From a virus: 34,649 nt of DNA. Both the position numbers and the translations under genes were made by a program. Below are positions 1 through 34,649 of this stretch, piece after piece; positions within the stretch are counted from its first letter, which is position 1, and each line of letters begins with the position of its first letter. A model generated the notes under the pieces. The model ran no database searches. It was not told where the DNA came from and was given only the letters and a program-made list of their open reading frames with translations. The stretch is taken from positions 1-34,649 of IMG/VR virus record IMGVR_UViG_3300049855_000279. One strand, given 5' to 3'.

Positions 1-649
1 GCTCGGCGTGATTAGATAGCATATCAACCATCTTCCATTGACAAGCAGACATGTCCTGTGCTTCATCAACGATCAGTTTACGAATCCGTGGAGGATTATT
101 CATCTCCGTAAACTTGATGATCATGTCCGTAAAGTCCATGCGATCATGAATGCGCTTATACTCAGCAACAGCTATCTGAACTTGTTCAACTTCACGAAAC
201 TCAAAATTCTCATCACGACCACTGTCGTATACTTCACGAAGAGGTTTCATCATTGCACGTGACATACCCTCCATAAACAGCAAGCGGTCCCCCTTCTCAA
301 ACCCCTGGAATGAGCCATCTTCTGATCGCTTAAACGATATGCTGATGCCGAGAGCTCGCGCAATATCGATATAGTTTCCAAAGTTCATTACCTGATCACG
401 ACGTAACCCTAATTGTTGAAACGCCATTGAGTGAAGTGTCCTGAAGTGCGGTAAGTCATTCTGATTTAGATTGAACTTATCCATTGCACGTCGCACTGCA
501 ACATCAGCCGCTTTCTTTGTGAATGATAGGAAGCAAATTTCATTTGCAGGTATTCCAGCAGCAAGGAATTCGTCCACTATCTTAAGAAGCTTAGTCGTTT
601 TACCTGTTCCTGGCGGACCAAGGATGATATGTGTTGTATCTGAGTTCAT
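1..649 (-). CDS. SF1 (UvrD/Rep-like) DNA helicase, N-terminal part
   Basis: The reading frame starts at an ATG at 649 and runs off the left edge, giving 216 residues. It shows Walker A GPPGTGKTT (residues 11-19), motif Ia FLSFTKKAA (40-48), TLHSMAF (71-77), DFTDMI (172-177) and Walker B VDEAQDMS (194-201). This set and spacing is that of superfamily 1 helicases of the UvrD/Rep type, which use ATP to unwind DNA. The second RecA domain lies outside the window. The start overlaps the primase stop by ATGA (646-649), so the two are translationally coupled and probably act together at the fork. No DnaB/gp4-type replicative helicase is seen in the window, so this may be the phage's main helicase; that is inference. 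Confidence 0.9.
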   Translation of the reverse strand, partial: MNSDTTHIILGPPGTGKTTKLLKIVDEFLAAGIPANEICFLSFTKKAADVAVRRAMDKFNLNQNDLPHFRTLHSMAFQQLGLRRDQVMNFGNYIDIARALGISISFKRSEDGSFQGFEKGDRLLFMEGMSRAMMKPLREVYDSGRDENFEFREVEQVQIAVAEYKRIHDRMDFTDMIIKFTEMNNPPRIRKLIVDEAQDMSACQWKMVDMLSNHAE

Positions 650-2166
650 TGGAATGGTTCTGCTAATTCTTGATTTGGTTGAGTTAACTTTTCATCTACT
701 TGAATAAATTCAGGAATGCTCCATAGGTTGACACCTTTACCCTTAATGTTGAGAAACTTGTGTTCACCTCCATTATTCTTAAGAGTCTTACATAGCCAAC
801 GCATGCCATCATACTTGAATCTCTGTCTTTCCAGAAACTGGATCAAGTCGCTAACTCTGAAATAATGGCGCCCATTGTTCGTCCAGGGCTTGCCTAGCAG
901 TATCTCATCTGCGGTTTTAGCGACAACACGGCCTGTGCAGAATCTATCAACATGCTCCAACAATTGCCCTTGCGGAGACATATCATTCGATACTTCTATT
1001 ATGGTAAGATTCTCCATTAGCTTACCTATTAACTCATTCCAGACGTCTCGCTTAGGAACAGACGGCATTGTGTTGAGATACTCCATGCACATAAGTTGGA
1101 ACTTACGTGGATCTTGCAATTGATCAGTGGTTAGCTCGACTCGCTTATCGCCTTCGATATCGAGGAACCACACAGCTGGAGTTGTATTGAGCTTAGTCAG
1201 AGTTCCTAGGACTGGCAACCCCTGAGATTGCCCAACACCAAATTTACATGCGCGGCACTTGTTAGCATTGCAATGCGCTTGAATCGGCGCTTGCTGACAT
1301 GAATAGTTGTAATCTTTTTTCTTCATGGACTTAATCACGCCCATAACTTCTACTGGTTCTAACGGCGGATCCATAAATTTCAGATTGTAATCTACAAGCA
1401 TCTTCTCCCAACCATCAGGGCTAACTTTCATGCAATAAACACCAATGTTAAACAGCCCGTTATTCCTAGTGCCGCTGGGAAACCCTTGGGCGCACAGCAC
1501 TTGCAGACACGGTGGTCCACCAGGGAGGGGTTCGCTAGACTTAGCTCCCCATGTATTTAACTGGTCGCTGGTTATTCTGCGACTATTGGCAAACGCTATG
1601 AACTCTAAAATAGCTAGCATTCGACCCTCATTGCTGTAGGCGAATCTAGTGGACTTCTCAGCATCGAAATACGGCATGTTGATCCACTGGCCAAGATCAC
1701 CGCGTTCCACTAGGATTTGTGTTTGCTTTGGAAAGATTTCAGACGTTCCGTATCCTAATAGTCCTGCCATTTCGCGCAATCTAGTTTGGACGATCTTGGC
1801 TGACGTCCATTCGCTCATAAATATGTAGCAGTGCGCCCCACCTGACTTAGATCGACATACTACTAAAGGCATTTTAAGCTTCTCTATCTTAGCGATAAGT
1901 GCTTGGTGATCAAAGCCATCATAGCTATCAATATCTATTGCCCCGAATTTCACCTTGCTTTCAGCGTTGATAGGTATTACACCAAGACCAATCATCCCAC
2001 GTAAATGAAACTCCCACAACTTATCAGTTATGGGATTCTTAACTGTTTTTGCTTGACCTACATTTTTCTCACCCACGACTCCATTGACGTCACTTAAGAT
2101 ATAAGTTCCGTATGCATCTGGATAGCCCTCGAAGAGGGACATTATTTGTGAGAGTTCTGAGGCCAT
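646..2166 (-). CDS. Archaeo-eukaryotic-type (AEP) DNA primase with PriCT-like and Cys cluster
   Basis: This 506-residue protein carries the AEP catalytic signature: AIDIDSYD with the metal-binding D78-x-D80, then SKSGGAH (106-112) with the catalytic-site His, then WINMPYF (161-167), as in TOTE-type and bifunctional primase/polymerases. Residues 230-246 (SGTRNNGLFNIG) resemble a PriCT segment, and C290, C299, C304 and C307 could bind zinc. The family makes primers, sometimes by DNA polymerisation. The helicase that is often fused to such primases is absent here but is the next gene, overlapping by four bases. T7 and most relatives instead use a TOPRIM primase-helicase fusion. Downstream of residue 330 no domain is recognised. 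The ATG at 2166 gives a leader of AT-rich sequence behind a terminator-like hairpin. Confidence 0.85.
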   Translation of the reverse strand: MASELSQIMSLFEGYPDAYGTYILSDVNGVVGEKNVGQAKTVKNPITDKLWEFHLRGMIGLGVIPINAESKVKFGAIDIDSYDGFDHQALIAKIEKLKMPLVVCRSKSGGAHCYIFMSEWTSAKIVQTRLREMAGLLGYGTSEIFPKQTQILVERGDLGQWINMPYFDAEKSTRFAYSNEGRMLAILEFIAFANSRRITSDQLNTWGAKSSEPLPGGPPCLQVLCAQGFPSGTRNNGLFNIGVYCMKVSPDGWEKMLVDYNLKFMDPPLEPVEVMGVIKSMKKKDYNYSCQQAPIQAHCNANKCRACKFGVGQSQGLPVLGTLTKLNTTPAVWFLDIEGDKRVELTTDQLQDPRKFQLMCMEYLNTMPSVPKRDVWNELIGKLMENLTIIEVSNDMSPQGQLLEHVDRFCTGRVVAKTADEILLGKPWTNNGRHYFRVSDLIQFLERQRFKYDGMRWLCKTLKNNGGEHKFLNIKGKGVNLWSIPEFIQVDEKLTQPNQELAEPFQ

Positions 2167-2178
2167 TGATAATAAGAA

Positions 2179-2205
2179 AGCTCACCACCTGTAAGATGGT
2201 GAGCT
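2179..2205 (-). terminator. Hairpin with U-rich tail between ssDNA-binding-like gene and primase
   Basis: AGCTCACCA (2179-2187) and TGGTGAGCT (2197-2205) form a perfect 9-bp stem with a 9-nt loop. Read leftward it is followed by TTCTTATTATC, a loose U-rich tract, so a rho-independent terminator or attenuator ahead of the primase and helicase genes is likely. The same stem sequence recurs in a hairpin at 11,488-11,574. Confidence 0.55.
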
Positions 2206-2223
2206 ATTAACGAACTGGATTGC

Positions 2224-3000
2224 TTAGATGTCTTCGTCGCTTTCAGTTGTAGCGGAAGCAGCCAAACGGGCTTGACCTGACTTGATTTGCGCAACAACCT
2301 CGCGCGCTTGATTGATAAGCACGGGATCATCGATCCGACCACCCATTTCCACCTTCCAACCATACCACGAACCCTGGTCGTTGGACTCAGGAATGGCAGA
2401 GAGGTTGTAATAGTGGGAAAACAGTGGAGGATTGAACTTGCCATTCGGACCATCGAACTTGATCGATGTGGCGATGCTCAACCAAGCGCGCGCTTTCTTG
2501 AGCTGAGTCGAGGTCATGCTCAGAACCACACGTGTGTATTCTTCGCCCTCGATAACGAACCCAAAGAAATACGCGGTTGTAACCACGATATTTTTGTTAG
2601 GAAGAATGTCTTGGCCGCGGTCATTCTTCGTGGTCTTGTTCAAGATGCTTGAGTCTGCGTGAGACGCGATGATACCGCCACCCTGATCACGCGGTGTCCA
2701 CTCAACGTAGAGTTTCTGATAGGAGCATGGAACGAATCGCACTTTATCAAAAGCTACATCTGGATTGAGGATTTTGCGCGACAGGGAGTTGATCATGTGT
2801 CCCGGTTGGGCTCCGGGAATACCTTTGGTAAGGTGATCCTTGTGAGTCTTCTTGACTTCTGGTGACAGATCCTGAAGTAACATCAGGAACGGAATTGAGA
2901 GATCGTCAGACTTGACGTTCTCCATGCCTGCACCAGCATCCCCACTGTAGTCGTAAGGGACAATAGCATCAGGTGTTTTTGGTGTTTCTTTCTTAGCCAT
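2224..3000 (-). CDS. Candidate ssDNA-binding protein with acidic tail
   Basis: The ATG at 3000 (MAKKETPKTP, 258 residues) is preferred over upstream in-frame starts because its leader, AATAATACCATG, matches that of other genes here. The N-terminus is Lys-rich; a conserved-looking block IPFLMLLQDLSPEVKK lies near residues 38-53; and the end is acidic (ESDEDI). An acidic C-terminal tail is typical of phage ssDNA-binding proteins, which use it to recruit polymerase and helicase, and the gene sits between replication genes. The first block resembles phage proteins annotated as ssDNA-binding or recombination proteins, but I cannot confirm the fold. Function is therefore a tentative assignment by position and tail. 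Confidence 0.6.
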   Translation of the reverse strand: MAKKETPKTPDAIVPYDYSGDAGAGMENVKSDDLSIPFLMLLQDLSPEVKKTHKDHLTKGIPGAQPGHMINSLSRKILNPDVAFDKVRFVPCSYQKLYVEWTPRDQGGGIIASHADSSILNKTTKNDRGQDILPNKNIVVTTAYFFGFVIEGEEYTRVVLSMTSTQLKKARAWLSIATSIKFDGPNGKFNPPLFSHYYNLSAIPESNDQGSWYGWKVEMGGRIDDPVLINQAREVVAQIKSGQARLAASATTESDEDI

Positions 3001-3007
3001 GGTATTA

Positions 3008-3541
3008 TTATTTGATGGTGATTTTGTTGCCGATAAATACGCCGAACATTTCTTGTGGGAGGTTGCTGCCAGCCTCGATTTGTTCCTTAACAAACGATTT
3101 GAGAGTCATCGAATGAACCGATGTTTTGGCGGTAAATACACCTGGAACCATGGATTGCAGCTTTTCCATGATTTCGCGAACCTTCTCATCTTCACCCTTA
3201 CCGAAGGAACCTTCAACCTTATTCTTGATGAGAGAATCGTGACCATTATCACGAAGCCACTTGAAAGCAGCTTCTTGAAGTTCCGGCTTGATTGACGCTG
3301 AATAGAACTTCTTCATAGTCAGCTTCTCACCAGTAGTAAGCTTGATTTGTTCCATGCCGAGCTCCATCATGATGTCGGGCATTTCTTTTTCGGTAACTAC
3401 CTGAAGGCGCTGTTTCATGGCGCTTAAGTTATTTTCAAGCTCTTCGATGTTAATCGAAAGCTCACGTGCTTCCTTAGCAAATGTGCTAAGTGTCTGAAGC
3501 TTTTCCTGTGGGATAGCTTCGAAGTCTGATGTTTCTGTCAT
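3008..3541 (-). CDS. Hypothetical protein with N-terminal coiled coil
   Basis: The gene encodes 177 residues. Residues 10-50 (heptad-like, rich in Leu, Glu, Lys) are likely a coiled coil; then comes a compact basic region with EQIKLTTGEKLTMKKF and FKWLRDNGHDSLIKN. It resembles, from memory, a family widespread in podovirus replication blocks whose function is unknown. It lies 7 bases upstream of the ssDNA-binding-like gene start and is probably co-transcribed with it. The leader is made of repeated ATAACCATAT units (3541-3565) with no Shine-Dalgarno. A role with the ssDNA-binding protein is only a guess from position. Confidence 0.75.
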   Translation of the reverse strand: MTETSDFEAIPQEKLQTLSTFAKEARELSINIEELENNLSAMKQRLQVVTEKEMPDIMMELGMEQIKLTTGEKLTMKKFYSASIKPELQEAAFKWLRDNGHDSLIKNKVEGSFGKGEDEKVREIMEKLQSMVPGVFTAKTSVHSMTLKSFVKEQIEAGSNLPQEMFGVFIGNKITIK

Positions 3542-3545
3542 ATGG

Positions 3546-3848
3546 TTATATGGTTATGGTTTCTTGTTGATAGCAATAATCCTCACGGATCCATCGCAAA
3601 AAGTTAACACGACCCTCACTATAGTGGAACGCCATGTGTGTAGCAATACCAATTAAAATTGGATCGCCAATAAGTAAAATATGATCGTTATCTGTAATTC
3701 CAGATAGTTTTTCACTTAGTTGCTCAGCACAGTAGTCATACCCACGATCAATATCTTTCTTAAACAATAAAACCCTAAGTTTACCGAAGCGTTCTGCAGG
3801 TAATATGTTTTTATCGCTAGGGTCTTGAACTACGAATACGTTTGCCAT
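3546..3848 (-). CDS. Hypothetical phage protein (100 aa)
   Basis: The ATG at 3848 (MANVFVVQDP) is chosen over in-frame starts up to 3896 because the -10 box of a plausible promoter lies at 3869-3874, so only the later start would be on the transcript, and its leader (AATCAATAACATG) fits the CA-rich leaders seen elsewhere. The protein has an N-terminal strand-rich part, then HILLIGDPILIGIATHMAF (about residues 56-74) and VNFLRWIRE (81-89). Small phage proteins with a GDPxL block and a terminal LxWDR-like strand are common in early regions and are of unknown function. No catalytic motif is visible. Confidence 0.7.
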   Translation of the reverse strand: MANVFVVQDPSDKNILPAERFGKLRVLLFKKDIDRGYDYCAEQLSEKLSGITDNDHILLIGDPILIGIATHMAFHYSEGRVNFLRWIREDYCYQQETITI

Positions 3849-3868
3849 GTTATTGATTATGTTAGTAT

Positions 3869-3896
3869 AGTATATAGCGTTGTTAAAACGGGACAA
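3869..3896 (-). promoter_or_regulatory. Sigma70-like promoter ahead of 3848 gene
   Basis: On the minus strand TTGTCC (3896-3891) is followed after 16 bases by TATACT (3874-3869); an overlapping second TATACT lies at 3869-3864. The predicted start of transcription falls about 15 bases before the ATG at 3848. It sits at the 3' end of the nuclease gene, so it would give an internal start for the 3848-to-left block. Confidence 0.45.
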
Positions 3897-4301
3897 TCAA
3901 ATGTGAGACTTGTTTGCCTTTATCAGTAAATCTAGGTTCAAGTTCCTCCGCTTGTCGCACAGTAACTGAGTAGAAACAATCGACATATATTTACCATCTA
4001 GCTTAGTTATTAGCCCGGAACCTTTCCATATCCACAAATGATCTGAAGCTTCATTCAGCGAAAAGACAAATACTGATCCACCTGCAGCTGATCTGCGCTG
4101 AATCCACGCGCCCTGATATGGACGTAACAGGGTCTTAAAGCTGGGGGTCATTATCTTAGTCTCTATCCAAAACTCAAAGCCCTGATAACATACATTGATG
4201 TCTGGAACACCGCTGCCGGTGCTTGTTTCAATGCGCTGCACATCTGCATCTCGTAGAAAGTTACTAACCACCCATTTACTGAACTTTGCTTCTGGAGTCA
4301 T
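3897..4301 (-). CDS. PD-(D/E)xK-fold nuclease
   Basis: Read from the ATG at 4301 the protein has 134 residues. Residues 25-49 hold the nuclease core: ETSTGSGVPDINV with D34, then FWIETK with E47 and K49, a spacing typical of the PD-(D/E)xK fold (T7 endonuclease I, VRR-NUC, archaeal Holliday junction resolvases). A following R-P-Y-Q-x-x-W helix also occurs in such enzymes. In T7 the related gene 3 endonuclease resolves branched DNA and degrades host DNA; the same role beside the polymerase is likely but not proven. The start overlaps the polymerase stop by ATGA (4298-4301), which favours it over the GTG at 4307. Confidence 0.8.
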   Translation of the reverse strand: MTPEAKFSKWVVSNFLRDADVQRIETSTGSGVPDINVCYQGFEFWIETKIMTPSFKTLLRPYQGAWIQRRSAAGGSVFVFSLNEASDHLWIWKGSGLITKLDGKYMSIVSTQLLCDKRRNLNLDLLIKANKSHI

Positions 4302-6265
4302 TTCCACGCCTCCAGGTATTCCAATTCAGCGACAATAGGAACGGTCATATCCACACACGTTTCCATATTATGTTTTAACCGCAAAGCATACCTCATATCT
4401 GGGACTGAGTGGTCTAACTCATCGTGAACAGTAAGATGAGCAACAGCACCAAGATCCTCGTAATTCTTAATGATTGCCATCTTAGTCATATCACCTGCAC
4501 TCCCCTGGATTAGTCGATTGAGCGCTTTATGGGTGAATGCCCTTTCCAGGGGAGCTTCAGGCCAGTGGGTCTGTGCTTTTTCGTATCCTTTTACGGGAAC
4601 ATCATAGCGGCGACTCCAACACTTCTTTTCATTGTCCCATGTGGATTTACGAACCCAAAAATCAAAGTGACATAGTCTGCCTCCAATAGTCCTGATCTTT
4701 CCTGTCCGCTGAACCTGTTTCATACATTTTTCAGCAAGTTGCGCAACATATGGGTTACGCTCGTCGAATTTTTCTAGGATTAGCGCAGCTGCTTCCAACG
4801 TTCTGTTTAAGTCTTCAGCCAGTTTTACTTTGCCCATGCCGTAACTTCGACCGAGGTAAATAGTCTTTGCGTCTTTGCGCACAACCTCAGCTACTTCTGC
4901 AATATATTTATAGAAGTCTGTGGTAGGTTCTTTAACCCATACTTGACGCGCAACATCCGCTCCAACGAACTTACACAAGTAAGCATAATGGACAAGGATT
5001 CTTGGCTCTTGTTGAGAATAATCGAGTTTGGCCCACTTACATCCATCATCTGGAATGAATAGACCTCGTATAAGTGGTGCAAGGTCTGGATCACGCGCAG
5101 GAACTTGCTGAAGATTGGGTTTTGTTGAACTGAAACGTCCACCGCGCACCCCGTCTTCGTCGCCCTTAAGTTGATGAAACTGGCAATGCACTCTTCCGTT
5201 GATGTGATTGCTAAGTATGAGACCCTCGACAAACCTAGAACGAAGACTATCATAGCGTCTAAGCTGTCTGAGACTTTTGAGGAAGGGGTGAGTTGCGTGG
5301 TCTAGGACTGATTGCTCAAACGATGGATTACCCTTATCTGTTCTAGCATACGGTATTTTAAGGCGATCGCATACTACTGCAATGTCTTTGGCAGACCAGG
5401 GGTCGATATCAGTGCCATACGTTTGAATAATTTGGTAGCGGATTTCAGCTTCTTTATTGTTCCACGTAGTTGAGAGAGCTTCTGCTTTTTCGAGATCGAC
5501 TTTGACACCTTTTTTGCGCATTTCCCACACGATTGGGGTAAGTTTGCACTCCATGTCGTAAACCCTCGTGAGGTCTTCAGCTTCAAGCAGCGGGTTTTGT
5601 TTTGCATGAATTAAAAGCGGGTTGATTGCATCGACTTCTGCGTATGGGCCAACGTATTTACTATGGAGTTTCCACATTTCCCCTTTCCCGGTAAGATTAA
5701 AGGCTGTGCATGCTTCTGCGAGCAGTGTTTGAGCTTTTCCAATGCCGAGATACTTTCTTGAAATAGCATCAAGTGAATACCCGGTCTCCGACTCCTCATC
5801 AAGTAGCGCTTCAGCATGGGCGATATCATGGATTCGTCCTTTAACCTCGATTCCTAATGAGTGCAGCCATTCAATATCATATAATGTCTCGCAACCGATC
5901 TTGTCGTTATTCGTAGATGCAAGGATACTTTTGGCAAATGGGATAGCAACTCCACTCCTATCGAGGTTTCCGCCGGCAAGGTGCTGTATTGGAAGATAGA
6001 TTGACCCAACGATTCCCTGCTCATCCATGGCTCCGAGGGAAATTCCAACACAATAACCATCTCGTCTGAATGAACCCGGACCTTTAGATCGAAGATTGGG
6101 ATCGCGTGTTTCTGTGTCGAAGCCAATTTGCTTTGCGTTAGTAGCCAAGTTTGCAAATCGTTGCAAATCGTCGCTATTAGGCGGGCTCCAGGTCGAAGGT
6201 GGTTCGAACAGGATTCCATTGAGATCGTTTCCTTGACCCATTCCCTTTTTGCATCTTGTAGCCAT
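4298..6265 (-). CDS. Family A DNA polymerase with 3'-5' exonuclease
   Basis: A 655-residue replicative polymerase. The exonuclease domain has Exo I GFDTETRDP (D50, E52), Exo II ETLYDIEWL (D130) and Exo III Y208-x3-D212. The polymerase domain has motif A KLDYSQQEPRI (D415), motif B with R463, K467 and Y475-G476, and motif C VHDE (H614, D615, E616). There is no 5' nuclease domain, as in T7 gp5. In motif B the residues at the E. coli Pol I 761-762 positions are Tyr470 and Leu471 instead of Asn-Phe, an uncommon variant. The ATG at 6265 has a CA-rich leader (AATCAAAAACACTATG). The first 137 codons overlap the dCMP deaminase frame. The stop overlaps the nuclease start by four bases. Confidence 0.97.
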   Translation of the reverse strand: MATRCKKGMGQGNDLNGILFEPPSTWSPPNSDDLQRFANLATNAKQIGFDTETRDPNLRSKGPGSFRRDGYCVGISLGAMDEQGIVGSIYLPIQHLAGGNLDRSGVAIPFAKSILASTNNDKIGCETLYDIEWLHSLGIEVKGRIHDIAHAEALLDEESETGYSLDAISRKYLGIGKAQTLLAEACTAFNLTGKGEMWKLHSKYVGPYAEVDAINPLLIHAKQNPLLEAEDLTRVYDMECKLTPIVWEMRKKGVKVDLEKAEALSTTWNNKEAEIRYQIIQTYGTDIDPWSAKDIAVVCDRLKIPYARTDKGNPSFEQSVLDHATHPFLKSLRQLRRYDSLRSRFVEGLILSNHINGRVHCQFHQLKGDEDGVRGGRFSSTKPNLQQVPARDPDLAPLIRGLFIPDDGCKWAKLDYSQQEPRILVHYAYLCKFVGADVARQVWVKEPTTDFYKYIAEVAEVVRKDAKTIYLGRSYGMGKVKLAEDLNRTLEAAALILEKFDERNPYVAQLAEKCMKQVQRTGKIRTIGGRLCHFDFWVRKSTWDNEKKCWSRRYDVPVKGYEKAQTHWPEAPLERAFTHKALNRLIQGSAGDMTKMAIIKNYEDLGAVAHLTVHDELDHSVPDMRYALRLKHNMETCVDMTVPIVAELEYLEAWK

Positions 6266-6660
6266 AGTGTTTTTGATTCGTTATGTGGGTATTCATCTAA
6301 GAAGACAATTCGAGAACAAGCTGTATTGAGGAGCAGTTTGACGCAGTGTATGCACGGGCTAGTCGTAGTATAGCACGTGTGAATCCTATCAACGTCCCTA
6401 CATTGCATAATGGCATTCGCTTCAGCATGAATTGCGACACATTGGTCGAGACCCGTGCCAGAAGACATTCGAAATCCTGGGCAGGGAGTTTGTGCATTGC
6501 AATGCTCAAAACCACGTGGACCACCATTATATCCTGTTGCCAAAACTCGCCGATCTTTATCGACAAGAATACATCCCACTTGCCGTCGCCCACAGGTTCC
6601 GCGAGTAGATGTAATCCGCGCGAGCCGCAGGAAGTAATGATCGATGGATTCACGTTGCAT
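5854..6660 (-). CDS. dCMP deaminase with a long overlap into the polymerase gene
   Basis: Zinc-dependent deaminase that turns dCMP into dUMP for dTMP synthesis. The zinc site is H78-A-E80 (catalytic Glu) and SPCIHC (C103, C106). GTCGRRQVGC at residues 21-30 and the YNGGPRG loop (44-50) are typical of phage dCMP deaminases. The known fold ends near residue 145. The frame stays open to residue 268, and its last 137 codons lie inside the polymerase gene in another frame. Those extra residues match nothing I recognise: they may be a real overprinted tail or the stop may have been lost. The start overlaps the end of the synthase-like gene by 11 bases, so the two are coupled. Confidence 0.9.
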   Translation of the reverse strand: MQRESIDHYFLRLARITSTRGTCGRRQVGCILVDKDRRVLATGYNGGPRGFEHCNAQTPCPGFRMSSGTGLDQCVAIHAEANAIMQCRDVDRIHTCYTTTSPCIHCVKLLLNTACSRIVFLDEYPHNESKTLWLQDAKREWVKETISMESCSNHLRPGARLIATICNDLQTWLLTQSKLASTQKHAIPIFDLKVRVHSDEMVIVLEFPSEPWMSRESLGQSIFQYSTLPAETSIGVELLSHLPKVSLHLRITTRSVARHYMILNGCTH

Positions 6661-7477
6661 TTTGATCCAATTCTGACAAAAAGCCAGTGTTTATTAAACT
6701 CCTATTGTCACGCAGAGCAACAAGGTGTTTCATTAGGGACATCGGGTTATTATAGTCTGATAGAGTTAATGGGTTATATGACCAAGATTGTCCATCCTGT
6801 AGACAGATACGTGCTTTATCTATGTTGTGATCGTAAAGATGCTGAGAACCGGCGTTAAGATACAGAGTTCCTAGTTCTAGCAGATCCATTGCAGGATAGG
6901 TTCTTTCTAAATACTGATTGACTCTGATGCCAACCTCCATGGTAATCATGGTAAAGTTAAAGACATCGTAGACCCAACCAAGCCACAGATCGCTGCTCCG
7001 CATATTAGCAACACAGTTAATCTTACCATTACGAATCAGGAACTGCAGAGTTAACGTGCAAGGAATATCTTTCGATTTCCTTGGACTTTCGCGCCAAATG
7101 GATATAACTGCTTGGCGTGATGGGGGATCCTCAATAAGTGTGTCGATGACGTATCGTAACTGCTCAGTAACCCTCGGCCCATATGCACCCTGGAATCGAT
7201 ATCCGTCATCTGAAAAGTCTGCAATATGCTTCGCGTAGGGCGCAATGGATTCCACGCGGTTGTCGCCCGAAAGAATCCACACAGCTTCGGCAAGAAGAAA
7301 TTTGTATCCCATCTTGCGGTGACTATTCGTGACCACAGGATACCGCATATCCACAATACTTTGATGAGATAAGAGTTCAAGTGTTCCTTTTCCGCGCGGG
7401 CTATGCTTTTCACCCTTTAATAAAAGGTAATTAAGATTAGCATGCCAAGCTTCGTTAGCAGGTAGAGCAAAGTTCAT
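6650..7477 (-). CDS. Thymidylate-synthase-fold enzyme, dCMP hydroxymethylase-like
   Basis: A 275-residue folate-dependent pyrimidine nucleotide C5-methyl or hydroxymethyl transferase. Catalytic C140 sits in DIPCTLTLQF; RQAVISIWR (121-129) and R160-S-S-D163 bind phosphate and base; H213 and Y215 lie in the usual nucleotide-binding block. Spacings match E. coli ThyA (Cys146-Arg166-Asn177 versus C140-R160-D171). ThyA Asn177, which selects dUMP, is Asp171 here. Asp at this place is found in T4 dCMP hydroxymethylase (Asp179) and switches ThyA mutants toward dCMP. The C-terminus also lacks the usual ThyA ending. So 5-hydroxymethyl-dCMP or 5-methyl-dCMP is a better predicted product than dTMP; this is inference from residues. 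It overlaps the kinase gene by 23 bases and the deaminase by 11. Confidence 0.85.
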   Translation of the reverse strand: MNFALPANEAWHANLNYLLLKGEKHSPRGKGTLELLSHQSIVDMRYPVVTNSHRKMGYKFLLAEAVWILSGDNRVESIAPYAKHIADFSDDGYRFQGAYGPRVTEQLRYVIDTLIEDPPSRQAVISIWRESPRKSKDIPCTLTLQFLIRNGKINCVANMRSSDLWLGWVYDVFNFTMITMEVGIRVNQYLERTYPAMDLLELGTLYLNAGSQHLYDHNIDKARICLQDGQSWSYNPLTLSDYNNPMSLMKHLVALRDNRSLINTGFLSELDQNAT

Positions 7478-8021
7478 GGTGTTTGGTTCTAATTAGTGAG
7501 GTGAAATCCCGTAGGTTATTACCCCACTTTGGAATAGAATAATCGATCCAGTTATTATTTAATGCGCGGTAATTCTTATAGAAAGTTTGATAGCCGTTAC
7601 AAACCTTCGTAAAAGAATCATCATCGTATGGGTGATCTGGGTCTTCTTCTTTGCGATGACGTATGACAACATCATCGTGCCAACACAGAATATAGATTCC
7701 ATTCATCGCATTTATCTGATCGGAGAGATGCTTGTGATTGAAATCCTTCACTGTTTCAGGACGAAACACTTGGCCGTAAATCATTTCACTTGGCCAATGA
7801 CGATCGATAATAACCGCGCGATCAATTTCGTTAATGTTTACTTTGGCGTTATCAAGCGTATTTTGCTGATAATCCTGCATAGCGGCGACTAGGGTTCTCG
7901 ATGCAGTGAGATGCCAAAAGACACCATCAAGCTCCTTCGCAAGATATTTACCTAGCGTGGTCTTACCTACGCAATCAGGTCCTTCAAGGATAATTAGTGG
8001 TGCGTGCATATGAGGAATCAT
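7455..8021 (-). CDS. P-loop deoxynucleoside monophosphate kinase (thymidylate kinase-like)
   Basis: The 188-residue protein has Walker A GPDCVGKTT (14-22), a DRHWPSE block (73-79) like the DR(Y/F) motif of thymidylate kinases, and an Arg-rich lid RHRKEED (about 120-126). It should phosphorylate a dNMP with ATP on the route to the triphosphate. In this cluster the substrate could be dTMP or a modified dCMP made by the neighbouring synthase-fold enzyme; the residues I can see do not decide this. The ATG at 8021 directly follows the stop of the pyrophosphohydrolase gene; a second Met (residue 5) is an alternative start. The 3' end overlaps the next gene by 23 bases. Confidence 0.85.
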   Translation of the reverse strand: MIPHMHAPLIILEGPDCVGKTTLGKYLAKELDGVFWHLTASRTLVAAMQDYQQNTLDNAKVNINEIDRAVIIDRHWPSEMIYGQVFRPETVKDFNHKHLSDQINAMNGIYILCWHDDVVIRHRKEEDPDHPYDDDSFTKVCNGYQTFYKNYRALNNNWIDYSIPKWGNNLRDFTSLIRTKHHELCSTC

Positions 8022-8537
8022 TTATTCGATTTGGTTTACGAGATCAGTGAGATACGGCGGAGTCCAACCCCTCGGTTTCGTGATATCCAGGGAGCTGCCG
8101 CGTTTTGACATTGATTGCCGCCCTGTGCGCTCCTTTTTCATGTTCGCTTCTTGAACGCGCTGCCAACCACGCTGGAATGGAAACCCCTGGAGATATGCAG
8201 TTCCGAGAGCAACATAGACCAAATCGATAAGAGCGTCGAATTGCTTCTCAAGGTCATCGTGCTTTACCCCCTCAATAAATTCATCAAGTTCTTCTTGCAA
8301 GAACTTAATGCGGAAGTCAGCCATTTCGGGAGTCATGTTCCTTGGACCTCCGTTGTATGGTAAACCAAACTTCTCGTGAAAGTCCTTAATGTCGATCATA
8401 TATTGATCGGGAGCAATCTTTGGGGCGGCAATGACCTTACAAAGTAAGGCCATCATCTCCACCTGAAGGCCAGCTGCCGACAATCCAGGCTTTGACGCAA
8501 TGCTTTTAATGGCGTTGTCGATTTGATCGTATGTCAT
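8022..8537 (-). CDS. MazG-like all-alpha nucleotide pyrophosphohydrolase
   Basis: From the ATG at 8537 the protein has 171 residues. Acidic motifs QEELDEF (E82, E83, E86) and DALIDLVY (D101, D105), with a following QxANMKK helix, are those of the MazG / PRA-PH / dUTPase-like all-alpha superfamily, which splits NTPs to NMP and pyrophosphate with magnesium. In phages such enzymes remove unwanted dNTPs (for example dCTP or dUTP) or alter host (p)ppGpp pools. Beside a dCMP hydroxymethylase-like gene a dCTPase role, comparable to T4 gp56, is attractive but unproven. The chosen start overlaps the methyltransferase stop by ATGA and is preceded by AAGGAGA, one of the few clear ribosome sites in this arm. 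Confidence 0.82.
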   Translation of the reverse strand: MTYDQIDNAIKSIASKPGLSAAGLQVEMMALLCKVIAAPKIAPDQYMIDIKDFHEKFGLPYNGGPRNMTPEMADFRIKFLQEELDEFIEGVKHDDLEKQFDALIDLVYVALGTAYLQGFPFQRGWQRVQEANMKKERTGRQSMSKRGSSLDITKPRGWTPPYLTDLVNQIE

Positions 8538-9364
8538 CGTTGCATCTCCTTCCACTTTTCACTTGATCCCCATTGGAAATCAAGTTCGCTGAGTGGCTTG
8601 AACTTATTTGATTTACCTTTTTTTAGTTGCCATAGACAATTTCTGGAATACTGTGGATAAAATGGCGCAAACACACAGCTCAGGAAGTTCACATCGTAAT
8701 AAGCACGGAGATCTTCAAATGCTTCGCGATGTCCAGGGGCTAGGTATGGTTCATACTCCCGGATAGATGCAAAGGTGCCGAAGACATCGACGATCTCGAA
8801 ACCACTCTCCTCGATCACAGCGCCGAGTGCCTCATAACGCATCTCATTGACGTGGTTAGCTGCGCATGAAACCACATCCCAGCACGGAGTGGAAATGAAT
8901 GCCATTCCATTTGGCTTAAGGATAGTGCGAATGCCATCAAGCATCTCAAGCATATGTTTTGGCTCAACATGCTCGAGAACTTCGAAGGAAGTGACAAAGT
9001 CTGCAAATTCCATAGGCTGATTGTCCACCCATTTCACGAAGTCTGTTCGTTCGTAGAACTCAACCGGGAACTTGCCTGAGTGGAAGACGTCACGTGTTTC
9101 TTGTGGGATTGGACCATAGTCGATTCCAATATAACGCGCGGGAATAAGTCGACTGGAATACAACGTCTTTCCCATAGGCGTTTCGCGGCCACAACCTACA
9201 TCCACGATAGTAGCTCCTTCGTATGCTTTTCCTTTGGTTAGGATTTTAATAACATGAGACCAACGCATACAATGTGCGATATAGTCTCTGTGAATGAATC
9301 CCCGCTCTTCAGCATTATCGAGAGAGAGAAACGTTGTATCAACTGACTTTCCACGTTCGTTCAT
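8534..9364 (-). CDS. Class I SAM-dependent methyltransferase, substrate unknown
   Basis: A 276-residue Rossmann-type methyltransferase: motif I IVDVGCGRET (53-62), an acidic ribose-binding IDYG (81-84), and the FEVLEHVEP block (127-135) followed by LKPNGMAFISTP (149-160). This is the pattern of small-molecule and carbohydrate O- or N-methyltransferases rather than DNA methyltransferases, since no (D/N/S)PP(Y/F) motif is present. The C-terminal 100 residues are not recognised. It opens the nucleotide-metabolism operon and is coupled to the pyrophosphohydrolase gene by ATGA. Its ATG lies only four bases after a TATACT box, so its transcript may be leaderless. It could act on a modified nucleotide or on the host surface; neither can be shown here. 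Confidence 0.85.
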   Translation of the reverse strand: MNERGKSVDTTFLSLDNAEERGFIHRDYIAHCMRWSHVIKILTKGKAYEGATIVDVGCGRETPMGKTLYSSRLIPARYIGIDYGPIPQETRDVFHSGKFPVEFYERTDFVKWVDNQPMEFADFVTSFEVLEHVEPKHMLEMLDGIRTILKPNGMAFISTPCWDVVSCAANHVNEMRYEALGAVIEESGFEIVDVFGTFASIREYEPYLAPGHREAFEDLRAYYDVNFLSCVFAPFYPQYSRNCLWQLKKGKSNKFKPLSELDFQWGSSEKWKEMQR

Positions 9365-9368
9365 AATG

Positions 9369-9397
9369 AGTATAGTTAATAATATATCGGAGAATAA
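9369..9397 (-). promoter_or_regulatory. Possible promoter at the methyltransferase start
   Basis: On the minus strand TTATTC (9397-9392) and TATACT (9374-9369) are 17 bases apart in an AT-rich gap. The ATG of the methyltransferase follows four bases after the -10 box, so transcription would start at or inside the start codon. The -35 match is weak, which keeps confidence low. Confidence 0.3.
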
Positions 9398-9432
9398 CTT
9401 AAGTAAACAATGAAATTGCCTTGCGTTGCGCC

Positions 9433-9828
9433 TCAGACAATTCCACGGCTTCGGCGTAAGTGACTGCCAGTGTTCGGCTTAAAATATGTGGCGTGCATTT
9501 CTTCAATGCGCTTGAGGTCTTCCTCCATTACGTCGGCCAATTGCTCCACCGGAAGGGCCTCCCATTCGCCTCGAAGAACGGAGATATAAAAGCGTATCCT
9601 GCCGCAGAGGTGCGCATGACCGATGTTGAGTCCGATGATTGCCTTGCCTGCTTGGTCGGCGATGGTCTCGATGTTGTCGGCTATACTGAAAGCCGAACAA
9701 TCGCCACAGCCAACACCCGACATTGCGAGTTGTTCGTTTATTTTAGCCACGCTCGCGGCTCTCTGTTTTTCGCCAGCTTCGATGATGTCGACATATTTTT
9801 CTCCAGCGGTGTCTTTATATGGTTTCAT
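9433..9828 (-). CDS. Hypothetical small protein
   Basis: Read from the ATG at 9828 (MKPYKDTAGE, leader AAAACCAAAACTATG) it has 131 residues; an in-frame ATG at 9870 would add 14 and forms a TAATG overlap with the stop of the gene before it, so either start is possible. A GVGCGDCSAF stretch (two Cys) near residue 40 and an acidic helix near the end (EEDLKRIEEMHATY) are the main features. No family is recognised. The last 12 codons are Arg/Ser-rich, and another frame stays open from about 9490 to 9399 with a more protein-like sequence (AEAVELSEAQRKA), so a frameshift near 9470-9490 is possible. Codons are more GC-rich than in the flanking genes. Confidence 0.5.
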   Translation of the reverse strand: MKPYKDTAGEKYVDIIEAGEKQRAASVAKINEQLAMSGVGCGDCSAFSIADNIETIADQAGKAIIGLNIGHAHLCGRIRFYISVLRGEWEALPVEQLADVMEEDLKRIEEMHATYFKPNTGSHLRRSRGIV

Positions 9829-9869
9829 AGTTTTGGTTTTACGCTCGTGGGCGTAGCTGAGCTGAAACA

Positions 9870-10049
9870 TTAGCCAAGGTCTGGAAGATACTTTATATTG
9901 AGCGGGTGTTTTAATGGGAATCGGTGGTGTAGTGATTCACGATGCCTTTTTTCGGCGCGCTCTATTAAGCGTGCCATATTTAGCTTGCGACTATACTGAG
10001 CGTGCGATGCCTTTTCGGACTCCGGTTTTGGTTTTATGTGTGTTTTCAT
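9870..10049 (-). CDS. Hypothetical small basic protein
   Basis: From the ATG at 10,049 (MKTHIKPKPE) this gives 59 residues rich in Lys, Arg and His with a central helix (NMARLIERAEKRHRESL). Its stop overlaps a possible start of the next gene (TAATG at 9872-9868). No family is recognised. It directly follows a broken exonuclease gene in a GC-richer stretch, so it may be a remnant rather than a working gene. Confidence 0.35.
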   Translation of the reverse strand: MKTHIKPKPESEKASHAQYSRKLNMARLIERAEKRHRESLHHRFPLKHPLNIKYLPDLG

Positions 10050-10074
10050 AGAAAAAGAATGGCTAACAAGGCCG

Positions 10075-10215
10075 TCACAGGCCAACGTCCTTCGGACGTC
10101 CATAGAAGCTGTCGATGATTTTTCCGTTGCCGAATTTCACCACGCCGATGGCGACGATGACCGAGCCCGGCTTCTGGCCGAGCGTTTCTAGATCTAGCAT
10201 TACTTGTATTTTCAT
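10075..10215 (-). pseudogene. Truncated DnaQ-fold (Rv2179c-like) exonuclease, N-terminus only
   Basis: The 46-residue frame begins MKIQVMLDLETLGQKPGSV and continues with a strand-rich IVAIGVVKF block. The DLETLG motif with its first catalytic Asp and Glu is the Exo I motif of phage DnaQ-fold exonucleases of the Rv2179c type, normally about 150-200 residues long. The frame then ends in TGA with the Exo II and Exo III motifs missing, and the following 200 bases do not restore them in any frame. It is therefore a remnant. Its GC content is clearly higher than that of its neighbours, which fits recent acquisition from another phage. The start overlaps the end of a 22-codon frame by ATGA. Confidence 0.65.
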
Positions 10216-10280
10216 GAGTTAAACTCAAAGGCTGCCTGTTCGCGGATTTCCTCTTTAGAGATTCGAATCGTGAGTTTCAT
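10212..10280 (-). CDS. Possible 22-codon leader peptide or remnant
   Basis: ATG at 10,280 opens a 22-codon frame (MKLTIRISKEEIREQA...) ending in TGA that overlaps the ATG of the truncated exonuclease. The leader AGGAACCAAGACGCTGCAATG has the CA-rich look of other genes here. It may be the remains of a displaced gene or a coupling peptide; length alone gives little support. Confidence 0.3.
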   Translation of the reverse strand: MKLTIRISKEEIREQAAFEFNS

Positions 10281-10310
10281 TGCAGCGTCTTGGTTCCTTA
10301 TAACTAGCCC

Positions 10311-11270
10311 TCACAGTAAATCTCCCTCAGCTCGGAAACCGACAAATATCGGGAACCGTGGTTTGTCATGAACTCCATGTGGCTGATAACGATACGTGAC
10401 CGTCCTGCCGATGAGCGACTCGCGCGTTTCCCATAAACTCTGACGCTGTGAGTCGTTGAATCCGGAGCCGATATTGAATGATACGTTGGAACTAAGATCT
10501 CGGACCTCAATTCCACCAAGGGTTCCAGTGGGAACCATATTTTCTTGATGTGAGCTTCGTTCGAGGGCTCCTGTAATAGATCTCTCGGCAGTATTATTGT
10601 TATGGAGTCTCTCATAAAACCCTGTGATCACAGCTTCGGAATCTAGGAAACGTTTGATCTTCAAGAGATACTGTTCCTTGAGTGTGGACCTTCCGAACTT
10701 ATATGGCGAATCCGGTGTTCTGATCATGGCCCCTTCATAGCCATCGAGAAGACATGCGGCTTCATATGCCATAAGCTCTTCAACATTGTGAACCATGATC
10801 GGCATTAGCTTTACGCAGAATTCAGGGAGTGGAGTCTCTTCTAGTTGCCTGAGTCGCTTCCAGTAGGCCATTTGTGTGCCGCATTCATGAATATAGTTGT
10901 GGCCGTAGTCAAAAACGATATAGCGAAACTCTGGGAATCCATCATGTGAACTTACATTGGATTGGATGTCATTGAAGTTATCGCTGATCCACTTTCCGTC
11001 AACCATTCTGCCGGTCATAAGCTCACCATCTAATCCAGGAATACAGGACTGTTCTAGCTTGGTCCTAATCCATTGATTAGGTATCATATTTAACCTCCTG
11101 GTCACACCTAATGACTTTATGGATGCGGAGGGAATGACCCGATTGTCAAAGTTAGGTTCAAGAGTCAGACACCTAAACCCATCCAGTTTCGGTGTTGCTA
11201 AGACTGGGTATCTTAGTAACGACAGGTCTCCAGCTTTAGCTGCGAGCATTGGCTGCATCGGGCGCTTCAT
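10311..11270 (-). CDS. ATP-dependent DNA ligase
   Basis: From the ATG at 11,270 (MKRPMQPMLA) the protein has 319 residues, close to T7-type ligases. The adenylation motif PKLDGFR places the catalytic Lys at residue 28; motif III lies around FRYIVFDYG, motif IV in YEGAMIRTP, and motif V in YLLKIKRF, followed by a C-terminal OB-fold (GGIEVRDL...FNIGSGF...GRTVTYRYQ). It seals nicks with ATP in Okazaki fragment joining and repair. A TTG at 11,294 that overlaps the previous stop (TTGA) is an alternative start adding eight residues. The gene sits apart from the polymerase cluster, with the GC-richer island in between. Confidence 0.92.
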   Translation of the reverse strand: MKRPMQPMLAAKAGDLSLLRYPVLATPKLDGFRCLTLEPNFDNRVIPSASIKSLGVTRRLNMIPNQWIRTKLEQSCIPGLDGELMTGRMVDGKWISDNFNDIQSNVSSHDGFPEFRYIVFDYGHNYIHECGTQMAYWKRLRQLEETPLPEFCVKLMPIMVHNVEELMAYEAACLLDGYEGAMIRTPDSPYKFGRSTLKEQYLLKIKRFLDSEAVITGFYERLHNNNTAERSITGALERSSHQENMVPTGTLGGIEVRDLSSNVSFNIGSGFNDSQRQSLWETRESLIGRTVTYRYQPHGVHDKPRFPIFVGFRAEGDLL

Positions 11271-11290
11271 AGGAATAATTTGCTGTATGT

Positions 11291-11476
11291 TCAAGGCAGC
11301 AGGTTTTGCTCACGAGAAGACTTGATGTAGTTTTCCAGTGACTTGATGATAGAAGGCTCAAGGACAATAGTATTATCCGCCTGATCTGGTTCGTGATGTC
11401 CCGTAGTAAGAATCAGAGATCTTGAATCATCTACGTGAGTGTATACTCCGTCTCCAATATATTGTAGGTTATGCAT
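11291..11476 (-). CDS. Hypothetical small phage protein
   Basis: A 61-residue acidic protein (MHNLQYIGDGVYTHVDD). The pattern DGVY, then a strand with LILTT, then IVLEP followed by a terminal helix is common in small phage proteins of unknown role that often sit in early gene blocks. It overlaps the alternative ligase start by TTGA and lies upstream of the ligase in the same transcript. No catalytic residues are apparent. Confidence 0.65.
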   Translation of the reverse strand: MHNLQYIGDGVYTHVDDSRSLILTTGHHEPDQADNTIVLEPSIIKSLENYIKSSREQNLLP

Positions 11477-11485
11477 AAGTTATAG

Positions 11486-11576
11486 GTAGCTCACCAAACA
11501 TGACTAGGACAACCCGCCAAGGTTATCGGTAGCAATTACAGTCGTCGTAAACGTGTATTGCCGAATGGTGAGCTAC
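11486..11576. other. Long hairpin element, possible structured RNA
   Basis: GTAGCTCACCA (11,486-11,496) and TGGTGAGCTAC (11,566-11,576) are perfect 11-bp inverted arms around 69 bases. Inside, AACC...GGTT (11,511-11,524) can form a smaller hairpin and CGGTAGCAAT partly pairs with ATTGCCG. The nine-base core AGCTCACCA is the same as the stem of the terminator-like hairpin at 2179. No tRNA features (no T-loop) are present. It could be a regulatory RNA structure upstream of the 11,476 gene on the minus transcript. Confidence 0.5.
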
Positions 11577-11620
11577 ATGTAACTGATAAGGAAAGGTGGG
11601 AGTATCTGCATCCTTGCGGA

Positions 11621-11890
11621 TTATGATTTCAACCGTTTAATAGCACAATTGGCACCGTTGCACTGGAGTCTTCTTATGATATAGTAGATTGCTACGTCAT
11701 ATGCTCGGCTTCTCAGCCCCGTAAATCGGCAGTCCCGTGGCAAGTTCTCTGAAGAGCGCTTCTTAATCCATGGAGCGGGCCGCCAATAGGACATCATCGT
11801 CCCGCGCGCCAGGGTTGGGCTAGCATGGTGTGCCATTCCAACCCCACCTGAATTGTTAAAGAACATCGCTAATAAGACCTCTTCGTTCAT
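11621..11890 (-). CDS. Doubtful small ORF (89 codons)
   Basis: The frame starts at an ATG in the loop of a 19-bp hairpin and encodes 89 residues with three Cys (one near residue 53, and CNGANC near residues 76-81) but no recognised domain. Codon use is not convincingly phage-like and no ribosome site or CA-rich leader is present because the start lies in a stem-loop. The stretch 11,477-11,969 holds no other gene candidate. It may be non-coding RNA territory instead. Confidence 0.3.
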   Translation of the reverse strand: MNEEVLLAMFFNNSGGVGMAHHASPTLARGTMMSYWRPAPWIKKRSSENLPRDCRFTGLRSRAYDVAIYYIIRRLQCNGANCAIKRLKS

Positions 11891-11914
11891 CTCTGCGAAG
11901 AGGTCTTATTAGCG
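11867..11914. other. 19-bp perfect hairpin
   Basis: CGCTAATAAGACCTCTTCG (11,867-11,885) pairs without mismatch with 11,896-11,914; the loop is 10 bases. No T-run follows closely on either strand, although the leftward side reads ATGTTCTTT. It is one of the most stable structures in the window. A transcription barrier, an RNase III processing site or a protein-binding dyad would all fit. Confidence 0.7.
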
Positions 11915-11969
11915 CCGCATCAAAGTTACTATGGCTAAGATGCGGAACTAATGGTGCCGGTCTAGACGA

Positions 11970-12305
11970 TTACTCGACTTCGGTAATCGTGATGTAGCCA
12001 GCCTCAACGAGAGTCTTCTGATAATAAGTCAGAATGCGACCTTCAGGCTGACGAGTCTGAAGCTTGCCAATGAGGGCTTTGACAAGCTCCTCACGGTTGG
12101 CGGACTTCAAGTTCTCCATCACGTTGACGATAACCCGCGCCTGAGGAGCGAGTTTGCCGTCCTTATCAACCTGCTTCACAAATGTGAAGACGTCAGGTTT
12201 CTTGACGGGCTTGGGGGCAGCTGCAGGAGCAGCGGCGGTTGGTGCGGTAGCAGCAGACGCAGCAGCGGCGGCTTCTGGAGCTTTGTTGGTTTCTTTCTTG
12301 GCCAT
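11970..12305 (-). CDS. Ala/Pro-rich protein with C-terminal motif shared with the 13,917 gene
   Basis: From the ATG at 12,305 (MAKKETNKAP, leader GAACCAATACCATG) the protein has 111 residues. Residues 8-40 are a low-complexity Ala/Pro/Thr linker ending in a Lys-rich turn; the rest is a compact alpha-rich domain ending TRQPEGRILTYYQKTLVEAG plus YITI. The same end, TRQ-x3-RI-x2-YY-x3-L-x3-GYIxI, closes the 13,917-14,582 protein. The helix-turn-strand order suggests a winged-helix-like fold and a flexible basic tail like those of chromatin proteins, so DNA binding is plausible but not shown. It stands alone behind its own putative promoter. Confidence 0.7.
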   Translation of the reverse strand: MAKKETNKAPEAAAAASAATAPTAAAPAAAPKPVKKPDVFTFVKQVDKDGKLAPQARVIVNVMENLKSANREELVKALIGKLQTRQPEGRILTYYQKTLVEAGYITITEVE

Positions 12306-12356
12306 GGTATTGGTTCCTCGATTGTTGTTGTGCCGGGATTGGCGTGAGAGTAACAT

Positions 12357-12362
12357 AGTATA
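12357..12362 (-). promoter_or_regulatory. TATACT box upstream of the 12,305 gene
   Basis: GCTATACTAT on the minus strand (12,355-12,364) lies about 50 bases before the ATG at 12,305 in an intergenic gap. The same ten bases occur on the plus strand at 16,016-16,025 ahead of the late genes. No good -35 hexamer is seen, so it may be an extended or phage-regulated promoter. Confidence 0.35.
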
Positions 12363-12408
12363 GCAAGTTAGATCAAAAAGATACTGTTAGTTTGCAGGGA
12401 ATTACTTT

Positions 12409-13014
12409 TCAAGCAAGATGCAGCTTCTTGAGAATCTTCATAACTGGAAGAAACAGATGCCGCCAACGAGAATTGACCTTAAACGATCCTACCAATGTAG
12501 GCATTTCAGCAGTTAAAACGCGAACTTTGGTGAATCCGTCCCAAAAAACTACATTCTGAAGTCGAACATTCTTGGTCGGAGCATTGCTTTGATCGGACCA
12601 GTTGCCAAGATCGAAGTCAGTTTCCTTACCGTGGTTCAAAATGCGATTGAACAAAATATCGATTTTAGACGATCCGCCTTTAATTGTGGCTATAAAGTTA
12701 CCTCCGGAATCTAAGTCGCCGGCAAGAATCCTGATGTTGTGACTGTGATTGATGTCAATGCAATCTTCATAGCCTCCTTTAATACACCCGTTAACGATGA
12801 TAGTTAAATCCACTACACCGCTAATTTTGAGCGTATCAGCGATGTCGTCGAAGGCAGGTGGAATAAGGTCTCCGTTAATAACGACTTGGCGAATTTTTCC
12901 GTCGTTTGAGGTAAAGAGAAGTTCGCTTTCTCCGTTCCATAAAATACGCCGATAAATAGTTCCAAGACCATCGCCATAGAACGTATAGTGCTGCTTGTCG
13001 ATTTTTGAGCTCAT
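12409..13014 (-). CDS. Small right-handed beta-helix-like protein
   Basis: The 201 residues include repeated short strands and turns from about 65 to 160 (GVVDLTIIVNGCIKGGYED, NHSHNIRILAG, KIDILFNRIL, NVRLQNVVFWDG), a pattern like pectate-lyase-type beta-helices that usually bind or cut polysaccharide. No catalytic set is evident. The C-terminus is basic and hydrophobic (RHLFLPVMKILKKLHLA), perhaps an amphipathic helix. A beta-helix protein among small early genes, away from tail genes, is odd. The start overlaps the stop of the gene before it by ATGA (13,011-13,014). Confidence 0.6.
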   Translation of the reverse strand: MSSKIDKQHYTFYGDGLGTIYRRILWNGESELLFTSNDGKIRQVVINGDLIPPAFDDIADTLKISGVVDLTIIVNGCIKGGYEDCIDINHSHNIRILAGDLDSGGNFIATIKGGSSKIDILFNRILNHGKETDFDLGNWSDQSNAPTKNVRLQNVVFWDGFTKVRVLTAEMPTLVGSFKVNSRWRHLFLPVMKILKKLHLA

Positions 13015-13385
13015 AAAGTTTTCCGTAAGATCTGTTCTTCAGTAATGTGTGTGGGATTAAAGCCAAGACTCTTCACGATGTTGATAAAGTCAATAGGATT
13101 ACCACGTAACCCGAGAGACCATGCAGGCAATAGAAAGAAGAGTGTTCTACTATTTGGGATAAGTCCTGTAATATCTTCGCCGCTGCTAACACGATGGACC
13201 TTGGATCTCGGCATATGATAATTCGAAACGAAAACATCCAATTGATTCTGCGTATGCGCAGCAATATAAATGTGATCAAATGCCGACCAAAGGATAGAAT
13301 CAACGCCTATCCCCTGGCGAATCGCCTTACCGAAATCACCCCCGGTTACTGATGACCAGGGATATGGCTTTGGAGCATTAGACAT
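13011..13385 (-). CDS. Hypothetical protein (124 aa)
   Basis: No family is recognised. The sequence is of mixed alpha/beta type: WSAFDHIYIAAHTQNQLDVF near residues 33-52 looks like a strand-helix unit, and LFFLLPAWSLGLRGNP near 82-97 is a hydrophobic loop. Strand-helix-strand order with a Rossmann-like feel suggests a small nucleotide- or sugar-related protein, which is only an impression. It overlaps both neighbours (4 bases downstream, 8 upstream) and so belongs to one operon with them. Confidence 0.6.
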   Translation of the reverse strand: MSNAPKPYPWSSVTGGDFGKAIRQGIGVDSILWSAFDHIYIAAHTQNQLDVFVSNYHMPRSKVHRVSSGEDITGLIPNSRTLFFLLPAWSLGLRGNPIDFINIVKSLGFNPTHITEEQILRKTL

Positions 13386-13569
13386 GCTTCTTGATTGTGT
13401 TGAGTATGATTCTTTCGAACTCCGCGTGAGTTATGTCGCGACCGAGCCGCTCTTCAAGCATGGTTAAAACGCGGCCTTGCATTGAAGATGGCAGGTCACC
13501 ATCGCGAGGATCAATTGCGTTAATCTCCTCTATGTTGAGAGTGGCGTCGTTGATAGTATCAGAGTTCAT
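13378..13569 (-). CDS. Hypothetical small acidic protein (63 aa)
   Basis: An acidic N-terminal half is followed by a helical C-terminal half (VLTMLEERLGRDITHAEF). It is not recognised. The leader is CATAACCCAATAACC then TGTTATATG, of the same CA-rich type as other early genes and without a Shine-Dalgarno. The stop overlaps the next start by eight bases. Confidence 0.55.
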   Translation of the reverse strand: MNSDTINDATLNIEEINAIDPRDGDLPSSMQGRVLTMLEERLGRDITHAEFERIILNTIKKHV

Positions 13570-13649
13570 ATAACAGGTTATTGGGTTATGATTGCAATTG
13601 TGAGATAGTATTACGGATTAGAGAGGCGGGGAATTGATCTGTTGCGGTG

Positions 13650-13868
13650 TTATGCAGCGATGTCGTGCTGCATATCCCAAGCTTGCGCAGGAAACCTCAT
13701 GATGAGATCATCTTGGAGCTCGGTGACAAGAAACGGGTTAATGAGGTGGCAGTGAATGATCTGGAGACCAGAAGCGTGGCGCAAATTAGCGTTCACACCG
13801 TGACGAAGGCAGAATGTCAGGATTGAGGCAGCGACATTCGGAGCTCTGCATGTTATGGTAGTATTCAT
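13650..13868 (-). CDS. Hypothetical small protein (72 aa)
   Basis: From the ATG at 13,868 (MNTTITCRAPNVAASIL) the frame gives 72 residues with a helical, mildly hydrophobic centre and no recognised motif. An in-frame ATG at 13,874 adds two residues. It lies 48 bases after the end of the 13,917 gene on the same strand. Confidence 0.5.
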   Translation of the reverse strand: MNTTITCRAPNVAASILTFCLRHGVNANLRHASGLQIIHCHLINPFLVTELQDDLIMRFPAQAWDMQHDIAA

Positions 13869-13916
13869 AGGCAAAATAGACCCGCCCTGCGTTTTCTGCA
13901 GAGAAGGTCGATTTGC

Positions 13917-14582
13917 TCAGATCAAGCGGATATATCCGCCTTTGATCAATTCAGGACGATAGTATTGGAAGATTCGCCAGGGGTTTTGACGGGTCTTAAG
14001 GCGCAACTGCTCCTTTTCGACATATGCCTGGAATGCCTTCTCGCTGATGGTGTAGACGCCACGTTCCTCGACGGGAGTCTTGGAATACGTTTCGTCTGCC
14101 GCCGCGCACTCCGTGAAGAATGTGAGGCACGTCCGAACTTGAGGAGGCATTTTCTGATCGGCAGGAATTTCGCTCTTGATGAGCTCGTAACTGCGATTCA
14201 GCATCTTCTCCGAGACTTTGCGCGTCCCAGAGGCAGCAGGAGAGGCAAGACGGTTATTAGCGGTCTTGCAGAGCTGCATCCAAACCTTGACCTGCCATTC
14301 GAGGAGATCCGCTTCGTCGGCTTTGGTGTGAGCTTCGCCGCCGAATGCCAGGGAGTGGAGCTTCGTTACTTCCACGGCGTCAGTAGACGCGGTGAATGCT
14401 TTGAAGTTATCGTAAACCTTGGCAGGATTAACGATCGCCACGGTTGCAGCAGGATTGCTGAACAGATAGGTGAGACCGTCATTCCCGATGACAAGAGAAC
14501 GCTCATAATTGAGCTTTTGCTCAGATGTCAGGGTTTGGCTGTATGCTGCTTTCGGATTGACTTTCTTGTTGTTTTTGCTCAT
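13917..14582 (-). CDS. Early protein with putative winged-helix C-terminus
   Basis: Read from MSKNNKKVNP (14,582; leader AAATACCATG) the protein has 221 residues; an ATG at 14,597 (leader GCCATTAACCAATG, almost the same as that of the 16,052 gene) would add five. The N-terminus is basic and the middle is helical. The end, TRQNPWRIFQYYRPELIKGG plus YIRLI, matches that of the 11,970-12,305 protein, so the two share a domain. No enzyme motif is visible. As one of the first larger genes leftward from the central non-coding region it is a candidate early regulator or host-takeover protein; this is inference from place only. Confidence 0.7.
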   Translation of the reverse strand: MSKNNKKVNPKAAYSQTLTSEQKLNYERSLVIGNDGLTYLFSNPAATVAIVNPAKVYDNFKAFTASTDAVEVTKLHSLAFGGEAHTKADEADLLEWQVKVWMQLCKTANNRLASPAASGTRKVSEKMLNRSYELIKSEIPADQKMPPQVRTCLTFFTECAAADETYSKTPVEERGVYTISEKAFQAYVEKEQLRLKTRQNPWRIFQYYRPELIKGGYIRLI

Positions 14583-14628
14583 GGTATTTAATGCCATTGG
14601 TTAATGGCGGTTATGGAGTTATGGTTGA

Positions 14629-14766
14629 CTAACTGGGAGATAATAGATCCGTAGGTGTTGAGTTACTTCGCAAGCGCTTCTCGCACAGCTTTATACCATG
14701 CTTGAAGTTCTTTTCAAGTTGAAGTCGAACTCGTTCCTGTGATTGTATCTGTAGTTTATTTTCCAT
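14629..14766 (-). CDS. Small ORF enclosed by an inverted repeat (45 aa)
   Basis: ATG at 14,766 to TAG at 14,631-14,629 encodes MENKLQIQSQERVRLQLEKN and 25 more residues, a basic amphipathic helix-former. A 22-base inverted repeat has one arm upstream of the ATG and the other across the last codons and stop, so the transcript could fold end to end and hide the start region. The composition is protein-like but no family is recognised. Confidence 0.45.
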   Translation of the reverse strand: MENKLQIQSQERVRLQLEKNFKHGIKLCEKRLRSNSTPTDLLSPS

Positions 14767-14796
14767 AAAGTGAACTACGGATCTATTAACTCCCGG
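14633..14796. repeat. Imperfect inverted repeat around the 14,629-14,766 ORF
   Basis: Arm one is 14,633-14,654 and arm two 14,775-14,796. Fourteen contiguous base pairs (CTACGGATCTATTA in arm two) are followed by one mismatch, five pairs (CTCCC), one wobble and a final pair. The loop is 120 bases and holds nearly the whole small ORF. Confidence 0.8.
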
Positions 14797-14808
14797 CTAA
14801 TCTTCCAA

Positions 14809-14919
14809 TTACCAGAGTCCTGAAAGCTGAACTGTAAAAGAACCAGATCTAATATCACGCGGATACTTATTGCATAGACGCGTTACTTTAAGAACTGAGT
14901 TGCGAGGAGAATGATTCAT
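14809..14919 (-). CDS. Possible first early ORF (36 aa)
   Basis: ATG at 14,919 to TAA at 14,811-14,809 encodes MNHSPRNSVLKVTRLCNKYP and 16 more residues. An AGCAAGAAGATCTT leader and an AT-rich stretch with TATAGT (minus strand, near 14,955) lie upstream, so it would be the first gene of the leftward operon. It is short and basic, and not recognised. Confidence 0.35.
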   Translation of the reverse strand: MNHSPRNSVLKVTRLCNKYPRDIRSGSFTVQLSGLW

Positions 14920-15095
14920 AAGATCTTCTTGCTCTCAACTTTCCAAACTCTACTATATTTATGGAAAAAGTAAATAAAAATCTTTTTGGTATGTGCAGAA
15001 TTTTTGTAAACAGTTGATCGCAAGTGAGTTACAAACGCATTTATTTTTTGTATCTAGTTTTTGGATACACGGAAATTAGATGGAAATTCAAAAAG

Positions 15096-15144
15096 TATAT
15101 TACTGCATGATCATATAATTATGTAGTAATATTACAGTAATATA
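15096..15144. repeat. AT-rich inverted repeat and palindrome
   Basis: TATATTACTG (15,096-15,105) and CAGTAATATA (15,135-15,144) form a 10-bp inverted repeat. The palindrome GTAATATTAC lies at 15,126-15,135. The surrounding 14,950-15,240 is very AT-rich and has no convincing gene. It fits an easily melted origin or a regulatory region. Confidence 0.55.
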
Positions 15145-15161
15145 AGACACGCATCATTACA

Positions 15162-15215
15162 TATTGATATGATGATATGTGCTGAGGTATCAATGCTTAT
15201 TGATATGATGATATG
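15162..15215. repeat. Iteron-like 18-bp direct repeats, 36-bp spacing
   Basis: TATTGATATGATGATATG occurs at 15,162-15,179 and again at 15,198-15,215, exactly 36 bases apart. Each copy holds GATATGAT-GATATG, and each is followed by GCT and a G-rich step to ATCAA (GGTATCAA, GTGATATATCAA), the inverse of the TTGAT in the unit. Spaced repeats of this type next to AT-rich DNA are typical of initiator- or repressor-binding sites. Confidence 0.6.
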
Positions 15216-15247
15216 AGCTTGGTGATATATCAACGTATCCGTATATA

Positions 15248-15545
15248 ATGGAGGATGATGCTTGGATTACTTTCCAAAGTCCTTTCACATTGAACCATCC
15301 ACCAAGAAACATTTCAGCGTTGAACCAATATCCAAGATTCTTGGTAATCGATACTGAGATTCGATCTCAAGAACCTCGATACTGAGTCTCGATCTCAAGA
15401 ACCTTGGTTCTTTGACCTGGGCCCCAGAGGGGAAAACCTTGATGCAAAGTGTAGAGCACCTCGTCAGCCGACCTCTCGGAGATTTCCATGGAGCTCACGG
15501 ATAGGCCTTTCACACGGCTGCCACATTTCCAAGCAACTGGCATAA
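15248..15545 (+). pseudogene. Possible small ORF broken by a 28-bp tandem duplication
   Basis: The frame from ATG 15,248 (MEDDAWITFQSPFTLNHP) ends at 15,385 inside the second copy of a 28-bp repeat. If one repeat copy is removed the frame runs on to a TAA at 15,543-15,545, about 88 codons in all, and both copies read DTE-x-RSQEP in their respective frames. A TATAAT box (15,244-15,249) overlaps the ATG, so a leaderless or later start would be needed. The second half is Arg/Ser-rich and less protein-like. The opposite strand has open frames here too (15,190-15,312 and 15,367-15,489, 40 codons each), so coding is uncertain. Confidence 0.25.
15348..15403. repeat. Tandem 28-bp duplication
   Basis: Two 28-base units, 15,348-15,375 and 15,376-15,403, both start TCGATACTGAG and end TCGATCTCAAGAACC; only two bases differ. 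The first contains the dyad GAGAT-TCG-ATCTC. Neighbouring dyads are CCAAG-ATT-CTTGG (about 15,332-15,344), AAGAACC-TT-GGTTCTT (about 15,397-15,412) and CTGGG-C-CCCAG (about 15,417-15,427). The density of dyads suggests protein-binding or RNA-folding sites. Confidence 0.75.
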
Positions 15546-15995
15546 ATTATCGTGAATCGACCTCCATACATCAAGCACACTCATCCGCCTAGGTAAGGTC
15601 CAGGGATTGACTTTCGTTATTAAGGAGGTAAATATCTCAGTGTATATTAGATCTGATGCTGAATTACGATTTATTATTGGATGTATTGGATTGATTTTCT
15701 TTAGTTAATATGAGATTTATCAGTCTGTCTTAAAGATCTCTGCTGTTATTGGCAATATTAGATCTAGAGTTTTAAAACCATTGCATAATTATACACAAAA
15801 CAAAAAAGGAAATAATTTGATAATAATCATAATAATTCTAATAGCTCATATACACTATAGACAAATTTGTATTAAGAAGTTATTGACATATTACCAAGTT
15901 AATATACTTAAGTGCATGATCTACGACAAACATAAACCCCTGTCTCCCTCTGATATAAGATCCACACAGGAAAGTGAAAAATGTGCAAAAACACA
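15546..15995. other. AT-rich non-coding stretch before the late genes
   Basis: No convincing gene. A full Shine-Dalgarno AAGGAGGT at 15,622-15,629 precedes a GTG at 15,640 that opens only 22 codons with a hydrophobic end. TTATTG (15,880-15,885) and TATACT (15,903-15,908), 17 bases apart, could be a rightward promoter; a TTGACA lies inside. The 75-codon frame at 15,781 starts with TTG and is low-complexity. Confidence 0.5.
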
Positions 15996-16023
15996 GTTTA
16001 CTTACTAATAATTACGCTATACT
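15996..16023 (+). promoter_or_regulatory. Putative promoter of the structural gene block
   Basis: GTTTAC (15,996-16,001) is followed after 16 bases by TATACT (16,018-16,023), about 28 bases before the first structural-arm ATG at 16,052. The -10 lies in GCTATACTAT, which also occurs ahead of the 12,305 gene on the other strand. The leader downstream ends CGCCAATAACCAATG. Confidence 0.45.
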
Positions 16024-16051
16024 ATCTTCTTATATCTAACGCCAATAACCA

Positions 16052-16324
16052 ATGAAACAATTCAGCAGACAATTCAGAGAGTGCGAGGCAGCTGGACTAG
16101 TGCTTCAAGCACCGCTAACTAACCTCCCCGAGCCAGTAACCATCCACTCTTTCTATACGCGTAACCCAATCACAGGTATGCGAGGCGATTATGTTGTGTG
16201 CAATCACCTTGAAACACAGGCGGTTGTTAAAGCCGCTACAATCAATATGTGCGGAACATTCAAAGACTCTGGACCGTGCGGTCCATGCAACATGCATTGT
16301 GTGAAACACAGACGCTCACTCTAA
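16052..16324 (+). CDS. Hypothetical Cys-rich small protein
   Basis: A 90-residue protein, first of the rightward block. Six Cys (C11, C50, C67, C76, C79, C83) with H52 and H86 form a C-x-H ... C ... C-x2-C-x3-C-x2-H pattern that could bind zinc. No family is recognised. The leader ACGCCAATAACCAATG is the clearest example of the CA-rich leader in this genome. The stop shares bases with the next ATG (TAATG), so it is coupled to the terminase pair and may regulate late transcription or packaging; that is a guess. Confidence 0.6.
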   Translation: MKQFSRQFRECEAAGLVLQAPLTNLPEPVTIHSFYTRNPITGMRGDYVVCNHLETQAVVKAATINMCGTFKDSGPCGPCNMHCVKHRRSL

Positions 16325-16824
16325 TGGGACGCATAACTAACTATAAGATCAAGCGCCTGCCTTTTGGATCAGGTGCAGTTCCAGGCCCGGTGGTAAACAA
16401 CCCCGGCACAGAGGCGACGCAGATGCCTCCCTCATGCGTGGTGCCCAAGGATATTATGTTGCCGCCAGGGCAGCGCATAGCGACCACGATGGAGATTCGC
16501 TCTCAGATAGCAGATATCATGAATCGTAGGGATTACCATCCAATCAGGGAGCTGGTAGAGATGGTGCAGGCCACACGACAGATGAGAGACGAAACCGGCA
16601 AACCCCTGGTTGACGAGAATGGGCGACCGAGGATGGAGCACGTGTATGACGCAGAGTTTAGAAAAGCGATCCACGCAGAGTTGGCTCCTTACATTGCTCC
16701 TAAGTTGAAGGCTGTCGATATGCAGATTGGCCAGCAAGGGGAGATCAGTATTCAAATCGTGCGGTTTAGCGACACGCGAAAGAATGACCCGAAACAGGTT
16801 AACGATAGAGTTGTTGACGTCTAA
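16324..16824 (+). CDS. Putative terminase small subunit
   Basis: The ATG at 16,324 (MGRITNYKIKRLPFG, 166 residues) is chosen because it forms TAATG with the previous stop; longer in-frame starts would overlap the previous gene. After a Pro/Gly-rich N-terminus, residues 55-140 are helical, with YHPIRELVEMVQATRQM and ELAPYIAPKLKAVDMQIG. The run LAPYxxPKLKAVD(M/E)xG is typical of small terminase subunits, which bind the packaging site and regulate the large subunit. It lies directly before the large terminase gene (TAATG overlap). Assignment rests on this block and on position. Confidence 0.7.
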   Translation: MGRITNYKIKRLPFGSGAVPGPVVNNPGTEATQMPPSCVVPKDIMLPPGQRIATTMEIRSQIADIMNRRDYHPIRELVEMVQATRQMRDETGKPLVDENGRPRMEHVYDAEFRKAIHAELAPYIAPKLKAVDMQIGQQGEISIQIVRFSDTRKNDPKQVNDRVVDV

Positions 16825-18152
16825 TGCCATCCATTCAAATACCTTTTCAGTGGGAGCCGAGAAATTACCAAGAGTCGCTGTGGGATTATCTGGAGAACGG
16901 TGGGAAGCGAGCTGTTGCAGTATGGCACCGTCGCGCAGGTAAGGATCTGTTTGGTATCAACTGGTGCGCAACCGCCATGGTCCAACGTCCTGGACTATAT
17001 TGGCACCTATTCCCCACATATAACCAAGGAAGGAAGATTGCTTGGGATGGGTTCACAAAGACAGGACGACCGTTTCTAGATCATTTCCCGCCAGACATTG
17101 TGGAAAGTAAGAATGGCACAGATATGCGAGTGACGTTAAAGACAGGCGGGATTTACCAAGTGGTTGGCACCGAGGATCCAGATCGATTAGTAGGTGCCAA
17201 TCCAGTAGGGTGCATTTTCTCAGAGTATTCGTTACAAGATCCTAGGGCGTGGGACATCATTCGCCCTATCTTGGCAGAGAATGACGGATGGGCAATCTTT
17301 ATTTATACAGCACGTGGCAAGAACCATGGCTACCATCTCATGACGATGGCAAAAAAGAATCCTAAGTGGTTTTGCGAGATTCTTACTGCTGGGTCAGGGG
17401 AGCATGATACTAAGCGCCGTGATGGCACTCCAGTTATTAGTGATCAGGTTATTCAAGATGAGCGGGACGCTGGAATGCCAGAGGAATTGATTGCCCAAGA
17501 ATTTAAATGTAGCTTCGAGGCGCCGGTTGTTGGTGCGTATTACGCTAAGCAGATGGCGGATATGTTGAGCGGGGGACGAATTTGCAACGTTCCTTACGAT
17601 CCAAAACTCCCCGTTCATACTGCCTGGGACTTGGGTGTTGGCGATTCTACCACGATTATCTTCTACCAGGAGTATGGTTTTGAGAAGCGTATCATCGACT
17701 ACTATGAACAGTCTGGAGAAGGATTGCCTCACTACGCGAAATACCTTGAAAAGCAACCATACGCATATGGACAACACAACGCCCCCTGGGATATCGCTGT
17801 TAGGGAATTAGGGACAGGAAAGACGCGACTTGAAACAGCAAGAGCCCTTGGCATTAAGTTTAATGTTGGCAAGCAGTTGTCTATTGACGATGGTATCGAA
17901 GGGGTTCGTAATATGCTCCCTACGTGCTGGATCGATCAGACGAAGTGCGAACGGTTGATTGAAGCTTTGCGTCAATACAGAAAGGAGTGGGATGAGAAGA
18001 ATAAGTGCTATAAGGATAAACCGCTCCATGATTGGACGTCTCATGGCGCAGACGCTGCGCGAACTATGGCATGGACTATGAAGAAACGTAAGAAAGATAG
18101 TAAACCACCGCAAGATAAAGCAGATAATAGTTACGATATCCATGGATCTTGA
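16824..18152 (+). CDS. terL: Terminase large subunit
   Basis: The 442-residue packaging motor has Walker A-like WHRRAGKD (34-41), Walker B GCIFSEYS with catalytic Glu134, and a coupling segment around FIYTARGKNHG (159-169). The RNase H-like nuclease domain has D269 in AWDLGVGDST and D410 in HDWTSHGADAAR. It cuts concatemeric DNA and pumps it into the prohead with ATP. Length is short for a TerL but all motifs are present. It overlaps the small subunit by TAATG and the next gene by 11 bases. Confidence 0.95.
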   Translation: MPSIQIPFQWEPRNYQESLWDYLENGGKRAVAVWHRRAGKDLFGINWCATAMVQRPGLYWHLFPTYNQGRKIAWDGFTKTGRPFLDHFPPDIVESKNGTDMRVTLKTGGIYQVVGTEDPDRLVGANPVGCIFSEYSLQDPRAWDIIRPILAENDGWAIFIYTARGKNHGYHLMTMAKKNPKWFCEILTAGSGEHDTKRRDGTPVISDQVIQDERDAGMPEELIAQEFKCSFEAPVVGAYYAKQMADMLSGGRICNVPYDPKLPVHTAWDLGVGDSTTIIFYQEYGFEKRIIDYYEQSGEGLPHYAKYLEKQPYAYGQHNAPWDIAVRELGTGKTRLETARALGIKFNVGKQLSIDDGIEGVRNMLPTCWIDQTKCERLIEALRQYRKEWDEKNKCYKDKPLHDWTSHGADAARTMAWTMKKRKKDSKPPQDKADNSYDIHGS

Positions 18153-18504
18153 TGCAATCAGCAAGATGTATGCTTCTCAGCGCGCCAGACCAGGTGGGCG
18201 CGCAAATATCAGATCTTTCCCGGAAGATTTGTATTTACATCTCATATATGGGTATGCTATAGTTACGCCGACCTCGATTCTGCTTGGTCGCCCAATTTAC
18301 CATCTTGCTCCATATGCTCATATCATCGACCCAAGCCATGTATTTACAAACCCCGATTGTTGGTTTGTATGGTTGGCTGTCGGTGCTACTCCTATGGAAT
18401 TCATTTCCGCTACTCCATATCCACTACCTTACGTAGCGTGGGAGCGTCACAATCATTTTAGATTTTATGAATTTGCGAAACTTCAAGCACGAATTTCATT
18501 TTAA
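18142..18504 (+). CDS. Conserved-type hypothetical protein after terminase
   Basis: A 120-residue protein with an aromatic-rich sequence: MYASQRARPGGRANIRSF at residues 9-26, DLYLHLIYGYAI, NPDCWFVWLAVG (70-81) and YPLPYVAWERHNH. Proteins of this look occur beside terminase genes in many podoviruses, from memory, with no known function; Trp/Tyr richness and a PYVAWER block suggest a compact GNAT-like or virion-associated fold, but I cannot tell. It begins within the terminase gene and ends inside the next gene. Confidence 0.75.
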   Translation: MDLDAISKMYASQRARPGGRANIRSFPEDLYLHLIYGYAIVTPTSILLGRPIYHLAPYAHIIDPSHVFTNPDCWFVWLAVGATPMEFISATPYPLPYVAWERHNHFRFYEFAKLQARISF

Positions 18505-18730
18505 GGGAGGTGGCGGCACGCCTACAGTTATCCAGCAAGTTGCTCCCACTGCTCCCACTGCTCCCACTCCAGCTCCTCCAACTAAGGGAGATGCTGCGCA
18601 CAATATCTCTCCTTACGGTCTTGCGCGGGCTAAGCGCCAAGGTCGTTCAGGTAGTATCCTTGCTCCGCGAGGAACTCTCGAAGATCAGATCACCTCACTT
18701 CTTGGTATTTCAGGTAAACTAGGTGGTTAA
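18467..18730 (+). CDS. Small Gly/Pro-rich virion-type protein
   Basis: 87 residues: a short N-terminus, a Gly4 turn, a low-complexity Ala/Pro/Thr linker (residues 25-40) and a basic stretch LARAKRQGRSGSILAPRG. Small proteins with a GGG start, Pro-rich middle and an R-x-GR-x-S-x-I-L block lie just before portal genes in many podoviruses and are taken to be structural, function unknown. It overlaps the preceding gene by 38 bases and ends one base before the portal start codon. Confidence 0.65.
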   Translation: MNLRNFKHEFHFKGGGGTPTVIQQVAPTAPTAPTPAPPTKGDAAHNISPYGLARAKRQGRSGSILAPRGTLEDQITSLLGISGKLGG

Positions 18731-18731
18731 T

Positions 18732-20351
18732 ATGCAAAATCCTAAATCAGCTGCTATTTTATCGCGATATAATAAGCTTAAGTCGTCACGGTATAATTGG
18801 GACAGCCACTGGCAAGAACTTCGTGAGTTAGTTCGCGTTAATGCTAATTCATTTGGAGCATCGGATACCAATGGCGATCGTCGCACAGAAAAGATTTTTG
18901 ACGGCACAGCGCCTTGGGCTTTAGAGCAGCTTGCTGCTGCATTATCGAGTTCACTCACTTCACCTACAGATCGGTGGATCAACATCGGGTTGTTCGGTAT
19001 TGATGATGGTCGTTCTGGTTTGGATGATGAGCAGTTGGCGTGGCTTGAGCTTGTTACAGATCTTTTGTATCATGAATATTCTAATCCAGATGTTAATCTG
19101 TATCCAAATCTCAACGAGAACTACTTAGATCTAGGCGGACTAGGAACTACTGTGCTTTATCAGGATTATAACTGGGAGGAGAAGCATGTCTTCTTCAAGA
19201 GCTTCCCACTTGCTGATTGCTATATCGCTGAGAATGCTCGCGGGCGCATTGATACTCTTTACCGTAACACTAGGATGACCGTGCGGCAGATCAAGCAAGA
19301 CTTCATTAAGCGAGATGATCGCATCCCCGCAAAGATTGCTGCAGAGCTTGATGAGGAAAAGACTTATACCGTTATACATGGGGTATACCCACGCACAGAT
19401 CGCACGCCGGGGTTTGCGCCTAAAAATAAAGCTTTTGCATCTTGCTGGGTGGTGGAAGAACTCAAAGATGAGCCACCTCTTCGCGAGAGTGGGTTTGACG
19501 AGTTTCCATACCACGTTCCACGCTGGACGAAGCTCTCAGGTGAGGTATATGGGCGCGCACCCGCAATGACCTGTCTGCCTGACATTAAGATGATCAACAC
19601 GATGTCACGCATCGTGATTGTCGCAGGGCAGAAACTTATTGATCCTCCATTGATCGTTCCTGATGACGGCTTCATACTGCCAATCAAGACCTCACCTGGG
19701 TCGCTCATTTTCAAGACCGCTGGTCAAGAGGATACCATCCAACCGCTTACCACTAATGGCCGTGTGGACATTGGACTGGAGCTAATGAACCAACGTCGTG
19801 AACAAATTATCAAAGCATTCTACGTTGATATGATCATTCGTCAAAAGAAGAATGAGCGCCAGACTTTAGGGGAGATCCAAGACGATCGCCAAGAGATGCT
19901 TCGCCAAATGGCTCCGATGCTTGGGCGCACACAGGTTGAATTGCTTAATCCAATGGTTATTCGCACATACAACCTTATGAATGCCGCGGGCCGTATTCCA
20001 CCAGCGCCTGACAGTCTTACAGGTGAGCGCTTACGCGTATTCTATGTGAGTCCTGCAGCTAAGGCACAGTATGGTGGTAAAGCTACACAGGTCGCTCAAT
20101 TCATGAACGACATCAATTTATATGCTAACGCGCACCCCGAGATTCTCGATATTATCGACACAGACGTCCTCGCTACAGAACTTGCGAAGTGGCGTGACAT
20201 TAGTCGCCGTGTTGTTCGGTCGCCAGATGTGGTGGCAAAGATCCGAGATGATCGCCAGCGCGCCGCTCAATCACAACAAGCCGCAGCAACCGGCAAAGAC
20301 CTCGGCACGGCAGCTAAGAACTTCGCACAAGCTCAACAAGCATTACAATGA
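18732..20351 (+). CDS. Portal protein (head-tail connector)
   Basis: The ATG at 18,732 (MQNPKSAAIL, 539 residues) is preferred to the GTG at 18,723 because AGGTGG lies five bases upstream. The sequence follows T7 gp8-type connectors: SRYNWDSHWQELRELV near the N-terminus, then DGTAPWALEQLAAALSSSLT, SPTDRWINIGL, a long middle with the wing and crown, and a Gln/Ala-rich C-terminal tail. Twelve copies form the ring through which DNA enters and leaves the head. It overlaps the next gene by ATGA. Confidence 0.93.
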   Translation: MQNPKSAAILSRYNKLKSSRYNWDSHWQELRELVRVNANSFGASDTNGDRRTEKIFDGTAPWALEQLAAALSSSLTSPTDRWINIGLFGIDDGRSGLDDEQLAWLELVTDLLYHEYSNPDVNLYPNLNENYLDLGGLGTTVLYQDYNWEEKHVFFKSFPLADCYIAENARGRIDTLYRNTRMTVRQIKQDFIKRDDRIPAKIAAELDEEKTYTVIHGVYPRTDRTPGFAPKNKAFASCWVVEELKDEPPLRESGFDEFPYHVPRWTKLSGEVYGRAPAMTCLPDIKMINTMSRIVIVAGQKLIDPPLIVPDDGFILPIKTSPGSLIFKTAGQEDTIQPLTTNGRVDIGLELMNQRREQIIKAFYVDMIIRQKKNERQTLGEIQDDRQEMLRQMAPMLGRTQVELLNPMVIRTYNLMNAAGRIPPAPDSLTGERLRVFYVSPAAKAQYGGKATQVAQFMNDINLYANAHPEILDIIDTDVLATELAKWRDISRRVVRSPDVVAKIRDDRQRAAQSQQAAATGKDLGTAAKNFAQAQQALQ

Positions 20352-20635
20352 TTGGAATTCGAAATAAAGCTTCAGCTATTTTAGAGGTTCTTGGGGATCG
20401 TATACATCGCCAGGAAAACTATGTAGCTACTTTTACTTCTCCTCAAGGTCAGAAGGTTCTACAGCATCTATGCAAGGTAGGTCACGTAACTACATCTACT
20501 ATGGTCCCGGGTGACACACATCTTACTTCATATAACGAAGGTAAGCGTGACTTAGTTCTAGCAATTTTACGGCAGGTGCACAAGGACCCATCTGCTTTAA
20601 TCAAACAAATAGAGGAAGCCAGCAACCATGAATAA
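20348..20635 (+). CDS. Bbp19-like small protein
   Basis: 95 residues with the core TFTSPQGQKVLQHLCKVGHV followed by a short loop and YNEGKRDLVLAILRQV. This F-x-S-x-x-G-Q-x-VL ... EGxRxxVLxIL pattern is that of the Bbp19-type family found between portal and scaffold genes in podoviruses; its role is not known to me. It overlaps portal by four bases and scaffold by eight. Confidence 0.75.
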   Translation: MIGIRNKASAILEVLGDRIHRQENYVATFTSPQGQKVLQHLCKVGHVTTSTMVPGDTHLTSYNEGKRDLVLAILRQVHKDPSALIKQIEEASNHE

Positions 20636-21494
20636 AACGCATCACAAACTATTCGACACCGTCCAAGGGGATGGTGCATCAGGTGGAGGCAACAATGCTC
20701 CAGCTACATATGATTTCAGGTCTACACTGCCTGAAGATATCCGCAACGAACCTGTCTTTGATTCGATCAAAGTTAAAGACGCAGCTGAGTTTCAAGCAAC
20801 TTTGGCTAAGGGTTACGTTCATGCTCAAAAGACTATTGGCCAGGCTCGTTTGCCTGTTCCTCAGAAGGACTGGAAACCAGAGCAGTGGCAAGCTTTCAAT
20901 AAGGCTTTGGGCGTTCCAGAGAAGCCTGAGGGCTATGAAACCCCGAAAGTTGAGCTTGCTAAGGGTCTGGAATTTGTTCCAGAAGCTCTTACCAAATACA
21001 AGACGCTTTTCCATGAGCTTGGTCTGCGTCCTGATCAAGCAGCAAAACTCCAGGAGTTTTACTTCAAAGATATCAATAGCGATTTTGTTGCTCGTGAGCA
21101 AACTAAGATCACAGCTCAGGAGGAAGGCATGCGTGCCCTGCAAACTGAGTTCGGTGACAAGACTGCTATGAAGATTGACATCGCCCAGGCTGTGTTGAAG
21201 AAGCATGGCTCAGAAGGTCTTCTCAAGACGATGATCGACAGTGGTCTTACTAACAATCCAGACATGGTCAAGTTTCTTGCGAATCTGGGAGAAGGTATGA
21301 TGGATGACTCCGCTGGTGGCAATGGTGATGGTATTCCAGTTGGCGAGCGCACTGTTGCTACTCAGGAAATCGCGCGTCTCAAGTCCGACACTGAATTCCA
21401 GAAGCGCATGAACGACCGCTCAAACCCTGGACATCTTGAAGCTGTTCAAAAGTGGCTTGATCTCCACAAGGTTGCAGCTGGTCCTCAGAAATAA
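20628..21494 (+). CDS. Capsid scaffold protein
   Basis: 288 residues, acidic and helical, between portal and capsid genes, as in T7 gene 9. A flexible Gly-rich N-terminus is followed by DWKPEQWQAFNKALGVPEKP, a typical scaffold-type block, and then long helices to the end. Scaffold proteins guide prohead assembly and leave before packaging; the C-terminal helix (HLEAVQKWLDLHKVA) is the probable capsid-binding part by analogy. Alternate internal starts are not needed since the eight-base overlap with the previous gene suits coupling. Confidence 0.9.
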   Translation: MNKTHHKLFDTVQGDGASGGGNNAPATYDFRSTLPEDIRNEPVFDSIKVKDAAEFQATLAKGYVHAQKTIGQARLPVPQKDWKPEQWQAFNKALGVPEKPEGYETPKVELAKGLEFVPEALTKYKTLFHELGLRPDQAAKLQEFYFKDINSDFVAREQTKITAQEEGMRALQTEFGDKTAMKIDIAQAVLKKHGSEGLLKTMIDSGLTNNPDMVKFLANLGEGMMDDSAGGNGDGIPVGERTVATQEIARLKSDTEFQKRMNDRSNPGHLEAVQKWLDLHKVAAGPQK

Positions 21495-21683
21495 TCCCGA
21501 TACAGGATTGTTTACTTGTAACGCCCACCGAAGTATAGTGTGGGCGTTACAAGCCGAGGATATTGGGCAATCTGTTAAAGGATCCGATATCAGAGCTTGG
21601 GAGTAAGTAGCCTAACTACTATGGTTCGATCCGCGAGGACAATCGGCCGACATTCGTGAAACCTTAATTTAACTCCTTTATCC
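21495..21683 (+). promoter_or_regulatory. Capsid gene leader with strong hairpin
   Basis: The 189-base gap holds a perfect 14-bp stem (21,515-21,528 with 21,540-21,553; CTTGTAACGCCCAC arm) and an 11-base loop. Downstream, GATATTGG/CCGATATC (one wobble), AGTAG-CCTAA-CTACT and GCCGA/TCGGC could form further helices. GGTTCGATCC at 21,623-21,632 looks like a tRNA T-loop but its flanks do not pair. No T-run follows the hairpin. The 25 bases before the ATG are T/C-rich with no Shine-Dalgarno. The leader probably sets capsid expression by processing, partial termination or RNA stability. Confidence 0.55.
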
Positions 21684-22574
21684 ATGAGCTTTACTATCGA
21701 TACTGCCTTAGTTAATAGCTATCGCAGCAACATTGAAATTCAGTTCCAGCAGAAAGGTTCTCGCCTTCGTCCATACGTTCGGCTTGAGTCTCAGAATGCT
21801 GAATTCGACTTCTATGATCGCATTGGTCCTACCGATGCTGTTGAAAACACCGGCCGCCACCAAGACACTCCTCTCGTAGGCACTGACCACGCACGTCGGC
21901 GTGTTGGTCTTCGTGACTTCGACTGGGCTGATCTTGTCGACAAGAAAGACAAGCTTCGCATGCTTGCTGATCCCACGTCGGCCTACACGCAAAACGCAGT
22001 TATGTCGATCGGTCGCAAGATGGACGATATTATCATTGAAGCTGCGTTCGGCACATCCTACTCCGGCAAGACTGGTAGCACTGCTGTTACGTTCCCAGCA
22101 GCGTCTGAAGTCGCTGTCGACTATGTGGAATCTGGTAGTGCTGTCAATTCCAATTTGACTATTGGCAAACTCCGCCGCGCTCGCTTCCTTCTCGACTCCA
22201 CTGAGGCTGCTGAAGAGGGTGAGATGTTGGTTGCAGTGATCACTGCTTCACAGGTTCAGTCGTTGCTCCGCACGACCGAAGTTACGAGTGATGACTACAA
22301 CACCGTCAAGGCGTTGGTCGCCGGTCAGATCGATACCTTCATGGGATTCAAATTCGTTCGCACTGAACGTCTTCCCAAAACAGGTAATATCCGTGAATGT
22401 ATCTTCATGACTCAGCAAGGTATCGTCCTTGCGGTCGCGCAAGACGTTACGGTCGACGTCGGTCCTCGTCGCGATAAGCGGAATAGCACGCAGATTTACG
22501 TCTGCGCGTCATTTGGCTCCACGCGTATGTGGGAAGAAAAGGTTCTTCGCGTCAAATGTGACGAATCTGTCTAA
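21684..22574 (+). CDS. Major capsid protein
   Basis: A 296-residue protein following the scaffold gene, with MSFTIDTALVNSYRSNIEIQ at its start and a GPTDAVENTGRHQDTPL block near residue 48. This layout fits podovirus capsids of the HK97-fold phage_capsid_2 type: an N-terminal arm, an RxxGLRDFDWADLVDKKDK spine segment and a C-terminal A-domain with R-P-type strands. Codon use is more even and pyrimidine-ended than in early genes, as expected for a highly translated protein. The identity rests on order and on this pattern, not on a motif alone. Confidence 0.88.
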   Translation: MSFTIDTALVNSYRSNIEIQFQQKGSRLRPYVRLESQNAEFDFYDRIGPTDAVENTGRHQDTPLVGTDHARRRVGLRDFDWADLVDKKDKLRMLADPTSAYTQNAVMSIGRKMDDIIIEAAFGTSYSGKTGSTAVTFPAASEVAVDYVESGSAVNSNLTIGKLRRARFLLDSTEAAEEGEMLVAVITASQVQSLLRTTEVTSDDYNTVKALVAGQIDTFMGFKFVRTERLPKTGNIRECIFMTQQGIVLAVAQDVTVDVGPRRDKRNSTQIYVCASFGSTRMWEEKVLRVKCDESV

Positions 22575-22722
22575 TGCGCTGTGGAACCAGCTATTACCAC
22601 CCTCCTCTAATCCTACGATGAAAAATCCTCTCTCATTCCTTCGTTTGCTCGCGGTTCTTTTTGATCCGCTGTTCCTCACGCGTTTCTGCACGCTTTACGT
22701 GACCAACACCGATTCTACTCAG

Positions 22723-23127
22723 ATGGCCACGATCAACAGTGCCAGCTTCGACCAGCTCAAGCCCAATGAGGCTCATGGGCGACTCCGCACGGCGTTCTTC
22801 TACTTCACTACCTTGGCTACTGGTGGTGCAGATGGAGACTCCTATAATCTCAACAAAATTCCGAAGGGTGCTCGTGTTTTACGGATTGAAACCGTGAATG
22901 AAGCCCTCGGCTCAAGTGTTGTTGCGAAAATAGGCATCACAAGCTCCCTGTCGAAGTATGGTTCGGCCGTCGACATGGCTGCGGCCGGCGCTGATCTCTT
23001 CTGTCAAACCGTGGCTACTCATGGCCTCGTGACGACTGCTGAAGAGACTCTGATCATGACGCTTACCGGCGCTGCTCCCGCAGCTTCAAAGATCGTTCAA
23101 GGTCACGTGACTTACGTCGTAGACTAA
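22723..23127 (+). CDS. Probable capsid decoration protein
   Basis: From the ATG at 22,723 (MATINSASFDQL) the protein has 134 residues of strand-rich sequence with KIPKGARVLRIETVNEALG (residues 45-63), a block common in small phage proteins that bind the outside of heads. The frame is open upstream and ATG 22,618 would add 35 hydrophobic residues (LSFLRLLAVLFDPLFL), which is unlike a decoration protein; the later start is preferred and has ACCAACACC in its leader. Its place right after capsid and before a strong terminator supports a high-copy head protein. Role is inferred. Confidence 0.65.
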   Translation: MATINSASFDQLKPNEAHGRLRTAFFYFTTLATGGADGDSYNLNKIPKGARVLRIETVNEALGSSVVAKIGITSSLSKYGSAVDMAAAGADLFCQTVATHGLVTTAEETLIMTLTGAAPAASKIVQGHVTYVVD

Positions 23128-23153
23128 GTTTTGGTGCTGGTCCTCGAAAAGTC

Positions 23154-23184
23154 AGCCGTCATCCTTCATGGGTGACGGCTTTTT
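23154..23184 (+). terminator. Rho-independent terminator after the head genes
   Basis: AGCCGTCATCC (23,154-23,164) pairs with GGGTGACGGCT (23,170-23,180), with one wobble and a five-base loop, followed by TTTTC. This is the clearest intrinsic terminator in the window. It separates the head module from tail genes and should lower tail-gene expression. Confidence 0.88.
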
Positions 23185-23196
23185 CGGTCAAGAACC

Positions 23197-23784
23197 ATGG
23201 CATTAACAATCATAGAGATTTGTAACAGCGCTCTGATGAAGCTCGGAGCATCCTCTATATTATCGCTTGATGATGATACTACCGAGGCGAGAGCTTGTAA
23301 GCTCCGTTATGATGCCTGCAGACGTATTACACTCAGAACACACCCCTGGAACTTTGCTGTTGGTCGTGTAATTACAGCTCCAGACTCAGCTACGCCTGCG
23401 TTTGGGTATACATATGGACACACGCTTCCGTCTGATTGCCTTCGTGTTCTTGAGATAGATTCTCGTATTTTGTATCGCCTTGAGGGTAGAAAAATTCTTA
23501 CTGATTCAGACGCAGTTGAACTTAAATATATCAAGGATGTTACTATTCCAACAACAATGGATGAGCTGTTCAGTGAAGCTTTAGCTTGTTACTTAGCTTG
23601 GGATATCTGCTATAAGATTACTCAGAAGACTGGATTGCGTCAAGAATTGTGGGCAGCTTACAAAGATGCTCTTAGAGCAGCTAAGACTACAGATGCTCAA
23701 GAAGAGCGTGATTACGAGCTTACTGCTGATGAGATTGTTGACTCCCGCGTATCAGGAACATCAATCGGCAGAGCAAATCGGTAA
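23197..23784 (+). CDS. Tail tubular protein A (gp11-like)
   Basis: 195 residues with EICNSALMKLGA at the N-terminus, TEARACKLRYDACRRITLRT, then HPWNF, and GYTYGHTLPSDCLRVLEID: the pattern of T7 gp11/phiKMV-type gatekeeper and adaptor proteins that dock on the portal. It begins 12 bases after the terminator and is coupled to the next gene by TAATG (23,782-23,786). Confidence 0.9.
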   Translation: MALTIIEICNSALMKLGASSILSLDDDTTEARACKLRYDACRRITLRTHPWNFAVGRVITAPDSATPAFGYTYGHTLPSDCLRVLEIDSRILYRLEGRKILTDSDAVELKYIKDVTIPTTMDELFSEALACYLAWDICYKITQKTGLRQELWAAYKDALRAAKTTDAQEERDYELTADEIVDSRVSGTSIGRANR

Positions 23785-26216
23785 TGCCAAGAGCTGTAAC
23801 AGTTCAAACGAATTTTACTTCAGGTGAAATTAGCCCGCGATTAAAAGGTCGCGTAGATCTTACCAAGTATTTTAATGGCGCGCAACAACTTAAGAACTTT
23901 ATAGTAAAGCCCCAGGGCGGTATTTTTGCTAGACCAGGAACTATTTTCTGCTGTGAGGTGAAAGATAGCTCGAAGACAACTATCCTAATAGAATTCGAGT
24001 ATTCTGATATCCAGTCATTCATAATTGAAGCAGGCGCTGGGTATATGAGATTTATTAAGGACCATGAACGCCTTGAGGTGGCATCAGTTCCGGTGGAGGT
24101 TTCTACTCCATATACTGAGGACGAACTTCCGTATCTTCGGTTTGCTCAATCAGCTGATGTTCTATACATTGCTCATCCAGCGCATCCAACAATGCAGTTA
24201 TCTAGATTATCAGATACTAACTGGTCGTTAGATGCCTATGAAAATGAAGATGGTCCGTATCTTCCACAAAATGCTACTGATAACACTATGCTAGTTAGCG
24301 GTGTTGTAGATAGAGCAAACCTAGCTAATTCAGTTGCAGAGTTCGCTGGTGGGGATGTAGGCAACTTTGTCGAGTTCAACCAACTAGGCGTTCCTGTTAT
24401 CGCAGAAGTTATCGCTAACATCGATGCAAACAACAATACTGTCCGCCCAATAGAAAATATCATAGCTCCTGTAGATTCAACAGCCGTGGTTACAGAGGCA
24501 GCTGGAGTAGTAACTTCTACTGTAGCTATATTTTCAAATGATAACGTAGGGTCATATATTAAAGTAACTGGTAACTGGTATCTAATTTCAGGGTATACTG
24601 ATACTACGCACGTTAGTGTCGGTTCAGCGTTATCAATGGTTGCAACTACCGGCGACTTAATACTCTCAGGGCGCTCCATTATAGCAGATGTGCTAGCATC
24701 GGAAAATACCTTTGTAGCTTCAGACGTTGGTCGTCATATGCGGTTCAATTTTTCTACAGAGCAGGTTTGGGGAATAATTGAAACATATATCAATGCAAAA
24801 GCAATTACAATCTCTCTGGATCGTAATGTTCCAGTAAAGCAATCAGATCCATCTACGCTGCGAGATGACGGTAAAACAGCCTTGTGGAGATTGGGTGCTT
24901 GGAGTGCTTCAACAGGATATCCGTCAACCGTTGCATTTCATGAAGAACGTCTTGTATTTGCAGCTACGCCATATCAACCACAAACATTTTGGATGTCCGT
25001 CTCTGGGGAATATAGCAATCATGCACCAACGAATAACCAATCTGCTGTTCTTGATAATAGTGCAATAAATGGCACGATCGCTTCAGGTAGGGTTAATGCT
25101 ATCAAGTGGTTAAATTCAGGACCTACTCTCATTATTGGCACGTTTGGTGCAGAGTGGCAGGTTCGTGCGTCTAACCAAGGCACCGCAATCACTCCTACGA
25201 ATATCTCAGTTGTTCAGCATACAACCTATGGTTCTGGCAATATCTCACCAATACGTATAGGTTCTGCTGTAGTATTCATACAACGTAATGGTAGAAAAGT
25301 GCGCGAATTGCAATATGACTATCAGTCTGATTCTTTGCAAGCTAAGGACATGACAATCGTAAATGAGCAGATCATACGTAAAGGAGGTAAAACTACATCG
25401 ATGGCATATCAACAAGAGCCAAACAGCATAGTTTGGGTTGCTCTTACTGACGGGACGCTGGCTGGTATGACGTATGTGAAAGACCAGGAGGTTTATGCTT
25501 GGCATAATCATCAGATAGGTGGGACATATAATAATGGCCAAGCACAGGTCAGAAGCGTTGCAGTTATTTCTAATCTAGATGGCAATGAAGATGAACTGTA
25601 TATGATTGTAAGACGCACAATCAACGGAATTACAAGGCAGTATATCGAATATCTTTCTTCTGAAGTTGATCCCACTGATGAGAACGATAAAGATAATCTA
25701 GATTTTGTCGACTGTGCAATACCATACTCAGGGGCGTCTGTTTCTTCAATATCGGGACTAACCCATTTAGCGGGGGAAACAGTTCAGATTTTCGCTGATG
25801 GCGCAACAAGAACTCCAACTACCATTACTTTAACTGGCACGTTATCCTTCACGACCGCCGCATCCACTATATTTGCCGGGTTACCGTATGAGTCTGTGGT
25901 AAAGACATTTCCACCAGAAGGAGGCAATCCCCTGGGCGCATCTACTTCTTTGGTTAAACGTATTGATCGCATCGCAGTTCGTATACACGAATCAATGGGC
26001 TTTAAATTTGGCCCAACGATTGATAGACTTGATCAATGGTCAGCGCGGTCTGGTGATAGTCCAATGGACAGCTCGCCTCCATTAAGAACCCTAGACGTGC
26101 CACTTAAGTTCGAAGGACTGTATAAGCCGGATGGGTGCATCATAGTAAAACGTGACAGTCCTACTCCGCTGAATATACTCGCAATAGTAACCTCGTTTGA
26201 CACAGAAGTGGGATGA
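23784..26216 (+). CDS. Tail tubular protein B (tail nozzle, gp12-like)
   Basis: 810 residues. The N-terminus MPRAVTVQTNFTSGEISPRL with GRVDLTKYFNGAQQLKNF and PQGGIFARPGT is diagnostic of podovirus tail nozzles; a middle PSTVAFHEERLVFA block and a C-terminal beta-propeller-like part follow. It forms the hexameric tube below gp11 and binds fibres. The region 175-310 (repeated VVT / NVGSYIKVTGNWYLISG) is a probable inserted beta domain. It overlaps the next gene by ATGA. Confidence 0.93.
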   Translation: MPRAVTVQTNFTSGEISPRLKGRVDLTKYFNGAQQLKNFIVKPQGGIFARPGTIFCCEVKDSSKTTILIEFEYSDIQSFIIEAGAGYMRFIKDHERLEVASVPVEVSTPYTEDELPYLRFAQSADVLYIAHPAHPTMQLSRLSDTNWSLDAYENEDGPYLPQNATDNTMLVSGVVDRANLANSVAEFAGGDVGNFVEFNQLGVPVIAEVIANIDANNNTVRPIENIIAPVDSTAVVTEAAGVVTSTVAIFSNDNVGSYIKVTGNWYLISGYTDTTHVSVGSALSMVATTGDLILSGRSIIADVLASENTFVASDVGRHMRFNFSTEQVWGIIETYINAKAITISLDRNVPVKQSDPSTLRDDGKTALWRLGAWSASTGYPSTVAFHEERLVFAATPYQPQTFWMSVSGEYSNHAPTNNQSAVLDNSAINGTIASGRVNAIKWLNSGPTLIIGTFGAEWQVRASNQGTAITPTNISVVQHTTYGSGNISPIRIGSAVVFIQRNGRKVRELQYDYQSDSLQAKDMTIVNEQIIRKGGKTTSMAYQQEPNSIVWVALTDGTLAGMTYVKDQEVYAWHNHQIGGTYNNGQAQVRSVAVISNLDGNEDELYMIVRRTINGITRQYIEYLSSEVDPTDENDKDNLDFVDCAIPYSGASVSSISGLTHLAGETVQIFADGATRTPTTITLTGTLSFTTAASTIFAGLPYESVVKTFPPEGGNPLGASTSLVKRIDRIAVRIHESMGFKFGPTIDRLDQWSARSGDSPMDSSPPLRTLDVPLKFEGLYKPDGCIIVKRDSPTPLNILAIVTSFDTEVG

Positions 26217-26641
26217 AACTTACTACAGCAACCGTCGACCACCTCGATATCCTTCGCCATGAAGGACTATTTCCAGGCTGCACACGGCTGGATTTACTTA
26301 ATCGCTATATTATGTGTGGAGCATGTTTTGCCATGGTTGATGATAACGGAAATACACTTGGCGCTGGGGGAGTATTTCCACTGTGGCCTGGCGTCGGAAT
26401 CGTTTGGCTTGCAATCAAGGATGAGTTAAGAAGGAAGCCAAAAATAGTTCTTGTAACAGTAAAGTCGATGATTACAGCTATGCAGAGTGCTGGATCATTT
26501 CATAGGTTTCAAATGTTTGTTGACCCAGATACAAAGCGGGATATTCGTTTTACCGAGGCTTTGGGATTTACATTTGAAGGAAGAATGGTTAAACATACTC
26601 ATGATCAAAAAGATCATTTACTTTACTCACTAACATTCTAA
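26213..26641 (+). CDS. GNAT-like protein in the gp13 position
   Basis: 142 residues with a GNAT-like order of strands and helices: an N-terminal TVDHLDIL strand-helix, MVDDNGNTLGAGGVFPLW, then KPKIVLVTVKSMITAM, and a terminal RFTEALGFTFEGRMVK, the usual last part of acetyltransferases (ALGF-x-x-E-G). The Q/R-x-x-G-x-G/A acetyl-CoA loop is not evident, so activity may be lost. In T7-like phages gp13, an internal virion protein or ejection factor, occupies this place and has this fold. Both ends overlap neighbours (ATGA and TAATG). Confidence 0.75.
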   Translation: MKLTTATVDHLDILRHEGLFPGCTRLDLLNRYIMCGACFAMVDDNGNTLGAGGVFPLWPGVGIVWLAIKDELRRKPKIVLVTVKSMITAMQSAGSFHRFQMFVDPDTKRDIRFTEALGFTFEGRMVKHTHDQKDHLLYSLTF

Positions 26642-27135
26642 TGGCTGTTGCAATTCCATATCTTTTAGGTGCCGCCGTAGCAACCACGGCGGCTTCAGCT
26701 GTTATTTCATATCAAGGCAATAAAGCGGCCGCAAGATCAGCTAGAGCTATTGGCGAAGCAAACGCCCAATTAGATTTGCAGCAAGCAGCTGTAACTCAAC
26801 AACAGGCTCAGTCTGAGGCAGATGTGGTGCGTGCACGCAATCTTCGTCTGACTGCTACACAGAAAACCACTTTCCTTAAATCTGGATTAACACTAGATAG
26901 CGGAACAGCTCAAGATGTAGTCTATGACTCATCTGTGCAAGGTGAGTTAGATGCCTTGAACGTTCTATATAAGGGTAATATATCTGCTGGGTTTAGTAGA
27001 AAACAGGCAGCAATTTCTAGATATGAAGGGGCTTCACGTTCTACTGCATATAGCTATGCCGCTACGACTAGTCTTCTATCTGGCGCAGGGCAAGCTCTAT
27101 CACTAGCAGCAAGTCCTGGATTTAAAAAGAGCTAA
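26641..27135 (+). CDS. Small internal virion protein (gp14-like)
   Basis: 164 residues: an N-terminal hydrophobic Ala-rich stretch (YLLGAAVATTAASAVISYQG), then a long Gln/Ala helix, and a Gly/Ser/Ala-rich end. This is the layout of T7 gp14-type core proteins that insert in the outer membrane during ejection. FLKSGLTLDSGTAQDV near residue 78 is a typical block. The start shares TAATG with the gene before. Confidence 0.8.
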   Translation: MAVAIPYLLGAAVATTAASAVISYQGNKAAARSARAIGEANAQLDLQQAAVTQQQAQSEADVVRARNLRLTATQKTTFLKSGLTLDSGTAQDVVYDSSVQGELDALNVLYKGNISAGFSRKQAAISRYEGASRSTAYSYAATTSLLSGAGQALSLAASPGFKKS

Positions 27136-27136
27136 C

Positions 27137-29329
27137 ATGGCAATTATTCCTACAAACTACGGCGGAAACGTTGACTCCAATACTGGCGCGGTAGCCCCGC
27201 GCATCTCATTTGCTGGGCCTGACGCACAAGCTTCTGCAGCTAGATCTATTTCAGGCGGGTTAAGCGATATTGCTCATGGAATCGCAGCTCAAGCCAATAA
27301 TCAGCAACGTATTCAAGCACAGTTGCAGCAGAGGCAAGAATATAACGACCATCTTTGGTCTGAAGGCAAGTATACTGAAGCTCAGCGTAAGTGGATTCAA
27401 TGGACAAGTGACGTTCAGAAAAACGGATCTGAAGATGTTGTTAAGCAATTCCAAGAAGGTTTTTCAACATATAGAGAACAGGCCTTGGCTGCTGCGCCAA
27501 ACAAGGGAGCGCGCGATCGTCTTGCACTTAAGCTGGATGATCTCGGAACACAGGTATTTCAGAATTCGCTATCAATCGAAGCAACTAATCGATCAAATAA
27601 TACGGTTGACACATTCGGAACAATGCTTGCTGATTCGGGTGATATTATCGCGCAGGCGCCTGAACTATATGCTACTCAGCAAGCACGCCTAAGCGAAACG
27701 CTCAAAATCTCAGTTGAACAAGGCCGCATCGATAAAGGCATTGCCGCCAAGATGCAAGACCACATCAACTCCCTGGCCGCTAATGCGGCTGAGGCAATGA
27801 TTTCTCGCAATCCAGAGCGCGCACGTCAGATTTTAGATAGCGCTAAAGGTATTGATTGGCAGCGCCGTAAGTCTATTGGCAATGAGATCGACCGTGCAAT
27901 GGAAAGCAATACGACTTTGTTTCGTTACCAGCAGGAGTCGCTCTTTAAATCTACTATTGACTCACTATCTGAAACCGGTAAAGCGCCAGATTCCTTTAAC
28001 GTTGAGCAGTATGCTTCAGCATTTCCAGCAAAGTCACAGGATGCTGTTCGTGTGGATGCTCTTGCCAAGATTGAAACCGCTAAAACCATTTTCGTAGGTA
28101 AGTCAGAACTTCAGGGTCAGACAGTTGCCGGTATTAACGCTGTTCTTGAAAAGTATTCCCCAAAAGAAGGTGCAGCTGACTATGCACACCAATCAGAGGC
28201 TTATCAACAGATTGCTAAGGTAGCAGACCATCAACTCAAGCTGCAAAAATCAGATCCATTTGTTTACTCTCGTCAGGACCCTATCGTAGATGGCGCGTGG
28301 AAACTTGTGGAATCACTTCCCGAGGATACTACTCCAGAACTTCGCGCACAGCTTGTGTCGCAAGCGATGGACTCTAGCGTAAACTTCCAAAAATCGCTAG
28401 GTATTCCTGATGGGAAACTTTCTGTTATGTCTAATAGTCAAGCAATCGGTCTGGCGTCTAAGATCAACAATGGGAGTTTGCAGGAAGTTCAACAGAGTTT
28501 CCAGCAAATGCAACAATCGTTTGGTAAATACTATGCGAATGCATTTCGTGATCTTGCTCGTTTGCCTGATGGTCAACGAATTGATGGGGCGATGCAGATT
28601 GTAGCTCTTCATTTGGGACAACCATTCTTATCTGATTTTGTTCAAGCTATTCGCACACCAGACTCTGATCTAAAGATTCTTCCAGACGATGCTAAAACCA
28701 TTAAGGAGAATCTTTCTACTGACGCTAACTTTTCTGCGTTTAGTTCGGCGTTGGTTTCTGCTAATCCAGCTGCGGTCTCCTACGTCGATGATTTTAATCG
28801 CGCAATCTCAAAATATGCTACTTCACTTCTATTCAGAGGTAAGGCAGAATCCGCCAAGGAGGCTGTTAAGAAGTCCACTGATCTTATCATTGGCTCTGCG
28901 TATGCTTTTACTGAAGTCGGTGGTTCATCAATCGCGATCAAACGCACTCAAGACAAAGCTCAGATTACTGATGAAGATGTTCCTAAGATTCGCACACAGC
29001 TTGATCGCGCTGTGATAGATTCATCTAAGATTGATCTTCGTCAGTTTGTGTTTCCACAAAATCTATCAGAAGATACCAAGAAGCAATCGATTAGAGATAC
29101 TCTTGCCAATGATACATTCTGGGTAACCAATCCACAAAATGATGGGGTTACTATGTTTATGAACGGAGCTGAAGGAACTGCTGCTCCGGTCAGGTATAAA
29201 ACCGGCGAAAAGGTGGAAATGAAGTTCACCGATCTTATCGCAAAGCACAATAGTGAGTCTAAGGCTTTGTCTGATACTCTTAGAGCTAACCTGACGAAAT
29301 ACCCTGACCCTGGAATGTTCATGCAATGA
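27137..29329 (+). CDS. Internal virion protein (gp15-like)
   Basis: 730 residues, helical and Gln-rich (LQQRQEY, VQQSFQQMQQSF), without transmembrane segments. In the T7 order the third core gene encodes gp15, which with gp16 forms the periplasmic ejection tube. The N-terminal block SFAGPDAQASAARSISGGLS is common in such proteins. It lies one base after the previous stop and overlaps the next gene by ATGA. Confidence 0.8.
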   Translation: MAIIPTNYGGNVDSNTGAVAPRISFAGPDAQASAARSISGGLSDIAHGIAAQANNQQRIQAQLQQRQEYNDHLWSEGKYTEAQRKWIQWTSDVQKNGSEDVVKQFQEGFSTYREQALAAAPNKGARDRLALKLDDLGTQVFQNSLSIEATNRSNNTVDTFGTMLADSGDIIAQAPELYATQQARLSETLKISVEQGRIDKGIAAKMQDHINSLAANAAEAMISRNPERARQILDSAKGIDWQRRKSIGNEIDRAMESNTTLFRYQQESLFKSTIDSLSETGKAPDSFNVEQYASAFPAKSQDAVRVDALAKIETAKTIFVGKSELQGQTVAGINAVLEKYSPKEGAADYAHQSEAYQQIAKVADHQLKLQKSDPFVYSRQDPIVDGAWKLVESLPEDTTPELRAQLVSQAMDSSVNFQKSLGIPDGKLSVMSNSQAIGLASKINNGSLQEVQQSFQQMQQSFGKYYANAFRDLARLPDGQRIDGAMQIVALHLGQPFLSDFVQAIRTPDSDLKILPDDAKTIKENLSTDANFSAFSSALVSANPAAVSYVDDFNRAISKYATSLLFRGKAESAKEAVKKSTDLIIGSAYAFTEVGGSSIAIKRTQDKAQITDEDVPKIRTQLDRAVIDSSKIDLRQFVFPQNLSEDTKKQSIRDTLANDTFWVTNPQNDGVTMFMNGAEGTAAPVRYKTGEKVEMKFTDLIAKHNSESKALSDTLRANLTKYPDPGMFMQ

Positions 29330-31047
29330 ATGAAGTAGCCTATTCTCCAGATGTTCCAGACAATCCCAACTTTGTCTCACGTCCTCCTGACCCAGGTGCC
29401 TTTAGTTTGTATAAGACTATGGGGTTCGATGCTTTATATCATTCTCCAGTTAGCGGTGTATATCGTTCAACGCAACTGATGCTTGAACAGAATCCTTACT
29501 TCAACGTAGATGGCAAGGAATTATCGGTCGATGAGGCTAATTCACAATATGGTCTTAACGGGCAGTTGAAGTTCGATGAGCCAATCAAGGAATCCGCTGC
29601 TCAGTTAATGGTCCGGCGTAAGATTGCTGAGAATGATCGCAATTACGTCATTGGTTCTGGAATGACGACAGGTTTTCGTCAAGCAGCTGGTATAGGGGTG
29701 GGAATGGCTGCCACATTACTTGATCCAGTCAATACCGCTTCAATGTTTATTCCAGTGGTTGGTGAAGCTAGGTTTGCTCGTATGGTGCAACGGTTTGGTG
29801 GATCGGTGATGAAAGCTCGCCTTGCTGCAGGCGCTATCGAGGGCGCTGTAGGCATGGCAATGGTAGAACCGTTTGTCTTACTTCCTGCAATGCAAGAGCA
29901 AGCAAACTATGACATCACAGATTCTGCTACTAACTTAATGTATGGTGCAGGTCTTGGTGCTTTCCTTCATGCTGGATTTGGAGCTATTGGTGATCATATG
30001 AAGCGTCTTAAGCCAAGAGAAGCGGATGCTATTTTCGAAGCTGCTATGAATAACGTCTTGCGTGACGAGCCTGTTACGCACCCAGCCAGGGTTGCGGATT
30101 TCGTAGAACCTGTCGAGACTATAGATCCTAAAGCCTCAACACCTGATCTAACCGGTGCGCATCTTACTGCTGAAGAACCTAGTTATGGGGCGACTCCTAG
30201 AATTGAGCAAACTCTAGACCAAATTCCTCGCCGTGATGCTAAAGGTCGCTTCTTATCCAAAGAAGCTCGTCTTCAGTTACTTCAGGAAAAGATCAACTCT
30301 GATCGTATCAGGACCGAATCCCAGGGTCAAAAAGTTGATATAGACACTCAGAAAGATACACCCCGTTTAACCTCAAATGACCTAAGTGATGCCTCTGTTC
30401 ACGATAAAGTGTATAGTGAAGTGACCAAAGAGGCTGATGATCTTGAGAAACAGATCCTAGGACGTCAACGTATTCCAAAGTCAGAACGTGGAAGCATGCT
30501 AATTCCCGGTGACACAGCCAAAGAGTGGTTTAACAAACAGATCCAGGGGCGTAAATTTATCCATGAAGGAAAAAAGCCTCCAGCCCCCGATAAGATTGAT
30601 AAAACTAAACCCTTCTACACATCTATCGATGAGCGTGGGTTTTTGAACGAAGGTCCTTCAAGAACGTATACAGTTAAGCAACTTGGGAACATTTTTCCAG
30701 ACCCAGAACAGGTTATAGCCATGCTTGACAAGGTCCCTAAAGACGTTCAAATTATCTTAGATAAAATCAACCAAGCAGGGGAAAACATCTCAATCGACAC
30801 TCTGGTTAAACATGGTCTTCCGATAGATCGCATATACGAACTTGCTAGAGACTTAAAGGAAGTTCCCCCCGGCATGTGGATGGTTTCCATAGACAAACCA
30901 GATACCTTGAAAACACAGCTTGACGAAGATGCTATTGAAGCTGCAACTAAACTGCACACACTAATCAAAGAGCAGATTGGCGACCCCGTAAAACGTGAAG
31001 CAGGGGTTAATACTGCTGTTGAATGCATTATTAAGAATCTCATCTAA
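29326..31047 (+). CDS. Internal virion protein, membrane-active segment (gp16-like part)
   Basis: 573 residues. An N-terminal FSLYKTMGFDALYHSPVSGV block precedes a hydrophobic Gly/Ala-rich part (about residues 115-220: GIGVGMAATLLDP, FIPVV, MYGAGLGAFLHAGFGAIG), which may cross a membrane during ejection. The second half is polar, Lys/Glu-rich and probably flexible. No lytic transglycosylase motif is visible, unlike T7 gp16. Together with the next gene it appears to replace the single very long gp16. TAATG joins the two. Confidence 0.75.
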   Translation: MNEVAYSPDVPDNPNFVSRPPDPGAFSLYKTMGFDALYHSPVSGVYRSTQLMLEQNPYFNVDGKELSVDEANSQYGLNGQLKFDEPIKESAAQLMVRRKIAENDRNYVIGSGMTTGFRQAAGIGVGMAATLLDPVNTASMFIPVVGEARFARMVQRFGGSVMKARLAAGAIEGAVGMAMVEPFVLLPAMQEQANYDITDSATNLMYGAGLGAFLHAGFGAIGDHMKRLKPREADAIFEAAMNNVLRDEPVTHPARVADFVEPVETIDPKASTPDLTGAHLTAEEPSYGATPRIEQTLDQIPRRDAKGRFLSKEARLQLLQEKINSDRIRTESQGQKVDIDTQKDTPRLTSNDLSDASVHDKVYSEVTKEADDLEKQILGRQRIPKSERGSMLIPGDTAKEWFNKQIQGRKFIHEGKKPPAPDKIDKTKPFYTSIDERGFLNEGPSRTYTVKQLGNIFPDPEQVIAMLDKVPKDVQIILDKINQAGENISIDTLVKHGLPIDRIYELARDLKEVPPGMWMVSIDKPDTLKTQLDEDAIEAATKLHTLIKEQIGDPVKREAGVNTAVECIIKNLI

Positions 31048-33578
31048 TGAAGCAAGATCTCAAAACCTGCGTTGACATTATCGCCAATGCCTCAGACAAA
31101 GAACTATCTCCTGATCAGGCAAAGTCTTTGATAGACCGGATCATGAATGAGGTCAATCGTCCTACTGAGGCGCTTGATAGTGCAGAAAAACGCGTCCGTG
31201 AACTCGGTCAACAGATTATCGCTGAAGATAAACTTCTATCGGCTATCCAACGTCGCAATGCTTATCTAACAGTTATTGCAGGTAACCGTATTCGCGACTA
31301 TGTTAAGAAATTCCCTACTCCAGGAGAGGGGTTGCTTGCATTTATGAATGGTAGCAATAAACTCCGCTCTGAGGGGCGGTTATCTGTTTACTATCAAGGT
31401 AAGGCGATGCAGAACAAGTATGTTGGTCGTTTGGTTGAACAGCTTCAGAAAGGGGGCCTCATGGATGAGTTCAAGTCTACTCAAATAGATAAACAGATCT
31501 TTCAAGAGCTTTGGGAACTAGGTAAGGAAGGTGGAAAACCAGGTATATCTGGTTCTCCTAAAGCGCAGGGAATTGCCAAGATTGTTCATGACATCAATAT
31601 GGAGATGATCGACCGTGCAAATCGCGCAGGCGCGTTTATCAACAAATTGGAAGGCTACATCTTACGTCAATCACACGATGCAGACGCCATTCGTCGTGCA
31701 GGCGGTATGGGATTCAGCACAGGATCAAATGAAGCTAGCTTCAAAGTCTGGTCTGAATTCATCATGCCTCTTCTAGACGAAAAGACTTTCGATGGAGTAG
31801 ACGATAAGATGGCGTATCTGCGAGGAGCTCACGAAGGTATCATTACAGGAGTTCATGATCGTCCTCAAGCCGACATCGATATTAACTCATCATTCACTAA
31901 CACAGGATCGCTTGCAAAGAAGGTAAGTCAAGGTCGCCAACTCCATTTCAAGGATGCCGATTCAGCTTTTGCATATAACCACAAATTCGGGATGAAGGAG
32001 TTTCGTGAATCGACTCTTCGTCAGATTCAGTTACGAGCAAACTCTACGGCTCTTCTTGAAAACTTCGGACCCAATCCAGAAGCCACATTTGATCGTCTTG
32101 TGCGTGAAATGAAGAGCGACGCAAAGAAATCACCAGACGACGTAAAACATCTAAACTCCCTGAATGATTGGAAATTGGAAGCATCATTCCGTGAACTCAT
32201 GGGATATAATGACGTTTCTACAAATCCGTCTCTTTCGCGTATGATGAACAGCATTCGTGCTGTTCAAAACATGTCGAAACTTGGAGCATCTACTATTACC
32301 GCTTTAGCTGATAAGGGATTCATGCAGAGTGAAATGGGATTCCAGGGGATGAAGTCGCTTGATGTCATTGGTAAGCAGTTGACTGTAGTTGCTGAAGGTC
32401 GTCCAGAAGGCGAACGTAGGTCAATGCTGAATCTCATGGGCGCAGGTCTTGATGGATTCATGGGGAGTGTTATGCATCGTTTCTCAATGCATGATAATCG
32501 TGCAGGAACTCTTTTCAAGATGCAAGCTAAGTTCTTCGACATCAATGGAATGAACTGGTGGAACGATATTCATAAGGGAGCATCTGCTGAACTCATGTCC
32601 GCACATCTAGGCGAGCATGCAAATCTTCCTCATGAGAAACTCCCGCCAGAGCTAACTAAGGTTCTTAACTTATACGGCATTGATAAGCCTATTTGGGATG
32701 CTATACGTTCTACAGTTACGGAGTTAAACGGGCGTCAATACATCACGCCGGACGCTTTGCTAAAACTTGATCGCCAAGTTATTGAAAAACTCATGGCCAA
32801 TAGCGGCGATGCAAAACCCACTGACAACAGTGTGCAACGTATGCGAGACAGGCTCGACACTCAATTGCGAACATATTTCGCCGACCGTGTTGACATAGCT
32901 ATCCCAACCCCTGGCAATGAGGAGCGGACCTATGCTCACTGGAATACACAGGCTGGAACGCCTATCGGTGAAGCAGTGCGCATGATGATGATGTTTAAGC
33001 AAATGCCAATTACTGTTTTCCAGAAAGTAGTTAAGCGTGAAATCTACGGCCATGGGTCTGAAACAATGCTTAAGTGGCTGCAGAATGACCGCTTGGGTAA
33101 CTTTCGTATAATGCAACTTATCGCGATGACTACTATTGGAGGATATGTCTCAGGTATGATTAAAGATACTCTTAAGGGTAGAACGCCTAAGCCGCTCACA
33201 CCCGCCAATATCCAGGATGCTATGTTGCGAGGCGGTGGTCTTGGTATCTACGGTGATTTTCTATTTAACGAATATGATCGCAGTTATAGATCATTCACCA
33301 ATAACGCACTGGGTCCGGTTATCAGTCAGGTAGATTCTATTGCAGATATGGCTAGTAAACTAAAATCAGGTAAAGGCGTGGGGAACGAGGCAGGAAAATT
33401 CGTTACTAATAATATGCCGTTTATCAATTTGTTTTACATTAGACCTGTTTTAGATTACATTATTCTCTGGAACATACAGGAAATGAGTAATCCAGGATCA
33501 CTTCACAGGTCTGAACGAAACCTAAAGCGTAACACAGGTCAAGGATTCTTTATTACACCATCTGAACAAGTAAAATGA
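31047..33578 (+). CDS. Large internal virion protein (gp16-like, C-terminal type)
   Basis: 843 residues, almost entirely helical. RGAHEGIITG, ANSTALLENFGPNPE, SLSRMMNSIRAVQNMSKLG and RMMMMFKQMPITVF-type blocks are typical of the last core protein in podoviruses, which forms part of the DNA ejection channel. A peptidoglycan-cleaving motif is not seen. The C-terminus contains hydrophobic helices (MPFINLFYIRPVLDYIILW). The stop overlaps the fibre start by ATGA. Confidence 0.8.
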   Translation: MKQDLKTCVDIIANASDKELSPDQAKSLIDRIMNEVNRPTEALDSAEKRVRELGQQIIAEDKLLSAIQRRNAYLTVIAGNRIRDYVKKFPTPGEGLLAFMNGSNKLRSEGRLSVYYQGKAMQNKYVGRLVEQLQKGGLMDEFKSTQIDKQIFQELWELGKEGGKPGISGSPKAQGIAKIVHDINMEMIDRANRAGAFINKLEGYILRQSHDADAIRRAGGMGFSTGSNEASFKVWSEFIMPLLDEKTFDGVDDKMAYLRGAHEGIITGVHDRPQADIDINSSFTNTGSLAKKVSQGRQLHFKDADSAFAYNHKFGMKEFRESTLRQIQLRANSTALLENFGPNPEATFDRLVREMKSDAKKSPDDVKHLNSLNDWKLEASFRELMGYNDVSTNPSLSRMMNSIRAVQNMSKLGASTITALADKGFMQSEMGFQGMKSLDVIGKQLTVVAEGRPEGERRSMLNLMGAGLDGFMGSVMHRFSMHDNRAGTLFKMQAKFFDINGMNWWNDIHKGASAELMSAHLGEHANLPHEKLPPELTKVLNLYGIDKPIWDAIRSTVTELNGRQYITPDALLKLDRQVIEKLMANSGDAKPTDNSVQRMRDRLDTQLRTYFADRVDIAIPTPGNEERTYAHWNTQAGTPIGEAVRMMMMFKQMPITVFQKVVKREIYGHGSETMLKWLQNDRLGNFRIMQLIAMTTIGGYVSGMIKDTLKGRTPKPLTPANIQDAMLRGGGLGIYGDFLFNEYDRSYRSFTNNALGPVISQVDSIADMASKLKSGKGVGNEAGKFVTNNMPFINLFYIRPVLDYIILWNIQEMSNPGSLHRSERNLKRNTGQGFFITPSEQVK

Positions 33579-34649
33579 GCCTATCGACATTAACTTCATT
33601 GATTAAAGCTGTTGGCAATGGTGTTACAACAGTTTTCTCATATCCGTACTACTTTTTAGAGGATTCACACTTAGTTGTTATTGAACATAATGTGGATACA
33701 AACGTGGATACTACGTTCACTCTAAACGTAGACTATACTGTAACAGGCGCCGGTAACCCTTCAGGCGGGTCTATTACCTTAACCGCCGCTGCAGCTTCCA
33801 ATAAAACTATAACGATTCTTAGGAAGGTTCCGTTGAACCAGCTTGTTGACTATGTTGTTGACGATAACTTTCCAGCTGAAACTCACGAGCAAGCTATAGA
33901 CAAACTTACTATGACGTGTCAGTATCTTAACGATGTTTTAGAAAGAACCTATCGGTTACCGTTAACTTCTGATGCTATTTTACCATCAGCTATCTCTTCA
34001 TTGGTTGCCTTGGTTGCAGCTGAAGTTGAAGCTGTTGCGGTTGCGGTTGGCATAAATGGTAATCTTACATACCTAGGTATTGGTGCGCTTACTCATAATA
34101 CTACGGGGGAGAGTTGCACCGCTGTTGGCTATGGAGCGTTAGAGCAAAACACGTCGGCTTCAGATAATACTGCTGTTGGGTCACTTGCTCTTAATAAGAA
34201 TACAACCGGCACTGGTAATACAGCTGTCGGTGAAGCAGCCGCAACCGCGATTACCACCGGAAATAGTAATGTTGCTATTGGCTATCGCGCGATGTTAGCG
34301 GCTACTATTCCTATCGGTAGTGTAGCTGTTGGCACTGAAGCCATGCTAGCACTTACTACAGGCAATAGCAATGTAGCTGTTGGCTATCGCTCTGCTTTAG
34401 CCTTAACTACAGGTAAGGAAAATGTAGCTGTTGGCCAGCAAGCTTTAGCTGGAGCAACCACAGGTGACGGACAGGTAGCTATCGGTTACAAAGCCCTGTA
34501 TACTTCAAACGGCACAGCTAATACCGCTGTTGGCTATGGAGCGTTAGAGCAAAACACGTCGGCTTCAGATAATACTGCTGTTGGGTCACTTGCTCTTAAT
34601 AAGAATACAACCGGCACTGGTAATACAGCTGTCGGTGAAGCAGCCGCAA
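33575..34649 (+). CDS. Tail fibre, N-terminal part with YadA-head-like repeats
   Basis: The frame is open to the right edge (358 codons seen). Residues 1-130 follow the T7 gp17 N-terminal domain that attaches to the tail: VTTVFSYPYYFLEDSHLVVI, LNVDYTVTG, ITILRKVPLNQLVDYV and a HEQAIDKL block. A short Ala/Val-rich helix joins it to repeats of about 14 residues with the core NTAVG(Y/S/E)xAL, each a turn of a trimeric left-handed beta-roll like the YadA head (about residue 178 onward). It binds the host surface. Repeats are near-identical at DNA level and one 127-base segment recurs exactly. Confidence 0.88.
   Translation, partial: MSLSTLTSLIKAVGNGVTTVFSYPYYFLEDSHLVVIEHNVDTNVDTTFTLNVDYTVTGAGNPSGGSITLTAAAASNKTITILRKVPLNQLVDYVVDDNFPAETHEQAIDKLTMTCQYLNDVLERTYRLPLTSDAILPSAISSLVALVAAEVEAVAVAVGINGNLTYLGIGALTHNTTGESCTAVGYGALEQNTSASDNTAVGSLALNKNTTGTGNTAVGEAAATAITTGNSNVAIGYRAMLAATIPIGSVAVGTEAMLALTTGNSNVAVGYRSALALTTGKENVAVGQQALAGATTGDGQVAIGYKALYTSNGTANTAVGYGALEQNTSASDNTAVGSLALNKNTTGTGNTAVGEAAA
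34118..34649 (+). repeat. Exact 127-bp direct repeat ending at the window edge
   Basis: Bases 34,118-34,244 and 34,523-34,649 are identical over 127 bases, 405 bases (135 codons) apart; the base before the repeat differs (C versus T). The second copy ends at the last base of the window. The repeat lies within the fibre's beta-roll region. Confidence 0.95.

Follow-up and report, generated by a model that had tools for sequence, protein, structure and literature searches.

The last 127 bases of IMG/VR record IMGVR_UViG_3300049855_000279 are an exact copy of a segment lying further inside the same record, and this raises the question of whether such an end belongs to the genome of the phage or to the way in which its sequence was assembled. 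The window, that is, the whole stretch of DNA analysed here, corresponds to the entire virus record of 34,649 bp. The record very probably represents a podovirus-like phage whose contig, assembled from short metagenome reads, broke by k-mer re-entry in a repeat array of the fibre gene, with about 5.2–5.4 kb missing. In all likelihood, this is an ordinary assembly break, not a new biological feature.

The terminal repeat and the fibre array

The repeat search of the window gives a direct repeat, D1, whose two 127-nt copies are 100% identical at a spacing of 405 (Table 1), in agreement with the initial annotation, which had described the end of the window as an exact 127-base copy of an internal segment (127/127 bases, 0 mismatches). 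The base located 5' of the copies differs, C at 34117 and T at 34522; the match is limited at the left by this true difference and at the right by the end of the record alone. With the last 127 bases removed, no exact repeat in the window exceeds 19 nt, which excludes a chance origin of D1, and the corresponding value within the fibre is 15 nt, with 82/127 as the best 127-nt self-match of the window's fibre. The two copies keep the reading frame at a distance of 135 codons, and the open reading frame that contains them runs without a stop from 33575 to the end of the record. A circular or terminally redundant record was considered and rejected, the right-end repeat being placed internally at 34118 and no repeat being common to both ends.

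Table 1. Features of the window related to its two ends and to the terminal repeat
Feature	Positions	Strand	Evidence or remark
UvrD/REP-type helicase gene, cut by the left end of the record, 216 N-terminal residues	1..649	-	PF00580, E 1.7e-19
Virion structural protein adjoining the fibre upstream	31047..33578	+	PHROG 684, E 1.4e-166; synteny anchor
Incomplete tail-fibre gene (5' part), 358 codons running without a stop to the record end	33575..34649	+	PHROG 1640
First D1 copy, putative entry k-mer	34118..34244	+	start coincides with that of a 17-residue unit (motif at residue 182)
405-bp loop of eight array units, seven of 17 residues and one of 16	34118..34522	+	motif starts; 51-bp family D2
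Second D1 copy, reaching the last base of the record, putative assembly overlap	34523..34649	+	repeat search, end check, toy graph

The assignment of the open reading frame to a tail fibre is based on its residues 1–116, which match the PHROG 1640 tail protein (E 4.4e-34), and a weak match to the T7 tail-fibre N-terminal domain (Pfam Phage_T7_tail, E 0.018) falls below the cut-off. From residue 182 onwards the fibre consists of 17-residue (51-bp) units, detected as family D2 in the repeat search, with motif starts at residues 182, 199, 216, 233, 250, 267, 284, 301, 317, 334, and 351 (n = 11, spacing 16–17) and a twelfth at residue 156, off the spacing; both D1 copies begin exactly at a boundary between units. 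The presence of 51-bp motif units in a fibre gene places the window among the 17-residue N-T-A-V-G fibre arrays, which were matched in 66 IMG/VR loci (from 72 pattern matches) and, in a search that matched 203 records, in isolates such as Pelagibacter phage HTVC111P, Roseobacter phage CRP-1, and Prochlorococcus phage P-SSM2. The fibre arrays of HTVC111P, CRP-1, Venkman, and P-SSM2 are similar to that of the window in motif and organization, at 41–47% identity to its array, whereas their copies have diverged, the longest exact repeat in the fetched stretches being 20–24 nt versus 127 in the window. The predicted fold of the array (monomer model from 10 sequences, pLDDT 81) has short strands about every 17 residues. 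With the array as query, the sequence search of solved structures gave 0 matches at E ≤ 0.1, and the fold search gave 125 matches up to E 10, of which 50 were listed and none reached E ≤ 0.001. We presume that the window's array resembles YadA-type head repeats.

Probable re-entry of a k-mer at the end of the contig

In the proposed mechanism, the assembler would enter the repeat array of the tail-fibre gene, pass through the 405-bp loop, and, upon meeting the 127-mer of the first copy again, would stop, leaving an overlap of one k-mer (k = 127) as the last bases of the contig. This stopping rule was reproduced in a toy de Bruijn graph built with k = 127 on random DNA with forced differences, in which a path stops on re-entering a used vertex; the model tells what the rule yields, not that the actual assembler obeyed it. 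True identities of 127–404 nt resulted in a terminal 127-nt repeat at a spacing of 405 in 6/6 cases, and identities below 127 in no such end (2/2). The six identities tried between 127 and 404 all give the same end, so the last 127 bases would measure k rather than the length of the repeat, and the true repeat may be of any length from 127 bases upward. Repeat geometry, truncated genes, synteny, and the end that the stopping rule yields were observed or computed here; the assembler and k = 127 of the window's record we infer.

The value of k is in published use, since a metagenome study citing the JGI workflow gives, in the text available, metaSPAdes with -k 33,55,77,99,127 (PMC11584781). In the accessible sections of the COBRA paper, the vast majority of simulated breaks due to repeats led to metaSPAdes contigs with maxK ends (PMC10914622). 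As in a maxK overlap, the last k bases of the window recur exactly (127/127) and the match starts at a true divergence. The initial annotation had interpreted the position as a contig end where the graph re-entered a repeat in the fibre gene, and the geometry of the repeat, the toy graph, two microvirus contigs described below (L144 and L151), the published k, and COBRA all speak for that interpretation.

The opposite reading, in which a biological repeat is truly 127 bases long and the phage DNA stops at this point in nature, for example at a processed terminus, accounts for a match that finishes on the very last base of the record, but it is extremely improbable and was rejected: the end interrupts an open reading frame, no matching repeat is present at the left end of the record, the number 127 coincides with a k in published use (PMC11584781, in the portion cited above), and two relatives, L002 and MW202510.1, continue through fibre, small genes, and helicases.

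The frequency of such ends was evaluated in contigs of the same database. In a microvirus comparison set (best 80 of 233 IMG/VR contigs), 50/80 contigs end in an exact match of 18 nt or more, with lengths of 127 nt in four, 144 nt in two, and scattered values of 20–126 nt in the others; this scatter weakens the argument from the number 127 alone, which is one length among several. End repeats other than a clean end-to-start match were found in 23 of these best 80 of 233 contigs, and they measure 127 nt only in L144 and L151, which run past their own start and, after one mismatch, continue with exactly 127 identical bases up to the contig end, that is, the form seen in the window. When 94 contig ends from the window and 79 IMG/VR loci were compared, an exact match of at least 18 nt elsewhere in the DNA compared occurred only at the right end of the window, and none occurred at 122 ends from the 80 loci that carry capsid-gene relatives. 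The lasso-type end is therefore rare in these sets, no other being present among 215 contig ends when exact repeats of at least 18 nt in the DNA compared are considered. Arrays are present at 12/78 contig ends versus 220/2047 interior tiles (10.7%) of the same loci and 1/240 random tiles of other contigs; the enrichment at contig ends is slight and too weak to use. To look for a contig that shares the 127-mer and continues beyond it, IMG/VR viral contigs were searched with a 30-base pattern from D1; this gave 0 matches, in a search that may omit the window's own and very near records.

Genes probably missing beyond the end of the record

Each end of the record cuts a gene, the UvrD-like helicase at the left and the fibre at the right, and two relatives point to what would connect them. 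L002, an IMG/VR contig of 12,171 bp whose structural protein is 63% identical to the product of 31047..33578, carries in this order the structural protein, the fibre, three ORFs, a SNF2-type helicase, the UvrD-like helicase, and a primase-like gene; its fibre has 823 residues, with no 17-residue array seen in the translation, and its UvrD-like helicase homologue has 522 residues compared with 216 in the window. MW202510.1 (Podoviridae sp. ct3Et533) is a complete, circular genome of 41,714 bp that joins the fibre position to the helicase, and its structural protein shares 42% identity with that of the window. The window follows the genome plan of MW202510.1, with collinear gene order and divergent left and right arms: 25/34 of the window ORFs tested match, collinearly, a stretch of that genome (L081, 35,823 of 41,714 bases), at identities of 23–70%. 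The two differ at the fibre position, where MW202510.1 has an annotated rhamnogalacturonan lyase; the fibre ORF of the window has no match in the same stretch.

The initial annotation had also proposed that gene content is missing beyond the end, and the connection of the fibre position with the helicase in both relatives sustains this proposal. By comparison of gene order, the missing part most likely comprises the remainder of the fibre, a few small genes, the gene for the SNF2-type helicase, and the 3' portion of that for the UvrD-like helicase, all of which would lie between base 34649 and base 1. The distance from the start of the fibre to the start of the helicase is 7,106 bp in L002; in MW202510.1, measured from the gene that occupies the fibre position, the helicase starts after 6,875 bp. 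The window carries 1,724 bp of this distance, hence the estimate of the missing length given above and a genome near 40 kb, which presume that the stretch is as long as in L002 and MW202510.1. Roughly an eighth of the genome is thus probably absent from the record. The search of genome contigs for capsid-protein relatives confirmed 0/21 pattern matches, and provides no host or prophage lead.

Other features of the window concern its gene arms and its replication and nucleotide genes. The gap between the two divergent arms (14597–15781) is a candidate control or origin region and contains, besides a 33-nt inverted repeat (14622–14654 / 14775–14807, 82%), two pairs of close direct repeats (15153–15219 and 15348–15403). 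The primase-like protein encoded at 646–2166 on the minus strand matches Pfam AEP-TOTE (E 1.1e-10), an archaeo-eukaryotic primase domain that takes its name from TOTE conflict systems. A nucleotide cluster on the minus strand (5854–9364) includes dCMP deaminase-like (PF00383) and thymidylate-synthase-like (PF00303) genes, together with further ORFs that are kinase-like (weak, below the cut-off), PRA-PH-like, or contain a methyltransferase domain. The gene of MW202510.1 at the place of the thymidylate-synthase-like gene is annotated as pyrimidine hmase, which makes modified bases in the phage DNA possible. The deaminase ORF (5854–6660, minus strand) extends about 140 codons past its domain match, and 412 bp of it are shared, in a different frame, with the DNA polymerase ORF, compared with 17 bp in MW202510.1; this possibly reflects a frameshift or an unusual overlap.

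Possible duplication within the array and its known counterparts

If the contig did stop on k-mer re-entry, at least some members of the population probably carry eight 51-bp units that were truly duplicated in frame, and this is the best explanation of the loop. Its plausibility derives from the near-identical blocks in metagenome arrays and from the fibre duplications of phage EfV12-phi1. Among the former, L034 (2312–2855) contains two 127-nt stretches 417 bp apart that match at 121/127 positions, a like-sized block duplication in a similar fibre array of another phage, and matches of 114/127 were found in L018 at a lag of 51 and in the metagenome array L028 at a lag of 867; the 127-nt matches of L038 and L024, by our reading, lie outside the 17-residue array and are left out of the array duplications, and the L066 stretch, which contained stops in the frame translated, is likewise not used. 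Regarding the latter, EfV12-phi1 evolved in-frame 1.8-kb tandem duplications in its fibre gene, as documented in the available text by coverage, PCR, and MinION reads (PMC6365445).

A somewhat unlikely alternative, also within the assembly reading, is that the loop joins strain variants or chimeric reads, so that no single genome contains the 127 bases twice; homologous 51-bp units would let differently ordered reads or strains share k-mers and be threaded into one path. Such a mixture is favoured by the junction at a unit boundary with common motif letters, where template switching could occur, and by the fetched stretches of nine isolate records with arrays (out of 203 records matched), which contain no exact repeat over 32 nt and whose best 127-nt self-match is 54–74%. 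By the same comparison, an exact 127-base copy would be a young event. Nevertheless, block duplications of similar or smaller size exist in arrays, as in L034 and L018, and the in-frame tandem duplications gained by the EfV12-phi1 fibre gene (PMC6365445, in the part of that report referred to above) also argue against a mixture. That the fibre contains more than two near-identical 405-bp blocks, in a higher-order repeat of which the contig would cover the first block together with the beginning of the second, is compatible with the graph reading and recalls the zero to four duplications held by EfV12-phi1 reads spanning the fibre gene (PMC6365445, same portion), but it is improbable: the second block is visible for 127 bases only, in the six array loci searched for repeats every listed copy differs from its reference, and across the 66 array loci exact repeats reach at most 76 nt. 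This maximum says little in itself, since contigs built from short reads under-represent exact repeats longer than k. The presence of more copies of a 405-bp unit in the fibre, as suggested in the initial annotation, is a possibility, although the basic unit is 51 bp and the stretches of the nine isolate records showed no exact duplication of this length; the varying copy number of the in-frame fibre duplications in EfV12-phi1 offers a precedent for it in the text consulted (PMC6365445).

Returning to the favoured reading of a real duplication, a phage population in which freshly duplicated blocks of eight units vary in number, and in which recombination between 51-bp units would vary the length of the fibre, is an unlikely extension and, if true, would be the natural counterpart of the laboratory duplications of EfV12-phi1. 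In practical terms, the fibre, the protein most used to guess the host of a phage, is incomplete in this record, and an exact match of length k between the terminus and an internal site provides a simple flag for such records, which an end-to-end repeat check alone would miss, the copy being internal.

In comparison with known systems, the end of the window resembles the maxK ends described in the accessible sections of the COBRA paper, where a contig halts at a branch point, its maxK end is shared with another place, as are the 127 bases of the window, and within-genome repeats are named as one cause (PMC10914622). It differs in that the bases are shared with a site inside the contig itself, in a lasso form, whereas in COBRA that site is the end of another contig, and in that the COBRA simulations were performed at k = 99 and the overlap here is 127 (PMC10914622, same sections). 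The likeness to EfV12-phi1 would reside in the in-frame tandem duplication within a fibre gene, although in the corresponding part of that study the unit is 1.8 kb, arose in laboratory co-evolution, and is backed by reads (PMC6365445), whereas in the window a 405-bp unit with one partial second copy is read from the contig sequence alone.
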